From Desulfoscipio geothermicus (GTDB taxonomy: Bacteria; Bacillota; Desulfotomaculia; Desulfotomaculales; Desulfallaceae): a DNA stretch of 64,000 bases. How positions within the stretch are numbered: the first letter of the stretch is position 1; every line of letters begins with the position of its first letter. Shown one piece after another: positions 1 through 64,000 of this stretch. The position numbers and the translations under genes were made by a program. The DNA lies in the NCBI GenBank assembly GCA_016841205.1, contig JAENZP010000003.1, positions 186,001 to 250,000 of the forward strand, written 5' to 3'. Under the pieces are notes generated by a model. The model saw nothing but the letters and a program-made list of their open reading frames with translations. It was not told where the DNA came from and did no database searches.

Positions 1-227
1 AGCCGGGCTATATAGGATTGGGCGGCATGATGAGGCACACCACACATGGGCACTTTTTCCCCACCGCCCCCTTCACGAGCAGTTAAAGCAATTTCTAACT
101 CCTTGGATGCCAGCAGTGCATCGTCAAAGAACATTTCATAAAAATCTCCCATGCGAAACATCAGAATATGATTTTGATAATCTTGCTTAATTTGCAGGTA
201 TTGTTGCATCATCGGAGAATAAGCCAC
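1..227 (-). CDS. mutS: DNA mismatch repair protein MutS, N-terminal fragment (runs off window start)
   Basis: About 75 N-terminal residues are visible; the rest lies outside the window. They carry the MutS mismatch-recognition domain I signature: [10 protein letters not shown] near the start, [14 protein letters not shown], and the CGVPHHA loop. MutS binds mispaired bases and recruits MutL. I place the start at a GTG (position 227) behind a GGGAGGG ribosome site; the usual family N-terminus (MA-Y-TPMM) fits this. It lies downstream of miaB and the ricA-like gene, as in Bacillus, but a terminator at 301-334 separates it from them, so it probably has its own promoter. Identification is firm. 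Confidence 0.95.
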
Positions 228-300
228 CAAATATCCCTCCCGGGAATATTATAACATAAAGAAATTTAATCATTCGAGTACAGGAGCAAGCCTAATCAAT

Positions 301-334
301 AAAAAAACCGGCGCGCAATTACGCCGGAGTTTTT
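301..334 (-). terminator. Terminator after the ricA-like gene
   Basis: Perfect 6-bp stem CCGGCG/CGCCGG (308-313 and 322-327). On the minus strand it is followed by a run of seven T. It sits just past the stop codon at 341. Confidence 0.8.
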
Positions 335-340
335 ACCTGC

Positions 341-718
341 TCAATGACCGCAACCGCTGCAGGAGGAGCAGCATTCATCACTGCAGGAATCATTACCACT
401 TATAGCTTGTGAAATTATATTATTAATTTCTTCCAATACTTTTTCAAATTTTTGCTGTGCTTGAAAGTAACTATATATCAGAGGATTATCCAGCATCCGT
501 TTTTCCAAATCAGCAACTTCTTGCTTTTGGACATCTGTTAATTGCTGTCCCTGCTTTTGCATTTCCAGATACAATTTTTGTTTTGAATCAAACTCCTGAA
601 TAATACTTTGGGCATTAGAATCCTGCAGCATATATTGTTCTGCAGTTTTCATATCGTTTAGTTCCTCGGAAGTTAAAATCTCTTGACCCAGCTCATATGC
701 TTTTTCTAATATTGACAT
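341..718 (-). CDS. ricA: YlbF/YmcA (RicA-like) family protein with Cys-rich tail
   Basis: A 125-residue, mostly helical protein of the YlbF/YmcA family. In B. subtilis RicA (YmcA), RicF (YlbF) and RicT form an iron-sulfur-binding complex that tunes RNase Y processing and development. The position right after miaB and before mutS matches ymcA exactly. The C-terminal tail (residues 112-123) has five cysteines (C112, C116, C117, C120, C123) and a final His, a plausible metal or Fe-S site. Start ATG follows an AGGGGG site. An RNase Y gene is present further along (28664-30214). The family call is strong; RicA rather than RicF is inferred from position. Confidence 0.8.
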   Translation of the reverse strand: MSILEKAYELGQEILTSEELNDMKTAEQYMLQDSNAQSIIQEFDSKQKLYLEMQKQGQQLTDVQKQEVADLEKRMLDNPLIYSYFQAQQKFEKVLEEINNIISQAISGNDSCSDECCSSCSGCGH

Positions 719-740
719 ATTTTACCCCCTATACATTAAT

Positions 741-2066
741 TTATTCCGCCAGGATAACCTCTCCCTCAAGATGAGTAAGACTGCAACCGGTAATATGAAG
801 CTGAACCGGCTTACCTACCATATCTCGTTTACCCCGGAAAACAACAATTTTATTGGTTCTTGTCCGTGCACTCATTAAATCAGCATTTGTTTTACTCGGC
901 CCTTCTACAATGCAGGACTGTGTTTTACCAACTTCCATTTTATTTTTACATAAACTTATTTTGTTCTGCATAGCTATAAGCTCCTCAATACGAGCAACTT
1001 TTTTTTCATCTGAAACCTGCTCTTCCATACCGGCCGCAGGGGTGCCCCGCCTTTTGTTATAGATAAAAGTAAAGGCGCTATCAAATTCAACATTTTTTAT
1101 AAGTTCAATAGTATCCTCAAAATCAGCGTCCGACTCTCCAGGAAAACCCACCATAATATCGGTAGTTAATGACACACCCGGAATAGCCAAACGAATTTTT
1201 TCAACCAACTCCAGGTAATACTCACGTGTGTACCCCCGGTTCATTCTCTTTAGTATATTGTTACTCCCAGCCTGCACAGGCAGGTGAATGTGTTCACATA
1301 CTTTTGATAAATGTGATATAGTTATTATTAGTTTATCACTAAAATCTTTGGGATGGGAAGTCATATAGCGAATTCTATTTAAGTCTTTTATATCGCTTAT
1401 CATGACCAGTAAATCAGCAAAATCAATACCGGACATTAAATCTTTGCCATAAGAATTGACATTTTGACCCAGTAAGGTAACTTCTTGATAGCCTTGACTT
1501 ACCAGTTCTTCAATCTCACTAATAATGTCTTCAGGCTGTCTGCTTTTCTCCCTGCCCCGCACGTAAGGTACTATGCAATAAGTGCAAAAATTATTGCACC
1601 CGAACATAATACTAACCCAGGCTCGAACACCTTGAAAGCGCTTAACCGACAAACCTTCTTTAATATCTTTTTGCTCAGACCAAATATCAATAATCTGCTT
1701 TTTTTGGCTCTCTATTCGATCTATTAATTCCGGCAGCACATGAATATTATGAGTACCAAATAGTATATCCACATACTTAAAACGCTGCTTTATTTTTAAA
1801 CCAATATGCTCTTGCTGGCTCATGCACCCACCCATTGCTATAATCAAGTGAGGTTTTTGTTTTTTAAGCTGGCCAAGTCTGCCCAATAGCCCAAATACCT
1901 TATTCTCAGCAGTTTCTCGAACGCAGCAAGTATTCAAGACAATTATATCGGCATCATTTTGGTCTTCTGCAGAGAGATACCCCTTATTCTCCAACATACC
2001 GGCAATTAACTCGGAATCATGTTCATTCATTTGGCAACCAAATGTTATAATAAGATACTTTTTCAA
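741..2066 (-). CDS. miaB: tRNA-2-methylthio-N6-dimethylallyladenosine synthase MiaB
   Basis: A 441-residue radical-SAM methylthiotransferase that adds the 2-methylthio group to i6A37 of tRNAs. The N-terminal domain has the three cluster cysteines (C11, C47, C81). The radical-SAM motif CxxxCxxC is at C157, C161 and C164. A C-terminal TRAM domain ends the protein (about 375-441). Length is normal. Start is a TTG behind AGATGGTG. RimO, its paralogue acting on ribosomal protein S12, is also in the window (35570-36901); the motif FGCQMNEHDSE and the tRNA-context neighbours favour MiaB here. Confidence 0.95.
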   Translation of the reverse strand: MKKYLIITFGCQMNEHDSELIAGMLENKGYLSAEDQNDADIIVLNTCCVRETAENKVFGLLGRLGQLKKQKPHLIIAMGGCMSQQEHIGLKIKQRFKYVDILFGTHNIHVLPELIDRIESQKKQIIDIWSEQKDIKEGLSVKRFQGVRAWVSIMFGCNNFCTYCIVPYVRGREKSRQPEDIISEIEELVSQGYQEVTLLGQNVNSYGKDLMSGIDFADLLVMISDIKDLNRIRYMTSHPKDFSDKLIITISHLSKVCEHIHLPVQAGSNNILKRMNRGYTREYYLELVEKIRLAIPGVSLTTDIMVGFPGESDADFEDTIELIKNVEFDSAFTFIYNKRRGTPAAGMEEQVSDEKKVARIEELIAMQNKISLCKNKMEVGKTQSCIVEGPSKTNADLMSARTRTNKIVVFRGKRDMVGKPVQLHITGCSLTHLEGEVILAE

Positions 2067-2129
2067 TTTTTCACCATCTTTTGATGCAATAACTGAATGT
2101 TATTATAACATATTTATTTTGAATAATAC

Positions 2130-2157
2130 AAAAAAAAAGACGGCCAAGACCGTCCTT
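2130..2157 (-). terminator. Terminator of the thiolase-hbd-crt unit
   Basis: Stem GACGG/CCGTC (2139-2143, 2150-2154) followed on the minus strand by a long T run. It lies just past the crt stop codon. Confidence 0.8.
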
Positions 2158-2162
2158 TATAT

Positions 2163-2945
2163 TTATTTACCTTTAAATTCGGGCTTTCTCTTATCCAAGT
2201 AAGAAGAAAATCCTTCATCCCTATCTTCCGTGGAAAACGCAACCCCAAATATATCAGCTTCATGCATAAATCCTTTTTCCAGATCCATCTCCAGACCGTC
2301 ATTTATTGCTTCCTTAGTCAGCTGTACTGCTATGGGACCGCATGCAGCTATACGCTTTGCCATATTCATACAAAATTTCATCAATTCAGCGCTCGGTACA
2401 ACATGATTTACCAAGCCTATACGCCGCGCAGCTTCGGCACTATACATATCAGCAGTAAATAACATTTCCTTGGCTATACCTGGATTAACCAATCTAGTTA
2501 AGCGTTGTGTTGCACCAAAACCGGCATTTATACCCAAACTAACTTCAGGTTGACCAAGTTTGGCATTTTCTGAGGCAACGCGAATATCACATGCCATGGA
2601 CAGCTCACATCCTCCACCCAAGGCAAAACCGTTAATAGCAGCAATTACCGGTTTGTTTAGATTTTCAATCTTACTAAATACCTTTTGTCCCAACCGTGAG
2701 AATTTTTTAGCCTCCAACGGTTTAAGCATTTGCATGAATGCAATGTCAGCACCGGCCACAAATGCTTTATTGCCAGCACCGGTAACAATAACCACCCTAA
2801 CTTCATCATCATTATCCAGTTGATCCATGGCTAAACCAATTTCTTGTAAAGTTTCCGCATCCAGGGCATTTAGTACGTCAGGTCTATTTACAGTCAATAC
2901 GGCAATGCCATTTTCTTTTTCAAGTAAAATATTATTCCAACCCAT
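2163..2945 (-). CDS. crt: Enoyl-CoA hydratase / 3-hydroxybutyryl-CoA dehydratase (crotonase)
   Basis: A 260-residue crotonase-fold protein. It interconverts trans-2-enoyl-CoA (crotonyl-CoA) and 3-hydroxyacyl-CoA. The oxyanion-hole segment is at FVAGADIAFM. The two catalytic Glu residues lie in GGGCELSMA and GQPEVSLGINAGFG, both intact. It is the last gene of the thiolase-hbd-crt operon (22-bp gap to hbd) with an AGGAGG site before the ATG. In this setting (bcd and ETF just upstream) it most likely works in the oxidative direction of butyrate or fatty-acid breakdown, though the enzyme is reversible. Confidence 0.93.
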   Translation of the reverse strand: MGWNNILLEKENGIAVLTVNRPDVLNALDAETLQEIGLAMDQLDNDDEVRVVIVTGAGNKAFVAGADIAFMQMLKPLEAKKFSRLGQKVFSKIENLNKPVIAAINGFALGGGCELSMACDIRVASENAKLGQPEVSLGINAGFGATQRLTRLVNPGIAKEMLFTADMYSAEAARRIGLVNHVVPSAELMKFCMNMAKRIAACGPIAVQLTKEAINDGLEMDLEKGFMHEADIFGVAFSTEDRDEGFSSYLDKRKPEFKGK

Positions 2946-2967
2946 AATAAACCTCCTGCGGTATTAT

Positions 2968-3822
2968 TTATTTATCATATACATAAAAACCGCGTCCGGT
3001 TTTTCTGCCCAGCCAGCCGGCCGCCACATATTTGCGCAGTAGTGGGCAGGGGCGATATTTACTGTCACCAAGGCCTTCATGCAACACTTGCATTATGGAA
3101 AGGCATGTATCAAGTCCGATCAAATCGGCCAGTGCCAAAGGTCCCATGGGGTGATTCGCACCTAGTTTCATATTTTGGTCTACCGCTTCAGGGGTGGCAA
3201 TCCCTTCATGTACGCAGTAGATAGCTTCGTTAATCATGGGAATTAACACACGGTTGAGTACAAAACCGGGGGAGTCGTTTACTTCCACAGGCACTTTTTT
3301 CATCCGTTCACTAAGTTCCTTTACCGCGTTAAAGGTATCATCACTGGTAGCCAGTCCACGAATAACTTCCACAAGCTTCATTACCGGCACAGGATTCATA
3401 AAATGCATGCCGATAACCTTTTCCGGGCGCTTGGTTACAGCGGCTATTTCAGTAATAGGTAAAGAAGAAGTATTTGTAGCTAAAATTGCATGCTGCGGTG
3501 TAATTTCATCCAAATCCCGAAATATCTTGCTTTTTATTTCCATATTTTCTACGGCTGCTTCAACAACCAGGTCTACATCACTAGCATCCTTAATACTCGT
3601 GGACGGTGTAATACGCTTCATTATTGCTTCCTTACCAGCATCGTCCAACTGCCCTTTACTTACCTCACGGTTTAGGTTCTTCTCGATAATGCCAATTCCC
3701 CTATTAACAAACTCATCTTTAATATCGTTCAAAACTATTTCTAATCCAGCTACAGCGGCTACCTGAGCAATACCCGAGCCCATTTGCCCGGCACCAATAA
3801 TCATTATTTTATTAATTACCAT
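2968..3822 (-). CDS. hbd: 3-hydroxybutyryl-CoA dehydrogenase
   Basis: A 284-residue NAD(P)-dependent 3-hydroxyacyl-CoA dehydrogenase. The N-terminal Rossmann fold shows GAGQMGSG (residues 11-18). The catalytic His sits in GMHFMNPVP and the C-terminal dimer domain carries [16 protein letters not shown]. It oxidises (S)-3-hydroxybutyryl-CoA to acetoacetyl-CoA or the reverse. Normal length; GGAGGTG site five bases before the ATG. Second gene of the thiolase-hbd-crt unit. Confidence 0.95.
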
Positions 3823-3892
3823 ATTAACACCTCCAACGTGCTTGTGTTAATTTAAAATTACTGAGCATTTATAACGAAAGCTATAACCAGTT

Positions 3893-5074
3893 TTATATAT
3901 TTTCTATCACCATGGCAACACCCTGCCCGCCACCAATACATAATGTAGCTAAACCATATTTGCTGTTCCGCCGTTTCATTTCATGCATTAGAGTAACCAG
4001 TATTCTGGTTCCGCTGGCACCAATAGGATGTCCAATGGCAATAGCACCGCCATTAACATTTGTTTTATCCATGGGCAGGTCCAGCCCCCTAGCTACTGCC
4101 AGTGACTGGGCCGCAAATGCTTCGTTAGCCTCTATCAAGTCGATATCCGCAATGCCAAGACCAGCCTTTGCCAGCGCTTTCTTACTGGCAGGAATCGGCC
4201 CTGTACCCATATATGCAGGATCAACACCGGCGGTGGCTGATGAGCGAATGGTGAATAAAGGTTTAAGTCCCAGTTCAGCCGCTTTTTTAGCAGACATGAC
4301 TACCACGGCAGCCGCTGAATCGTTAATACCTGAAGCATTACCGGCCGTTACAGTGCCGTCCTTCTTAAAGGCAGGTTTTAACTTAGCCAGCGCTTCAACT
4401 GTGGTGCCACGGCGCGGGAACTCATCAGTATCAAAATATACAGGTTGACCTTTTTTAGCGGGTACCTGTATCGGTACTATTTCATCCTTGAAGCGCCCTG
4501 CGTCAATAGCTGCGATAGCCTTCTGCTGACTGCCGGCTGAAAAAATGTCCTGATCTTCCCTTGTAATACCATATTTTTCAGCAATATTCTCTGCAGTTAT
4601 GCCCATATGCACATCGCCAAATGCACACCATAAGCCGTCTTTAATCATTGTATCTACCATTTTGGCATCGCCCATGCGGTAACCCCAGCGGGCTTTTGGC
4701 ACCAGATAAGGTGCAGCTGACATGTTTTCAGTACCTCCGGCCACGATTATATCGGCTTCACCGGCGGTAATCATCTGAGCAGCCGTAGCCACTGATTTTA
4801 AACCTGATCCGCATACAATATTTAATGTCCATGCAGGTATTTCAACAGGTATACCCGCTTTTACAGATGCTTGACGAGCCGGGTTTTGTCCTAAACCTGC
4901 CTGCACAACATTACCCATAATTACCTCGTCAACCTGATCGGGCTGAACACCTGTCCTGCGTAGAGCCTCGGCTATAACTAAGCCCCCCATGTCTGCAGCG
5001 CTAATATCCGCCAATGAACCACCGTATGAACCAACTGCTGTACGAACTGAGCCTACAATTACTACTTCCTGCAT
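3893..5074 (-). CDS. thlA: Acetyl-CoA acetyltransferase (thiolase)
   Basis: A 393-residue thiolase II. Catalytic Cys88 is in [10 protein letters not shown], the active-site His (about 349) in [12 protein letters not shown], and Cys379 in CIGGGQG. It splits acetoacetyl-CoA with CoA to two acetyl-CoA, or condenses them. It leads the operon with hbd and crt. A possible promoter lies at 5448-5477 in the long upstream gap. The gene symbol is by analogy; atoB would be equally apt. Confidence 0.95.
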
Positions 5075-5447
5075 AATTTATCTTTCTCCTTTCTGATTTT
5101 CCATATTTTGATCAACTATACTATGCATGTTCGACTGCTTTTATATATTTTTCCCAGTCCCCCCCTTATTTTTAATTTGTTATAGAGTATTTTAAACAAC
5201 TATAAGTGATATATTTATACTTATTTAGCTTTAACTGATTTTTTATTTGTTTAACAAATATAAATCCACATTACATATAGTTTAGATATCTAAGCAAGTT
5301 TTATGCCAATTTCCAAAAACATGATAACACTCATTATCCATTTGCAATTAGTTCTCAAGTTTAGTTTTATTAGCTACCTATTTAAGAGACAATAGCCACT
5401 TCTCCTAGACCAATCCAGCTTGCCTCTAAGTAACCATAATAGTAATT

Positions 5448-5477
5448 AAATTACAGCACTAAAATATTTTATGTCAA
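5448..5477 (-). promoter_or_regulatory. Possible sigma-A promoter of thiolase-hbd-crt
   Basis: On the minus strand a perfect TTGACA (5472-5477) stands 18 bp from TAATTT (5448-5453). It would give a leader of roughly 365 nt. The -10 box is imperfect and the spacing long. Confidence 0.35.
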
Positions 5478-5694
5478 ATGATTTCTGATAAAGCTATGGG
5501 TGTCTGATTTTTGTACAGACTTCGCCGTTAGACTGTTTAAGATCTTTCCTTATTAAGTATCTATTTATAAATTACGGCAAAAAACATAATATCCCTTTTT
5601 TTCTAATTGCAAAAATTAAAAATTTTTTCAAATATTACACTTTTATTTATATTATATTCAATAAACATGTGTTTTAAAATATAAAACTTCTTAA

Positions 5695-5739
5695 AAAATA
5701 TTTAAGCCAGCGAAAATATTCCGCCGGCTTAAATATTTT
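5695..5739 (-). terminator. Terminator of the bcd-etfBA-FeS oxidoreductase unit
   Basis: 18-nt arms (5695-5712, 5722-5739) pair with one mismatch around a 9-nt loop. The T-rich end of the hairpin serves as the run-off on the minus strand. It is placed just past the stop at 5773. Confidence 0.8.
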
Positions 5740-5772
5740 TAATCAATACTTACATACTAAATTACTTTTATT

Positions 5773-7761
5773 TTATTGCATATAACGAGCAACTAGTTCC
5801 GCAATATCTCTTACCTGCACATTTTCTTCTTGACCCTTATCTTTTAGACCGTCTTCAAGCATGGTCAGGCAGAATGGGCAGTTAACAGCAATTAGATCTG
5901 GTTGGGTTTGCAAGGCCTGTTCCGTTCTCATCACATTAATCCGAGTGCCATGCTCTTCCAACCACATCCGGCCACCGCCGGCTCCGCAACAAAATGCACT
6001 GTTTCTATTGCGTTCCATTTCCGCCAGGGAGGCACCAGGTATTTTGCTGATAATATTACGCGGTGCATCGTATTCATTATTGTAACGTCCAAGCATGCAT
6101 GAATCGTGATAAGTTAGTTTTAATCTTTCTTCAGCACCTTGCAGGTTAATCTTTTTATCTTGCAGCAATTTGCTAATTAGCTGGGTATGGTGAATGACCT
6201 CATAATTACCGCCAAATTGTGGATATTCATTTTTCAACGAATTGAAGCAGTGCGGGCAGCAAGTAATAATCTTTTTAACCCCGTAACCATTCATTGTTTC
6301 AATATTTTCATCCACCAGCGATTTGAATAAGTATTCATTTCCCAACCTACGAGCTGAATCACCACAGCACTTTTCTTCACTGCCTAGGATCGCAAAACTA
6401 ATGCCAGCGGCTTTTAATATTTTTACCATAGATTTGGCAACATTCTTAATCCGTTCATCGAAGGCGCCTGCACAACCCACATAGAACAAATATTCAACAT
6501 CTGAATTATCTTCCATAAGCGGCACATCAAGCCCATCGGCCCAATCACCCCTGGTGGTCCAACCCACGCCCCAAGGATTAGAATTACGTTCCATATTTGT
6601 GAAAGCCAGCTGAGCTTCACCAGGGAATTCACTAACATCTAATACCAGGTGACGCCTTAAGTCAATTAGTTTATTGATATGCTCATTTAATTGCGGGCAG
6701 TGTTCCTGGCAAGCATAACAATTAGTACATGCCCAGATAATATCTTCACTGAGAATTTCACCGGCCACTTCCGGCAAATCAGCCTTATTGTCGCCTTTAT
6801 TGGGTAAATGTTCCCGTAAAGTAAGGATTACCTTTTTAGGTGATAATGGCTTGCCACTGAGGTTGGCCGGACAATTATCTTGGCAGCGACCACATTCGGC
6901 GCAAGCATAACAATCAAGCAGCTGTTTCCAGGTATAATCGGTAATTTTACTTACCCCGAAATTCATTTCTTCATCTTCGTCTTCATCTTCGTCTTCATCT
7001 TCGTCTTCTTCGTCGCCTAGATTTATTTTTTTAATTTGGCCGCCCCGGGGCTGCAAATTGCGGAAATAAATATTGATGGGGGCCGCTAGTGGGTGTACTA
7101 AAGGAGAATAACGGAAGAAAACTAGTAATCCCAAGGCAGGTAAAATAGCTAACCAGTAAAATACTTGATATAAAACACCCGCTGCTGTCATTCCGGCAAA
7201 AGCGTTCACCAACATACCAGTTATCGGAGCCATTTCATAGCGAGCTTCTGTACCGGACGCAACGGCATTGGCAGCACTGCCGATATAATAACTAACAATC
7301 ATTAAAATAATGGCAACAGTTAAGGCAACTATCATTTTTTCTTCTTCCCAGGGCCCTACATCAAGGCGCGGGACTTTAGCAACATATCTGCGCCAAGTGG
7401 CAATTGCCATACCAAGGAAACCAAAAACACCAAAAATATCAATTAATAAGTAAAAAAACGGATTGTTAAATTTTATTACAGGAAATAAGCCCTCTAAAAT
7501 AAATAAAACCAGACCAATGGCGAAAAGGTTGATGCCCCAAAAAATACAAACGTGCATAAAACCAGCTGAACTATCACGCAGTAATCTTTTTTGCCCCAGC
7601 ACGTTACCCAGCATTCCCCATAATCTTTCCGTGGACTGGTCAAACCTGTTTTCAGGCATGGCCATAGCCAGCTTTTCGTAGCGTTCCTTGATACCCATAG
7701 CCAAAGAGTACACTGCGAAAATGCCCAAAGCTAATAAAATAACAATATTAATTATGTTCAT
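5773..7761 (-). CDS. Membrane FeS oxidoreductase, ETF:(mena)quinone oxidoreductase type
   Basis: 662 residues. The N-terminal part (about 1-235) has some six membrane helices of NarI/DUF224-associated type. An acidic Asp/Glu linker follows (about 250-265). Then come two 4Fe-4S ferredoxin motifs (CYACAECGRCQDNCP and CTNCYACQEHCP) and two CCG domains with CCGDSARR, CCPHCFNSL, HDSCMLGRYN and CCGAGGGRM. This is the architecture of the HdrDE-like proteins encoded beside etfAB in syntrophic and sulfate-reducing fatty-acid oxidisers, proposed to move electrons from reduced ETF to membrane menaquinone. It lies downstream of etfA, with a hairpin in the 154-bp gap. The role is inferred from context; the domain reading is firm. 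Confidence 0.85.
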   Translation of the reverse strand: MNIINIVILLALGIFAVYSLAMGIKERYEKLAMAMPENRFDQSTERLWGMLGNVLGQKRLLRDSSAGFMHVCIFWGINLFAIGLVLFILEGLFPVIKFNNPFFYLLIDIFGVFGFLGMAIATWRRYVAKVPRLDVGPWEEEKMIVALTVAIILMIVSYYIGSAANAVASGTEARYEMAPITGMLVNAFAGMTAAGVLYQVFYWLAILPALGLLVFFRYSPLVHPLAAPINIYFRNLQPRGGQIKKINLGDEEDEDEDEDEDEDEEMNFGVSKITDYTWKQLLDCYACAECGRCQDNCPANLSGKPLSPKKVILTLREHLPNKGDNKADLPEVAGEILSEDIIWACTNCYACQEHCPQLNEHINKLIDLRRHLVLDVSEFPGEAQLAFTNMERNSNPWGVGWTTRGDWADGLDVPLMEDNSDVEYLFYVGCAGAFDERIKNVAKSMVKILKAAGISFAILGSEEKCCGDSARRLGNEYLFKSLVDENIETMNGYGVKKIITCCPHCFNSLKNEYPQFGGNYEVIHHTQLISKLLQDKKINLQGAEERLKLTYHDSCMLGRYNNEYDAPRNIISKIPGASLAEMERNRNSAFCCGAGGGRMWLEEHGTRINVMRTEQALQTQPDLIAVNCPFCLTMLEDGLKDKGQEENVQVRDIAELVARYMQ
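6969..7015 (-). repeat. Short tandem repeat encoding an acidic linker
   Basis: Three copies of a 12-bp unit of the form TCTTCATCTTCG, followed by a partial copy, lie inside the FeS oxidoreductase gene. They encode alternating Asp and Glu between the membrane and iron-sulfur parts. The unit length is a multiple of three, so changes in copy number would keep the frame. Confidence 0.75.
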
Positions 7762-7868
7762 GTTGACCCTTCACCTCATCGATTATTTCGGTATATTCCC
7801 GTGTCGACACCCCTCGTTCAACACACCGTTCCTGTCCGAAATTGACCGAATATTTTATCAAATAATAG

Positions 7869-7904
7869 TTTACAGCAGAGCAGTATTAACTACTCTGCTG
7901 TAAA
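7869..7904 (-). terminator. Intercistronic hairpin between etfA and the FeS oxidoreductase
   Basis: A perfect 12-bp inverted repeat (TTTACAGCAGAG at 7869-7880, complement at 7893-7904) with a 12-nt loop starts 12 bp past the etfA stop. There is no strong T run, so it may be a partial terminator or an RNA-stability element that sets less oxidoreductase than ETF. Confidence 0.55.
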
Positions 7905-7915
7905 AACTTAAACTA

Positions 7916-8890
7916 TTAAGCAATTACTTTCTTGACTTCTTCTTTTAGAATAGGCACAACATCAAACAAGTCACCAACAACACCATAGTCGGCTACTTTA
8001 AAGATATTGGCTTCTTCATCCTTGTTAACGGCCACAATGCACTTGGCGGAACTCATACCGGCCAGGTGCTGGATAGCGCCGGAAATACCACATGCAACGT
8101 ACAATACGGGAGAAACTGTTTTACCGGTTTGGCCAACCTGGAAACTCTGAGCAATCCAGCCAGCATCCACAGCCGCCCTGGAAGCGCCCACAGCAGCTCC
8201 GACCACATCAGCCAGTTCTTCTAAAATCTTAAAGTTTTCAGGTCCCTTCATACCACGGCCGCCGCTGACAATGATATCAGCTTCGGTAAGTTCCGGACGT
8301 TCAGAGGCCACGCGAATGACTTCCTTAACAACCTGGCGTACTTCACCAACATTGGCATCAACGGTGACCACTTCGGCTGCTTTAGCATTCGAGGCAACCG
8401 GGAAAGTATTGGGACGGATAGTGGCCATAGCGGGCCGTGCATCAGGAACGCAAGCCTTGACTATAACCTTGCCAGCATATATCGGGCGGGTAAAAACCAG
8501 CTGGCCATCTGCAACTTCCATACCAATGCAGTCGGTCATTAAACCGGTTTGCATGCGCTGGGCCACCTGGGCAGCCAAGTCGCGGCCAGTAACAGTACAG
8601 CCAAGCAATAATGCGCTGGGCTCATATTGTTTAATTAAATCAGCGATTACATTAGTGTAACCATCAGTGGAATAATTTTCTAAAGCAGCATTATCCACCA
8701 CATATACTTTATCCGCACCGTATTCACCAAGGGATGCGGCTAATCCGGCTACATCTTTACCTACTAAAACTGCACATAACTCTTCACCCAGTGTGTCAGC
8801 AGCTTTACGGCCTTCACTTAAAAGTTCAAAAGAAACTTTTTTAATTTGTCCTCCAAGCTGTTCGGCAAAAACCCAAATCCCTTTCGCCAT
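7916..8890 (-). CDS. etfA: Electron transfer flavoprotein, alpha subunit
   Basis: 324 residues. The N-terminal ETF domain (about 1-190) is followed by the FAD-binding C-terminal domain with [12 protein letters not shown] and the [23 protein letters not shown] segment split over the FAD site. It pairs with EtfB to take electrons from the acyl-CoA dehydrogenase encoded upstream. The ATG has an AAAGGAGGG site and lies 36 bp after etfB. No extra ferredoxin domain is fused at the N-terminus. That fits the quinone-linked type rather than proving it. Confidence 0.95.
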
Positions 8891-8926
8891 TAACTATTTC
8901 CCTCCTTTAAAGAATGTGCTATTTAA

Positions 8927-9697
8927 CTAGATAACCTTTGCTTCTTCGCGCAACAGCTTAGCAAGTTCAGCGGCGGCTTCAGCTGCTTCGCCCGGTATAA
9001 CTTTACCAGCTTGACGCGCTTCGGGCAGCGAGAAGGAAATTGCCTTTACTTTGGGAGCAATCTGGCTGTCATCCAAACCGACATCGGCCAAAGTCTTTTT
9101 CGCTAAAGGTTTTTTCTTGGCTTTCATAATACCCTTCATGGAAGGATAACGGGGTTCATTTAAACCTTTTTGAGCTGTGATAACTGCCGGCAGAGAGACT
9201 TCAAGAACTTCATTTCCGCCTTCGATTTCGCGGGTAGCTACAGCCTTGCCACCAGCAACTTCAAGTTTGGTAACCACATTAACTACCGGAATGTTTAAGA
9301 TTTCGGCAACTCTTCCGGCAACCTGAGCAGAACCGTCATCAATGGCCCTAAAGCCACCCAAAACGAGGTCATATTCCATACCGCTGATCGCTTTGGCCAG
9401 AATAGTGGCGGTGGAGTATTCATCCAACTCCTTATCACCAGCATCAACCAGCACAGCATCATCGGCGCCCATGGCCAGAGCCTGTCTTAAGGCATCCTGG
9501 GCCTGCTGTTCACCAACGCTGATTACGGTAACTTGACCGCCATCTTTTTCGACGATTTTCAGGGCTTCTTCTACAGCAAACTCATCGTACGGGTTTACAA
9601 TCATGCTAACCCCTTTACGATCTATTTTGCCGTTACCGTCCAGAACGATTTTGGCCTCCGTGTCAAAGGTTTGCTTCAGGCAAACTAGGATTTTCAT
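8927..9697 (-). CDS. etfB: Electron transfer flavoprotein, beta subunit
   Basis: 256 residues, starting MKILVCLKQTFDTEAKI, with VNPYDEFAVEEAL and the recognition-loop region typical of EtfB (ITAQKGLNEPRYPSMKGIMKAKKKP). It is the partner of EtfA (36-bp gap). The start codon follows AAAGGAGG. A 353-bp gap with inverted repeats separates it from the upstream acyl-CoA dehydrogenase gene, so etfB may have its own promoter or a processed leader. Confidence 0.95.
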   Translation of the reverse strand: MKILVCLKQTFDTEAKIVLDGNGKIDRKGVSMIVNPYDEFAVEEALKIVEKDGGQVTVISVGEQQAQDALRQALAMGADDAVLVDAGDKELDEYSTATILAKAISGMEYDLVLGGFRAIDDGSAQVAGRVAEILNIPVVNVVTKLEVAGGKAVATREIEGGNEVLEVSLPAVITAQKGLNEPRYPSMKGIMKAKKKPLAKKTLADVGLDDSQIAPKVKAISFSLPEARQAGKVIPGEAAEAAAELAKLLREEAKVI

Positions 9698-10050
9698 ACG
9701 CTTCCTCCTTTGCTGATTAAGTATAACTTATTGTATTGGGTCCCTTACAAGAATTGGACCTAGGTATTAGTTAAACGATGGCATTTATTTGCCGTTAAAC
9801 CCATGACTTTTACCACAACTAATTAGTGAAAACGCAGACATTCCCAAAGCTCTAATAGTGTATCTATTTCGGGATGCTCCAGGATAAAGTCTAACATGCT
9901 TCACTAATTAAAGTGGTATCGCATAGGTTTGGTTATACTATTGGTGGCATGCCATCGATAAATATGATTTCGTTATAAATATCAGAAATCCTTTTTTTCT
10001 TTAAAACATTATTGCTGTATTTAAAAATAATTATTATTGAGGCAACTTAA
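9698..10050 (-). other. 353-bp gap between bcd and etfB with several inverted repeats
   Basis: No standard gene. On the minus strand it carries a 10-bp perfect inverted repeat AATTAGTGAA/TTCACTAATT (9823-9832 and 9899-9908) enclosing about 66 nt. It also has hairpin-forming GGTCC/GGACC arms (9739-9743, 9756-9760) just before the etfB ribosome site, and a TGGCATGCCA palindrome (9947-9956). A 24-codon ORF (9823-9897) fills the large loop, but it has no clear ribosome site. This looks like a structured leader. Confidence 0.4.
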
Positions 10051-11193
10051 TTATTTCGCAAGGATTTGGCCAGCAATAACTATGCGCTGTACTTCACTGG
10101 TGCCTTCATAAATTTCAGTAATTTTGGCATCACGCATCATACGTTCTACCGGATACTCGCGGGTATAGCCATAACCACCGTGAATTTGCACGGCCTTCTC
10201 AGTTACCCACATGGCAGTTTCAGCTGCATACAATTTACACATGGCTGATTCCTTACTATATGGCAGATGCTGGTCTTTCAAATAAGCAGCACGATACACC
10301 AGCATTCTGGCTGCTTCTATACGGGTGGCCATATCAGCCATCATCCACTGCAATCCTTGGAAACTGCTGAGCGGAGCACCGAATTGTTCACGAAGCTTGC
10401 TATATTTAACAGCTTCATCAAAAGCGCCTTGAGCAATACCCAGTGCCTGGGAAGCGATACCAATCCGGCCGCCGTCAAGGGTCATCAAAGCGACTTTAAA
10501 GCCCTGGCCAATTTCACCGAGCAGATTTTCTTTGGGAATTCGGCAATTTTCAAACACTAACTCATAGGTTTTCGAGGCCCTGATGCCCATTTTGTGTTCT
10601 TTTTTACCAAAAGTAAAGCCGGGCGTACCCTTCTCAACTATAAAAGCAGTTAATCCCTTGCTGCCTTTAGACTTATCCATTTGAGCGATGACCACATAAA
10701 CTGAACCCACTTCACCGTTGGTAATAAAAATTTTGGAACCGTTTAATACATATTCATCACCATCAAGCACAGCCGATGTCTTTACAGAACCAGCGTCAGT
10801 ACCAGCTCCCGGTTCAGTCAGGCCAAGCGCGCCGATTTTTTCACCGCTAGCTAGCGGAACCAAATATTTTTGCTTTTGTTCTTCTGTACCAAAGTTATAA
10901 ATTGGCCAGCAACACAGTGAGGTGTGGGCGGAAACTAAAACTCCGGAAGAACCGCATACACGGGAAAGTTCCTCTACAGTTATGGCATACGAAAGGTTAT
11001 CCATCCCGGCACCGCCATACTCTTCGGGGAAGGGAACACCACTAAGGCCCATCTCAGCCATGGCGTCCCATAAAGACCAATCATACTCTTCCTCTTCGTC
11101 CATGGGACCCGCCTTGGGAGCGATTTCCTTTTCTGCAAAATTCCGTACTGTTTTACGGAGCATTTCTTGTTCTTCACTAAGCAAAAAATCCAT
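10051..11193 (-). CDS. bcd: Acyl-CoA dehydrogenase (butyryl-CoA dehydrogenase type)
   Basis: 380 residues from the ATG at 11193, which follows GAGGAGGAGAAAG; a longer reading from a TTG at 11238 has no ribosome site. FAD acyl-CoA dehydrogenase: substrate and flavin segments [13 protein letters not shown] and [13 protein letters not shown], with the catalytic Glu in [11 protein letters not shown] near the C-terminus. It oxidises butyryl- or other acyl-CoA to the 2-enoyl-CoA, passing electrons to the ETF encoded next. First gene of the unit. The leader holds a GGGGACAA inverted repeat, and the divergent gap to minC contains a large palindrome. Confidence 0.93.
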
Positions 11194-11230
11194 TCTTTTC
11201 TTTCTCCTCCTCTTGTTGCATTTGTTATAT

Positions 11231-11299
11231 GGGGACAATCTATTTAAATATATATTATTTTAACAACTAAACATACCATTAGCAATAGAAGTTGTCCCC
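11231..11299. repeat. 69-bp segment with GGGGACAA terminal inverted repeats
   Basis: GGGGACAA at 11231-11238 and its complement at 11292-11299 enclose an AT-rich core immediately upstream of the bcd ribosome site. It resembles the GGGGACA-ended REP-like elements that some Firmicutes carry with IS200-like transposases. That comparison is from memory and unconfirmed. Confidence 0.35.
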
Positions 11300-11490
11300 G
11301 TTTTTACCATGAAATTTAAAGCAAAAAACATACCAAGCCCTTGCAAATCAACCAAGCATAATGTATGTAAAGCACATGGACCAATAATCCATAGCATTTA
11401 AGTGTTTAGATCAATGTATTATGGTAAACGGTAAAAAATATTTAAATAATAGAAGACCTCCAATATAAAGCGCATAAAGTATTATCTATA

Positions 11491-11528
11491 TATGTATATA
11501 TGTCTACATTAATAGACATATATACATA
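11491..11528. promoter_or_regulatory. Perfect 16-bp inverted repeat, possible operator
   Basis: The arms TATGTATATATGTCTA (11491-11506) and its exact complement (11513-11528) flank a 6-nt CATTAA spacer. It lies between the divergent bcd and minC genes. It could be an operator or cruciform; it lacks the GC stem and T run of a terminator. Confidence 0.5.
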
Positions 11529-11696
11529 ATTAATTCTCTATTGTACCATCCTTATAATTTATTGGCATTTTTTAGATGGGATTCTTCGGCATTCTTTTGA
11601 AATATATCATTAAACTTTTACTTATCATACTTTTTATTCAAAAACGGTTATTATATAACTTTTAGAAGGAATATAAAATCATTTATCGAATTATAA

Positions 11697-12383
11697 ATGC
11701 AAATCCTGGAAAAGGAAGTGCTTTATTTGCCGAAGGAAGCAATAAACATAAAAGGAACTAAACAGGGCCTCGTTATCTTACTCGACCCCAAAGGGGATTT
11801 TGAAGATATTAAAGCCGGTTTAAAACACAAAATGGAATCTTCAAGCGGATTTTTTTCAGGCGCAAAATTTACACTATATCGCGAAAATCAACTTTTTCCC
11901 GCAGAAATAAATGAATTAGAGTCTATCTGCAAGGCATATGGTCTCATTCCTAACCCGGAGGCCCAGTGGCCACCAGCGCATGGCAAAATCAAAGATAAAC
12001 TGGAATTATCAGTTAATGATGACGGAGTTAACCAATATTCCATGCCCGGGGAAGCCGCTTTACTAGTAAAACACACCCTGCGTTCTGGGCAAATGATCGA
12101 ATATAACGGACATTTAACAGTTCTGGGTAGCATTCACCCGGGAGCCAAGTTGTTAGCTGCGGGTAATATTATAGTAATGGGTACTTGTTCCGGATTTGTC
12201 CATGCCGGTTATTTTGGTAATCAAAATACTTATATTGTGGCTTTACGTTTTAAAAACGTCCACTTAAGAATCGCAGATCAAATGTTTTATCTCAATCGGG
12301 AACAATCACTGAATGGACCTGTAATAGCAAGAATTAACCAAAACAAAATTACTCTGGTCGATTATATAGACAAACGGCCTTAA
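11697..12383 (+). CDS. minC: Septum site-determining protein MinC
   Basis: 228 residues, normal for the family. The N-terminal domain (about 1-100) is followed by the right-handed beta-helix MinC_C domain, with RSGQMIEYNGHLTVLGSIHPGA and AAGNIIVMGTCSGFVHAG. It blocks FtsZ assembly away from midcell when recruited by MinD. No minD or minE is adjacent, unlike most Firmicutes, so it is an orphan here. The ATG start has only a distant AGAAGGA site; an in-frame TTG at codon 10 behind AAAAGGAAG is an alternative. Confidence 0.85.
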   Translation: MQILEKEVLYLPKEAINIKGTKQGLVILLDPKGDFEDIKAGLKHKMESSSGFFSGAKFTLYRENQLFPAEINELESICKAYGLIPNPEAQWPPAHGKIKDKLELSVNDDGVNQYSMPGEAALLVKHTLRSGQMIEYNGHLTVLGSIHPGAKLLAAGNIIVMGTCSGFVHAGYFGNQNTYIVALRFKNVHLRIADQMFYLNREQSLNGPVIARINQNKITLVDYIDKRP

Positions 12384-12463
12384 AGTAATGACCCGAATTG
12401 GGTATTATTTCAATTTAACAAGCCAAAGAGTCACAGTAATCCGGCGCTGTAGGCAAGACAAAA

Positions 12464-13009
12464 TCAATCCGGTATAGATGATTGACTTATGAATCTTTCG
12501 GCGGCCAGCAGGCCAACAATGGTTTTGGCATCTATAATTTGACCACTGGCTGCCATTTGCAAAGCCGCAGATAATGAGATTTTTTCCACTTCAATAAATT
12601 CATCCTGATCAAGTTTTTGACTGTATTTGGTTAAGTCACTGGCCAAGAGTAAATAAATCTGTTCCGTGCAGAATCCCGGTGACGCGTAAAAGGAATATAT
12701 TTGGTGCCAATTTTGAGCTAGGTAACCCGTTTCCTCTTCCAACTCCCTTTGGGCACATTGTAGCGGTTTTTCACCAGCTTCTATTTTTCCGGCTGGTATT
12801 TCCCATAGCTCTTGGCCTACCGGATGGCGATATTGTTTAACCATGAGTACCTCATTTCGATCTGTTAATGCCACCACCGCAACTGCATCAGCACAGGCTA
12901 CCACCTCCCGGATACCTGAATGACCATTGGGGAACCTCATCAGGTCCTTGCGCACAGTGATAATTTTTCCAGTATAAACGGTTTCCGAAGCAATTGTTTT
13001 TTCAGTCAT
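12464..13009 (-). CDS. nudF: ADP-ribose pyrophosphatase-type NUDIX hydrolase
   Basis: 181 residues from the ATG at 13009 behind GGGAGGG; the longer TTG reading overlaps that site. The Nudix box is complete (GKIEAGEKPLQCAQRELEEETGY), with catalytic Glu residues in RELEEETG. The residues before it (VMVKQYRHPVGQELWEIPAG) are typical of ADP-ribose diphosphatases of the YqkG/NudF group. The product would be AMP and ribose 5-phosphate. It is probably cotranscribed with the DUF3786 gene upstream (18-bp gap). Confidence 0.88.
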   Translation of the reverse strand: MTEKTIASETVYTGKIITVRKDLMRFPNGHSGIREVVACADAVAVVALTDRNEVLMVKQYRHPVGQELWEIPAGKIEAGEKPLQCAQRELEEETGYLAQNWHQIYSFYASPGFCTEQIYLLLASDLTKYSQKLDQDEFIEVEKISLSAALQMAASGQIIDAKTIVGLLAAERFISQSSIPD

Positions 13010-13027
13010 ACCAAACCCTCCCAAAAG

Positions 13028-13654
13028 TTAAATCTGGACGATTCTTTTCATCTCCCAAAGAGTCAGTCCAGGTAACAAAGCATAATCTTCAGTATGAAGA
13101 TGACTGGGCGCCGAGGCATCAAACAAAACATTGCCCGAAGGTGGAAACTCATCATCCCCCTCCCATAAAACAAAGGTAATGGGGATTTTGGGCAGCACGG
13201 GCACCGTTACAGCCACATCGCCTATGTCTTCTTTCCACCCGCCAAGCTTCAGCGCCGCTTCGACCAGTTTTTTAGTTTTACCGGCAAATATAGCAACCAG
13301 GGGCTTGATTGCCCGGCTGGTAAAAGGACCGATATATATTGAGCCGCTAGGTAACTCCTTAAAGGACACCTTGGTATTTTCCACCACCCGGGGACTGCAA
13401 TGGGTAAGGTAATGCAGAAGTACTATCTGGTAATCTATTTGCACTTCCTCTGTCTTCTCACCTTCCCCATCACAATATTTCACTTCTCCCCCTGGATAAT
13501 ATACATGATACTTAGAGCCTAAAAAAGGTACAGTTAAAAAAAACCCGGACTGGTCAAAATCAACCAAGGCATTACCAGCCATGTCCTCGGGCACGGCACG
13601 GGCAAATTCCTTAATAGCTTTCTTATGAGCGGGTATTAAATTTATTAGTGCCAT
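13028..13654 (-). CDS. DUF3786 domain protein
   Basis: 208 residues from the ATG at 13654; a TTG three codons earlier is possible. I recognise it as a DUF3786-type protein, common in strict anaerobes such as Desulfotomaculum and Moorella, from YHVYYPGGEV, the LLHYLTH segment and FKELPSGSIYIGPF. No membrane segment or signal peptide is seen. Function is unknown. In other genomes members sit near corrinoid or C1 genes (from memory); here the partner is a NUDIX hydrolase. Confidence 0.7.
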   Translation of the reverse strand: MALINLIPAHKKAIKEFARAVPEDMAGNALVDFDQSGFFLTVPFLGSKYHVYYPGGEVKYCDGEGEKTEEVQIDYQIVLLHYLTHCSPRVVENTKVSFKELPSGSIYIGPFTSRAIKPLVAIFAGKTKKLVEAALKLGGWKEDIGDVAVTVPVLPKIPITFVLWEGDDEFPPSGNVLFDASAPSHLHTEDYALLPGLTLWEMKRIVQI

Positions 13655-13856
13655 AGAAACCAAAACCCCCTTTTAAAACCAAGCCTTTTAAGGCCCACCA
13701 TACAAGCATTTTACCACAAAAAACATTTTTTTAAGTATTTAAGTCTAATCGATCTATAGCTTATTTTTCTTTACATCGGCAAGGATTTTTTTCTATTTGC
13801 ATAGAATTATTATATTACTTATATTAAACATCAATTCTGTCGGGAGTGTATTAAAC

Positions 13857-14840
13857 GTGCTTCGCATTGGCATACCAAGCGCTTTATTTTATTATGTATA
13901 TTATCCCATGTGGAAGACTTTTTTAGAAGAACTGGATGTTCAAGTGGTAACCTCTGGTGATACAACTCGTCAATTACTTAATTACGGCGTACGTGAAGCA
14001 CTCGCCGATGCTTGCGTTCCCGTAAAAGTTTTTTTCGGTCACGTCATGGCATTAATTGACCAAGTGGATTATTTATTTATTCCACGCATCGTTTGTTTAA
14101 ATAAAAAAACTGTATACTGCCCCAAATTCTTGGGTTTACCAGATATGATTCGTTATGGAATTGCTAATATGCCTCCCATTATTGATGTGCGTATAGATGC
14201 CCGTGATCATAAAGACAAACTATTTGCCGCTTATTACAAAGTAGGTAAAATACTTGGTAAAACCCCAAGGCAAATTACCAAAGCATTATTAAAAGCTAAA
14301 ACCAGCCAGTATAAATTCCAAAAGTTATTACGTAGCGGCTTGCAGCCAATAGAGGCTATTGATAATATTTCGACCGGTAAAAAGCAAAAACCGCTTGACA
14401 ATAAAGGAGAATTAAAATTTGCCGTGGTAGGCTACCCATATATTATTCATGACCAGTACATTAGCGTTGGTATAATAAATAAATTACATAAAATGAACAT
14501 AAATGTAGTAACATCGGATAACATTTCCCCTTTTACTCTGAAGTTGCAACGACATGGATCGTCCAAGCGTTTGTTTTGGACTTTTAGCGAGCGTACCCTT
14601 CGGGCAACCCGTTATTTTGCCGGACGAAAAGATATCGACGGGATAATACATCTATCAGCCTTCGGTTGCGGACCGGACTCAATATTGGACAGGTTTATTC
14701 AATTAAATAATCAATCAAGTACCATACCATTTATGAGCCTGGTCATTGACGAACAGAGTGGCGAAGCCGGAGTTACTACCAGATTGGAAGCGTTTGTGGA
14801 TATGGTCAAAAGAAAAAAAGGGGCGTACCGTAATGCGTAA
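13857..14840 (+). CDS. Acyl-CoA dehydratase activase-related protein (COG3580/DUF2229-like), subunit 1
   Basis: 327 residues from a GTG at 13857 behind GGGAGTG; an earlier TTG (13797) has no ribosome site. It begins LRIGIPSALFYY, typical of DUF2229-like proteins related to HgdB. Conserved cysteines at C53 (DACVPVKVFFGH), C80 and C88 (VCLNKKTVYCPKF), and one in FGCGPDS near the C-terminus could bind a cluster. The C-terminal motif DEQSGEAGVTTRLEAFVD matches the same place in the next gene and in 2-hydroxyacyl-CoA dehydratase subunits. It overlaps the next gene by 8 bp, so translation is coupled. The substrate is unknown. Confidence 0.78.
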   Translation: MLRIGIPSALFYYVYYPMWKTFLEELDVQVVTSGDTTRQLLNYGVREALADACVPVKVFFGHVMALIDQVDYLFIPRIVCLNKKTVYCPKFLGLPDMIRYGIANMPPIIDVRIDARDHKDKLFAAYYKVGKILGKTPRQITKALLKAKTSQYKFQKLLRSGLQPIEAIDNISTGKKQKPLDNKGELKFAVVGYPYIIHDQYISVGIINKLHKMNINVVTSDNISPFTLKLQRHGSSKRLFWTFSERTLRATRYFAGRKDIDGIIHLSAFGCGPDSILDRFIQLNNQSSTIPFMSLVIDEQSGEAGVTTRLEAFVDMVKRKKGAYRNA

Positions 14841-15954
14841 AGTAACCTTTCCCCACATGGGCGAATCCTACCGCGCTTTTAAAATGTTATTAAATGACTT
14901 GGGCAATGAAGTAATACTACCTCCCCGGCCCAGCCTTAAAACTTTAAATTTAGGCGTTCAGTATACGCCTGAATTTGCTTGTTTTCCTTTAAAAGTATTA
15001 ATGGGTACTTACCTTGAAACTATCGAAAAGGGTGCCAATATTTTGGTCACCACCGGAGGGGTGGGACCCTGCCGGGCCGGGCTTTATGCCGAATTACATA
15101 AAAAAATACTGCATGACCTGGGGCTCTCTATAGAAATGATTGTATTTGAACCACCCCGTTTATACCCCTTTAATTTTATCCGCAATGTACATAAACTTAA
15201 TTCGGGCAGATTATCCATTAAAGCTATAGTTGATCGCATAAAAAAAGGCTGGCGCAAATTACAGGCCCTGGATAATGCAGAAAAGTTAACCCATATTATA
15301 AGACCCAGAGAGCTAAAAAAAGGTACAACAACCCAAAAATATAGACAAGTACTGGAATGGATTGATAATGCCAATACAACAAGTGACATTATTGAAGCCG
15401 AAGCGGCAGCTCTTGAAGAGTTGCATAAAATCCCCCAGGATCTTGGCCGGTTAGTTGTAAAAGTAGGTATTGTCGGTGAAATATACGTGCTGTTGGAACC
15501 GACCGCTAATCTGGAAATTGAGGAAACGCTGGGCAACCTGGGGGTCGAGGTGGAACGTTCCATGTTTTTAACAGGTTGGGCAAGGGACAATACCTGGAAA
15601 GAGACTGTGGAGGGCATGACTGTTAAGGATGCCGCCCACCCTTACCTGCCTGAATTAATTGGCGGGCACGGCAGGGACTCCATCGGTAATACGGTTTTAT
15701 ACGCCAAACGCAAGTTTGATGGTATTATCCAACTGGCCCCCTTCACCTGCATTCCTGAAATAGTGGCACGTACCATATTGCCTGCAGTCAGCAAAGATTA
15801 TAACATACCTGTGCTCACCTTTTTTCTTGATGAGCAAACCGGGAAAGCCGGAATGAATACCCGTTTGGAAGCTTTTGTAGACCTCATGAAACGTAAAAAA
15901 TTTAAAAAACAGCATCAAGCTAATATATGGCTACCCTCCGAGGCCACTAATTAA
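14833..15954 (+). CDS. Acyl-CoA dehydratase activase-related protein (COG3581-like), subunit 2
   Basis: 373 residues from the ATG at 14833 behind AAGGGG, overlapping the previous gene by 8 bp. It is a paralogue of the first subunit: Cys50 (FACFPLKVLMGTY), Cys80 (GGVGPCRAGLY), a Cys in FTCIPEIVA and the DEQTGKAGMNTRLEAFVD C-terminal motif. HgdA/HgdB-like dehydratases and double-cubane proteins bind their cluster with three Cys per subunit, so these two proteins may form a heterodimer that the adjacent ATPase reduces. That is inference; no reaction is known for this subgroup. Confidence 0.78.
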   Translation: MRKVTFPHMGESYRAFKMLLNDLGNEVILPPRPSLKTLNLGVQYTPEFACFPLKVLMGTYLETIEKGANILVTTGGVGPCRAGLYAELHKKILHDLGLSIEMIVFEPPRLYPFNFIRNVHKLNSGRLSIKAIVDRIKKGWRKLQALDNAEKLTHIIRPRELKKGTTTQKYRQVLEWIDNANTTSDIIEAEAAALEELHKIPQDLGRLVVKVGIVGEIYVLLEPTANLEIEETLGNLGVEVERSMFLTGWARDNTWKETVEGMTVKDAAHPYLPELIGGHGRDSIGNTVLYAKRKFDGIIQLAPFTCIPEIVARTILPAVSKDYNIPVLTFFLDEQTGKAGMNTRLEAFVDLMKRKKFKKQHQANIWLPSEATN

Positions 15955-15979
15955 TAATTCAACCCAAGGAAGTGACTTT

Positions 15980-16945
15980 ATGCAAGCGTATCTTGGCATA
16001 GATGTAGGATCTGTCAGCACCAACCTAGTGATACAAGATCAGGCCGGAAAAATTATTGCCGGCCTTTATTTACGAACCAAGGGTCGCCCGGTTGAAACCA
16101 TCCAGGCTGGTTTGCAGCAAATAGTCCAATTAATACCCGAACAGATACAGATATGTGGTGTAGGCACAACGGGCAGTGGGCGTTACCTGGCCGGGGTGAT
16201 GGTTGGCGCGGATGCAATTAAAAACGAGATTACCGCCCATGCTGTTGCCGCCTCTCATTTTATTCCACAGGTACAAACAATTCTCGAAATAGGCGGGCAG
16301 GATTCGAAGATAATAATACTTAGAGACGGTATTGTCACCGATTTTGCTATGAATACCGTTTGTGCCGCTGGCACCGGGTCTTTTTTGGACCAACAGGCCT
16401 CCCGACTGGGCATTCCTATCACCGAATTCGGTGACTTGGCCTTAGAATCTCATAACCCTGTGCGCATCGCCGGGCGTTGTACGGTATTCGCAGAATCAGA
16501 CATGATCCATAAACAGCAAATGGGACATCCCATACCAGATATTATCAACGGTTTATGCGAGGCACTAGTGCGCAATTATTTAAATAATATCGGCAAGGGC
16601 AAGGAAATACTGGCTCCGGTTGTTTTCCAGGGAGGAGTAGCCGCCAATACAGGAATAAAGATGGCTTTTGAAAAGGCGTTAGGCATGGAAATAACGGTAC
16701 CTCCCCACCACGATGTGATGGGCGCCATTGGCGCGGCCATGCTGGCCAAAGAAGAACTTATAGATACGCATAAAACCACACGATTTAAAGGTTTTTCCAT
16801 TACTGGATTAACTTATCGTACCAGCAGCTTTGATTGCAACGGATGTCCAAATAGCTGTGAAATTGCTCAAATTTACGAGGAAGACAGTATTATAGGGCGC
16901 TGGGGGGCAAGGTGCCCAAGATGGGATATCATTCAGGAGGGGTAG
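15980..16945 (+). CDS. ATP-dependent acyl-CoA dehydratase activase (HgdC/BadF family)
   Basis: 321 residues, ASKHA-fold ATPase. Phosphate-1 loop GIDVGSVSTNLVI is at the N-terminus and IGGQDSK is central. The two cysteines that bridge a [4Fe-4S] cluster across the dimer lie in VCAAGTGSFLDQQ and AGRCTVFAESDMIH. Family members couple ATP hydrolysis to a very low-potential electron transfer into a partner protein. The C-terminus adds a Cys-rich tail (CNGCPNSCE, then GARCPRWD) not needed by classic HgdC. ATG with AAGGAAG, 25 bp after the second HgdB-like gene, which is the likely partner. Confidence 0.88.
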   Translation: MQAYLGIDVGSVSTNLVIQDQAGKIIAGLYLRTKGRPVETIQAGLQQIVQLIPEQIQICGVGTTGSGRYLAGVMVGADAIKNEITAHAVAASHFIPQVQTILEIGGQDSKIIILRDGIVTDFAMNTVCAAGTGSFLDQQASRLGIPITEFGDLALESHNPVRIAGRCTVFAESDMIHKQQMGHPIPDIINGLCEALVRNYLNNIGKGKEILAPVVFQGGVAANTGIKMAFEKALGMEITVPPHHDVMGAIGAAMLAKEELIDTHKTTRFKGFSITGLTYRTSSFDCNGCPNSCEIAQIYEEDSIIGRWGARCPRWDIIQEG

Positions 16946-16946
16946 C

Positions 16947-17156
16947 GTGACAGAGCACGATTTAAAAATACTGGCGATTTTTTTTAACACTGTAATTGTG
17001 GTTATTATGCTCGTCTCCGGCATTTGGGTGGGGATTGATGCCCGTAAAACGGGGCATACCCTGGTAGAGTCAATTACCTGGGGAATATTTGCCGGGTGGA
17101 TGTTAATCGTGGGACCAGTACTTTACTATTTTTTTAAAAACAAACTTTACAAATAA
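16947..17156 (+). CDS. Small two-helix membrane protein of the activase operon
   Basis: 69 residues starting at a GTG one base after the activase stop, behind GGAGGGG. Two hydrophobic segments (about 9-28 and 42-62) are separated by a short polar GIDARKTGHTLVE loop, and there is a basic C-terminus. I do not recognise the family. Tight spacing indicates cotranslation with the activase, so it may anchor the complex at the membrane; this is inference only. Confidence 0.6.
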   Translation: MTEHDLKILAIFFNTVIVVIMLVSGIWVGIDARKTGHTLVESITWGIFAGWMLIVGPVLYYFFKNKLYK

Positions 17157-17189
17157 AACCATTTTTTAATCGCTGGCACATTAACTTTT

Positions 17190-17209
17190 CGCCCGGGTTA
17201 CCCCGGGCG
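17190..17209. terminator. Bidirectional terminator between convergent units
   Basis: Perfect 8-bp stem CGCCCGGG/CCCGGGCG with a 4-nt loop, followed by ATTATTT on the plus strand and AAAAG on the other side. It lies between the plus-strand activase operon and the minus-strand aminotransferase gene. Confidence 0.8.
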
Positions 17210-17228
17210 ATTATTTAACAAGGATCTT

Positions 17229-18401
17229 TTAACTGTTACAGCCACTGCTGCTAAACTGATCAATATTCCTATCCTTAAGCTCTCTTAAACATTGCAGTGC
17301 AAAATCCACATCTTCAGGCTTATTAAAGTATGAAAAACTAAACCTGACCAGCATGCTATTTAGGGTACCCAACGTGCGGTGGGCATCGGGGGAACAATGC
17401 AGGCCAGCCCGGCAGGCGATATTATACCACTGGTCCAGAGCGCCACCTACGGCTATGGTATCCTTATCCCGCATTTGAAATGATACCACCGGTACCCGGC
17501 TGGCACTATCCGGCGGCCCAAATATTTTTATTCCGGGGATCCGCCGGGCTCCCTCTAAAAACCTATTGACCAGCGCCAGCTCATGCTCTAGTATTTTAAA
17601 CAGCCCGGTATGGCGAATAAAATTCACCCCGGCACCCAACCCCGCAATACCCATAAAGTTTAAAGTGCCGCTCTCATACTTCTCAGGTAGAACATCGGGT
17701 TGTCCAGCAACTGCCGAATTACTGCCTGTGCCCCCTTCACGCCAATTTTTTAACCTTATCCGCTCTCCTACATAAAGAATTCCCGTGCCCGGTGGTCCCA
17801 TTAACCCCTTATGCCCGGGCATAGCCAGTAAATCAATATTCATCTCAGCCACGTTTATATCCAGTAGACCAGCGGTTTGCGCCGCGTCAACAATAAATAT
17901 AACACCGGCTTGGCGGGCTATTTCCCCTATTTCCCTTACGGGCATCACAGTGCCAGTGACATTTGAAGCATGGGTTAATATAATAGCCCTGGTATCGTAT
18001 CGCATAGCTTTTTTAACCTGGTCCGGGTCCAGCGTACCGTCAGAAGCGCAGCGCACCTTGGTTACCGATATTTTTCCCCATTGGCCGTTAAGTGGCCTAG
18101 TCACCGAGTTATGTTCCATAGAACTAGTTATCACATGGTCACCTACTCTTAGTGACCCTTTGATAGCCATGTTTAATGCATCTGTGGCATTAAGAGTAAA
18201 AATCACCCGATTATAATCATTGATATTAAATAGCTCGGCTATTGATTGTCGAGTGTCATCAACAATTTTACCAGCTGCCAGTGACATTTTATGGCCAGAT
18301 CGGCCCGGATTAGACCCCACGATTTCCAAACAATAACGCATCGCTTCCAACACTTCGGGCGGTTTGGGCCAAGTAGTAGCGGCATTATCAAAGTATATCA
18401 A
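17229..18401 (-). CDS. Cysteine desulfurase-like class V aminotransferase
   Basis: 390 residues, PLP enzyme of the cysteine desulfurase branch. DNAATTWPKP is at the N-terminus, SSMEHNSVTRPL carries the PLP-contact His, and the Schiff-base Lys is in MPGHKGLMGPPGTG. The Cys in GLHCSPDAHRTLGT is at the expected active-site loop. The C-terminus ends SSGCNS. TTG start behind GGGAGGT. No iscU or mnmA is next to it, so it resembles the stand-alone anaerobe family that may serve selenium or sulfur transfer; the true substrate is unknown. Confidence 0.8.
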   Translation of the reverse strand: MIYFDNAATTWPKPPEVLEAMRYCLEIVGSNPGRSGHKMSLAAGKIVDDTRQSIAELFNINDYNRVIFTLNATDALNMAIKGSLRVGDHVITSSMEHNSVTRPLNGQWGKISVTKVRCASDGTLDPDQVKKAMRYDTRAIILTHASNVTGTVMPVREIGEIARQAGVIFIVDAAQTAGLLDINVAEMNIDLLAMPGHKGLMGPPGTGILYVGERIRLKNWREGGTGSNSAVAGQPDVLPEKYESGTLNFMGIAGLGAGVNFIRHTGLFKILEHELALVNRFLEGARRIPGIKIFGPPDSASRVPVVSFQMRDKDTIAVGGALDQWYNIACRAGLHCSPDAHRTLGTLNSMLVRFSFSYFNKPEDVDFALQCLRELKDRNIDQFSSSGCNS

Positions 18402-18567
18402 TAAAGGACCTCCCGACAGTAAATTAATAATATAGTTATTAATTTACCCATTAACTTATGCCAGGAAAAAAATGAGTAAATGCTTTACTATAATATATAT
18501 TGTTTACTCAATAACAAAATTAAAGGCGTAGCTTTAAATAATAAAAACACATCCAATTATAAAGAAA

Positions 18568-18589
18568 AGGGATACCACTAGGCATCCCT
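18568..18589 (-). terminator. Terminator overlapping the stop of the coiled-coil gene
   Basis: Arms AGGGAT/ATCCCT (18584-18589 and 18568-18573) with a 10-nt loop, then TTTTCTTT on the minus strand. The TAG stop codon (18588-18590) is part of the stem. Confidence 0.7.
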
Positions 18590-19985
18590 ATGAAATCACT
18601 TGTCTGCTATTTTTTTTGAATAAACCTACCAACCTGGCCACCATTCTCACCAAAGGATGGGTTAAATGATCTTCCAAGAACTTATATTCATTTTTTATTT
18701 TAGTTAACTCTTGTTGGGCCAAGCGTAGCGCATTGCTAAGTTTTTCCTCTTCAGCCATGAAATGTTTTAAATCAGCACTTAGCGTATTAATCTCCTCATG
18801 CCATATTTTCTGCTCCTGGCCTGCATTTTCCTTAAACCTCTCCAACTTTTGTTTTAATTCAACAATCTCAGTTTGTAACTCTGCGACCCGATTGGCATGG
18901 TTTTCTTTCATCTCAATCAATCTGGCCTTATTTTCACGGTCCCGCTCTTTATATTGCTGTAGCTTAGTAAATAACGACTCCTGACTGGATTGGCTCATAT
19001 TCAATAATTGTTGTATCTTTAAATTCTCTTTTTCCTTATCTTTAAATTTGGCTACCCAAAGCCTGCACTGGTACAATATACTATTCGCCTTGGCCTCCAG
19101 TTTTTGCAAGTGCTCCTTATATCGATATATCTCCTTCTTCCTAAGCGCCAGCAGCAAATCTTTTTCAGCCATCTGAGTAGTCATTTGCTCATACCTACCA
19201 GTTTCGTTCTGGCGCAAAGCTAATGCTGCTGCAACCTCACGATGGGTTGCCGACACTTCCTCAATTTGTTTTTGCAATCCGGCGTTTTTAAGAGTCCATT
19301 TATAGCGCTCTCGATTCCACCGATCTCTTTGGCGTTTAATAGCTTCTAAATATCTTTTAATTATACGATCGTAAATAACCCTGGCTTCTGAATTGTAGCA
19401 CCACACCCCATTGCCGATTTCATCAAAATAAGGGAACTTTTTTAGAACCTCATGTATTTCTTTTTGTCTTATATTTCGCCAGTTACCAACCACATCAGTT
19501 AATTGGGTAAGAGAAAGACCAGTAGGGTATATCTTTAGGGCTTTGATTATTAAATGCTTTAATGAATAATGTTCTGTTTCCACTTCCCATTCTGTCAATC
19601 CCCATTGACCATTGGCTAGTTGAATAAATCTGCCGTCGTTAATTAATTCCGCCTGTTCCGCCAACGCTTTACTTTTTTTCTTTTTTAAGCTATTTTTGGA
19701 TAGCTCGTTTGAACTAAGGGGTTGTTGTTTTTTAAGTAAAAGATTATATAATTGGTCATTATCCCGTTTTCCTTCCAGGTTCAAGACCCATATACAACCA
19801 TTACTACTCTCGAAACATTTATGTTGTTCTAAACATAAGCAAATTTTTTCCTCTACTTGTTCTTGTGTATAATCCGCCAGCATCTGCTTGTGCACATAAG
19901 GGGTCAATTCTGCTACAGCTAGAGATTCAAAGAAAAACAAAGTCTTTTTAAGTACATCGGTAAGTGAATTTAATTTACCGCTCAT
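18588..19985 (-). CDS. Unrecognised protein with three winged-helix-like repeats and a long coiled coil
   Basis: 465 residues. Residues 1-200 hold three related modules, each ending in an F-x-x-x-x-N-G-x-W-like turn: FESSNGCIWVL (58-68), FIQLANGQWGL (120-130) and FDEIGNGVWCY (187-197). This pattern recalls HARE-HTH/RpoE-delta-type winged helices. Residues about 205-445 are charged and heptad-rich, a long coiled coil. The last 20 residues (PLVRMVARLVGLFKK) form a basic amphipathic helix that could touch membrane. Clear AAGGTGG site before the ATG. It is monocistronic between terminators. No function can be given; a scaffold linking DNA and another structure is one guess. Confidence 0.65.
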   Translation of the reverse strand: MSGKLNSLTDVLKKTLFFFESLAVAELTPYVHKQMLADYTQEQVEEKICLCLEQHKCFESSNGCIWVLNLEGKRDNDQLYNLLLKKQQPLSSNELSKNSLKKKKSKALAEQAELINDGRFIQLANGQWGLTEWEVETEHYSLKHLIIKALKIYPTGLSLTQLTDVVGNWRNIRQKEIHEVLKKFPYFDEIGNGVWCYNSEARVIYDRIIKRYLEAIKRQRDRWNRERYKWTLKNAGLQKQIEEVSATHREVAAALALRQNETGRYEQMTTQMAEKDLLLALRKKEIYRYKEHLQKLEAKANSILYQCRLWVAKFKDKEKENLKIQQLLNMSQSSQESLFTKLQQYKERDRENKARLIEMKENHANRVAELQTEIVELKQKLERFKENAGQEQKIWHEEINTLSADLKHFMAEEEKLSNALRLAQQELTKIKNEYKFLEDHLTHPLVRMVARLVGLFKKNSRQVIS

Positions 19986-20423
19986 TTAATGCACCACCTT
20001 AAGCATGTTATTTACATATATTTCCTAAATGTATACTTCATCTTTTTTTTAAAATATCCTTCCTAAATTTTTAATTTTTTTCTAATTTTTTCCTGTTGTT
20101 TTAAATTATTTAAGGACACTTACAACCATATAAATAGAGAAATTAATCACATACTTTCTTAATTGAGGCCATTACCCGGATATTTGGCAATATCAGAAAA
20201 TGTTAAGTAAGTTTTTTGGAAGTACTTGCATGACGCAGGTTTCCACAGCATATTACCAATAATAATGATGCCCATAACTTAAGCCCACGTCATTAAAATA
20301 AATGCGTGGGCTTATTATTTGCGTAATATCTTAAGTTAGGAGCTCTATTATAACAGCAGTAGTAAAATTTTTATCACATGTAAGCATTAGACCCTAAGGG
20401 AAAAATACCACATGTTTAAAGTA
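19986..20423. other. 438-bp gap with a strong hairpin and possible promoter
   Basis: No gene is seen. On the minus strand an extended -10 (TGTTATAAT, about 20347-20355) is followed by a 9-bp perfect hairpin (20281-20313) whose arms are nested in a second AACTT/AAGTT pairing. About 295 nt of unassigned sequence then leads to the coiled-coil gene. It may hold that gene's long leader or a small RNA; part of it may terminate guaB. Confidence 0.45.
20281..20313. terminator. Strong hairpin downstream of guaB
   Basis: AAGCCCACG (20281-20289) pairs with CGTGGGCTT (20305-20313), perfect 9 bp. On the plus strand it is followed by ATTATTT; on the minus strand no good T run follows. It may end guaB transcription or belong to a leader RNA. 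Confidence 0.5.
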
Positions 20424-21887
<1,464 letters not shown>

Positions 21888-21929
21888 TCACTCCCCTCAG
21901 TTAATGTCTTCTATTTAATATATCTGCTT

Positions 21930-21938
21930 ATTATAGCA
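21930..21938 (-). promoter_or_regulatory. guaB: Probable extended -10 of guaB
   Basis: On the minus strand TGCTATAAT gives a perfect -10 with the TG extension, about 50 bp before the guaB ATG. No good -35 is found at 17 bp. Confidence 0.45.
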
Positions 21939-21998
21939 CAACGTATGGTTATAAGGGGACCAATTATTGATATTTCAATAAAAAAACCTTTATAAACC

Positions 21999-22223
21999 TT
22001 AATCCTGCCCCATAACGTGTCCCAGGCCGTAACGCATAAAATGGTCTCGCAGGTGATAAATTAGCTTTTCCGTAACATTGTAATCCTCTGCCATCTCTAC
22101 GTCAGACTTGCCGTCCTTTAATCCTTCAATAAAATCGTCAAAATCAATGCCTACCTCTTCGGTCATAAATTTTAAACTAGGTTCAGTACTCCAAGGCACC
22201 CTGGAAGGGATATATTCTCCCAA
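21999..22223 (-). CDS. Small conserved helical protein with HTH-like C-terminus
   Basis: 74 residues from an in-frame TTG at 22223; a GTG at 22235 would sit inside the AAGGAGG ribosome site. Residues about 30-65 (FIEGLKDGKSDVEMAEDYNVTEKLIYHL) read as a helix-turn-helix of the kind that lets a phase-like regulator skip unused positions. No membrane segment. It lies downstream of the ytrH-ytrI pair with a 54-bp gap and may share their transcript. I know no named family; a small DNA-binding protein is the best description. Confidence 0.55.
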   Translation of the reverse strand: MGEYIPSRVPWSTEPSLKFMTEEVGIDFDDFIEGLKDGKSDVEMAEDYNVTEKLIYHLRDHFMRYGLGHVMGQD

Positions 22224-22277
22224 TGTTAAAGACACCTCCTTTTTTAAAGGTATTTTATCCGGAAAACGAATCCATTA

Positions 22278-22760
22278 TCATACCATGTTTTTTATGGGTA
22301 TTATTTCCAAATAAACAATAACATTTTCTGATAACACTACCAGCATAACCTTTAAACGAATCTTATTTCCTTCTACCTCTACCTCCCGGTTATCCACAAT
22401 CCGGGGCACTAACAGGTAATTAATAGTTTCCAGTTCCTGCCCGGAAATAATTTGTAACCATTCCCTTACTTTTTTCTCCACCGTTAACTCAATAGTGCTT
22501 CTTTCATACTCCGAATAATCGCATTCTTCAGTAAAGTTAATGCGAGCGCTAATTTTAGTGACCACCCTGGTATGCATTTCTTCACTAGCTTGTCGCAACT
22601 GCTCCAACTCCTTTTCGGTAACCGCTAGATTATCCGCAAGAGACCGGTTTTCAATATATAAATCGTCAATCTGCTTACCTACAAAGACTCCCGTTAGAGC
22701 AGCGCCAATTATCATACCAAGTCCCAAAACCGTTACACCAAATATAAAGCGCTTTTTCAT
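22278..22760 (-). CDS. ytrI: YtrI-like sporulation membrane protein
   Basis: 160 residues. One N-terminal membrane anchor (about 5-27), then a short coiled coil (35-65) and a soluble domain. It overlaps ytrH by 4 bp (ATGA type), the same pairing as ytrH/ytrI of B. subtilis, which are sigma-E genes needed for full spore formation. The sequence alone is weakly conserved, so the name rests on the partner and architecture. Ends shortly before a small HTH-like gene. Confidence 0.65.
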   Translation of the reverse strand: MKKRFIFGVTVLGLGMIIGAALTGVFVGKQIDDLYIENRSLADNLAVTEKELEQLRQASEEMHTRVVTKISARINFTEECDYSEYERSTIELTVEKKVREWLQIISGQELETINYLLVPRIVDNREVEVEGNKIRLKVMLVVLSENVIVYLEIIPIKNMV

Positions 22761-23083
22761 GGCCCTTCACCCGACAATATTAATAATAGATAATAACCGC
22801 TCTGGGTACCAGCCAAAGCACTGGTTATATAAATCAATTGTTTGATGACTGCCCGCATTTCACCCTGGAAAAGGCCAGATTCCAGCACTTCAAAAGTGGA
22901 AAAAGTGCCGCCAATGGCAGCTACAATGGCCCATATTTTAATTTCCCTGGCCAGTTTCATCATGGTACCCACGGGCGGCTCCCGAACTAAAACGGCCGCT
23001 AGAGCGCCCACCAGAGCTGCACCAAGCATAATACCAAGAGCAGTAAAAAATATTAGCACCGTTTTATTAATAAACGTATCCAT
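22757..23083 (-). CDS. ytrH: YtrH family sporulation protein
   Basis: 108 residues from the ATG at 23083 (AAGGTGA site five bases upstream); longer readings pass through that site. It has three membrane segments: IFFTALGIMLGAALVGALAAVL, the IWAIVAAIGGTFSTFEVLESG region, and the C-terminal YITSALAGTQSGYYLLLIL. The KIWAIVAAIGGTF segment is the family signature as I know it. A CATACATAT string (23159-23167) resembles a sigma-E -10, but no fitting -35 was found. An imperfect hairpin lies in the leader. Confidence 0.8.
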   Translation of the reverse strand: MDTFINKTVLIFFTALGIMLGAALVGALAAVLVREPPVGTMMKLAREIKIWAIVAAIGGTFSTFEVLESGLFQGEMRAVIKQLIYITSALAGTQSGYYLLLILSGEGP

Positions 23084-23101
23084 GTTTCTCACCTTCACCA
23101 A

Positions 23102-23158
23102 CTATGTCTGGGAGAGTCCGATTTTTACCGGCGACCAAATGGACACTCCTGTCCCAAT
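23102..23158 (-). repeat. Imperfect inverted repeat in the ytrH leader
   Basis: The two ends (TGTCTGGGAGAGTCC at about 23105-23119 and GGACACTCCTGTCCC at about 23141-23155) are partly complementary, around an ATTT...AAAT core. It resembles a REP-type hairpin element; no second good copy was found in the window. Confidence 0.35.
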
Positions 23159-23209
23159 ATATGTATGTTATAATGAAATAAGAACAAAGATACATTGTTC
23201 TATTGTTTG

Positions 23210-23232
23210 AAAAAAAAGACCCTCTTGGGGTC
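23210..23232 (-). terminator. Terminator of the small coiled-coil gene
   Basis: Stem GACCC/GGGTC (23218-23222, 23228-23232) with a 5-nt loop, followed by eight T on the minus strand. Confidence 0.85.
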
Positions 23233-23256
23233 GTTGTGAATTATATTATAGTATTT

Positions 23257-23511
23257 TTAATGATCTTTAATTTTGGATTCCAATTCTACTATTTGCCTGT
23301 TCTTCTTCAATAACCAGCAAGCATACTTGTAATTATTCCGGTGTAAACGGCGGTTTTCCTTTTCCAGCCTGGTTAAGAATAAGGTCTTTTCTTTTTCCAC
23401 TTTTTCAATTAAGTTCATCAATACCCTACGGCTAAGACGGAGTTGGTCCACCTTATCCTCTAATTCCTGTATCCTGCGCTGGAAATATTTTAAATCCGGA
23501 TTTTCTTCCAT
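23257..23511 (-). CDS. Small coiled-coil protein, unknown function
   Basis: 84 residues, almost wholly charged coiled coil (KYFQRRIQELEDKVDQLRLSRR, then EKENRRLHRNNYKYACWLLKKN). Good GGTGGTG ribosome site before the ATG and its own terminator, so it is a real gene. It sits between the DapL-like gene and ytrH. Heptad spacing suggests a dimer. I recognise no family; a basic, dimeric, possibly spore-related protein is all that can be said. Confidence 0.6.
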   Translation of the reverse strand: MEENPDLKYFQRRIQELEDKVDQLRLSRRVLMNLIEKVEKEKTLFLTRLEKENRRLHRNNYKYACWLLKKNRQIVELESKIKDH

Positions 23512-23584
23512 CGCAACACCACCTTGACCGTCTTCTGATTTTATTATATGTCGAGTGGTATTTAAATAGACATATCACCTGTCC

Positions 23585-24748
23585 CTAGCTTAAAAATTCA
23601 CCAATACGGTGCACAGCCTCTTGCAGCAAGGACTCATCCTGAACAAGAGCAATACGCAGGTACCCCTCACCCATTTCCCCGAACGCATTACCAGGTATCA
23701 CCAGCACACCAGACCTGTGTAGCATTTTAATAGCAAATTCTTTAGAAGTACACTCATACCCCTTGGGCAGGGGTGCCCAGACAAACATTGAGGCCTTGGG
23801 TCGGGGGACCTCCCAGCCCAGACGAGCCAAGCCGTCCACCAGCACATCACGGCGACGACGGTAAAGCTCTGCATTTTCCCGCACACAGTCCTGGGGCCCT
23901 TCCAGGGCGGCTACACCGGCCTCCTGAACAACATTGAACACACCATAGTCAATATTGGTTTTTATCCTGCTCAGCGCACTCAGGACACCGGCGTTACCGA
24001 TGGCAAAACCAATCCGGCACCCAGCCATGTTATATGTCTTGGACAGTGAATAAAACTCAATCCCCACCTCCCGAGCCCCGGGTATTTCTAGAAAACTAAT
24101 TGGTTTATAACCATCGAAAGCCAGCTCACAATAAGCAATATCATGACACACAATAATATCATATTTATGAGCGTAATATACCAGCTCAGTAAAAAATTTC
24201 CGGTCAGCCGAAGCAGCTACCGGATTGTTCGGGTAATTCACCCATAACAGTTTGGCCCGCTGGGCAACCTCTTGTGGAATGGCTTTTAAATCCGGTAAAA
24301 AATTGTTTTTCGCCAGCAAAGGCATGGGATAAATTTCTCCTTCGGCAAGTATTATACTGGCGGCATAAATGGGGTAGCCAGGATCGGGAATCAGAGCAAT
24401 ATCACCCGGGTTGATGTATGCCAGTGCTATGTGGGCCAAACCATCCTGGGACCCCATTAAAACAAGCACCTCGTTATCCGGGTTTAACTCCACCCCAAAC
24501 CTGTTATAATACCAGTTAGCCAACGCCCGTCGTAATGCCGGACTACCTACCAGAGTGTAACGGTAATTATCCAACTTATCCAGGGCATTATGCATGGCTT
24601 CGATAATATGTGGTGCAGGCGGCCGATCCGGGCTGCCCACCCCCAAATTAATCACCTTTATACCCCGTTGTTCAACCTGCCTTTTTATTTCTTCCATTTC
24701 ATTAAAAATTGCTGAACTAATGTTTTGTATTCTACGTGCGATTTCCAA
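23585..24748 (-). CDS. dapL: LL-diaminopimelate aminotransferase-like class I/II aminotransferase
   Basis: 387 residues from a TTG at 24748 behind GGAGGAG; the TTG at 24763 overlaps that site. PLP-fold type I: GVGSPDRPPAPHIIEAM, DPGYPIYAASI, NYPNNPVAA, Schiff-base Lys in SLSKTYNMAGCRIGFA, and Arg near LRIALVQDE. These match LL-DAP aminotransferases, which make LL-diaminopimelate from tetrahydrodipicolinate in one step. dapA and dapB are in the window and no dapD/dapH is seen. DapL paralogues with other substrates (alanine, methionine pathways) are common, so the exact role is probable, not certain. Confidence 0.75.
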   Translation of the reverse strand: MEIARRIQNISSAIFNEMEEIKRQVEQRGIKVINLGVGSPDRPPAPHIIEAMHNALDKLDNYRYTLVGSPALRRALANWYYNRFGVELNPDNEVLVLMGSQDGLAHIALAYINPGDIALIPDPGYPIYAASIILAEGEIYPMPLLAKNNFLPDLKAIPQEVAQRAKLLWVNYPNNPVAASADRKFFTELVYYAHKYDIIVCHDIAYCELAFDGYKPISFLEIPGAREVGIEFYSLSKTYNMAGCRIGFAIGNAGVLSALSRIKTNIDYGVFNVVQEAGVAALEGPQDCVRENAELYRRRRDVLVDGLARLGWEVPRPKASMFVWAPLPKGYECTSKEFAIKMLHRSGVLVIPGNAFGEMGEGYLRIALVQDESLLQEAVHRIGEFLS

Positions 24749-24793
24749 ATAAATCTCCTCCAACCATATATCTAAAATGTTACGAAAATTATG

Positions 24794-25621
24794 TTACTTA
24801 ATGTTTTCCACGGCAAGCGCCCGCAGCTGCATAACCACTACATATGGCACTCTAGTCTCACCAAGCCGCCCGTGCCCCGTTACACCTACACCGTGAAAAT
24901 CAGAGCCGCCAGTGCCTACCAGTCCGTACTGGCTGCAAAACCCGAGATAATAATTCTCCATTTCCCGCGTATGTTTTGGGTGATATACTTCCAGTCCTTG
25001 CAACCCGGCATCAATCAAGGTCATTATAAATTTTTCTCCGCATGAAATGCCGGGATGGGCCAGCACAGGTACTCCGCCCAGCTTTCTGACTAATTTGACC
25101 ATATTCACCGGATGATATTTTAAACGGGGTACATATGCTGGTTTGCCAACACCGATATATTGTTCAAATGCCTCAGTAATACTGCTGACCTTATCAATGG
25201 CCAGTAAAGCCTGAGCTATATGTGGTCTACCCACAGAACCAGAGCCAGCCAGTTTTAGTACTTGATCATATCTAATATCAATGCCCATTTGATGTAGTTT
25301 TTCTACAATTTTGCGTGCTCTGCTCAGCCGGGCATTGCGAAAAACATTTAAATGTTCCTGCAAGCCGGTATTTCCAGAGTCTATACAATAAGCAAGTATA
25401 TGTATTTCCATGCCTTCATGTTCAGTGCTTAATTCCACTCCATCGAGAATATCTATACCATGCAATGCGGCTTCCGACTTAGCTGGTCCTACACCTTCCA
25501 TTGTATCATGATCAGTTACAGCCACAGCCCGCAATTTAGCATGTGCCGCCATTCTTACTACTTCCCCCGGCGTACTGACACCATCGGAGGAAGTAGTATG
25601 TATATGCAAATCAGCAAACAT
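24794..25621 (-). CDS. PHP-domain metal-dependent phosphoesterase
   Basis: 275 residues from the ATG at 25621 behind AGGGTGAG. Polymerase and histidinol phosphatase (PHP) domain: DLHIHTTSSDG, VTDHDTMEG, VPVLAHPGIS and GTGGSDFHG supply the metal ligands. Members of the YciV/TrpH group hydrolyse 3',5'-nucleoside bisphosphates or trim RNA 5' ends; the ligand pattern fits that group. It precedes the DapL-like gene by 45 bp and may be cotranscribed. Confidence 0.8.
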   Translation of the reverse strand: MFADLHIHTTSSDGVSTPGEVVRMAAHAKLRAVAVTDHDTMEGVGPAKSEAALHGIDILDGVELSTEHEGMEIHILAYCIDSGNTGLQEHLNVFRNARLSRARKIVEKLHQMGIDIRYDQVLKLAGSGSVGRPHIAQALLAIDKVSSITEAFEQYIGVGKPAYVPRLKYHPVNMVKLVRKLGGVPVLAHPGISCGEKFIMTLIDAGLQGLEVYHPKHTREMENYYLGFCSQYGLVGTGGSDFHGVGVTGHGRLGETRVPYVVVMQLRALAVENIK

Positions 25622-25711
25622 TACTCTCACCCTAACATATCGCATCTCGAACTAAAACCCAGTGTCTATTTTACCATACTTATATTAGCGTATCCCGATG
25701 ATTTTGTATTT

Positions 25712-26659
25712 TTATTTTAAAACCCTGTCCAGCAACCTTAACCAATTTTCTCCCATCATACCGGATATTTGCCCATTACTATAACCATGCTTCAATAGTG
25801 CCTCCGCCAAGCGCAAACCACAAGTTGCATCATGTAATCCGGGCGTGACTCTATCCATGCCGTCAAAATCAGACCCCAATCCAATACAATCTGTACCAAA
25901 ACGAGAGGCAATATGATCTATATGCTTAATAAATGTCGCCAGGCAGGGATTATGCTGATCTACAAACTCGGGGACAAAAGTCAGGCCAATTATACCCCCG
26001 CTCTTGGCCAGGTATTCTATCTGGGTATCGTCCAAATTCCGGGGATGATCGCATACCTCCCGGCAATTAGCATGGGTAGCAGCAAAGGGTAAATTCGAGG
26101 TTTTAGCCACATCCCAAAAACCCTGGGTAGCCAGATGAGCTACGTCAATTAACATACCCAGATTATTCATAGCCTGCACCACCAACCGACCAAACGAACT
26201 CAGACCACCAGCAGCAACCCCTTCCCCCACTCCGTCAGCAAGCTCATTGCGTCCATTCCAAGTTAAAGTTATTGAGCGTACTCCCAACTTGTAATACGTT
26301 CTTAATAACGCTACATCACCAGCCAGCGCTTCACCACCTTCAATAGTTAGTAACGCAGCAATTTTACCTGTCCCGGTAATCCGGTGAATATCCCCTGCAT
26401 ATAAGACCAGATCAACGATGGTCCGGTCTTGAAGTATTTGGGTATAGAAAACATCGATCAACTGCAAACATCTTTTTAAGGCCATATCTTTATACTTTGG
26501 CGCTATAAAAGCCGCAAAAAACTGTACATTAATACCGCCCGCCCGCATACGTGATAAATCCAACTGTCCACTGGCGGATTTTTCAACAAAAGTACGGTTT
26601 TGTTCAAGTAAGGCAGTCAGTGTATCACAATGGCCGTCCACTATCCATGGCAAATCCAA
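25712..26659 (-). CDS. Membrane dipeptidase family (peptidase M19) protein
   Basis: 315 residues. Zinc dipeptidase of the renal-dipeptidase family: the HxD ligand pair in VDGHCDTL, the bridging Glu in TIEGGEAL, His in IDVAHLAT and ATHANCREVCDHPRN, and the catalytic Asp in GLGSDFDGM. No signal peptide or anchor, so it is cytoplasmic. TTG start behind GGGGGT. Its substrate, possibly D-amino-acid or wall dipeptides, cannot be read from sequence. Confidence 0.88.
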   Translation of the reverse strand: MDLPWIVDGHCDTLTALLEQNRTFVEKSASGQLDLSRMRAGGINVQFFAAFIAPKYKDMALKRCLQLIDVFYTQILQDRTIVDLVLYAGDIHRITGTGKIAALLTIEGGEALAGDVALLRTYYKLGVRSITLTWNGRNELADGVGEGVAAGGLSSFGRLVVQAMNNLGMLIDVAHLATQGFWDVAKTSNLPFAATHANCREVCDHPRNLDDTQIEYLAKSGGIIGLTFVPEFVDQHNPCLATFIKHIDHIASRFGTDCIGLGSDFDGMDRVTPGLHDATCGLRLAEALLKHGYSNGQISGMMGENWLRLLDRVLK

Positions 26660-26690
26660 TATCTTTACCCCCGTTCTATAAAAACTAAAA

Positions 26691-26724
26691 AACCTGTTTA
26701 TTCTTTAATGAGAATAAACAGGTT
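26691..26724 (-). terminator. Terminator of spoVS
   Basis: Perfect 14-bp stem (26691-26704 with 26711-26724), 6-nt loop, then TTTTTTAGTTTTT on the minus strand. Confidence 0.9.
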
Positions 26725-26765
26725 ATCTTATATGCTCAAAATATATGCAACAAAATATTTAATCA

Positions 26766-27026
26766 TTACCGGGGTTCGACAATTAATTTAATTGCTGTTC
26801 TCTCTTCTCCGTCTATTATAATATCCGTAAATGCCGGGATACAAATCAGATCCACACCGCTCGGCGCAACAAAACCTCTGGCAATAGCTACCGCCTTTAC
26901 TGCCTGATTTAAAGCACCAGCACCAATGGCCTGCATTTCTGCACATCCCTTTTCCCTAAGCACTCCAGCAAGGGCACCGGCTACAGAGTTTGGATTAGAT
27001 TTTGCTGAAACTTTTAACACTTCCAT
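26766..27026 (-). CDS. spoVS: Stage V sporulation protein S
   Basis: 86 residues, full length and strongly conserved (MEVLKVSAKSNPNSVAGALA, GAGALNQAVKAVAIARGFV). An Alba-like small protein needed for spore coat assembly and septation control in B. subtilis. AAGGAGG ribosome site eight bases before the ATG. It is its own unit, with a probable sigma-H promoter upstream and a strong terminator. Position after ymdB matches B. subtilis. Confidence 0.97.
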   Translation of the reverse strand: MEVLKVSAKSNPNSVAGALAGVLREKGCAEMQAIGAGALNQAVKAVAIARGFVAPSGVDLICIPAFTDIIIDGEERTAIKLIVEPR

Positions 27027-27088
27027 TCATCGAACCTCCTTCTTCTCTAGAAAGAATGTATGCAATTATCCCTATCTTTCTAAATTAT

Positions 27089-27113
27089 ATTCTGCAAGAC
27101 CGGTAAAATTCCT
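27089..27113 (-). promoter_or_regulatory. spoVS: Probable sigma-H promoter of spoVS
   Basis: On the minus strand AGGAATT (27107-27113) precedes AGAAT (GAAT at 27089-27092) by 13 bp, matching the sigma-H consensus AGGAWWT and GAAT. B. subtilis spoVS is known to be sigma-H dependent. A TATAAT overlaps the -10 but has no good -35. Confidence 0.6.
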
Positions 27114-27147
27114 TTTCTACACAATATTTTTTTATTCTTTAAATTAA

Positions 27148-27930
27148 CTATTCAAAGTTTTGAATTCTCCTTATAGCCACAGCCTGACCTGTTTCCCGCT
27201 GAACATCAATTATAACAGCGTTAAACTGGTACAAACCGGTAGCAGCCTCAAATTTTTGAGGCATTTGGGTTAAAAATTTATTTAAAACAGGCTCTTTTTT
27301 TACTCCGATCACTGAATCACGCGGACCAGTCATGCCTATATCGGTAATAAATGCAGTTCCCCCTTCCAGGATACGCTCATCCGCAGTCTGCACATGGGTA
27401 TGCGTACCACAGATAGCGGATAACCTACCGTCCAAGTAAAAAGCCATCGCTGCTTTTTCTGACGTTGCCTCAGCATGAAAGTCCATTATTATGATTGAAG
27501 TTTTTTCTCTTATAAGAGGTATAACTTGATCAGCACACCTAAAAGGACAGTCCAGTTCCGGCATAAATATCCTACCGGACATATTAATTACACCGGCCGT
27601 ATCATTATTTTTTGTTTTAAATAAACCAAAACCCGTTCCAGGAGTTCCTGGCGGATAATTATACGGCCTAACTATTCTATTCTCCTTGTCCAGGTAATTA
27701 ATAATTTCTTTTTTGTTCCATACATGATTACCCATAGTAATTACATCAACACCGGCCTCAAAAATTTCCAAGGCGTTTTCCCTGGTAATTCCGTTTCCCC
27801 CGGCGGCATTTTCACCATTAGCTAAAACAAGGTCAATTTTTTGTTCCCGTAACAATTCAGGTACATTATCCTTAAGAGCCCGGCGTCCTGAACGCCCAAA
27901 CACATCACCTATCATCATTATACGTATCAA
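27148..27930 (-). CDS. ymdB: YmdB-family metallophosphoesterase (TIGR00282)
   Basis: 260 residues from a TTG at 27930 (AGGTGG site eight bases before); a GTG at 27942 is the longer option. Metal ligands lie in MMIGDVFGRSG, NGENAAGGNG, MGNHVWNKKE, DFHAEATSEK and GTHTHVQTAD. YmdB is a phosphodiesterase that acts on 2',3'-cyclic nucleotides and affects biofilm and motility fate. It follows rny with one unknown gene between, the conserved Firmicute rny-ymdB-spoVS order. Confidence 0.92.
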   Translation of the reverse strand: MIRIMMIGDVFGRSGRRALKDNVPELLREQKIDLVLANGENAAGGNGITRENALEIFEAGVDVITMGNHVWNKKEIINYLDKENRIVRPYNYPPGTPGTGFGLFKTKNNDTAGVINMSGRIFMPELDCPFRCADQVIPLIREKTSIIIMDFHAEATSEKAAMAFYLDGRLSAICGTHTHVQTADERILEGGTAFITDIGMTGPRDSVIGVKKEPVLNKFLTQMPQKFEAATGLYQFNAVIIDVQRETGQAVAIRRIQNFE

Positions 27931-27942
27931 AGCAATAACCAC

Positions 27943-28461
27943 CTATTTATTAAAAACCAGAACCTTACCTTCTTCACGAAAGGCATATAAACGTTTATCT
28001 TCCACTGAGCCCCTAACACTTTCCAACATATGCTCAATAATTTCTTCCTGAACAATTAAATCTTCCTCAATTATAGCTTCATTTAAGTCAGAAACCAAAT
28101 TTCCACCCATAAACTGATTAAAAACCGCCACCACCAAAGCAATTTCTTCCTGAACCAGTGTACCAACATCTCTTTTAATCTCTATCAATGTTAAATCATC
28201 ATAAACCTGGTGTACAATTTCAATTAACGCTGCATCTTTCTTTTCCAGATAATTATATGTTTGAATAGAGTTTACAAGTAACATTTTAAACTCTTCATAT
28301 TCATGTTCATTCAAAACCCGGGAACAAATAAAGTTGAACCTTAATATTTGCTCCCACGGGTCAAAATTTATGGAAGCTACTTGGGGATAACGAACAAGTA
28401 TGGAAATCAATAAACCCACACAATCTGTAACGTCATCACCTTCTTTATAATGGGTATGCAA
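27943..28461 (-). CDS. Unknown conserved protein between rny and ymdB
   Basis: 172 residues, acidic, mainly helical, no membrane segment or known motif. Its C-terminal EIIEHMLESVRGSVEDKRLYAFREEGKVLVF follows a long helical middle. Strong ribosome site GGAAGGAAGGTGA ten bases before the ATG. It ends 12 bp before the ymdB start, so the two are probably cotranslated. I do not recognise the family; the position suggests an RNA-turnover or developmental link, unproven. Confidence 0.6.
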   Translation of the reverse strand: MHTHYKEGDDVTDCVGLLISILVRYPQVASINFDPWEQILRFNFICSRVLNEHEYEEFKMLLVNSIQTYNYLEKKDAALIEIVHQVYDDLTLIEIKRDVGTLVQEEIALVVAVFNQFMGGNLVSDLNEAIIEEDLIVQEEIIEHMLESVRGSVEDKRLYAFREEGKVLVFNK

Positions 28462-28572
28462 AAATATTCACCTTCCTTCCATTATCCCAAACGTTATAAA
28501 GATTTCGTTGTTATTTGTATTTTTCCTGCCTTCCTTTTGGCTAAATGGGAATCAATATATTCCATATTAAAA

Positions 28573-28655
28573 AACGATCTCTTTTCTTCAATATTCTTCA
28601 CCGACCTTTTTAAGGCGGATATCGAAGAATATTGTGTCACGTTAAAGAGATCGTT
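28573..28655 (-). terminator. Large composite terminator after rny
   Basis: Three coaxial inverted repeats: AACGATCTCTTT (28573-28584) with 28644-28655; CAATATTCTTC (28589-28599) with 28624-28634; and an apical CCG-CCTT/AAGG-CGG (28601-28618). On the minus strand TTTTTTAAT follows. At 83 nt it is much longer than a usual terminator. Confidence 0.75.
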
Positions 28656-28663
28656 AATTTTTC

Positions 28664-30214
28664 TTACTTTGCGTAACCTACAACTCTCGTTTCCCGGATA
28701 ATCATTACTTTTATTTGACCAGGGTAATCCAGTTCACTTTCTATTTTTTTAGCAATTTCCCTGACCAACTTTACGGCACCCAAATCGTCAACCTTCTCGG
28801 GTTTTACCATAATCCTAATTTCACGTCCGGCCTGAATAGCATATGATTTTTCCACCCCATCAAAGGTGCTGGCAATCTCCTCCAGTTTTTGTAACCGCTT
28901 AATATAATTCTCAAGCGTTTCACGCCTGGCTCCCGGGCGGGCTGCTGAAATGGCATCTGCAGCCTGCACCAAACCCGCCACGATTGTTTTGGGCTCCTCA
29001 TCACCGTGGTGCGCAGCAATAGCATGAATAACCTCTTTGTTTTCCCGGTATTTTTGCGCCAATTCGACACCAATAGTTACATGAGGTCCTTCAACTTCAT
29101 GGTCTACTGCCTTACCTATGTCGTGCAAAAGGCCAGCCCTTTTAGCCAGCTGCACATCCACACCCAGTTCGGCTGCCATTAACCCCGCTAGATGGGCAAC
29201 TTCAACGGAATGCTTTAATACATTTTGTCCATAACTGGTACGAAACTTTAGCCGGCCAAGCAAGTTAATCAATTCAGGGTGCAAACCATTAATACCGGTA
29301 TCAAATACGGCTTGTTCACCAGCCTCTCGTATTTGTTGTTCAACTTCCTTGCGGGCCTTTTCTACCATTTCCTCAATGCGGGCCGGGTGAATACGTCCGT
29401 CCACAATTAGCTTTTCCAGGGACATACGTGCCACTTCACGGCGTATTGGATCAAAACCCGATAAAATAACCGCCTCTGGGGTATCATCAATAATCAGGTC
29501 AATACCGGTGGCTGTTTCAAAAGCTCTTATATTTCGGCCTTCCCGGCCGATAATCCGGCCTTTCATCTCATCATTAGGTAAAGGGATCACCGCCACCGTT
29601 GTCTCGGCGACATGATCGGCAGCACAGCGCTGAATAGCCGAGGTGATAATCTCCTTGGCTCGTTTCTCCCCTTCCTCTTTGGCCTTATTCTCAATCTCCT
29701 TGATTAATATGGCTGCTTCATGCTGAATTTCCTTTTCTATGTCGGAAAGCAATATCTGCCGGGCATCATCAGAAGTAAGACCGGATATTCTCTCCAACTC
29801 TTCAACCTGGCGGCTGTAAATAGCTGATAGATCTGCTTTCAGCGCTTCAGCCTCCATGTCTTTTTTGATCAATGCTTCCTCTTTTTTTTCTATACCTTCC
29901 ACTTTGCGATCAAGTGTTTCTTCCTTTTGAACCAGCCTGCGTTCCTGCCTTTGCAACTCGGAACGACGTTCTTTATTTTCCCGCTCCATCTCGTTGCGTT
30001 GCTTTAATATTTCTTCCTTAGCCTCTAAAATAGCTTCCCGTTTTTTGCCCTCAGCTTCTTTTTGAGCCTCTTCCAAAATTCTCATAGCCTGCGTTTCGGC
30101 GGATGCGATTTTGGATTCGGCAATTAATTTTCTTACTAAAAATCCTGCACCAAAAGCAACAAATACAGCAATAATTACAACAGTGATAAATACTGTAAGG
30201 CTTGCTTGCAACAT
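28664..30214 (-). CDS. rny: Ribonuclease Y
   Basis: 516 residues from the ATG at 30214 behind AGGAGGTGAA. Short N-terminal membrane anchor (about 5-25), then a long charged coiled coil (30-190), a KH domain ([15 protein letters not shown]) and an HD domain ([10 protein letters not shown]) for endonuclease metal binding. It starts decay of most mRNAs at the membrane. A RicA-like partner is encoded at 341-718. The unit ends in an unusually large hairpin. Confidence 0.97.
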
Positions 30215-30260
30215 TTCACCTCCTAGTAAAAATAATGTATAGTAATTTGGCTCAGTTAAC

Positions 30261-30286
30261 AAAAAAAACACCGAGCGATACTCGGT
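30261..30286 (-). terminator. Terminator of the recA-recX unit
   Basis: Stem ACCGAG/CTCGGT (30270-30275, 30281-30286), 5-nt loop, eight A upstream giving a T run on the minus strand. A second 8-bp inverted repeat TTTTAACC/GGTTAAAA (30306-30313, 30331-30338) precedes it. Confidence 0.8.
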
Positions 30287-30509
30287 AAGAAAAAGAATCG
30301 GACTATTTTAACCACAGTTGTCCCAGAAGCGGTTAAAAATACATATTTACCGCCACTGCGCATAAATATAACAAAGCAGCAACTAATAAAATAAATTTCC
30401 CTTGCCTGCTCCATATATTATTTTATGGTAATATATATGAACCCGATAACCGGTTAATTCCAATTCTACTTTCTCCCAGATCTCATTGTACTTTTTTTAA
30501 ATCAACGTG

Positions 30510-30995
30510 TCAAGATATATCCAGCCGACCATTATCCACCATTATATTACATACTTTTAACACCACATCGTGAGAGAAACCACGCCGCCCCAGGTAACTG
30601 ACCAGCCTGCGCCAGGTTAGTTTAGTACAGCGCTCCGCTCTTTTTCTGGCCAGCGCCAGGGCCTTTTGCAATTCATCGCTAGTGGCATAATCATGCAATG
30701 ATTCTTCAATAATATCACTATCAACACCCTTGTGCCGTAATTCGGACCGCAAGTACTCCCTGCCCACCGGCTTTACAGAAAGCCTCCACCTAACCCAGTC
30801 ACTGGCAAAAAGTTTATCATTTAATAAGCCGGTTCTATGCAAAACTGAAATTGTTTCTTCAATGACGGCAGTGTCAAATCCTGCTTGTTTTAAACGGCAC
30901 TTCAACTCGTATTCCGTTCTGGGTCGGTAAGTTAATAACCTTAAGCACTTATCCTTAGCCACTTGAACATCTTTTGCATATGACAAGTTAATCAA
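30510..30995 (-). CDS. recX: Regulatory protein RecX
   Basis: 161 residues. RecX fold of three-helix repeats: [24 protein letters not shown], then [20 protein letters not shown] and [13 protein letters not shown]. It binds RecA filaments and limits recombinase activity. Overlaps the recA stop by 4 bp, so expression is coupled to recA. Start TTG at 30995 is close to an AAGGTGG; a second TTG three codons on is possible. Confidence 0.92.
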
Positions 30996-32032
30996 TCCAC
31001 CTTGGCAGTTTCATCATCAACAGCTTGGATTTGTTTACTCATAACAGTCAACCCCATCTTTTGGCGCACCATCATATCCAACCCTTCCGCCAAATCCAAA
31101 CGTTCCCTTAGCAGTTCCTTGACATTTTCCCGGCCTTGACCCAACCGCTCATCTTTATAGGAATACCAGGCCCCGCTTTTATTAACTATTCCTATATCTA
31201 CCGCCACGTCCAGTATACAACCCTCCCGGGAGATACCGGTACCGTACATAATATCAAACTCAGCCTGTTTAAATGGTGGTGCTACCTTATTTTTGACTAC
31301 CTTCACTTTGGTTCGGTTGCCTATTACATCGTTCCCTTGCTTTAATGTATCAATTTTACGAACGTCTAGGCGCACAGAGGCGTAGAACTTTAGCGCCCGT
31401 CCACCGGGCGTTGTTTCAGGGTTGCCAAACATTACTCCCACTTTTTCCCTTAACTGGTTAATAAAAATAGCGGTACAGCGAGATTTGCTAATTGCACCAG
31501 TCAGTTTACGCAACGCCTGGGACATTAATCGTGCCTGCAGTCCAACATGGGTATCGCCCATCTCACCCTCAATTTCCGCCCGGGGTACCAACGCTGCTAC
31601 GCTATCAATAACCACCAAATCCATAGCACCACTGCGCACTAGTTGTTCCGCAATTTCCAAGGCCTGTTCCCCGGTGTCGGGCTGGGATACATAAAGATTT
31701 TCAATATCTACGCCTATTCTACTAGCGTAACTGGCATCCAGGGCATGCTCAGCATCAATAAAAGCTGCCAACCCACCAGCCTTTTGCGCCTGAGCAATAA
31801 TATGCAGGGCCACCGTAGTTTTACCCGACGACTCGGGGCCAAATATTTCAACCACTCTACCCCTGGGTACCCCGCCTACCCCTAGGGCTACATCCAGAGA
31901 TATCGAGCCCGTAGGAATAACCTCAACATTTAACCCCGCTGTACTCTCGCCCAATTTCATAATAGAGCCCTTGCCAAATTGCTTTTCAATATTTTGAAGT
32001 GCATTCTCCAACGCCTTTAGCTTATCAGTCAA
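30992..32032 (-). CDS. recA: Recombinase RecA
   Basis: 346 residues. Walker [13 protein letters not shown] motif region [20 protein letters not shown], and loop L2 near [22 protein letters not shown]. It catalyses strand exchange and triggers LexA self-cleavage. TTG start behind AGGAGGGG. A near-consensus LexA box (32047-32058) lies about 15 bp upstream of the start, inside the cinA-recA gap, in keeping with SOS control. Full length. Confidence 0.98.
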
Positions 32033-32046
32033 GCCAACCCCTCCTA

Positions 32047-32058
32047 AAACATATGTTC
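32047..32058 (-). promoter_or_regulatory. recA: Probable LexA (SOS) box before recA
   Basis: On the minus strand GAACATATGTTT, one mismatch from the Firmicute box GAACATATGTTC. It is placed just upstream of the recA ribosome site. Confidence 0.55.
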
Positions 32059-32087
32059 AATGTTGGTGCCACGCAATCCCAATTTAG

Positions 32088-32606
32088 TTAGCCCATATCC
32101 AGCAAATATTGCCGAAGCATATCAAGTGCTGCACTGGTTGCGCTGGAACGCACCTCTCCCCGCTGCCCCGGGAAAATATATCTTTGGCAATTAGTTTTGG
32201 TTTCTCCGGCTACAGCAATATATACCAAACCAGTAGGTTTTTCCTCCGTACCACCGCCGGGTCCGGCAATGCCTGTTATTCCAACACCCAAGTAAGTACC
32301 GGTGATATTTTTTATGCCTTCGGCCATCAACCTGGCAGTTTGCTCGCTTACTGCTCCATATTGGTCAATTATGGCCCGGGGGATGCCTAGCAAGTTGATT
32401 TTTAAATCGTTACTATAGGACACTATCCCACCGGCTAAATAACGAGAACTTCCGGGAACATCAGATAAATACTTCATAACTTGGCCACCGGTGCATGATT
32501 CAGCCAAGGACACCGTCATACCTCGGTCAACCAGCATAACCCCGACAGTTTCATTCAATGACTCTTCTTCCCTATGCAATTTATGGCCACCTCGCTTAAT
32601 GTGCAT
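32088..32606 (-). CDS. cinA: CinA C-terminal family protein (nicotinamide-nucleotide amidase type), no N-domain
   Basis: 172 residues from the ATG at 32606 (GGTGG site); a TTG at 32621 behind AAGGA is possible. It has the PncC/CinA-C motifs: SLAESCTGGQVMKYLSDVPGSSRYLAGGIVSYS, KINLLGIP, GAVSEQTARLMAEG, GITGIAGPGGGTEEKPTGLVYIA. This domain deamidates NMN. The N-terminal MoCF-like domain that most Firmicute CinA proteins carry is absent and no remnant is visible upstream. Position next to recA is the usual one for cinA. Confidence 0.88.
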   Translation of the reverse strand: MHIKRGGHKLHREEESLNETVGVMLVDRGMTVSLAESCTGGQVMKYLSDVPGSSRYLAGGIVSYSNDLKINLLGIPRAIIDQYGAVSEQTARLMAEGIKNITGTYLGVGITGIAGPGGGTEEKPTGLVYIAVAGETKTNCQRYIFPGQRGEVRSSATSAALDMLRQYLLDMG

Positions 32607-32710
32607 ATTCGTGCCACCCAAAGGTAATTCCTTCTATAACTCTAAAAAACATATTGTAATGACCATCAATCAATATAACCTGTATGAACATTACAGAACT
32701 TGATAAAGTT

Positions 32711-32759
32711 CAACATATGCTCATCTCTTTAGTGTACAAAAAAAGTGCAGTATATTATA
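32711..32759 (-). promoter_or_regulatory. Probable promoter of cinA-recA-recX with a degenerate LexA-like box
   Basis: Extended -10 TGCTATAAT (hexamer 32754-32759) on the minus strand lies about 145 bp before cinA. Just downstream, GAGCATATGTTG (32711-32722) keeps the CATATG core of the SOS box with two mismatches. No good -35 is seen. Confidence 0.4.
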
Positions 32760-32827
32760 GCACCGTTGTAGACAACATCGGCGAACCATAATATGCTACA
32801 CTAGTCATAGCTAAACTTCTTTAGTTA

Positions 32828-34303
32828 CTAAAACCCTTTCATCATCATTCTAAATTGCTCACCTGAGATCTTCTCCTCAGCCAGCAACATGTGTACAATT
32901 TGTTTAATGGCCCCATGCATACGGGTCAGAAATTCTTTAACCTTCTTTTCCTGCTCCCTGATTATGCCGGTAACAACCCGGTAACGCAGATCCGGAGGTA
33001 GAATTTCCAGGTCTACTACACCCAGCTCGGACATACCGGAACGTATTATCTGCGCAGCTGTTTTTAGAGCCTGCTCAAAATCATTGGCAGCCCCAGTACT
33101 ACGATTACCAAGCACCATTTCTTCAGCCAACGACCCAGCCAGCAGCACCCGGATTTGGCTTTCTAAATAATCTCGCGTATGCAGGTAAGTATCGTCCTCA
33201 GGTATCTGCCTCATGTACCCCAACGCCTGACCGCGCGGTGTAATAGTAAGGGTAGATACAGAACCCGGCCGGTTTTTTTCACTGATCAGGGCATGTCCAA
33301 TTTCGTGAACAGCTACCCGCTCCAATTCGTGTATGGATGGACGCCGGTCCAGTTTCTCACCCATCATAACCTTGTCAATAGCCTCATGCAGGTGTCGGTG
33401 CTCAATTTTCAGACAACCTTCCCGCATAGCCAAAATAGCGCCTTCATTAGCCAGGCTTTCCAGGTGTGCCCCGCTAAAACTAAATGTTTGTCTAGCAATT
33501 TCTTCTAAATCAATGTCTTCCGCCAGAGGTTTATTACGACAGTGCAGTTTTAATATCTCCAGCCGTCCCTGTTTATCTGGTAAATCCACTTTAACGTGAC
33601 GATCAAAACGTCCCGGGCGTAACAGAGCCGGGTCCAGCATATCCACCCGGTTGGTGGCGGCCACAACTAGAACACGTACCTTATCGTTAACTTTTAGGCC
33701 ATCCATCTCCACCAGCAGTTGGTTAAGCGTTTGGTCATATTCGTGATGACTAGTGTTCTGACCCCTTTTACCACCTAAGATATCTATTTCATCAATAAAA
33801 ATCAAAGCACTGTCCTTTTTTTGTTTTTGGCCTGTATCCCGGGCAGTTTGGAAGAGCTGGCGCACCCGCTGGGCACCAACACCAGCGTACATTTCGATGA
33901 ATTCTGAACCGCTACAGGCAATAAACACCGAGTCGGTATATCCCGCAGCGGCTTTGGCTAATAATGTTTTTCCGGTACCAGGCGGGCCTGTGAGTAATAT
34001 ACCTTTAATAGGCCTGATGCCCAGTTTAATAATTTGCTCTTGATTTTTTATAAAATCCAGTGCCTCTTTTAACTCATTGATAGCAGAGTTTTGCCCGCCA
34101 ATATCATCAAAACCTATTTCCGAGCGGTGGGCTAGCGGCGCAGAGTTAAATACTCTGGTAGTAAGACCGCGGGACCGGAGAATATAAAACAGCGCACCGG
34201 CAGCCACTACCATGAAAATCACTGGGGTAACATCACGACCGGAAATACCCAGAAAAATGATCATAGCCAGGCCAATCCCTAAACTCACATCTTTAAGCAC
34301 CAC
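32828..34303 (-). CDS. Compact FtsH-like AAA+ zinc metalloprotease
   Basis: 491 residues. Two closely spaced N-terminal membrane helices (about 7-25 and 28-45), AAA+ domain with Walker A GPPGTGKTLLAKAAAG, Walker B LIFIDEIDILGG and SRH ATNRVDMLDPALLRPGRFDRH, then M41 peptidase with HEIGH and the third ligand Asp in STGAANDFEQA. So all catalytic residues are present. It lacks the roughly 70-residue extracytoplasmic domain of normal FtsH. The preceding gene, overlapping by 11 bp, encodes an anchored external domain that may replace it. Probably a second FtsH besides a housekeeping one elsewhere. Confidence 0.85.
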   Translation of the reverse strand: MVLKDVSLGIGLAMIIFLGISGRDVTPVIFMVVAAGALFYILRSRGLTTRVFNSAPLAHRSEIGFDDIGGQNSAINELKEALDFIKNQEQIIKLGIRPIKGILLTGPPGTGKTLLAKAAAGYTDSVFIACSGSEFIEMYAGVGAQRVRQLFQTARDTGQKQKKDSALIFIDEIDILGGKRGQNTSHHEYDQTLNQLLVEMDGLKVNDKVRVLVVAATNRVDMLDPALLRPGRFDRHVKVDLPDKQGRLEILKLHCRNKPLAEDIDLEEIARQTFSFSGAHLESLANEGAILAMREGCLKIEHRHLHEAIDKVMMGEKLDRRPSIHELERVAVHEIGHALISEKNRPGSVSTLTITPRGQALGYMRQIPEDDTYLHTRDYLESQIRVLLAGSLAEEMVLGNRSTGAANDFEQALKTAAQIIRSGMSELGVVDLEILPPDLRYRVVTGIIREQEKKVKEFLTRMHGAIKQIVHMLLAEEKISGEQFRMMMKGF

Positions 34304-34844
34304 TTGCCCCCCTTTCCGAGGCGTTTACGGGCAAAGCCCTTCTGGGTATTACAGCATACAGAAAATATGCGTCATCCTTCATCTGCCAATATATGTTGTC
34401 ATTATCGATATACACCTTTGACTCCACACCGTTGGCGCGCGCATACTGGCTCATGGAATTAGACATATCCCTAAAATTGCCTTTGACCATAGCTTCATGA
34501 ATGGCAAACTGCCCCTCGTTATAAATATCATTTAGCCGGTCATTTCGATGGTCAGCCAGTTCAATAACAAAGGAGCGTTTGCCCATGATATCCTGAACCC
34601 GGTCATTTATTAGAGAATATGTTTGCCTTAAATCATCGGTTTCACGCAGGGTTACAACTATTGTGTATACACCGGCATCATCTTTAATTTGATAATCAGT
34701 TATCTGTTTATTATTTTCCATTTCCTTTTTTAACGGCTGCTGGAAATTTAAGCTGGTATATAACCACTGGGCACCTAAAAAAGCTGCCAGCGCAACCAGC
34801 ATTGATATAGCTACCACATGAACTTTAATGCCCTGCCAGCGCAT
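34293..34844 (-). CDS. Membrane-anchored protein coupled to the FtsH-like protease
   Basis: 183 residues from the ATG at 34844 behind AAGGGATGG. One N-terminal membrane helix (about 8-28), then a roughly 150-residue outside domain with mixed alpha/beta character (YTIVVTLRETDDLRQTYSLIND, MGKRSFVIELADHRND). The stop overlaps the start region of the protease gene by 11 bp, so translation is coupled. I do not recognise the family. Likely a partner or adaptor of the protease; inference from context only. Confidence 0.6.
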   Translation of the reverse strand: MRWQGIKVHVVAISMLVALAAFLGAQWLYTSLNFQQPLKKEMENNKQITDYQIKDDAGVYTIVVTLRETDDLRQTYSLINDRVQDIMGKRSFVIELADHRNDRLNDIYNEGQFAIHEAMVKGNFRDMSNSMSQYARANGVESKVYIDNDNIYWQMKDDAYFLYAVIPRRALPVNASERGASGA

Positions 34845-34982
34845 GTTACCATCCCTTTCCATACAAACAACCGCAGTTGCTGATTCTAACGCTGTTCTGA
34901 CATTAAACAATTATATCATAACCAGTAAGCCCTTTTAGCAGGTAATTGTCACCATCAGTTACTTAAATACGTAATGGCAAGA

Positions 34983-35017
34983 ATAAAAAACAACCTACCG
35001 CATTGCAGAAAGGTTGT
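34983..35017 (-). terminator. Terminator of rimO-pgsA
   Basis: Stem ACAACC/GGTTGT (34990-34995, 35012-35017) with a 16-nt loop, followed by TTTTTATTC on the minus strand. Confidence 0.7.
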
Positions 35018-35027
35018 GTTTCAATAA

Positions 35028-35573
35028 CTAGTTTTCCTTTGATCGCAATAAGAAACCGGCCTGCTGAAAATAATTCATGCCTGACCAAGTGGTAAAAATA
35101 ACCGCCAAGACCATAGCCATGTTGCCAAAAGGTATGTTAATTAAGCTAAATGGGTAATCCCTCAAGAACAAAGCCACAATGGCAACAATTTGGGTCACCG
35201 TTTTAATTTTGCCCAGCTTACTGGCGGCTAGGACCATCCCTTCGGCAGCCGCCAGGGAACGCAACCCAGTCACGGCAAATTCACGTCCTACAATCACCAC
35301 AGCCACCCAACCGGATAGTCTACCAAGCTCCACCAGAGCAATCAGCGCGGCTGATATTAGTAACTTATCAGCTAACGGGTCCAACAATTTACCCAGGCTG
35401 GTGATTTGTTTGTGCTTGCGAGCCATATAGCCGTCCAGTCCATCGGTGCAGGCGGCCAGCACAAATACGGTGGCTGCGATATAATCCCCCCACGGCAAGT
35501 GTAAAGCAAGCACTACCAAAAAGACCGGTACCATTAAAATTCTAAGTAATGTCAAGCGATTAGGCAAATTCAT
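35028..35573 (-). CDS. pgsA: CDP-diacylglycerol-glycerol-3-phosphate 3-phosphatidyltransferase
   Basis: 181 residues. The CDP-alcohol phosphatidyltransferase motif is intact: DGLDGYMARKHK...GKLLDPLADKLL (D-G-x2-AR-x8-G-x3-D-x3-D). About five membrane helices. It makes phosphatidylglycerophosphate, the committed step to phosphatidylglycerol. Overlaps the rimO stop by 4 bp. Order rodZ-rimO-pgsA-(cinA)-recA matches B. subtilis. Confidence 0.95.
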   Translation of the reverse strand: MNLPNRLTLLRILMVPVFLVVLALHLPWGDYIAATVFVLAACTDGLDGYMARKHKQITSLGKLLDPLADKLLISAALIALVELGRLSGWVAVVIVGREFAVTGLRSLAAAEGMVLAASKLGKIKTVTQIVAIVALFLRDYPFSLINIPFGNMAMVLAVIFTTWSGMNYFQQAGFLLRSKEN

Positions 35574-36901
35574 TTTGTTCGTACCCCAGACAAATCATAT
35601 TCCGTAGCATCCAGCACTTTGACCCGCAGGAAATCCCCTTCACGAGCCAATGCACGGGATGTAAAAAAAACCTTGCCGTCTATCTCCGGAGCATCAGCTT
35701 CTGTCCTGCCCCAGTACATTTTCACATCATCGTCCCAGCCCTCCACCAGCACAGTAAGCTCCCGGCCCACCTTTTTAAGGTTATGGGCCAACGAAATACG
35801 CTGTTGTAAAAACATAGCCCGACTTACTCTCTCTGCCACCAAATCATCACTAATGCGGCCAGGCAGTACCTCGGCCGGAGTGCCCTCTTCTGGTGAATAA
35901 CCAAAAACACCGGCCCGTTCAAACTTAATTTGTTCCATAAAATCAAGTAATTCAATAAATTCCTGCTCAGTTTCACCAGGAAAACCTACAATAAAGGTAG
36001 TCCGCAGCGTCACACCGGGAATTGTCTGGCGCAGCTTATCAACAAGCTTAATAATATCTTCCTTACTTCCCCGTCTGTTCATCACGCGCAACAGCCGGTT
36101 ATTGATATGCTGCAAGGGCAAATCCACATAACGACATATTTTGGGAGATGTTGCCAGTAATTCGATGAGTCCATCAGTTAAGGAATCGGGATAACAATAC
36201 ATCACCCTGATCCAACGGCATTCATCGATAGCTGAAACTTTTTGCAAAAGTTCGGCCAGAGCATACCGGCCATAAATATCCCGGCCATAGCGGGTGGTTT
36301 CCTGGGCTACAATAATTAGCTCTTTAACCCCTTCAGAACATAACCATTTCGCTTCACTTATAATATCGTCCATGGCACGGCTGCGGTAAGGTCCTCTAAT
36401 AGCGGGAATGGCACAATAGGAGCAGCAATTGTCACATCCTTCGGCAATTTTAAGATAAGCTGTATATTGGGGCGTGGTCAGCACCCTGGGCCCTGGCCCC
36501 TGCTGGATATAGCCGGGTGCGCCAATTGCCAGCGGCCTTTGGCCCGATTGTATTTTTTTCAACACCGCCACGACCTCCGACACCGCTCCAGTCCCCATAA
36601 TGCCATCAATTTCCGGCATTTCCTGTAACAATTCATTACCATAACGCTGGGACAGACAACCCGCCACCAGCAGAAATTGACACCGACCGATTGTCTTACA
36701 CCGGGCCGCTTCCAATATGGTCGCTATTGATTCTTCTTTAGCCGAGTCGATAAAACCACAGGTATTGATAATAATTATCTCTGCCTCATTAATATCGCCT
36801 GTTAAAGCATAGCCTGCCTGGCGCAAATGCCCTAGCATTGTTTCCGAATCTACCCTGTTTTTTGCACAACCCAAGCTGATAAACCCTATTGCAGTTGCCA
36901 T
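35570..36901 (-). CDS. rimO: Ribosomal protein S12 methylthiotransferase RimO
   Basis: 443 residues from the ATG at 36901 behind AAGGTG; a longer reading adds 28 unlike residues. Radical-SAM methylthiotransferase: SLGCAKNRVDSE, INTCGFIDSAKEES, then CDNCCSYCAIPAIRGPYRSR, with a C-terminal TRAM domain. It modifies Asp at position 88 of S12. GFIDSAKEES and the SLGCAKNRVD N-terminus separate it from MiaB (741-2066). Confidence 0.96.
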   Translation of the reverse strand: MATAIGFISLGCAKNRVDSETMLGHLRQAGYALTGDINEAEIIIINTCGFIDSAKEESIATILEAARCKTIGRCQFLLVAGCLSQRYGNELLQEMPEIDGIMGTGAVSEVVAVLKKIQSGQRPLAIGAPGYIQQGPGPRVLTTPQYTAYLKIAEGCDNCCSYCAIPAIRGPYRSRAMDDIISEAKWLCSEGVKELIIVAQETTRYGRDIYGRYALAELLQKVSAIDECRWIRVMYCYPDSLTDGLIELLATSPKICRYVDLPLQHINNRLLRVMNRRGSKEDIIKLVDKLRQTIPGVTLRTTFIVGFPGETEQEFIELLDFMEQIKFERAGVFGYSPEEGTPAEVLPGRISDDLVAERVSRAMFLQQRISLAHNLKKVGRELTVLVEGWDDDVKMYWGRTEADAPEIDGKVFFTSRALAREGDFLRVKVLDATEYDLSGVRTK

Positions 36902-36997
36902 TTTTAAAACACCTTTTCTAAAATTCTTCAACCAAGTATAACTTACCTCAAGTAGCACTGTCAAACAGTATGTAAATTCACACAAAACCGGGGGAAG

Positions 36998-37759
36998 TTA
37001 CCCCCCGGCCGTTTCTTGATCATCCTTTTCTGTAAATGTCCTGGTAACTACCTGCCCTGGCCCGTCAAGAAAACCATAATCTTTGCCATTTACTCGTACT
37101 TTGACCACTCCGGCATTACCAAATTTCACCCATATCCTTTCCCGTCCCGTAAATTGTTTTACATTATTGGGTCCAACAGTTCCCTCAAATACACTTTCAT
37201 TGTCTACTACCACGCGCATCCAACTTTCTCCCCCAATAACCTGCAAAACCATGTCTATCCCTTTAGTTTCCTGGACCACATCACTTTTATTAGAGTCCGG
37301 TACCGGGTCTTGATTTCCAACCGTATTATTTTGAGTATCGGAGGTCCCCGGGCGCTGTCCGCTGTCCTTAATGTTATTCGTCGGATTAAATATCATGGCA
37401 CCACCCTGATATATCAGGGCAATCAACAACAGAGCCAGTGCAGCAACAGCTAAACCCTTCCACGGGACTACTAGTTTGGTATTACGAAAAACCGATTGTT
37501 GAGCCTCATCTGCATCATCCTCACCCTGGGATGTCAACTGTTCATCATATCGGTCGACCAATGCTTCTCCGTCTAAACCCAAAAATCGAGCATACATACG
37601 CAAAAAACCCTTGACATATACCTTACCGGGTAACACATCAAAGGCATCGTTTTCCATGGCAATGATATACTTGGTACGAATTTTGGTTTCGTTTTCCACA
37701 TCGAGCAATGAGGCTTTCATCTGTTCCCTGGCCTGCCTTAGCTCTTCACCAATAGACAA
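36998..37759 (-). CDS. rodZ: RodZ-like HTH/membrane protein
   Basis: 253 residues from a TTG at 37759 spaced nine bases from GGAGG; the ATG at 37765 would sit on that site. Cro/C1-type HTH (about 1-70: IGEELRQAREQ, TKIRTKYIIAMENDAFDVLPG, YVKGFLRMYARFLGLD), a membrane helix near 115-135, a Ser/Asn/Asp-rich linker, and an external DUF4115 beta domain. Links MreB to the envelope in other bacteria. Equivalent of B. subtilis ymfM in the same neighbourhood. Confidence 0.88.
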   Translation of the reverse strand: MSIGEELRQAREQMKASLLDVENETKIRTKYIIAMENDAFDVLPGKVYVKGFLRMYARFLGLDGEALVDRYDEQLTSQGEDDADEAQQSVFRNTKLVVPWKGLAVAALALLLIALIYQGGAMIFNPTNNIKDSGQRPGTSDTQNNTVGNQDPVPDSNKSDVVQETKGIDMVLQVIGGESWMRVVVDNESVFEGTVGPNNVKQFTGRERIWVKFGNAGVVKVRVNGKDYGFLDGPGQVVTRTFTEKDDQETAGG

Positions 37760-37894
37760 AACCATCCACCTCCACGGAATGTTACATTCCGGCAAATGCC
37801 CGCTCAAATATTTTTTAAAAGACTCAAATATTTGTTAACGGTTCGTATTTCAAAATTAATTTACCCTTCGACACAAAACATTATAATCCTCTTT

Positions 37895-40174
37895 TCATTT
37901 ATCATTTCCGGCCTGGGAAGCAATTACATCATAAAATTGATTATTATATTCATCTTCCGTAATTAATACCGTCCGGGGTTTGCTTCCTTCGTAACCACCC
38001 ACATAACCTTTTTTCTCCATTATATCCACTAATCTGGCGGCCCGGGAGTAACCGATATGCAAGCGGCGCTGCAGCAGTGAGATAGAGGCATGACCGGTTT
38101 CCATAAAAATTCTCACTGCCAGGGGCAGCATATCATCGATGATTTCCAATAGTTCACCTGTTTTACCAACCTCATCCGCAATACCGGTATCATATTCCGG
38201 CTCGGATTGCTGTTTCCAATGCCGAACCAGCAATTCCACCTCCCGGTCAGATAAGTAGGCTCCCTGTACTCTAATCGGCTTTCCCGCCCCCACAGGGTAA
38301 AACAGCATATCACCCCGGCCCAACAATTTTTCCGCCCCGCCCATATCTAAAATAGTTCTGGAATCTATCTGTGATGAAACCGCAAAACTGATGCGGGAAG
38401 GTATATTGGCTTTGATCAGACCGGTTATAATATCCACCGATGGCCGCTGGGTGGCTACCACCAAGTGAATGCCCGCCGCCCTGGCCATCTGGGCTAGCCG
38501 GCATATAGCATCTTCCACGTCCGCGGGTGCCACCATCATCAAATCCGCTAGCTCATCAATAATAATCACCAGCAAGGGCAACTGCGCATTATTTTGCTGT
38601 AACATTAACTTATTGTATCGGGCTATATCCCGCACCCCGCAGCCAGCAAACAAATCATATCGATATTCCATTTCCTTAACTGCCCAGCGCAAAGATGTAG
38701 CAGCTTTTTTAGGATCTGTGACCACCGGAGAAACCAAGTGTGGAATACCGTTAAACGCAGCCAATTCCACCATTTTAGGATCAATAATCATAAATTTCAC
38801 CTGATCAGGGGTTGATTTAAACAAAAAGCCGGCAATTAGCGTGTTTAAGCACACGCTTTTCCCCGCTCCGGTGGCCCCGGCAATCAGCAAATGCGGCATG
38901 CGGGCTAAGTCGTCTAAAACAGGTTGACCCGCAATATCCTTGCCTAAAGCTATAGTAAGATGTGAGTTGGATTGTTGATACTCCATTGATTCCACCAGTT
39001 CGCGCAAAAAAACCGTGGCGATTTCCCTATTCGGTACTTCAATGCCCACTACCGCCTTGCCCGGTACCGGTGCCTCTATGCGCACATTAGATGTCGCCAT
39101 ATTTAAAGCAATATCATCTGACAGTCCGACAATTCTACTCACCTTCACCCCGGGTGGAGGTTGAATCTCATACCTGGTTATCGCCGGACCCTTGGATACC
39201 TGTGTAACCCTAGCCTTGATACCAAAACTACCCAACGTTTCTTCAAGCACTTTAATGTTATCATTAATATCGCGGTTATCCTTACTTGCTTTCCCACGAG
39301 AAGGTTTTACCAGCAGAGAAACGGGCGGTAAATAGTATTTTTTTTCACTGGTGGAGATCTCCCCATTTCCGGGTCTGAACCGGCCAGATGTTAATTTCGA
39401 TTCACCTGGTTCACTTCCTGCCACCTTTTCATTAATAAAATGCTTTTCATTAATACCAGGCTGTTTTAAAGGGTGGTAACTAATAACGTTAGGTTTTTTT
39501 TCTTTTTCCCCGTCGCTTGAAACTGCACTGCACATTTCGAGGTAATCCTCATCACAAGTATCCTGGGATGTTAGTTGTTCTGCATGACACCGGTCAATTA
39601 TTACGGGATACATGTCCTGCTCTTCGTCAGATTCATCATTTTTAGTAAACAAAAATTCATCCACCATAAGTATTGTTTTTTTTAAACCCTGACTAATTTT
39701 ATCTATTATGTTTTTAAACAGAGCTACTATAGATTGGTTGGTGGACAGTAACAAGCCAACCATGAACATAGTGGCCAGTATAATGTAAACTCCGGGCTTG
39801 CCGAATGACTTAATCAATAAGAAATAGGTAACTCCACCTATAATGCCACCACCATCACCCTGCCACCCGGCCTTAATAATATAATTCCCCGGAATGGACA
39901 AGTGCAGAAGAGTTAGCATAACCACGGTTATAATTATCGCACCGAATAAATTGAAAACTTTTTTCGTTTTCTTTCTTCGGTATAACATTTTATATCCGGC
40001 CACTGCCAGCAAAACGGGAAATAAAAACCTTCCTTCCCCGGCCAAGCGCATCAATGCAACGTTTAATAAACTTCCCACCAAGCCAACCGAAGGATTCACG
40101 ATACTGAGCAATACCAGCAAGGCTAAGCCCAATAATATAATTCCAGTAATTTCATATTCTAACTTATCCGGCAT
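37895..40174 (-). CDS. spoIIIE: DNA translocase FtsK/SpoIIIE
   Basis: 759 residues. Four or five N-terminal membrane helices (about 5-170), an acidic linker, then the RecA-like motor with Walker A GATGAGKSVCLN (near 435) and Walker B LLVIIIDELADLMMVA, and a winged-helix gamma domain at the C-terminus (HASISLLQRRLHIGYSRAARLVDIMEKKG). It pumps chromosomes across the division or spore septum. AAAGGTGGG site before the ATG. In a spore former it likely serves forespore DNA transfer. Confidence 0.95.
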   Translation of the reverse strand: MPDKLEYEITGIILLGLALLVLLSIVNPSVGLVGSLLNVALMRLAGEGRFLFPVLLAVAGYKMLYRRKKTKKVFNLFGAIIITVVMLTLLHLSIPGNYIIKAGWQGDGGGIIGGVTYFLLIKSFGKPGVYIILATMFMVGLLLSTNQSIVALFKNIIDKISQGLKKTILMVDEFLFTKNDESDEEQDMYPVIIDRCHAEQLTSQDTCDEDYLEMCSAVSSDGEKEKKPNVISYHPLKQPGINEKHFINEKVAGSEPGESKLTSGRFRPGNGEISTSEKKYYLPPVSLLVKPSRGKASKDNRDINDNIKVLEETLGSFGIKARVTQVSKGPAITRYEIQPPPGVKVSRIVGLSDDIALNMATSNVRIEAPVPGKAVVGIEVPNREIATVFLRELVESMEYQQSNSHLTIALGKDIAGQPVLDDLARMPHLLIAGATGAGKSVCLNTLIAGFLFKSTPDQVKFMIIDPKMVELAAFNGIPHLVSPVVTDPKKAATSLRWAVKEMEYRYDLFAGCGVRDIARYNKLMLQQNNAQLPLLVIIIDELADLMMVAPADVEDAICRLAQMARAAGIHLVVATQRPSVDIITGLIKANIPSRISFAVSSQIDSRTILDMGGAEKLLGRGDMLFYPVGAGKPIRVQGAYLSDREVELLVRHWKQQSEPEYDTGIADEVGKTGELLEIIDDMLPLAVRIFMETGHASISLLQRRLHIGYSRAARLVDIMEKKGYVGGYEGSKPRTVLITEDEYNNQFYDVIASQAGNDK

Positions 40175-40260
40175 ATTTATCCCACCTTTACTTAATAATT
40201 AAGTTATTCCATTATTTACATATAATTCCTTCTGGGTATAAAAAAATCTTTTCTCCGAAT

Positions 40261-40295
40261 AAAAAAAACACCAAAAAGCCGTTTTATAGGCTTTT
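40261..40295 (-). terminator. Terminator of uppP
   Basis: Stem AAAAGCC/GGCTTTT (40274-40280, 40289-40295), 8-nt loop, followed on the minus strand by TGGTGTTTTTTTT. Confidence 0.75.
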
Positions 40296-40395
40296 AGATG
40301 CTCTTTAAGCGCACAAAGTTTAGTTGTAGGATAAAATATTTAACATATAAATAAAAGTTGCTATCACAGCCAGGTAACGGTTGCATTAATCTGCC

Positions 40396-41178
40396 TTATC
40401 TAATGAAATAAACAACTATAACCACTAACCCAGCCAAAAAACGATACCAGACAAAAATAGAATAACTGCGCCGTTCCAGATAGTTTAGCAAAAATTTGAT
40501 GGATAAAAAACCCACCACCGCTGATACCGCCACCCCAACAATAAAGGCTGTGTTAATATCGCCAGGGGATACCTCGGTTAACTTTTTTAATCCCGCACCA
40601 GCAACAATGGGCGTGGATAATAAAAACGAAAAGCGGGCTGATGTTTCACGAGTTAAACCCATTAACCGACCGGCAGTCATAGTAATGCCTGAGCGGGAAA
40701 CTCCGGGGATAATAGCCAGGGCCTGGGATATACCAATCATTAGTCCTTCTTTTAAACCCACTTCCTCCAGCTTTTTAATGGAAAGGGATCGTGTATCCAC
40801 CAGATGTAAAATAACACCCATGATTATTAGTAAAATGCCAATTAACAAAGGATTGCGAAAAATTGTCTCAGCCTGATCTTCCAGCAAATACCCCACCAGT
40901 GCGCCGGGTATGGTACCAAATATTATGTACCAAAATAATTTTCCCTCAACAGTTTTTTTAGCCTGTAGCCCATCCCCGATCAAAATCAGCCAGTCACGCC
41001 AGAAAAAAGCTATCACCGCAAAAAGTGTGCCCACATGCAAGGCCACGTCAAAAGTTAATCCGGCATATGGCCAACCAGCTAGCCAGGGAATAAGCACCAA
41101 ATGAGCAGAGCTAGATATTGGCAAGAACTCACCTAAACCTTGCACAATGCCTAACACTACAGCTTGAAATAAATCCAA
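40396..41178 (-). CDS. uppP: Undecaprenyl-diphosphatase
   Basis: 260 residues, about seven membrane helices. Family motifs GIVQGLGEFLPISSSAHLVL and PGVSRSGITMTAG, with the catalytic Ser, His and Arg. It recycles undecaprenyl pyrophosphate for wall synthesis and confers bacitracin tolerance. TTG start behind GGTGGTGG. Single-gene unit with its own terminator, inserted between spoIIIE and ylzJ. Confidence 0.95.
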   Translation of the reverse strand: MDLFQAVVLGIVQGLGEFLPISSSAHLVLIPWLAGWPYAGLTFDVALHVGTLFAVIAFFWRDWLILIGDGLQAKKTVEGKLFWYIIFGTIPGALVGYLLEDQAETIFRNPLLIGILLIIMGVILHLVDTRSLSIKKLEEVGLKEGLMIGISQALAIIPGVSRSGITMTAGRLMGLTRETSARFSFLLSTPIVAGAGLKKLTEVSPGDINTAFIVGVAVSAVVGFLSIKFLLNYLERRSYSIFVWYRFLAGLVVIVVYFIR

Positions 41179-41271
41179 ATAACCACCACCTTTTATAAAT
41201 AAACAGCATCATTATAACATATAGACAAACCCGGCTGCCAAACAATATATTTTTTCTCTGTTCGAAATAAT

Positions 41272-41316
41272 AAAAGGCTGTGATATTTATTATTAAAATA
41301 AATACCACAGCCTTTT
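41272..41316 (-). terminator. Terminator of tepA-ylzJ
   Basis: An 11-bp perfect stem (41272-41282 with 41306-41316) continues inward through a further AT-rich helix; T-rich on exit. Confidence 0.85.
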
Positions 41317-41353
41317 ATTAATACATAAACTTGGATCAAATTCTAATCGTTAT

Positions 41354-41569
41354 TTATCTACTTGGTATTACCGGTGCTCCCGGGTATAGATCCATACGCA
41401 GATAGTCTTTGGGGTTGGTACTTAAAAGCTGCACTAACTCCTCCTGGCCCCCCACATTACGTACTAGTGCCGGCACCCCGTTAACAGTTGCTTTTCTCTC
41501 AGGATAATGTTTCATTTGCTCCAATCCGGCTAGTACAAGTTCTAATTGCATGGGTGTGTAAAGAATCAT
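41354..41569 (-). CDS. ylzJ: YlzJ-like protein
   Basis: 71 residues from the ATG at 41569 (GAGGGG eight bases upstream). It starts [15 protein letters not shown] and ends with a [15 protein letters not shown] tail, the YlzJ family pattern. Function unknown. The ATGA overlap with tepA shows translational coupling, the same gene pair as in B. subtilis. Confidence 0.82.
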
Positions 41570-42387
41570 TGCATGATCCCCTCGTTTCTGGACTTCCAAT
41601 CTTCAACCAAGCTTTTAAGCTTATCCATCGCGTTATGCACACCGCCAACCTCATTTATCAAACCGCATTCAACAGCTTCATGCCCGATTAAAACAGTGCC
41701 GATATCGCGAGCCAACTCACCGGTGCGAAACATCAGCTCTCTGAATTTTTCCTGGGTAACATGCGAGTGTGCAGTAACAAAACGCACTACCCGGTCCTGC
41801 ATTTTATCAAGGTACTCATAAGTTTGGGGAACACCAATAACCAACCCGTTTAAGCGAATAGGGTGAATAGTCATACTGGCGGTTTCAGCTATAAAAGAAT
41901 AATCTGTGGCCACCGCTATAGGCACACCTATACTGTGACCGCCTCCCAGCACTACGGATACAGTGGGTTTAGATAAACTGGAAATCATTTCGGCAATAGC
42001 TAGACCTGCCTCTACATCACCGCCCACTGTATTTAAAACAACTACGATACCTTCAACCTCCGTGCTTTGTTCCAAAGCCACCAGTTGGGGTATCATGTGC
42101 TCATATTTGGTGGTTTTATTCTGCGGCGGGAGCACTAAATGGCCTTCTATTTGGCCTACGATAGTTAAACAATGTATGTTGCTCTTTATTTCAGGCACCT
42201 GGGTGGTGCCCATCTCCTTAACTGTTTCCAAAGTATTCTTGGCCTTGCCAACTACCCTGTTTCTTTCGGTATTTGGATCGTCGCAGGGGTTATCAGTCCG
42301 GTGCGGGTCAGTTTCCGGCCCGGGCTGGGATGGTGGATGATAAGGGAATAAACCGGGCACCTCATCAAAAGATTGGTAGTATGACAT
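41566..42387 (-). CDS. tepA: ClpP-fold translocation-enhancing protein TepA
   Basis: 273 residues from the ATG at 42387 behind GGAGAGG. Clp/crotonase-fold serine protease: [15 protein letters not shown] with the nucleophile Ser, [10 protein letters not shown] with His, [23 protein letters not shown] with Asp. A Pro-rich N-terminal tail precedes it. No signal peptide. Related to YmfB/TepA of B. subtilis, which affects protein export. Upstream of ylzJ and next to spoIIIE in both genomes. Confidence 0.85.
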
Positions 42388-42452
42388 CAATATCCTCTCC
42401 GTTCTACATGTTGATCTGGAAATTCTCTTTTAGTATGCATAATAATGCAAAA

Positions 42453-42480
42453 AAATACACAGGTATAAACCTGTGTATTT
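42453..42480 (-). terminator. Terminator of RNase J
   Basis: A perfect 11-bp stem (42453-42463 with 42470-42480), 6-nt loop, then a T run on the minus strand. It sits 12 bp past the stop. Confidence 0.88.
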
Positions 42481-42491
42481 TTGGCAAGTAT

Positions 42492-44156
42492 TCATACTTC
42501 CATGATGATGGGTAGAATCATTGGCCTTCTCCTGGTTTTTTCAAATAGAAATTTACTTAGATCATCTCTTACCTGAGATTTTATTGATGACCATTCCGAT
42601 ATCTTACGAGAAGTACATTTATCCAGGGCTGATCTCACCTTTTCCTTGGCTTGATCCATTAATTGCTCGGATTCTCGAACATATACAAATCCCCTGGAAA
42701 CAATATCCGGTCCGGATACAATCAAACCTGAATCACGACTGATAGTCACCACAACAATTAAAATACCGTCCTGGGATAGTTGGCGACGGTCACGCAATAC
42801 AATATTTCCCACATCACCCACCCCCAGGCCATCCACTAGCACACGCCCGGAGGTAACCCGCCCGGCAAAGCGACCAATACGCTTGGTAAGCTCCACCACC
42901 TGGCCGTTTTCACCCACAAAAATATTGGATTCAGGGACACCCATATCCTGGGCCAGTCGGGCATGTTTAATTAGCATGCGGTATTCCCCGTGTACTGGCA
43001 TAAAAAACTTGGGCTTAACCAAGTTAATCATTAGTTTTAATTCCTCCTGGCTGGGGTGCCCGCTGACATGGATGCCCGATACAGCCTCGTAGATGACATT
43101 GGCACCAAGTTTGAAAAGCTGATCAATAACTTTAGCTACCAGTTTTTCATTGCCGGGAATAGGGTAAGCAGAGATTATAATTGTATCGCCGGTCATTATT
43201 TCCACCTGGCGGTGATCACGACTGGCCATCCTTGTTAGAGCACTCATCGGCTCTCCCTGGCTACCAGTAGTAAGATAAACAACTTGATTCCTGGGCAGTT
43301 TGGACGCCTCGTCAAGTTCCACTAGTAACCCGTCCGGCATTTGGAGATACCCCAGATCACAGGCGATGTTAACTACGTTAACCATACTGCGTCCAACAAC
43401 AGCCACTTTTCTATTATAGTAACTGGCCATAGTAATAGCCTGCTGCAACCTGTGTACATTAGAGGCAAAGGTGGCTACAATAATTCTTTCCCGGGCCTCT
43501 CTAAAAGTATCGTCAAAAGTTTGTCCTACTACCCGTTCGGACATAGTGTACCCGGGCCTTTCCACATTAGTACTGTCACTTAAAAGAGCCAGTACACCTT
43601 TCTCCCCTCGCTGGGCAAACCGGTAAAAATCAGTTACTTCACCGTCCACAGGAGTTTGATCAATCTTAAAATCACCGGTATGGATAATCACTCCCACAGG
43701 TGTCTCAATAGCCAGTGCCACTGCACCGGGGATACTGTGCGAAACCCGAATAAACTCCACCTTAAAAGGGCCTATCTGTACTATATCCCTCGGTATTACG
43801 CAATTTAACTTAACATTGTCCAGCATATGCTGCTCGCGTAGCTTTCCGCCTAAGATCCCCAAAGTAAGTTTAGTGCCATATACCGGTACATTAAGCTGTT
43901 TAAGCACATACGGCAAAGCCCCGATATGATCCTCATGACCATGCGTAAGCACAATACCACGTACAATGTTTTTATTCTCCAAAAGATAAGTGATATCCGG
44001 AATAACAATGTCTATACCCAGCAAATCTTCTTCAGGAAACATCAGGCCGGAATCAATAACCAAAATATTTTCCCCGTATCTCACCACCATCATGTTCTTG
44101 CCAATCTCACCCAGTCCCCCCAAAGGGATCAAGGATACTTTAGGTTCACGCGCCAT
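42492..44156 (-). CDS. rnj: Ribonuclease J
   Basis: 554 residues from the ATG at 44156 behind AGGAGG; the TTG reading at 44180 runs through that site. Metallo-beta-lactamase fold with HGHEDHIGALPY, a beta-CASP domain (FASNVHRLQQ, TTGSQGEP) and a C-terminal RNase J domain. 5' exonuclease and endonuclease acting in mRNA and rRNA maturation. It is the counterpart of B. subtilis ymfA/rnjB by location. A good sigma-A promoter lies 120 bp upstream. Confidence 0.95.
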   Translation of the reverse strand: MAREPKVSLIPLGGLGEIGKNMMVVRYGENILVIDSGLMFPEEDLLGIDIVIPDITYLLENKNIVRGIVLTHGHEDHIGALPYVLKQLNVPVYGTKLTLGILGGKLREQHMLDNVKLNCVIPRDIVQIGPFKVEFIRVSHSIPGAVALAIETPVGVIIHTGDFKIDQTPVDGEVTDFYRFAQRGEKGVLALLSDSTNVERPGYTMSERVVGQTFDDTFREARERIIVATFASNVHRLQQAITMASYYNRKVAVVGRSMVNVVNIACDLGYLQMPDGLLVELDEASKLPRNQVVYLTTGSQGEPMSALTRMASRDHRQVEIMTGDTIIISAYPIPGNEKLVAKVIDQLFKLGANVIYEAVSGIHVSGHPSQEELKLMINLVKPKFFMPVHGEYRMLIKHARLAQDMGVPESNIFVGENGQVVELTKRIGRFAGRVTSGRVLVDGLGVGDVGNIVLRDRRQLSQDGILIVVVTISRDSGLIVSGPDIVSRGFVYVRESEQLMDQAKEKVRSALDKCTSRKISEWSSIKSQVRDDLSKFLFEKTRRRPMILPIIMEV

Positions 44157-44276
44157 ACCATACCTCCTAATTTTGTACAATTTTTTATTAGTAAAATGTA
44201 GAATTTGGTGAGAATTAGGAGAAGGTGGGAAAAATATTTTGTTTTTGTTATCAGTCCGTTCAGAACTCGTTATTAT

Positions 44277-44305
44277 ATTATACTTTATCTTGAAACCTAT
44301 AACAA
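44277..44305 (-). promoter_or_regulatory. rnj: Sigma-A promoter of RNase J gene
   Basis: On the minus strand TTGTTA (44300-44305), exactly 17 bp, then TATAAT (44277-44282). Confidence 0.65.
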
Positions 44306-44362
44306 GGAATAACCATCCTTTCTGAAAATATTAATTTCCATAAAATACAATTACAATACAAA

Positions 44363-44384
44363 AAGGAGCCTCATAAGGCTCCTT
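44363..44384 (-). terminator. Terminator of the dapB-dapA operon
   Basis: Perfect 8-bp stem AAGGAGCC/GGCTCCTT (44363-44370, 44377-44384), 6-nt loop, then TTTTTG. It sits 17 bp past the dapA stop. Confidence 0.88.
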
Positions 44385-44401
44385 AAGAATAGTTCTCTTA
44401 T

Positions 44402-45286
44402 TTATAACAGTTTGGCATCGGACAGCAATTTCTTTATAACATCCTTTTCATCCGGGCTGGCATCCACCAAAGGGAGTCTAGGTGCGCCCACTTGCCATCC
44501 GAGCATATTCAGGGCCGTTTTAACGGGCACCGGGTTGGTTGTGATAAACATGCCCTTAAAAATAGGGAATAAACTACAGTGTATCTTGGTAGCCATGGTG
44601 ATATTCCCGGAAGTATAGGCATTTACCATTTCTTGGATGCGTTGTCCAATGATATGTGATACAACACTAATAACACCCCTGCCACCCAATGATAAAATGG
44701 GCAGGGTTAATGAATCATCCCCGCTATAAATAGCAAAATGATCCGGTAACGAGCGCCGTAGTTCGCTAACCTGGTCAAGGCTGCCCGACGCTTCCTTTAT
44801 AGCCACTATGTTATCTATTGCTGATAGCCGGACAACCGTTTGTGGCAAAATGTTTACCGCTGTACGCCCCGGTACATTGTAGATTAAGACCGGCAAATTA
44901 GTACTCTGGGCGATGGTTTTAAAATGCTGGTACAGCCCCTCCTGGGAAGGCTTGTTGTAATATGGCCCCACCAGCATGACACCATCGGCTCCCACCTTTT
45001 CCGCAGCCTGGGTCATTTCTATACTGGCCGCAGTATCATTACTTCCCGTACCTGCAATGACCACGGCATCACCGCCAACCTCTTCCACTACCACACGAAA
45101 AAGCTCCACTTTTTCTTCCTTTGTCAGGGTGGGCGACTCACCAGTAGTACCGGAAACGACCAAACCGTCCGAACCCGATTGCACCAGGTGACGGGCCAAT
45201 TTCTTGACTTGGTCAAAATCAATCGTTAGATCCTTTTTAAACGGGGTTACCATGGCCGTTAATACTCGCCCGAAATCAATACCCAA
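44402..45286 (-). CDS. dapA: 4-hydroxy-tetrahydrodipicolinate synthase
   Basis: 294 residues from a TTG at 45286 (GGAAGGTG six to eight bases upstream); a GTG at 45295 lies on that site. TIM-barrel: Schiff-base Lys in [13 protein letters not shown], Tyr in [12 protein letters not shown] and the GTTGES loop. Condenses pyruvate with aspartate semialdehyde. Last gene of the six-gene dap/dipicolinate operon. Confidence 0.97.
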
Positions 45287-45320
45287 AACTTTCACCTTCC
45301 TTCCAGGTTAACTACCCTGC

Positions 45321-46547
45321 CTAATGGGCCAGCTTGAATTGTCTGTGCAGGGCTCTAACGGCATTTTCCATTTCCTCACGCTTAACCAGCACCCAGACAG
45401 TGGTATGAGAGTCGTTACACTGCAGTATCTGGATATCGTCTTTGGTTATCGCTTCTACTATATCCGCTATAACTCCGGGTACTTCGAACATACCCGCACC
45501 CACAGCGGATACCTTGGCACACCCGGTAATTACTTCCACGACATAACCAGCGGTTTCCAACACCCTAACCGCTTTTTCAATCATTGCATCCTGAACTGTA
45601 AATAAAACTACTGTCGGTAATATATTGATAAAATCGATACTCACCCCGGCCTGTGCCAGCGTCCTAAACATGTGACCTTGCTGTTTAAAGTCCTCATTAT
45701 TAGAACCGGTATTGACTCTTATCTGAGCTACGCCAGATTTATAAGTTATTCCGGTAATAACGCGATCTCTTGTGATATCTATAAAGCCCTTATTTACTTC
45801 GCCAGAGCTGGTCACCAAAGTTCCTGGTGCATCGGAGAAAGTTGACCGAACGCGCAGCGGAATACCCTTTTGCATAGCAATCTCTACCGCCCGGGGGTGT
45901 ATCACTTTGGCCCCTTCATGGGCCAGGTGACATATTTCATCGTAGGTAATGACCTCAAGTGTTCTAGCCTCAGTCACAATGCGAGGGTCAGCGGTCATGA
46001 TACCTTCCACATCGGTATATATATCTATATAAACAGCGTTTAAGGCAACCCCCAGTGCCGCAGCAGTAGTGTCACTACCCCCTCGACCAAGAGTAGTCGT
46101 TTCACCATCCACAGCAACTCCTTGGAAACCAGCCACCACCACCACATACCCTTCTTGGGTATATTTAGTAATGTTTTGTGGCTGAACCTGTAAAATACGC
46201 GCGTCGGAATATTTATTATCAGTGATTATACCTGCCTGCGCACCCGTCAAAAAAACAGCCGGGCAGCCCATATTTTGCAAAGTTGCTGTCATTATTACCC
46301 CAGATATTATTTCACCGCAGGAAATCAGTATATCCAAATCGCGTCCCGACAACTCCTGCTTACCTTGTTTAACCAAGTTAAGCAAGGTATCCGTAGCATA
46401 AGGATCGCCCTGCCGGCCAATGGCTGAAACCACTACCACAGGCGAATAGCCCTCAGCTTTAGCAGCAATAATCTTGCCTGCCACCTTTTCCCTAAGTTCG
46501 GGAGAAACCAGTGAGGTACCCCCGAACTTAAGTACCAAGAACTTCAT
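45321..46547 (-). CDS. dapG: Aspartate kinase (DapG type)
   Basis: 408 residues from the ATG at 46547 behind GAGGT, four bases after the asd stop. Kinase domain with KFGGTSLVSPE, VSAIGRQGDPYATDTLL and GRGGSDTTAAALG; two C-terminal ACT domains (about 265-400). It phosphorylates aspartate. Position after spoVFA-spoVFB-asd equals B. subtilis dapG, the isozyme inhibited by meso-diaminopimelate. No lysine riboswitch precedes it. Confidence 0.95.
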   Translation of the reverse strand: MKFLVLKFGGTSLVSPELREKVAGKIIAAKAEGYSPVVVVSAIGRQGDPYATDTLLNLVKQGKQELSGRDLDILISCGEIISGVIMTATLQNMGCPAVFLTGAQAGIITDNKYSDARILQVQPQNITKYTQEGYVVVVAGFQGVAVDGETTTLGRGGSDTTAAALGVALNAVYIDIYTDVEGIMTADPRIVTEARTLEVITYDEICHLAHEGAKVIHPRAVEIAMQKGIPLRVRSTFSDAPGTLVTSSGEVNKGFIDITRDRVITGITYKSGVAQIRVNTGSNNEDFKQQGHMFRTLAQAGVSIDFINILPTVVLFTVQDAMIEKAVRVLETAGYVVEVITGCAKVSAVGAGMFEVPGVIADIVEAITKDDIQILQCNDSHTTVWVLVKREEMENAVRALHRQFKLAH

Positions 46548-46551
46548 TCCA

Positions 46552-47571
46552 TTACCTCTTTCCAAGGCAACCGTACTCTATCACCAACTCCGCTATTTGT
46601 ACCGCATTAGTGGCTGCCCCCTTGCGTAATTGATCAGCCACCACCCATATATTCAGCCCTTTATCCAATGAATTATCCTCCCTGATGCGGCCTACAAATA
46701 CCTCATCTTTCCCGGATGTGTAAAGGGGCATAGGATACTCCTTATTAGCAGGGCTATCTTGTACAATCACCCCGGGGAAATCCGCTAATATTTTCTTAGC
46801 CTGATCTGCAGTAACCTTGCGATCTGTTTCTATATTAATGGACTCCGAATGGCTACGGTAAACCGGAACTCGAACAGTTGTGGCTGTTATGGGAATATTT
46901 TGATCATGCAAGATTTTACGGGTTTCCTTTACCATTTTCCATTCTTCTTTAGTGTAATCCATCTCCTGGAATACATCAATATGTGGTATTAAGTTAAAGG
47001 CTATTTGATATTGAAACTTGGATGGGACAACCTTACCGTCATCCAATGCAGCCCGAGTATGCTCAGTTAATTCTGTAATCCCTTCAGCTCCGGCACCGCT
47101 CACCGCCTGGTAAGTGGATACCACCACCCGCTTGATGCCCGCGGCATCATATATAGCTTTCAAAGGCACCACCATGATAATTGTAGAGCAGTTGGGGTTG
47201 GCAATAATACCTTTATGAGTTTTAACATCCTCTGGGTTCACTTCCGGAACCACCAGCGGAACATCCTGGTCCAAGCGGAAATGGCTGCTGTTATCAATAA
47301 CTACCACACCCTTTTCAGCCGCCAGCGGGCCATATTCTAAACTGGCCTCACCACCGGCAAAAAGAGCAATTTCCATATTGTCAAAAGAAGCTGGCGTGGT
47401 CTCCTCAACAGTATAAGATTGACCTTTAAAAAGCATTTTTTGGCCGGCGGAACGTGCGGTGGCGCAAAGTTTCAATTCGCCCACCGGGAAATTTCTTTCT
47501 TCCAAAACCTGTAACATTTCCTGTCCGACTGCTCCGGATGCTCCTACAATGATTACTTTATAGCCAGCCAA
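46552..47571 (-). CDS. asd: Aspartate-semialdehyde dehydrogenase
   Basis: 339 residues. NADPH-binding GASGAVGQEMLQVLEER at the N-terminus, catalytic Cys in IIANPNCSTIIM, His in PVYRSHSESIN. Reduces aspartyl phosphate to the semialdehyde, the substrate of DapA. TTG start behind GGAGGG. Third from last gene of the operon, 30 bp after spoVFB. Confidence 0.97.
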   Translation of the reverse strand: MAGYKVIIVGASGAVGQEMLQVLEERNFPVGELKLCATARSAGQKMLFKGQSYTVEETTPASFDNMEIALFAGGEASLEYGPLAAEKGVVVIDNSSHFRLDQDVPLVVPEVNPEDVKTHKGIIANPNCSTIIMVVPLKAIYDAAGIKRVVVSTYQAVSGAGAEGITELTEHTRAALDDGKVVPSKFQYQIAFNLIPHIDVFQEMDYTKEEWKMVKETRKILHDQNIPITATTVRVPVYRSHSESINIETDRKVTADQAKKILADFPGVIVQDSPANKEYPMPLYTSGKDEVFVGRIREDNSLDKGLNIWVVADQLRKGAATNAVQIAELVIEYGCLGKR

Positions 47572-47601
47572 ATCTATCCCTCCATTACCAATATATACAG
47601 T

Positions 47602-48189
47602 TTAGTCGCAAGCAACTAAAACAGGTTGAATCTGCTCTCTCCGCAAAGCATGTTCAATGGTGTCCACCATCTTATTCATCTTGGACTTTAACGAATTTGG
47701 TTTGCCGGTGGGACTGTCCTGTCCAAATGGAACCATATATATATTTTTAGCATTTAAAAGCAAACCGATATTTTTGGCATTTAAACTAAGACCATCATTG
47801 GTAGAAACAGCTAATACAACCGGACGCTGATTACGCAAATGAGCTTTAATAGCCATGAGCACCGGACTATCAGTAATAGCATTGGCCAGTTTTGCCAGAG
47901 TGTTGCCGGTGCACGGCGCCACTACCAGAACATCCAGTAATTCTTGAGGACCAATCGGTTCCGCACCAACAATACTGTTAATTATTTTTTTGCCGCTAAT
48001 CTCCATAATGTTCTCTTTCCAACTGGCGGATGTACCAAACCTGGTATCAGTCTCATCGACGGCAACACTTACTATAGGATACAATATAGCACCCTCATCG
48101 GCAACCCTTTTCATTTCCACCAGCACTTCTTCCAAGGTACAATGAGAGCCCGTTAAAGCAAATCCCACTTTAATACCCTTTAATCTCAT
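47602..48189 (-). CDS. spoVFB: Dipicolinate synthase subunit B
   Basis: 195 residues from the ATG at 48189; an upstream GTG nearer to AGGAGG (48195) is possible. Flavoprotein-like fold: KVGFALTGSHCTLEEVL, LDVLVVAPCTGNTLAKLANAITDSPVLMAIKAHLRNQRPVVLAVSTNDGL in order. Together with SpoVFA it oxidises dihydrodipicolinate to dipicolinic acid in the mother cell, the spore-core heat-resistance solute. Immediately follows spoVFA. Confidence 0.95.
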   Translation of the reverse strand: MRLKGIKVGFALTGSHCTLEEVLVEMKRVADEGAILYPIVSVAVDETDTRFGTSASWKENIMEISGKKIINSIVGAEPIGPQELLDVLVVAPCTGNTLAKLANAITDSPVLMAIKAHLRNQRPVVLAVSTNDGLSLNAKNIGLLLNAKNIYMVPFGQDSPTGKPNSLKSKMNKMVDTIEHALRREQIQPVLVACD

Positions 48190-48222
48190 AAACACATGCA
48201 CCTCCTGGTTATAACCGGAAAA

Positions 48223-49113
48223 TTAATGTCCTATCTTCTGCAGTAAAATACCAGGTACCACCCGAGCCAGGATCATACCGGCAGTTTTAGGTGCCACTTT
48301 GCCGGGCAAACCGGGCGCTAAAACAGCCTCAATGCCTAACTCCCTGGCCTTTAAAAAATCAGTGCCCCCGGGAGCAGAAGCAAGGTCGATAATCAGGGTT
48401 GCCGAGGGTAACCTTTGCAGTATTTCCCCGCTTATAACCGGTGCAGGTATAGTATTAAATATGACATCCACATCACGTAAATAATCTACTAATTCTTTAA
48501 AATGGAGCGCTTTTAATCCCATAGCTGACGCTCTGGCCAACTGCGCAGGGTCCCGGGCCACTACCGTAGTATTAGCATGCATATTCGACAGCAACTGAGC
48601 CATTGTTTGACCAGTACGGCCGAACCCCAGTACCATCGCATTTGCACCATGAATAGTGATAGGCAACCTCTCCATAGCCATTTGCACGGCCCCTTCAGCA
48701 GAAGGAATCGAGTTTGGAATGGCCACTTCATCAAGTTCCATTAGCTCCACAGGTTCCAAAGCGTTTTTTTCCAACAGCTCACGCAGCGGTTTACGGGCAA
48801 CTCCTACCAGAACAGGCGTCCCGGCAGGCAGTAGTGAAAGAAGTTCCCCGTTAATTTTCGGCTTGGTCTTAAGGTAAGCCGATGATAGCTCCATCTGTTC
48901 ATTAACCCCTGGGACCGGTAATATTAAAGCCTGCACCCCGATCAGGCATCCCTCCGGTTCCGGACAGGGAATAATATTTGGCCCCTTAACTGGCAACCCA
49001 AAAGTTTTAACGGTTGCCCCAACATCAGCCAGACACTCCACCAGAGTTACTTCTCTGGCGTCCCCGCCCATAACAGCCACCGTAAGGCCTGTCAAAATTT
49101 GCATGGCCGGCAA
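48223..49113 (-). CDS. spoVFA: Dipicolinate synthase subunit A
   Basis: 296 residues from a TTG at 49113 (five bases from GGAGG); ATG at 49104 is the next choice but lies 14 bases away. Rossmann-type: TVAVMGGDAREVTLVECLADVG at the N-terminus and a second NAD(P)-binding segment, MVLGFGRTGQTMAQLL. ASAPGGTDF and LAPGLPGKVAPKTAG near the end are typical. Forms the synthase with SpoVFB. Confidence 0.95.
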   Translation of the reverse strand: MPAMQILTGLTVAVMGGDAREVTLVECLADVGATVKTFGLPVKGPNIIPCPEPEGCLIGVQALILPVPGVNEQMELSSAYLKTKPKINGELLSLLPAGTPVLVGVARKPLRELLEKNALEPVELMELDEVAIPNSIPSAEGAVQMAMERLPITIHGANAMVLGFGRTGQTMAQLLSNMHANTTVVARDPAQLARASAMGLKALHFKELVDYLRDVDVIFNTIPAPVISGEILQRLPSATLIIDLASAPGGTDFLKARELGIEAVLAPGLPGKVAPKTAGMILARVVPGILLQKIGH

Positions 49114-49196
49114 ACCCACCTCCAACCTTCTTGTACTTACACCAATATATGAATCGTTGGTTTTAGAGGTGCATATGTGGAATTGTAGAAACAAGC

Positions 49197-49997
49197 CTAT
49201 TCAAACAAAAGATTTTCTAAACCATATACCACTCCTTCAAGGCGTAACACCGCCCGAATGGCCATTAAAACGCCTGGCATAAAACATTCCCGGGAAGTCG
49301 TATCATGTTTTATGGTCAACGTCTGCCCCACACCCCCGAAAATTACCTCTTGATGGGCCACATAGCCGGGTAGCCTAACACTGTGAATACGCAATCCACC
49401 GGGCATTTTGCCGCCCCTGACCCCGCTTATCTTTTCTTCCTCCAAACCCAAACCTTGCTGGAAATCACCCCGCTGCTCTAAAATCTTCTCCGCGGTTTTA
49501 ATGGCTGTACCGGAAGGAGCATCCAGCTTTTGATCATGGTGTTTCTCAATTATTTCAACATTCGGGAAATATTTGGCAGCTTCAGCAGAAAATTTAATCA
49601 TTAACAATGCCCCAATAGTAAAATTAGGTGCTATTATACATCCTAAATGCATATTTTGGGCCAGTTCAGAAACCTTGGCAAAATCCTCCCCGGACATGCC
49701 CGTAGCCCCCACAACAGGACGCACACCAGCTTTTAAGGCTGTTAGTACATTTGCTCCCACCGACCGGGTGTCTGTAAAATCAACCATTACCTGGGCACCA
49801 GAAGTGGCTAGAGATTCAGACAGGTTGGAGGTAATTTTAACACCCAGGGTTTCACCACCCAATAGTGTTCCGGCATCAAGTCCGTCGTTACAAACATCAA
49901 TTGCCGCGCATAATTCGGTATCCTCAGCGCCCACCACGGTTTTTAGCACTTCACGGCCCATCCGCCCGGCCACACCGCAAATAGCAACTTTAATCAA
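49197..49997 (-). CDS. dapB: 4-hydroxy-tetrahydrodipicolinate reductase
   Basis: 266 residues. NAD(P)-binding VAICGVAGRMGREVL, and the substrate-binding EKHHDQKLDAPSGTA. It reduces the DapA product to tetrahydrodipicolinate for diaminopimelate and lysine. First gene of the operon. The TTG start has a poor ribosome site (CTGG), so its translation may be weak. A sigma-A-like promoter lies at 50104-50132. In B. subtilis dapB is not in the spoVF operon, so this is a different arrangement. Confidence 0.95.
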   Translation of the reverse strand: MIKVAICGVAGRMGREVLKTVVGAEDTELCAAIDVCNDGLDAGTLLGGETLGVKITSNLSESLATSGAQVMVDFTDTRSVGANVLTALKAGVRPVVGATGMSGEDFAKVSELAQNMHLGCIIAPNFTIGALLMIKFSAEAAKYFPNVEIIEKHHDQKLDAPSGTAIKTAEKILEQRGDFQQGLGLEEEKISGVRGGKMPGGLRIHSVRLPGYVAHQEVIFGGVGQTLTIKHDTTSRECFMPGVLMAIRAVLRLEGVVYGLENLLFE

Positions 49998-50103
49998 TAC
50001 TGTTTACCAGTAATTAATTTGTGCAACACCTAGAATAAATTAATTACCGGCTACCCCCTTTCCATGCTAAATTTTAAAACACATATATTTACTTACAAAA
50101 ATC

Positions 50104-50132
50104 ATTCTCTAATATCTCAACAAGTATGTCAA
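50104..50132 (-). promoter_or_regulatory. Sigma-A-like promoter of the dapB operon
   Basis: On the minus strand a perfect TTGACA (50127-50132), 17 bp, then GAGAAT (50104-50109). It would drive dapB and the dipicolinate genes in vegetative cells; a separate sporulation promoter for spoVFA was not recognised. Confidence 0.5.
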
Positions 50133-50193
50133 GTGAAAAACCATTACCAACTAAGTCCCGACTAACAATGGCGCTTGGGTACTCCCGCTCTGC

Positions 50194-50382
50194 TCATACC
50201 GGCTCTATATTTGCGGAGCTGTCCTTGTCCCGGGGTATGATCAAACAATTGCACATTTTCCTAGATTGATAAAAAAAATCCGCTGCCGGAGCACCGGAGC
50301 ATTCTGTAACCACATAATATTTACGACTCGCTGTTTGGTAATTAATTTTACATCCTATAGGCTGCCGATATTTACGTTCCAA
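50194..50382 (-). CDS. Small Cys-containing protein, unknown
   Basis: 62 residues starting at a TTG eight bases after GGGGAGG. Four cysteines (C11, C28, C44, C46) and the segment TECSGAPAADFFYQSRKMCNC suggest a small metal-binding or disulfide-free fold. No membrane segment. The good ribosome site and lack of any other frame make it a likely gene. I know no family. Confidence 0.5.
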   Translation of the reverse strand: MERKYRQPIGCKINYQTASRKYYVVTECSGAPAADFFYQSRKMCNCLIIPRDKDSSANIEPV

Positions 50383-50451
50383 AATATATACCTCCCCAAT
50401 AAAAATACCTGCCCCTAAACTGACAGTTCATTTTACATTTGCAATTACATT

Positions 50452-51435
50452 TTACATTGTCCGCCAACCTTGTTTATTAATATTTACGTTAATTTGACCG
50501 TTTTCTGGATAATCTCTTCGTTCCACCATACCTGAGAATACAAAGTAATTACTGCCGCATTCAGATTCTACTAAACCACTGGCCACTTCAAATTCAGTAC
50601 GATTACCCCTAATTATTTCTGTGGGATTAAAAGGTTCGGCCAGCTTAAGTTCAGCTGCAACATCCTCATACAAAGTCCACAACAAATTGTTCAATTCATT
50701 GTCCGCCAAAATAACCGGCAAACCTATTTCTTCTTTGGCTTCCCGCCGGGCTATCATATGATTATGCGCGTATAACTTTTCGGTCAGGTAATCAACTATA
50801 TTTTGCGCCTGTTCACTGGTGAACATTTCCCTGCGCAGACTCAACATTTTATTGGCCAGAGAACGTATGAGCATCCAGTTTCGGTGCACATTACCTAGAG
50901 CTAAAGGATGAATTTTTTCCGCCAGTAATAAAAAAGCCCTAGCCATGACATTCTCATCATAAATGCCCATCTTTTCCGCAATTAAAGTCATGTAAGAATA
51001 TACATCCTCAATGCTGACTGGTAATTTGGCTGAAGGATTGAACGGATCCTGGGGATTAAAGGCGTTAATAACACTAGGATCAATTGGACCCAGCTCGCCC
51101 ATTTTACCCATGACAATTTCATCTGCCCCTAGACATAACAATGTTCCGGCGCTATAAGCTCTAAAAGGCACTAAAACAGAAAAATGTTCCGTATACTCAC
51201 GAATCAGATTAACCAAACGCCACGGTGTCAGCACGTCACCACCTCTGGTATAAAGAACTAAATCTACCCGCGGCTGATTACCAATAATCTCTAGGTGACT
51301 ATAAATTACACGTACTACATCCGGGGCAATTCTGGTACTTACATTTTCCCTATCCCCCGTTATATAAGACAGTACAACTGAATTTCGTATGCGGCCTATC
51401 TTTTGCAATATATCCACTCTTTGCTGCCGGGCCAT
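50452..51435 (-). CDS. SDH-family Clp-fold serine proteinase
   Basis: 327 residues from the ATG at 51435 behind GGGGAGG. Serine dehydrogenase proteinase family (Clp/SppA-like fold): VDLVLYTRGGDVLTPWRL, the nucleophile Ser in YSAGTLLCLGADEIVMG and the following KMGELGPIDPSV. No signal peptide or anchor. About twice the length of ClpP, as is normal for this family. Function in Firmicutes is not known. Found beside ymxH in relatives, so it may take part in sporulation. Confidence 0.82.
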   Translation of the reverse strand: MARQQRVDILQKIGRIRNSVVLSYITGDRENVSTRIAPDVVRVIYSHLEIIGNQPRVDLVLYTRGGDVLTPWRLVNLIREYTEHFSVLVPFRAYSAGTLLCLGADEIVMGKMGELGPIDPSVINAFNPQDPFNPSAKLPVSIEDVYSYMTLIAEKMGIYDENVMARAFLLLAEKIHPLALGNVHRNWMLIRSLANKMLSLRREMFTSEQAQNIVDYLTEKLYAHNHMIARREAKEEIGLPVILADNELNNLLWTLYEDVAAELKLAEPFNPTEIIRGNRTEFEVASGLVESECGSNYFVFSGMVERRDYPENGQINVNINKQGWRTM

Positions 51436-51507
51436 AAATTGCCTCCCCGTTTTTGCATTATTATGGCCCATTGTATTGCATTATATAAAGATTATGTACC
51501 ACTAAAA

Positions 51508-51530
51508 AAATCCGTGCTAGTGACGGATTT
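51508..51530 (-). terminator. Terminator of ymxH
   Basis: Stem AAATCCGT/ACGGATTT (51508-51515, 51523-51530), 7-nt loop, T run on the minus strand. It abuts the stop codon. Confidence 0.85.
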
Positions 51531-51531
51531 T

Positions 51532-51801
51532 TTATACTAAGTATTTACTATACCTGGGGATAGTTTGATCAAGCTCTATTATAATCACCTCAAACCCGAT
51601 CTTTTTTATCAATTCCCAGGGTATTATTAATTCTTGCTTCTCGGCAAAAATACTTAACAAATTACCTTTACGGGGCAACATAATGGACATTATCTGCCCG
51701 GTTTCATCATCGATGGCCAAGTCGGTTTCCCCAATTACCCCCAACCGGGCGCCATCGTTTATATTGATAATTTCTTTTCCTGCCAGCTCGCCCAGTCTCA
51801 T
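51532..51801 (-). CDS. ymxH: YlmC/YmxH family PRC-barrel sporulation protein
   Basis: 89 residues: MRLGELAGKEIININDGARLG then DLAIDDETGQIMSIMLP and IIPWELIKKIGFEVIIIEL, the PRC-barrel pattern of YlmC/YmxH. Function unknown, expressed during sporulation in B. subtilis. Located between the M16 peptidase and the dipicolinate genes as there. Confidence 0.9.
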   Translation of the reverse strand: MRLGELAGKEIININDGARLGVIGETDLAIDDETGQIMSIMLPRKGNLLSIFAEKQELIIPWELIKKIGFEVIIIELDQTIPRYSKYLV

Positions 51802-51839
51802 TTTCTATTAGCCTCCTCCCCAAAAAGTCCGATTAAAAA

Positions 51840-52175
51840 TCAAAATCTTCTTCTCACCCATAAGCGCATTACAAAGGGTTGTATGATGGCTAGAACTATT
51901 GATAATGTAGCCATCGGCTCCAAGACAATACCGCTTAATTGAAGAGATTGTGGTATTTCTAATTCCAAAAAAGTCTGCATTAATATTAAAGAAAGGTATA
52001 TGCCGCCGGCCGTGCCCACCATGCCGGTGATGGCCTGAGATAAAGGAGACGGTTTGGCGTCACCGATGGCATCCCAGTTTTTATCCCGCATGGAATGCCA
52101 TCTAATACGCTCGCGCACAGAAATAATGATTAACAGCACAATAATTAAAACAAAGACTATCATACTAATACTCAA
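51840..52175 (-). CDS. Small conserved membrane protein
   Basis: 111 residues from a TTG behind GGGAGGTG. An N-terminal helix (about 3-20), a basic loop (RERIRWHSMRDKNWDAIGDAK), then two more hydrophobic segments (about 45-67 and 80-103) and a basic RLWVRRRF end. Predicted three-pass membrane protein. I do not recognise the family. Between dut and ymxH, probably cotranscribed with ymxH. Confidence 0.65.
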   Translation of the reverse strand: MSISMIVFVLIIVLLIIISVRERIRWHSMRDKNWDAIGDAKPSPLSQAITGMVGTAGGIYLSLILMQTFLELEIPQSLQLSGIVLEPMATLSIVLAIIQPFVMRLWVRRRF

Positions 52176-52280
52176 ATTTTCACCTCCCGTACCAATTTAT
52201 ATTTACCTCATTGTAAAATATTCCTTGTTTGCAGCTAATTGGCCAAAAAAATTAAAAACATATGTTTTATAAAATTGCAA

Positions 52281-52308
52281 AAAAAAAAGACCGTTTTCTC
52301 AGTCTTTT
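52281..52308 (-). terminator. Terminator of dut
   Basis: Stem AAAAGAC/GTCTTTT (52285-52291, 52302-52308), 10-nt loop, long T run on the minus strand. Confidence 0.75.
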
Positions 52309-52766
52309 TATCTACCCGTTGACCCGAACCCCCCCGAAGCTCTGGCCGATGGAGTCAACTCATCAGTATAGGAAATTTCTACCTGCAAGTAAGGCATAAA
52401 CACAAGCTGGGCAATTCTATCACCTGGCCTTATTTCATAAGGCACCTCACTGTTATTTTGTATGGCACAGATTATCTCGCCCTTATAATCACTATCAATT
52501 ACACCCACCGCATTGGCCAAGTTTAGACCATGCTTGCTCGCCAAACCACTGCGTGGGAAGACCAGCCCCACTATATTATCAGCTGGTATATCAACCGCCA
52601 GCCCGGTAGGAACAAATGCTCTTTCCCGCGGGGAGACAACCAGAGATTCATCTAGAGAAGCGGCCAGGTCAATTCCGGCCGCCCCGGCAGTAGCGTAAGC
52701 CGGTTCAGGTATAGTAACCCCAATAGCTTCGTTCAACTTTTTAAATTTTACTTGTATCTGTCCCAT
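52308..52766 (-). CDS. dut: dUTP diphosphatase
   Basis: 152 residues with the five trimeric dUTPase motifs: AGIDLAA, PRSGLASKHG, GVIDSDYKGEI, RPGDRIAQLVF and the C-terminal GGFGSTG arm. Converts dUTP to dUMP. Follows the M16 peptidase gene by 13 bp. Confidence 0.97.
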   Translation of the reverse strand: MGQIQVKFKKLNEAIGVTIPEPAYATAGAAGIDLAASLDESLVVSPRERAFVPTGLAVDIPADNIVGLVFPRSGLASKHGLNLANAVGVIDSDYKGEIICAIQNNSEVPYEIRPGDRIAQLVFMPYLQVEISYTDELTPSARASGGFGSTGR

Positions 52767-52779
52767 CCCTAACCAACCA

Positions 52780-54039
52780 TCATCCTTTATTAATAATATC
52801 CTCTAGAATATTGCTGTCATCCCAAGGACCTACACTGGCCATACAAAAATTTTCCGGCTTTAATAATGTTTTTGCCATATCTTTGATATCAATGTCAGAT
52901 ACTTCCATAATGCGACTAACAATTTCATCCGGCGATACAACCTTGCCGAGATACAATTGTGACTTACCTAGCCTGCTCATCCTGGTGCTGATACTTTCTA
53001 GGCTAAGCAACAGGTTTCCTTTTAACTGGTCCTTAACCCGCTGCAATTCGGCAGCAGACACCCCGTTTGATTGGATATTGTATATCTCCTTAAAAATTAA
53101 TTCCAAGGTCGAGCGAACATTTTGTTTGCTAAGCCCTGTATAGATGCAGAACAAACCGGAATCATGGTATGAACTATGATAGGAATATATCGAATAAACC
53201 AGCCCGCGCTGTTCCCTGATTTCCTGGAAAAGCCGGGAACTTAACCCACCGCCTAAAATGGTGTTAATAATTTGAAGAATATATATCTTTTTATCATCCA
53301 AGGCCAGTCCCTGTGTACCAAGACATATATGTACCTGTTCGTTTTCCTTGGCCCGGCAACCCACCTGGCAGGCGGGCTCTGGTAATGTATAAAGTCTTTC
53401 TTTTTTAGTCCCGGTTAATTTACCAAAGGTATCGTTTAAAGCATTAATAACATTTTGATTATCAAAGCTACCTGCTACAGATATCACCATGTTACCAGGG
53501 CTGTAATACTTGTGGTAAAAGGATAGTAATTGTTCACGGGATAATCTCTGTACGGTTTTTTCATAACCGCTGATCGGCCTGCCTAGCGGATGTGACTGCC
53601 AAATAGTACTAGCGATAACATCATGCACCAATTCATCCGGAGCATCTTCGTACATTTTTATCTCTTCAACAATTACATTTCGCTCCCGGTCAATATCGGC
53701 CTGGTCAAAACGGGAATTTAGCAGCATATCGCCAAGCAAGTCAACACCCAGTAGAAAATGTTCATCCAACACCCTGGCATAATAACATGTATATTCTTTA
53801 GTAGTAAAGGCGTTTAACTGCCCACCCACAGCATCAAGAGCCTCTGCTATATCTTTAGCGGTACGTTTTTCCGTCCCTTTAAACATTAAATGTTCGATAA
53901 AATGTGATATACCTGCCAATTCATTACTTTCATCCCGGGAGCCTATATCCACCCACACACCAATGGCCACCGATCGCACATGCGGAATATTCTCCATCAG
54001 CACCTTGATTCCATTAGCCAGTTCGGCTACCTGTATCAC
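52780..54039 (-). CDS. ymxG: M16 family zinc peptidase (MlpA/YmxG type)
   Basis: 419 residues. Inverted zinc motif HFIEHLMFKG with the third Glu ligand in RERNVIVEEIKMYED; the C-terminal half has the RLFQEIREQRGLVYSIYSYHS R/Y substrate pair. Cytoplasmic, no signal. Ymx G homologue located between ylxY and ymxH as in B. subtilis. GTG start with GGGGG upstream. Confidence 0.93.
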   Translation of the reverse strand: MIQVAELANGIKVLMENIPHVRSVAIGVWVDIGSRDESNELAGISHFIEHLMFKGTEKRTAKDIAEALDAVGGQLNAFTTKEYTCYYARVLDEHFLLGVDLLGDMLLNSRFDQADIDRERNVIVEEIKMYEDAPDELVHDVIASTIWQSHPLGRPISGYEKTVQRLSREQLLSFYHKYYSPGNMVISVAGSFDNQNVINALNDTFGKLTGTKKERLYTLPEPACQVGCRAKENEQVHICLGTQGLALDDKKIYILQIINTILGGGLSSRLFQEIREQRGLVYSIYSYHSSYHDSGLFCIYTGLSKQNVRSTLELIFKEIYNIQSNGVSAAELQRVKDQLKGNLLLSLESISTRMSRLGKSQLYLGKVVSPDEIVSRIMEVSDIDIKDMAKTLLKPENFCMASVGPWDDSNILEDIINKG

Positions 54040-54139
54040 GCAGTTACCCCCTGTTTATAAAAATCCCCATTACAACAGTATTTTGTTTAACTTCTTGCTG
54101 TTTTAATAAAACTCCTTGTTTTACTAAAACTATTTTTTG

Positions 54140-55276
54140 TTACAGGCATTTTCTTAATTTTGCACCTTCTAAAATAAAAGACATTTTATCGATAGTACAG
54201 CCTGCTACAATATCAGTGGCACCTACTTCATTGCCGTTGAGAAAAACCCTAATTTTACCTAGCGGCTGCCCCTCATATACCGGTGCATTGATATTACGTG
54301 ATAATCTTACTCTTTTTTCAAGACGGTCTGTTCCGTCCACCCGAAAATTGATTGCAATATCATTTACCGCCTTAACCGGAACTGTATCGTTAACCCCGCC
54401 GGTAACCTTAACCCGGTCATACACTGCACCGGCATAAACAGTTTGTATAGTTTTAAATGTGTCAAAGCCGTAGTCCAACAGTCGGCTGGCGTCTTCAAAC
54501 CGGTCACTCCCATTTAAAATTACTGTGAGCAAGCGCCTGTCCCCCTTAGTAGCAGAAGCAACCAGGCACTTGCCTGCCGCCAAGGTAGTGCCGGTTTTAA
54601 CACCGTCCGCCCCGGGATAACGCCAAAGTAACTGGTTAGTGTTTTGTAAATAATGGTTTATACCACCCGGTCCTTCAACCACCTGGGCGCGGGTTTTAAC
54701 TATACGGCAAAATACCGGGTCATGCAGGGCATAACGTGCCAGCAAAGCCAAATCAAGGGCGGTGGTATAATGGCCGGGTGCTGGTAAACCATTGGTATTG
54801 CAAAAGCAGGTCTTTTCGGCACCCAGCAGCACCGCCTTTTCATTCATCAAATGCACAAAAGATTCCTCTGTACCAGCCACATGTTCGGCAATGGCCACAC
54901 AGGCATCATTGCCGGAATTCAGCAATGCTCCATATAACAGCTGTTCCAGGGTAAGTTTTTCTCCTGGTTCAAGATACATGGAAGATTCCCCAACCGCGGC
55001 GGCCCGGGGACTTACCGTTACGGTGCCTTTGACATCCGCGCCTGCAAGAGCTACCACCGCTGTCATTATTTTAGTCGTACTTGCCATGGGCCTTGGCTCC
55101 ATGTAGTTTTTACCATAAAGAATTTGACCGTTTTCCACATCCAATAATATTGCCGACTGGGCACTAATCTGTGGAGGTTGCTGTTGGTTATTGGCAAGGC
55201 CGGGTGAGGTACCTATAACTGCAGGTAAAAGACAAAAAAATAACACCAATGGCATGGTAATTCTGGTTAAATACAA
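54140..55276 (-). CDS. dacF: D-alanyl-D-alanine carboxypeptidase (DacF/PBP5 type)
   Basis: 378 residues from a TTG at 55276 (GAGG eight bases upstream). Signal peptide (LVLFFCLLPAVIG...A) cleaved about residue 28. Active-site motifs: Ser in ASTTKIMT (SxxK), SGNDACVA (SxN), GVKTGTT (KTG). C-terminal beta domain but only a weak amphipathic anchor. Trims the terminal D-Ala from wall peptides. It lies beside the deacetylase and M16 genes; a spore-cortex role like DacF is possible. Confidence 0.88.
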   Translation of the reverse strand: MYLTRITMPLVLFFCLLPAVIGTSPGLANNQQQPPQISAQSAILLDVENGQILYGKNYMEPRPMASTTKIMTAVVALAGADVKGTVTVSPRAAAVGESSMYLEPGEKLTLEQLLYGALLNSGNDACVAIAEHVAGTEESFVHLMNEKAVLLGAEKTCFCNTNGLPAPGHYTTALDLALLARYALHDPVFCRIVKTRAQVVEGPGGINHYLQNTNQLLWRYPGADGVKTGTTLAAGKCLVASATKGDRRLLTVILNGSDRFEDASRLLDYGFDTFKTIQTVYAGAVYDRVKVTGGVNDTVPVKAVNDIAINFRVDGTDRLEKRVRLSRNINAPVYEGQPLGKIRVFLNGNEVGATDIVAGCTIDKMSFILEGAKLRKCL

Positions 55277-55330
55277 TGGAAACACCTCATCTTTGAATAA
55301 TAATATTTGTGTTAGGTTTTCCCATTATGT

Positions 55331-56050
55331 TTAGTTTTTATTAGGAAATTGTTTCAACATCTTTCCTACAGTAGTTAATTGAAAACCCTGTTCCTTTAAA
55401 CCGTCAATAATGCCAGGTAGTGCGCTTACAGTAGGTGCAGTTGGATGCATGAGCACAATAGCACCGTTTTCCATTTTGTTTAAAACACGTTCACTGATGA
55501 CCTCCGGGGCGGGACGCTGCCAATCAACAGTATCAATACTCCAAAGCACCGTACGATAGCCCAATTCCTGCGCAGCCTCTAATACCGCCGGTCCCCTTTC
55601 TCCATAAGGAGGAGCATATAACCGAGGTTTTTTACCTGTAATATCAAAAATTATTTTTTCGGCTTTGCTTATATCCTGCAAGTTTTCCTGCAGGGATATA
55701 TTGTCAGGATGCGGGTGGGAATAACCGTGGCTGCCAATTTCATGGCCCTGGCTAGATATTTTTTTCACCAGTTGGGGAAATTTTTCCGCCCAAGTACCAC
55801 CAATAAAAAATGTCGCTTTAACATTTTTTTCTTTCAAAATTTCCAACATCTGACTCATATATTCCTCACCCCAAAACACATTACATGTTAGCGCCATAGC
55901 CTTCACATTTTCATCACCCTGGTAAATAGGTTCAACAATAGCAGTAGCGGCGACATGCTCACGGGAATAAACCGCCCATAATATAAAGGTCCCTATACTG
56001 ACCAATAAAAAATATTTTATAACCCGCCTGCGATTAAATAAGATAAATAT
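55331..56050 (-). CDS. ylxY: PdaB/YlxY-like polysaccharide deacetylase with unusual start and diverged motif 1
   Basis: About 239 residues if started at ATA (56050); 224 from TTG (56005). NodB-fold: motif 2 HGYSHPHPD, motif 3 RLYAPPYGERG, motif 4 VDWQRP, motif 5 LMHPTAP. Motif 1, normally TFD in PdaB proteins, reads LTCNVFWG, so the catalytic Asp is Asn. The only good ribosome site (AAGGAGGG) is seven bases before the ATA; the TTG has none. The longer form adds FILFNRRRVIK before the membrane helix. No ATG, GTG or TTG lies between the preceding stop and 56005. Context matches ylxY next to pnp. Confidence 0.85.
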   Translation of the reverse strand: MFILFNRRRVIKYFLLVSIGTFILWAVYSREHVAATAIVEPIYQGDENVKAMALTCNVFWGEEYMSQMLEILKEKNVKATFFIGGTWAEKFPQLVKKISSQGHEIGSHGYSHPHPDNISLQENLQDISKAEKIIFDITGKKPRLYAPPYGERGPAVLEAAQELGYRTVLWSIDTVDWQRPAPEVISERVLNKMENGAIVLMHPTAPTVSALPGIIDGLKEQGFQLTTVGKMLKQFPNKN

Positions 56051-56120
56051 ATACTTTCCCTCCTTACGTAAATTATTTTACATAATACTTATGCACCATA
56101 ACTTATGAAAATGCTGTAAA

Positions 56121-56148
56121 AAAAATAAAACCCCTTTTTTTTAGGGGT
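56121..56148 (-). terminator. Terminator of pnp
   Basis: Stem ACCCCT/AGGGGT (56130-56135, 56143-56148), followed by TTTTATTTTTTTT on the minus strand. Eight bases past the stop. Confidence 0.85.
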
Positions 56149-56156
56149 ATAGTAAA

Positions 56157-58391
56157 TTAGCTTGTTCTATTATTTGATGATCGGCGTTGGCTGCGCTGAG
56201 GGCGCCGGTTATCCCTATTATCCCTTGGCCTTTCTTTGTTTTCCATACCTTCTGGAACCGGTAACAAATCTTTATGGGACAGTTTTAATCTACCTTGATT
56301 GTCGTAACCAATCACTTTAACTTCTAACATTTCCCCTTCGTTGACCACATCTTCCACTTTGTTAACCCGCTCGTGAGCCAACTGAGAAATATGAACCAAA
56401 CCATCTTTACCTGGTAGGCCTAATACTCCGGGAATTATTTCCACAAAACACCCAAAGTCTGTAATTTTAACCACTTTACCGTTATAAATTTGACCGCTTT
56501 CTACATCCTTGGTCAGTTTTTCAACGATGGATAAAGCTTTATAACCTGCCTCAGGATTGACGGCAGCTATAAATACTCGCCCATCATCTTCAATATCAAT
56601 ATCCACGCCGGTCTCTTCAATAATTTTTTTAATGATTTTACCGCCGGGACCAATTACATCCCTGATTTTATCCGGGTCTATGACAGTTTGAATAATCCTA
56701 GGCGCGTAGGGAGATAAGTCAGTTCTAGGTTTATCAATCACTTCGAGCATTTTCCCCAGAATATGCATTCTTCCCTCATTTGCCTGGCTCAGAGCAAGCT
56801 GCAATATTTCCCGATCAATACCGGCTATTTTAATATCCATTTGCAGGGCGGTAACACCCTTAGCAGTGCCGGCTACCTTAAAGTCCATATCTCCCAAATG
56901 ATCCTCAAGGCCCTGAATATCAGTTAACACTGCAAATTCATCGCCTTCTTTAATCAATCCCATCGCCACCCCGGCCACCGGTGCCTTAATTGGTACACCT
57001 GCATCCATTAGCGATAAGCAACTGCCACAAACACTTCCCATTGAAGTAGATCCATTACTTTCCAAAACTTCTGATACAACTCTTATCGTGTAAGGAAACT
57101 TTTCCTCAGACGGAATCATTGGCTCTAGAGCACGCTCAGCCAACGCGCCATGGCCGATTTCCCGCCTGCCCGGCGAGCGCATCGGCTTGGTTTCCCCGGT
57201 ACTGAATGGTGGAAAATTATAATGGTGCATATAGCGTTTTGTTTCTTCAATACCCAGACCGTCAAGTTTTTGTTCTTCTGATATAGCCCCTAAGGTTACA
57301 ATAGAAAGCACCTGGGTCTGCCCCCGGGTAAAAAGACCCGAACCGTGTGTGCGTGGTAAAATACCTACCTCAACGCTAACGGGTCGCACTTCGTTAAGTG
57401 CCCTGCCGTCAACGCGCACCCGGTCAACTAAAATAAAGCGGCGAACTACTTTCTTCTCCACACTTTCGATAATATTAGCAATGGCTTTATCTTGATCGGG
57501 GTACTCTTCCAGCAATTCCGTGGCAAGCTTATCTTTCACCCCATCAAGCAAATCTTCTCTCTCTTTTTTGGATAACTGCTTAACAATACCTTCTTGCACT
57601 GCATTCTTGATATCCTCGGTAACCCTTGACATAATAGCGTTTTCCAACTCTTCTTCAATGAGCGTCAATTCAGGGTTATATTTCTCTTTGGCCAAGCCCA
57701 TGGCCAGCGCCTCGATACGAAAAGATTCGATAAATTCCACAATTTCCTTAACCTTTTCATGCCCGAAAATAATGGCATCCAGCATATCGTTCTCCGGGAC
57801 TTCTTTGGCGCCCGCCTCCACCATCATTACGGCGTCCCTAGTACCGGCAACCACCAAATGCATATCACTTTTTTCCGCATCGGCTATATTGGGGTTAATA
57901 ATGAGTTTATTATCCACCCGGCCCACAATAACACCACCAATGGGCCCATTAAAAGGAATATTTGAAATATGCAGGGCAGCCGAAGCCCCTACCATGGCAG
58001 CCATTTCCGGGGGATCATCCTTGCCTACCGATAAAACCAGAGCAATAACCTGCACATCATTACGCATACCCTTGGGAAACAAAGGACGGATAGGCCGGTC
58101 AATCAACCGCGCCGTTAGAGTGGCCTTTTCACTGGGCCGCCCCTCCCTTTTAATAAAACCACCGGGTATTTTGCCCACTGCATAAAGGCGTTCTTCGTAA
58201 TCACAAGTGAGTGGAAAAAAGTCAATCCCTTCCCTGGCATACAGGGACATAGTGGCATTAACCAGTACCACGGTATCGCCATAACGAACCAGCACGGCAC
58301 CTCCGGCCTGTTTGGCCACCCTGCCTGTTTCTATGGTCATTTGTCTGCCGCCGACTTCAATACTTTTCGATAACATTTTTTGTTGCTGCAT
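56157..58391 (-). CDS. pnp: Polyribonucleotide nucleotidyltransferase (PNPase)
   Basis: About 744 residues from the ATG at 58391. Two RNase PH domains (second with [14 protein letters not shown] and [15 protein letters not shown]), a KH domain ([20 protein letters not shown]), an S1 domain and an Arg/Asn-rich tail ([17 protein letters not shown]). 3'-5' exonuclease of the degradosome. The start is uncertain: an AGGAAGGAGG sits some 40 bases upstream with no start codon at proper spacing, while ATGs at 58445, 58391 and 58376 lack strong sites. The conserved domain begins near SKSIEVGGR. Confidence 0.95.
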
Positions 58392-58567
58392 ATCCTGCTT
58401 AAATCCGGCTCTAAAAAAAAGGAACCGGTATACCTCCTTCCTCATCCAGTCAAGTTACTTAGGGCTGGTAGAAATTACTTTAATCATAAAAAAACCTCAT
58501 TCTACATATTTAGTAGTATATCCTGCCTAAAATAAAAAAAATACATGATTTTTTTATTATTTGTATA

Positions 58568-58598
58568 AAATAAAGCGGGTATATATCCCGCTTTATTT
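58568..58598 (-). terminator. Terminator of rpsO, overlapping its stop
   Basis: Perfect 12-bp stem AAATAAAGCGGG (58568-58579 with 58587-58598), 7-nt loop; TTTTATAC on exit. It includes the rpsO stop codon. Confidence 0.8.
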
Positions 58599-58862
58599 GC
58601 GCAATCCCAGTCTTTCAATTAATACACGGTATCGATTAAAATCCCGGCCTTTCAAATAGTTTAACAAAGCCCGGCGCTGGCCAACCATTTTAAGTAGCCC
58701 ACGCCTGGAATGATGGTCTTTTTTATGGATCTTGAGATGCTCTGTCAGGTCGTTGATCCGTCTGGTCAAGATAGCCACCTGTACTTCGGGGGATCCAGTA
58801 TCGTTTTCATGCAACTTAAAACTATCAATAACAGACTGTTTATCCGGCACCGATAATGCCAC
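58593..58862 (-). CDS. rpsO: 30S ribosomal protein S15
   Basis: 89 residues from a GTG at 58862 behind AAGGAGGTG, the normal S15 length (a longer ATG reading at 58901 adds 13 unlike residues). [20 protein letters not shown] and [19 protein letters not shown] are diagnostic. Binds 16S rRNA central domain. Between the DUF4258-like pair and pnp. Confidence 0.97.
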
Positions 58863-58957
58863 AGGGTTCACCTCCTTTATATTATAATCGCTGCTAGCCA
58901 AGCTAATCGTCGGAGATAAACGAGTTCCCTAGCTAACAGTTCACATATTTAAAATTA

Positions 58958-59185
58958 TCATTTGCCTATCACAGTAATCACCAACCGCCCGCCGGATATA
59001 TCCTTAGCAACAACATCAAACATACGTCCTGACTTAGCAAAAAATCCTCTAAAGCGGGTAGCTGTAGGTATACGACCAGGTATACCGTTGGTGGCAGCTA
59101 TAATATCAGCGACCGTAATTTTATCCTGACGATAATCACGCAATCGCTTACGCGCATGTTCGGTAATAATCACATTCATTTCCAT
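58958..59185 (-). CDS. Small DUF4258-like protein
   Basis: 75 residues, basic. ITEHARKRLRDYRQDKITVADI followed by a beta-rich half (FRGFFAKSGRMFDVVAKDISGGRLVITVIG) resembles DUF4258/RelE-like toxin folds. It follows the next small gene by six bases. Weak ribosome site, suggesting coupled translation. A toxin-like role is only a guess; it could equally be a housekeeping RNA-binding protein. Confidence 0.55.
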   Translation of the reverse strand: MEMNVIITEHARKRLRDYRQDKITVADIIAATNGIPGRIPTATRFRGFFAKSGRMFDVVAKDISGGRLVITVIGK

Positions 59186-59191
59186 GTTATT

Positions 59192-59416
59192 TTAATTAGC
59201 CCCTGTCTGGCAGGTTAGTTCATCTTCTTCCTGCGCCAAAAATGCATACAAAGCATCCTGAAAGGCGGCTATTTGAGCATCTTCTTCTGTGTCTGCCTGT
59301 AAATATATTTTTTCCAATTCTTTTTTTAAATTCTGAAAGTCCTCGCTCAAACAAATCAGTGCGATATGATTTAACCATTTTTTAATTTCCTCTTCCGGTA
59401 AATCGATCTTGGACAC
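59192..59416 (-). CDS. Small acidic helical protein paired with the DUF4258-like gene
   Basis: 74 residues, acidic and helical (KKWLNHIALICLSEDFQNLKKELEKIY, then EEDAQIAAFQDALYAFLAQEEDE). First gene of a two-gene unit; six bases before the DUF4258-like gene. The GTG start lies directly on GGGGG, so the true start is uncertain. Acidic first gene plus basic second gene is the layout of an antitoxin-toxin pair, but neither family is confirmed. Confidence 0.5.
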   Translation of the reverse strand: MSKIDLPEEEIKKWLNHIALICLSEDFQNLKKELEKIYLQADTEEDAQIAAFQDALYAFLAQEEDELTCQTGAN

Positions 59417-59576
59417 CCCCGTTAATGAAAAGTCTCATTTCTAGAGGGACGTTTACTGATTGGGTAACAAAACCGTTTTTGATTATAAATACATTGTAGC
59501 ATATTCAACCTGACAAGTAAACTTAGTAAGAAATAGCATACCCTGGTGAGCATCAACTTGCAACACCCGGTTACGA

Positions 59577-60515
59577 TTATATAGTATTGGTTAAATCAGT
59601 GCGGGCTTCATATATATCCTTTTGAATCTGTTCAATTAACTCTCCAACCGTGTTAAACTTTTTTTCATTGCGCAGCCGCCTAATAAAATATACCTTAATA
59701 ACCTTTCCGTACAAATCACCACTAAAATCCAGCAAATGCACTTCAATATTTCTAACGAAGGAGTTATTATGAAAAGTAGGCTTAACACCGATATTTGCCA
59801 CCCCTCCCCAGTTATGCCCATCCACATCAACTTTCACTGAGTATACGCCATTGGCGGGCACCAACAAGTTATGGTCGACATCTATATTGGCTGTGGGAAA
59901 ACCTAGAGTATTGCCGCGTCTTTCGCCATAAACCACGGTACCCTCAGTTACAGGGCTGTAGCCAAGATATTTCCTGGCCTCGGATATCTCCCCATCAGCC
60001 AGCAGACTTCTTATCAGTGTACTGCTAACCGGTTGACCTTCAATACTAACCGGCTGTAATACCTCCACATCAAAACCAAGTTTTTCACCGTATTCCTTTA
60101 ATAGTTCCGGGGTACCCTGCCCCTTATATCCAAAAGTATAGTTATAACCAACCAAAACAGCACGCACCGCCAGCTGTTCATGTAAAACCTGCTTTATAAA
60201 ATCCTCAGGACTCAAGCGAGCAAACTCCGGGGAAAAAGGTATCCACAGAAGCACCTCTACTCCTAGCGTGGCAAACATATCCCTTTTCACATCCGGCGGT
60301 AAAATCAATGGAGGGGCACCCTGCGGGTTTAATACTGCTAGGGGATGAGGAACAAATGTAAAGACGGCCGGCGTTCCGCCAACCGCTCGCGCTTTAGCCA
60401 CCAAATCGCCAATCAACCTCTGATGCCCAAAATGTATACCGTCAAAGTTACCAAGCCCGACTATTATGTCTTTAAATTTATCTTTTAACCCTACCCAGTC
60501 TCTATAAATATACAC
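59577..60515 (-). CDS. ribF: Bifunctional riboflavin kinase / FAD synthetase
   Basis: 312 residues. N-terminal FMN adenylyltransferase: GNFDGIHFGHQRLI with the HxGH motif and SSTLIRSLL. C-terminal riboflavin kinase domain: GNTLGFPTANIDV and NIGVKPTF, YGKVIKVYFIRRLR. Converts riboflavin to FMN and FAD. Gene order truB-ribF-rpsO-pnp is standard. GTG start behind GGAGG. Confidence 0.97.
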   Translation of the reverse strand: MYIYRDWVGLKDKFKDIIVGLGNFDGIHFGHQRLIGDLVAKARAVGGTPAVFTFVPHPLAVLNPQGAPPLILPPDVKRDMFATLGVEVLLWIPFSPEFARLSPEDFIKQVLHEQLAVRAVLVGYNYTFGYKGQGTPELLKEYGEKLGFDVEVLQPVSIEGQPVSSTLIRSLLADGEISEARKYLGYSPVTEGTVVYGERRGNTLGFPTANIDVDHNLLVPANGVYSVKVDVDGHNWGGVANIGVKPTFHNNSFVRNIEVHLLDFSGDLYGKVIKVYFIRRLRNEKKFNTVGELIEQIQKDIYEARTDLTNTI

Positions 60516-60541
60516 TGCTGATATAACCTCCAGATTTGTGT

Positions 60542-61456
60542 TTAAACCAGTACTTTAACCGGTTGAAGTATATATCGCCCCAACGTGTTAGGGTCATTTT
60601 TAATAACCGCCAGGGCAATTAATACGCCAGCCCTTTCCAGGCGAACCAACTGTTTGACGGCAAACCGGTCTACCAAATCATGCACAGGCAGCGTAATACT
60701 ATTGCCACAGCTAACTGCTTTTGCTAATGAACCTTCAACTGCCACCTCAGGCAAGTATTCCAGTGCTTTTCCCATTGGCACCAGTAATGTATCCACATCC
60801 CGCCCGTTAAGCTCGATCAACTGCTCAAGGATAACAGCATCCTCCAACGTAAAAACTCCTACCCGGGTGCGTAATAAAAATGACATATAAGCGCCACAAC
60901 CCAGCATTTCCCCTAGGTCATGGCAAATTGTTCGTATATATGTGCCCGCGGAACAATTAATATGCAAAATAGCCTTGGGAAATGCGGAGTCTTTATGAAA
61001 ATCAATCAGCTTAATTTCACTTATGTAAACAGAACGCGGGTCCCTCTCCACATCAATACCAGCCCTGGCCAGCTCATAAAGCTTCTTACCATGATGTTTG
61101 ATGGCCGATGTCATTGGTGGTATTTGCTTAATCCAGCCTGTAAAACTCTTAAGCGTTTGCTCTACATCATTGGCACTAAAACCATGAACGCCATCCGATT
61201 TAATGACGTCACCAAAGGAATCCTGAGTAGAAGTAGATTTACCAAAGGTTACTTCCGCCCGGTAGCATTTACTATCCTTCAAGAACTGAATAATCTTAGT
61301 AGCCTTTCCCAGACAAACGGGCAATACACCTGCAGCCCCTGGATCCAGGGTACCCGTATGCCCAGCTTTTTTTTGACCTGTGACCTTGCGAATAAAGCTT
61401 ACCACATCATGACTGGTCATACCCGGCGGTTTTAGGACATTTAAAATGCCATCCAT
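60542..61456 (-). CDS. truB: tRNA pseudouridine(55) synthase TruB
   Basis: 304 residues from the ATG at 61456, with AAGGA eight bases before. Catalytic Asp in GHTGTLDPGAAGVLPVCLGKATK, plus RAEVTFGKSTSTQDS and AGTYIRTICHDLGEMLG. Makes pseudouridine 55 in the T-loop. Its start overlaps nothing: nrnA ends two bases before, so translation is probably coupled. Confidence 0.97.
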   Translation of the reverse strand: MDGILNVLKPPGMTSHDVVSFIRKVTGQKKAGHTGTLDPGAAGVLPVCLGKATKIIQFLKDSKCYRAEVTFGKSTSTQDSFGDVIKSDGVHGFSANDVEQTLKSFTGWIKQIPPMTSAIKHHGKKLYELARAGIDVERDPRSVYISEIKLIDFHKDSAFPKAILHINCSAGTYIRTICHDLGEMLGCGAYMSFLLRTRVGVFTLEDAVILEQLIELNGRDVDTLLVPMGKALEYLPEVAVEGSLAKAVSCGNSITLPVHDLVDRFAVKQLVRLERAGVLIALAVIKNDPNTLGRYILQPVKVLV

Positions 61457-61457
61457 A

Positions 61458-62447
61458 TTATTCATCCTTTAAGGCAGCCAATGCAGCTTGCAGCAACTGG
61501 TTTTTGATATCCTCCAAATCACCTTTCATCAAACAACCAGCCGCCCTTGGATGCCCGCCCCCTCCATAATGGGCTGCCAGTTTGTTGACATCCAAATAAT
61601 ACTTGGATCTTAAGCTGACCTTATATTGGCCATCCTCCAGTTCGCGGAAAAACAAAGCAAGTTCCACACCTTTAATCATGCGCGGGTAGTCTATCACGCC
61701 GTCCACATGTTCATCAAATGCGTTTAAAATGTGCAGCGTATCCCTTTTTATAAACATCCAGGCCACCCTGCCACAGTCGCTTATATACAGCGTTTGTAAA
61801 ACGGCGCTTAATACTTGCAGGCTAACCAGTGGCTTTTCTTCATATAATAGTTTATTAATCCGTGCCGCAGGAACCCCCCGTTTCATTAAATTAGCTGTTC
61901 TAAGGTGTGTCTCGCTGCTCGTGTTATCATAGCAAAAAGAGCCGGTATCGGTAACAATAGCTACATACAAACAGGTGGCTATATCTTCATCAATAACCAC
62001 CGGTAACAGGGGTAGAAAATCGTAAACAATTTCACCCACAGCCGCATTAGCAGGCAAATTTATATACACATTACCAAAGACAGCAGAGCCGGCATGGTGA
62101 TCTAAAACGACCACCCGGCCCGCCTGGCCGAGCAATTCCTGAAAATGCCCCAACCGGTCGGGCACCGAGCAATCCACGCTAACAAATAAATCAAATCGCC
62201 ATCGTTGATCAAGCTCTACCCGCACTTCACCTGCACTAGGTAAAAAAGCATACAAATCCGGCACCGGGTCGGGACTATAAAATACTACTTTTTTGCCCAT
62301 TTTCCGAAGAGCCAACCCCAGGGCCAGCATAGTCCCTAGACAATCACCGTCGGGCATAACGTGGCCGCAAAGCGCTATCTTTTCCGCTTTATTTAGCTCA
62401 TTAACCATCGCGGAAAAAAGTTGTTGTTTATCTCCTTTATCACACAT
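61458..62447 (-). CDS. nrnA: Bifunctional oligoribonuclease / PAP phosphatase NrnA
   Basis: 329 residues from the ATG at 62447, which overlaps the rbfA stop by 8 bp. DHH/DHHA1 phosphoesterase: [38 protein letters not shown] and [11 protein letters not shown]. Degrades nano-RNAs and dephosphorylates pAp. Order infB-rbfA-nrnA-truB is conserved in Firmicutes. Confidence 0.95.
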
Positions 62448-62787
62448 CTTTGTTATTAACCTCATCCAACAGTTCCATAACCCGAACCCCGTGATCCAAA
62501 GATTCATCAAGATTGAAGGATATCTCAGGAACATGTCTCAACCTGATGCGCCGCCCCAACTCGGTGCGGATAAACCCCTGCGCTTTTTTTAAGGCCAGCA
62601 TGGTGTTTTCCCTCTGCTCATGATTGCCTAAAACACTGACATAGATTTTGGCATATTTCAGATCATTTGATACATCTACCCCGGTTATAGTGGCAAACCC
62701 AACCCGCGGGTCCTTTAATTCATTTAATAACAGGTCGGACATTTCTTTTTTTATAGCTTCGGCCAACCTTTCCGGCCGGTGGGACAT
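62440..62787 (-). CDS. rbfA: Ribosome-binding factor A
   Basis: 115 residues, KH-type fold: [46 protein letters not shown]-like segment and [20 protein letters not shown]. Matures the 30S subunit 5' end of 16S rRNA. AGGGAGGG site before the ATG; 32 bp after infB. Confidence 0.96.
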
Positions 62788-62819
62788 AATAATCCCTCCC
62801 TGCGGTTATAATACAGCAT

Positions 62820-64000
62820 TTACGCCAGTTCCCGTTTAATGGCCTGTATAGTGTACGCCTCTATCTGGTCGCCTTCCCTAATATCATTGAATTTCTCTAC
62901 AGTGATACCGCACTCGTAGCCCTGCATCACTTCCTTAGCGTCATCCTTAAACCTTTTTAGCGAATCCAAATGCCCCTCATGTATTACAATGCCGTCTCTA
63001 ATTACGCGTACGCCGGCATCCCTGGATATTTTACCTTCCGTTATATAACACCCTGCTATTGTGCCCACCTTGGTCACTTTAAATGTCTTACGCACTTCGG
63101 CCCGTCCCAACACCACTTCTTTATACTCGGGCTCTAAAAGACCGCTCATGGCCGCCTTGATATCTTCAATGGCATCGTAAATAATCCTGTATAAACGTAT
63201 ATCTACCTTTTCCGTTTCCACAGCATTACGGGCATTTACGTCGGGCCGCACATTAAATCCGATAACTATAGCATTAGAGGCCGAAGCCAGCATAATATCA
63301 GATTCAGTAATGGCACCAACACCGCCGTGGATAACGTTAACCCTGACCTCATCAGTTCCCATTTGTTCCAGCGCCTGGCGCACGGCTTCCACCGAGCCCT
63401 GCACATCTGCCTTAATAATTATGTTCAGTTCTTTAACCTGACCTTCTTGAATCTGATTAAACAAATCATCCAGCGAAATCTTCGGTGCGGAAAGTTTAAA
63501 CTCTTCCTCCCGTTTTTTAGTAGATCGCTCATCAATGATTTGCTTGCCAAATCTTTCGTCTTCCACTGTATGAAACAATTCCCCGGCCGGTGGCACTCCC
63601 GAAAAGCCAAGTACCTCCACCGGCATGGACGGGCCTGCTTTACTCACCCGCCGCCCGGTATAATCCATCATCGCCCTTACTTTACCATAAGCGACACCAG
63701 CGATAATGAAATCACCTACCCGCAGGGAACCGTTTTGCACCAACACTGTGGCCACCGGCCCCCGGCCCTTGTCAAGTTCAGCCTCAATTACCGTTCCCCG
63801 GGCAGCCCGGTTGGGATTGGCTTTAAATTCACCGATTTCCGCCACCAGTAGGATCATTTCCAAAAGCTCCGGGAGGTTTTGTTTTTCCTTGGCCGAAACT
63901 TCCACAAAAATTGTTTCACCGCCCCATTCTTCCGGTATGAGGTTATACTCCGTCAATTCACGCTTCACTTTTTCAGGGTCAGCACCAGGCTTATCGATTT
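62820..64000 (-). CDS. infB: Translation initiation factor IF-2, C-terminal part (runs off window end)
   Basis: 392 residues plus part of a codon are visible. The frame stays open to the window edge, starting inside the G4 region ([18 protein letters not shown]), then domain II ([19 protein letters not shown]), domain III and the C-terminal fMet-tRNA-binding beta barrel ([26 protein letters not shown]). So the N-terminal and most of the G domain are outside. Delivers initiator tRNA to the ribosome. Confidence 0.97.

Follow-up and report, generated by a model that had tools for sequence, protein, structure and literature searches.

Two paralogous DUF2229 proteins and an HgdC-type activase in Desulfoscipio geothermicus: a probable ATP-driven low-potential electron-transfer system with a second copy among sporulation genes

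The injection of electrons at very low potential, driven by ATP, is among the most demanding redox tricks in biology, and its known users constitute a short list. One of these, the (R)-2-hydroxyisocaproyl-CoA dehydratase HadBC, is a heterodimer of related subunits with three-cysteine clusters. In the benzoyl-CoA reductase BzdNO, the published description assigns the [4Fe-4S]-OH2 cluster of BzdO to three cysteines (95, 128 and 380), and the [8Fe-9S] cluster of BzdN to six (36, 73, 100, 263, 293 and 327) (PMC11971306).

In this work, we analyzed a stretch of 64,000 nucleotides of the Desulfoscipio geothermicus genome (contig JAENZP010000003.1, positions 186,001 to 250,000; hereafter the window), in which a triad of genes, A, B and C, and a short fourth gene, D, constitute a single tight operon (Table 1). 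The triad belongs to the DUF2229/COG3580-3581 family with its activase. We take DUF2229 to correspond to the COG3580-COG3581-COG1924 set, with the product name acyl-CoA dehydratase activase-related. Our search of the open-access literature, which left most subscription journals outside its scope, found no functional study of COG3580, COG3581 or DUF2229, a clear gap for a widespread family whose sequences and folds resemble those of such systems; likewise, the accessible parts of PMC4153887, PMC12176620, PMC12491067, PMC5376575, PMC7306483, PMC3380726 and PMC10418091 contain nothing on the triads. We consider it likely that the products of the triad work together as an ATP-driven low-potential electron-transfer system, in which C would deliver electrons to an A/B heterodimer and this in turn to an acceptor that is probably not a CoA ester.

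Table 1. Features of the operon, in window positions.
Feature	Coordinates	Strand	Description
gene A	13857..14840	+	327 aa, DUF2229 / BCR-HAD-fold subunit; Cys53, Cys88, Cys271
gene B	14833..15954	+	373 aa, A paralogue; Cys50, Cys80, Cys306
gene C	15980..16945	+	321 aa, HgdC-type ATPase/activase; Cys128/Cys167 pair and tail C286-x2-C289-x3-C293-x18-C312
gene D	16947..17156	+	69 aa, small membrane protein, two hydrophobic stretches
terminator-like hairpin	17189..17210	+	downstream of operon; 9-bp stem, 8 G-C pairs

The initial annotation described four plus-strand genes, overlapping or at most 25 bp apart, and the coordinates agree: A and B overlap by 8 bp, and gaps of 25 bp and 1 bp separate B from C and C from D, respectively. 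The GTG start of A is the one proposed there, whereas the open reading frame list extends the frame up to a TTG at 13797. The hairpin pattern occurs at 5 places in the region, against 4.7 in shuffles, and matches of this kind are thus common by chance; the RNA at 17155-17225 folded better than 200/200 shuffles (z -3.05).

Both A (183.5 bits, E 5.5e-54) and B (42.9 bits, E 5.8e-11) passed the Pfam model of DUF2229 (PF09989, cut-off 29.4 bits); they are distant paralogues, with a profile-profile probability of 99.8, and the DEQ-G-AG-TRLEAF motif previously noticed in both is present and conserved. Their matches to the Pfam HGD-D model, C-terminal in both proteins, stayed below the cut-off of 28.4 bits (25.5 for A, 20.4 for B), and the double-cubane model NF040772 (NCBIfam) gave 13 bits against 350 for A, under a relaxed threshold used for A alone, and no match for B at E 0.001. 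C matched BcrAD_BadFG (Pfam, E 2.7e-49) and passed the activase model TIGR00241 (194 bits, cut-off 125.4); in the PDB, it matched MbdQ (6e-43) and the activator 1hux (9.4e-39), the activase 4eht being homologous too. None of the equivalogs for the ATPase subunits of class I benzoyl-CoA reductase was passed by C (108.8, 84.4 and 69 bits, against cut-offs of 578, 380.2 and 312.85, respectively).

When the PDB was searched with the sequence of B, no match was convincing, and its structural kin came from its model alone. Single-chain AlphaFold models (pLDDT 87.4 and pTM 0.86 for A; 84.0 and 0.82 for B) were compared with PDB chains by VIA-align, the best match of A being 8s02_B of the BzdNO structure (Z 16.5, 280 aligned residues, 3.8 A) and that of B being 3o3m_D of 2-hydroxyisocaproyl-CoA dehydratase (Z 15.5, 297 aligned, 4.3 A), to which A aligned with Z 16.4. 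The first 12 chains for A and the first 15 for B all belonged to benzoyl-CoA reductases, 2-hydroxyacyl-CoA dehydratases or double-cubane proteins (DCCP), the best unrelated fold reaching Z 10.0 and 10.4, respectively. As modelled, A and B thus share the fold of this superfamily. Both were closer to its shorter chains (8s02_B, 3o3m_D and their kin, Z 14.4-16.5) than to the longer 3o3o_A and 8s2r_C (Z 10.9-13.3), which are taken as the BzdO/HadB side from their length and cysteine numbering.

The initial annotation counted about three well-placed cysteines in each paralogue, and a bridging pair with a cysteine-rich tail in the activase, and held that a lack of conservation across homologues would speak against its reading. 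Conservation was found throughout: A C53/C88/C271 and B C50/C80 are kept in 46/46 split and 32/32 fused rows of the alignments, and C128, C167 and the tail C286/C289/C293 of C in 41/41 split and 32/32 fused rows, with C312 in 41/41 and 31/32 (the remaining row having a gap); two of the fused rows duplicate genes present in others (L044/L089, L046/L090). B C306 is kept in 46/46 split rows; the fused rows end short of it, and both full-length fused proteins carry a cysteine in the equivalent motif. Two DCCP-like genes, with tail-less activases, lie elsewhere in the same genome, and against a DCCP-like protein encoded there the three cysteines of B fell on Cys114, Cys144 and Cys375 in 3/3 alignments. 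The first and third of A also fell on Cys114 and Cys375; its middle one is ambiguous, as the unconserved Cys80, not the conserved Cys88, fell on the ligand Cys144 in 2/3 alignments, and Cys88 on Cys129 in the third. That middle one aside, the cysteines occupy BCR/HAD cluster positions. Opposite Cys76, Cys309 and Cys342, A and B show gaps or other residues in 3/3 alignments, so that neither would supply the six cysteine ligands of an [8Fe-9S] cluster; the DCCP ligand set is here the six cysteines with BzdN-like spacing, Cys95 and Cys129 being also conserved (24/25 DCCP-like proteins).

Reading cluster content from these positions, C would dimerize around a single [4Fe-4S] cluster held by Cys128 and Cys167 of each subunit, which we take to be the bridging cysteines by comparison with HgdC. 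Its four-cysteine tail may form a further metal or Fe-S site, possibly accepting electrons from ferredoxin, or could bind zinc. ATP binding and hydrolysis would push electrons singly from C into the putative A/B heterodimer, whose subunits may each hold a three-cysteine cluster in which one iron site is open, like the subunits of 2-hydroxyacyl-CoA dehydratases, and would reduce a small molecule or cofactor that is probably not a CoA ester.

The A-domain family was present in 359/398 genomes sampled from the phylum, and a second triad exists in the genome of the window, so that the operon can no longer be regarded as an orphan. A frequent long form joins C-C-A-B in a single chain of ~1440 residues; an activase-A-B fusion was present in 30/30 long proteins examined among the matches listed in the phylum search, and C-C-A plus B, and A-B plus C, also occur. 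These natural fusion chains tie A, B and C together, and the C-C-A-B and A-B forms support the earlier proposal that the activase delivers its electrons to A and B themselves. At five loci (L020, L028, L030, L080 and L150), an A-B pair stands without a neighboring C, and C may therefore act on more than one client, or be unnecessary at some loci. No neighbor family recurred closely at 33 fusion loci (C-C-A-B, C-C-A or A-B), the commonest being an ABC-type ATPase at 6 loci, 0.5-2.6 kb away. A gpr-like germination protease gene lies 0.7-2.8 kb from the A-B fusions L131, L132 and L134 (with a Pfam check for L131), three loci being too few to weigh; the A-B frame of L135 is known from the homologue search and absent from the gene calls.

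The second split triad of this genome, whose tie to sporulation genes the initial annotation missed, lies among spoIIA/sigF-, gerA- and lysA-like genes. In 12/12 relatives examined, one triad stands beside a gerA-type sporulation gene, with a sigF-like gene nearby in 11/12, whereas the triad of the window type adjoins minC in 12/12; the genome of the window shows this division of contexts as well. Two paralogous split triads with distinct contexts are new here. Neighbor names rest on BLAST to reference genes, with Pfam/NCBIfam checks on a part; DacF, SpoIIAA, SpoIIAB, SigF and LysA are our presumed names for D-Ala carboxypeptidase, STAS, HATPase, sigma-70 and PLP-decarboxylase matches in a familiar gene order. 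The 18 split loci and the 20 SpoVAD loci were the best-scoring among the matches listed, not a random sample, and the window-type loci L113/L005, L116/L007, L122/L012, L124/L009, L128/L008 and L147/L010 repeat contigs of the first, 26-locus set. L016, labelled Actinobacteria, groups inside Peptococcaceae and is probably a mis-binned assembly.

D matched no Pfam or NCBIfam family at E 0.001. Its homologues occur at 13/26 loci of the first set and at 11/12 window-type loci of the relatives, and at none of the spore-linked loci; as D is found only beside window-type triads, a membrane role would be lineage-specific at most, and the earlier suggestion of a membrane link gains little from this distribution.

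A search for forespore promoters upstream of A, with a sigmaF/sigmaG-like pattern, gave 1/27 spore-type loci (1.5 expected) and 4/28 window-type loci (2.2 expected) under a simple shuffle, counts near chance that therefore provide no promoter evidence for forespore expression. We found no open-access paper linking 2-hydroxyglutaryl-CoA dehydratase with spoVA and sporulation; the accessible parts of sporulation studies in C. difficile (PMC3789822, PMC3738446) and C. perfringens (PMC4433262) do not mention a dehydratase, nor do those of PMC3738446 and PMC4433262 mention an activase. The C. difficile sigmaG operon CD0773-CD0775 corresponds to spoVAC-AD-AE (PMC3789822). Tentatively, and with somewhat less than even confidence, we propose that the DUF2229 triads make up a non-CoA branch of their own within the ATP-driven superfamily, performing a near-universal housekeeping reduction in the phylum; many spore-forming anaerobes would reserve one split copy for the spore under development, together with sigF and spoVA functions, and Desulfotomaculum-type lineages a second, vegetative copy, that of the window. 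If true, this would represent a hitherto unnoticed low-potential redox step in the sporulation or germination of anaerobes, and the repeated presence of one subgroup among sporulation genes suggests anaerobe spores as the place to seek a phenotype.

The substrate itself might still be a CoA ester, with A/B acting as a divergent (R)-2-hydroxyacyl-CoA dehydratase or an acyl-/aryl-CoA reductase supplied by nearby fatty-acid or propionate genes. The fold and three-cysteine pattern match HAD, methylmalonyl-CoA mutase genes follow the triad in 7/24 window-type loci of the first set, and genes of acyl-CoA metabolism, for a thiolase, an Fe-S CCG protein, an ETF-beta-like protein and an acyl-CoA dehydrogenase, occupy 3896-11238, ~2.6-10 kb upstream of the operon, a context that qualifies the earlier and otherwise fair statement that such a substrate is unsupported. 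The other part of that statement stands: no dehydratase gene adjoins the operon, and a profile search that recovered both known DCCP-like genes as positive control detected no HGD-D- or DCCP-like gene besides A and B near any of 128 loci; consistent adjacency to a dehydratase had been named as evidence against the original reading. Moreover, neither protein passes the HGD-D model, nearly all genomes of the phylum sample carry the family, which also lies among sporulation genes, and A and B resemble the shorter chains more, whereas BzdO is the subunit that holds the CoA ester in BzdNO (PMC11971306). We therefore regard a CoA-ester enzyme as unlikely.

Less probable still is that the triad matures or repairs Fe-S or other metallocofactors instead of reducing a small molecule. 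A cysteine-desulfurase-family gene (TIGR01977 at the window) lies near the triad in 11/25 rows (24 loci and the window), but on the opposite strand, with mutase genes in between at six loci. One portion of A is similar to the N-terminal region of methanogenesis marker 15 (15/27 members with E no higher than 0.1, the lowest being 3e-4); the C-terminal part of marker 15 is an activase, which C matches at 1e-37. The likeness to A is not specific, because the C-terminal domain of A involved also matches the double-cubane model (26/27 members). An equally improbable role of the window-type triad, the reactivation of corrinoid enzymes from Co(II) to Co(I) before CobO re-adenosylates the methylmalonyl-CoA mutase cofactor, accords with cobO-type (c16) and meaB (c17) genes at 6 and mutase genes (c11, c12) at 7 of the 24 window-type loci, and with ATP-driven corrinoid reduction by other activators (PMC6739815), but neither the window nor the other 17 loci (several being short contigs) showed genes of this kind, and no B12 genes were recognized beside spore-type or fused loci, where many neighbors are unannotated.

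As a separate observation, selA/selB-type genes precede the triad at L026, L027 and L029 and were not recognized at other loci, so that a selenium link was set aside; in a selenium study, genes listed in the vicinity of yedE/yedF include those of an activase and of a dehydratase subunit (PMC5322559).

A non-CoA electron-transfer system thus remains our preferred reading, and its parts compare with described systems as follows. HadBC and its activator share the fold of both subunits and an activase (4eht) homologous to C; unlike them, A and B fall below the HGD-D cut-off, their alignment to the 375-residue subunit begins only near its residue 28, the window activase has an added four-cysteine tail, and no dehydratase-like gene adjoins the triad. 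DCCP and its reductase DCCP-R (PDB 6eno and 7yyl) have in common the fold, the activase partner, the C-terminal cysteine and the TR-EAF motif, but three of the six double-cubane-spaced cysteines are not cysteines in A or B, and one gene stands in place of two paralogous ones. With class I benzoyl-CoA reductases (BzdNOPQ, MbdONPQ), the catalytic-dimer fold and activase homology are shared, whereas C stays below the ATPase equivalog cut-offs and the six-cysteine set of BzdN is lost in A/B. Methanogenesis marker 15 (TIGR03286) places an activase domain behind a region like the C-terminal part of A, but C scores 130.1 bits against a cut-off of 455.75, and the resemblance to A is weak and unspecific. 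Two activase domains are present in the long fused form, whereas at the window the triad is split, contains one C and is accompanied by D; the DUF2229/COG3580-COG3581-COG1924 family as a whole has the same A, B and C parts and the same cysteines as the window.

The four-gene operon placed by the initial annotation at its present coordinates was correctly delimited, with an overlap of 8 bp between A and B, a gap of 25 bp between B and C, and one of 1 bp between C and D. Genes A and B encode paralogous, putatively Fe-S-binding subunits (hhalign probability 99.8), C an HgdC-type activase, and D a small membrane protein without a match in Pfam or NCBIfam (E 0.001). Product A matched the Pfam family DUF2229 with an E value of 5.5e-54, and its C-terminal part gave a sub-threshold HGD-D match; both signals were also present in B, weaker than in A.

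Coordinates of the operon and of neighbouring features in the window
Feature	Position	Strand	Length (aa)	Remarks
Operon A-B-C-D	13857-17156	+		head to tail
Gene A	first gene of 13857-17156	+	327	DUF2229
Gene B	second gene of 13857-17156	+	373	
Gene C	15980-16945	+	321	passes the TIGR00241 activase model
Gene D	last gene of 13857-17156	+	69	
Terminator-like hairpin	17189-17210			downstream of the operon
Fatty-acid oxidation genes	3896-11238	-		thiolase, Fe-S CCG protein, ETF-like, acyl-CoA dehydrogenase
DUF3786 gene	13028-13663			divergent from A

Conserved Cys were counted over 46 split rows (the window, the second copy in its genome and 44 further rows) and over 32 fused rows, two of which duplicate the same genes. 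In A, Cys53, Cys88 and Cys271 were kept in 46/46 split and 32/32 fused rows, the unconserved Cys80 (21/46 and 0/32) providing an internal contrast. In B, Cys50, Cys80 and Cys306 were kept in 46/46 split rows, and the first two in 32/32 fused rows; the third lies outside the span of those rows, and the equivalent motif holds a Cys in both full-length fused proteins. Cys128, Cys167, Cys286, Cys289 and Cys293 of C were kept in 41/41 split and 32/32 fused rows, and Cys312 in 41/41 and 31/32, the tail Cys being located between activase and A in fused forms. The shared motif and about three Cys first noticed in A and B, and the Cys pair and Cys-rich tail noticed in C, were correctly read.

AlphaFold models of A (mean pLDDT 87.4, pTM 0.86) and B (84.0 and 0.82) were confident, and the leading Foldseek hits in the PDB, 12 chains for A and 15 for B, were all 2-hydroxyacyl-CoA dehydratases (HAD), double-cubane proteins or benzoyl-CoA reductases. 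The best VIA-align matches were 8s02_B for A (Z 16.5, 280 residues, 3.8 A) and 3o3m_D for B (Z 15.5, 297 residues, 4.3 A), as against Z 10.0 and 10.4, respectively, for the best unrelated folds, which covered one domain. Both models were nearer to the shorter enzyme chains (Z 14.4-16.5) than to the longer ones (Z 10.9-13.3), the latter taken, by length and Cys numbering, as the BzdO/HadB side.

The description of the operon as an orphan does not hold: 359 of the 398 sampled genomes of the phylum carry DUF2229, as do 41/41 relatives (own genome included), and the window's own genome has a further A-B-C triad. All of the 30 best-scoring loci with long DUF2229 proteins in the phylum list displayed the order activase, A, B in a single chain, complete examples being C-C-A-B proteins of 1415-1471 aa; other lineages carry C-C-A with a separate B, or fused A-B with a separate C. 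Such natural fusions connect A, B and C with a single function. Five A-B pairs had no adjacent C gene (L020, L028, L030, L080 and L150). In Sporotomaculum syntrophicum (L007:12099-15395, and L116), an insertion of ~3.3 kb separates B from C and contains a pair of related open frames of 405 aa, which are probably insertion sequences. Methanogenesis marker 15 resembles the activase in one half and the C-terminal part of A-type proteins in the other (L084:7418-8404; window 15980-16942), the A-side likeness being weak and unspecific.

The second triad (contig C13, L031:1-15322) is preceded by a dacF-like D-Ala carboxypeptidase gene, SpoIIAA-, SpoIIAB- and SigF-like genes, SpoVAE1 and GerA, and followed by a lysA-like decarboxylase gene. 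When two split triads from each of 12 relatives were paired, one had a GerA-type gene upstream in 12/12, with a sigF-like gene in 11/12 stretches and a lysA-like gene in 10/12, and the other was near minC in 12/12, accompanied by NUDIX in 11 cases and by DUF3786 in 10. At L148, gerA is separated from A by three genes, and the stretch showed no sigF-like gene. Among 18 split loci taken from the best-scoring rows of the wider phylum list, 14 had a sigF-like gene in the stretch analysed, L074 had lysA only, L086 gerA and lysA only, and the stretches of L075 and L078 had none of the three. In one sporulation locus checked gene by gene, the STAS, HATPase, sigma-70, SpoVAC/SpoVAEB, SpoVAD, SpoVAE and GerA families all passed, GerA ending 10 bp upstream of A. 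No sigF-, spoIIA- or spoVA-like gene occurred in 20 stretches with fused or C-C-A loci, among which L103 had a GerA-like gene and L105 an M50-ScpA-ScpB set. The sporulation link is far from universal, since A-B-C was present in only 5 of 20 SpoVAD loci taken from the best-scoring rows; ten of the 20 had a sigF-like gene, and only four of these ten carried A-B-C. In another lineage of the same order (L131:4387-9490), a gpr germination-protease gene is followed by an A-B fusion gene and by C.

In a quick IQ-TREE analysis of joined A and B (48 rows), the window fell within a 26-row clade (SH-aLRT 100) with no spore-linked label; spore-linked rows lay outside it, not in one clean clade, with the unlinked L078 among them, and the label required 3 changes versus 15.1 in shuffles. 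Judged by this placement, the triad of the window represents the non-spore paralogue, which belongs to lineages of the Desulfotomaculum and Syntrophomonas types. The spore link adds to the significance of the family, limited by the partial linkage and by the search for upstream promoter evidence of a sporulation role, which found none. In searches of an open-access library, we found neither functional work on the DUF2229-activase family nor mention of its placement among sporulation genes.

Gene D was found in 13/26 loci of the first comparison set and 11/12 window-type loci of relatives, and in none of the spore-type or fused loci examined. DUF3786 occurred in 12/25 window-type rows. In Thermosyntropha-type genomes (L027:5460-13044, L026 and L029), selA- and selB-type genes lie upstream of the triad.

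In this superfamily, the activase is a dimer that shares one bridging [4Fe-4S] cluster and, at the expense of ATP, lowers an electron's potential and hands the electron to the catalytic subunits (PMC11971306, PMC6739815). From the homology, the fold, the pattern of Cys and the fusions, ATP-driven low-potential electron transfer is the most likely working of A-B-C, with fair confidence: a C dimer would use ATP to lower the electron potential, and the electron would then move to A/B. Upstream of the window operon, past DUF3786, NUDIX and minC, are acyl-CoA dehydrogenase, ETF-beta-like, Fe-S CCG protein and thiolase genes, and methylmalonyl-CoA mutase genes lie 3' of the triad in 7/24 window-type loci, with cobO in 6; at L008:13096-17285, cobO, meaB and mutase genes follow on the same strand, an arrangement partly shared, not with each gene at every locus, by L009, L010, L012, L013, L014 and L017. 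We take both sets of neighbours as leads towards CoA or corrinoid chemistry, and not as evidence. Three points make a CoA ester as the acceptor at A/B less likely: A and B miss the HGD-D cut-off; both are short-chain in shape, the ester of BzdNO being bound in BzdO (PMC11971306); and dehydratase-like neighbours are lacking. On the last point the initial annotation, which saw no adjacent dehydratase gene, holds: a DCCP/HGD-D profile (E 0.001) detected no gene besides A and B near 128 loci (some repeated), and neither did BLAST at 108. The same profile recovered both genes for double-cubane cluster protein (DCCP)-like HgdB proteins of the genome (L036 on contig C24, L037 on C25), each of which adjoins an activase without the Cys tail.

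The comparison with these DCCP-like proteins bears on the type of subunit that A and B represent. Eight Cys of the genome's own DCCP-like protein were kept in at least 24/25 relatives; six (76, 114, 144, 309, 342 and 375) have a spacing like that of the six double-cubane ligands given for BzdN in PMC11971306, the remaining two being 95 and 129. In 3/3 joint alignments, the Cys of B aligned to 114, 144 and 375, and Cys53 and Cys271 of A to 114 and 375, whereas neither A nor B had a Cys at 76, 309 or 342; the middle Cys of A was ambiguous, Cys80 aligning to 144 in two alignments and Cys88 to 129 in the third. This positional pattern suggests that A and B are HAD-type subunits with three Cys each, rather than double-cubane subunits. 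As the family is already named and its parts resemble known machines, the system is not categorically new.
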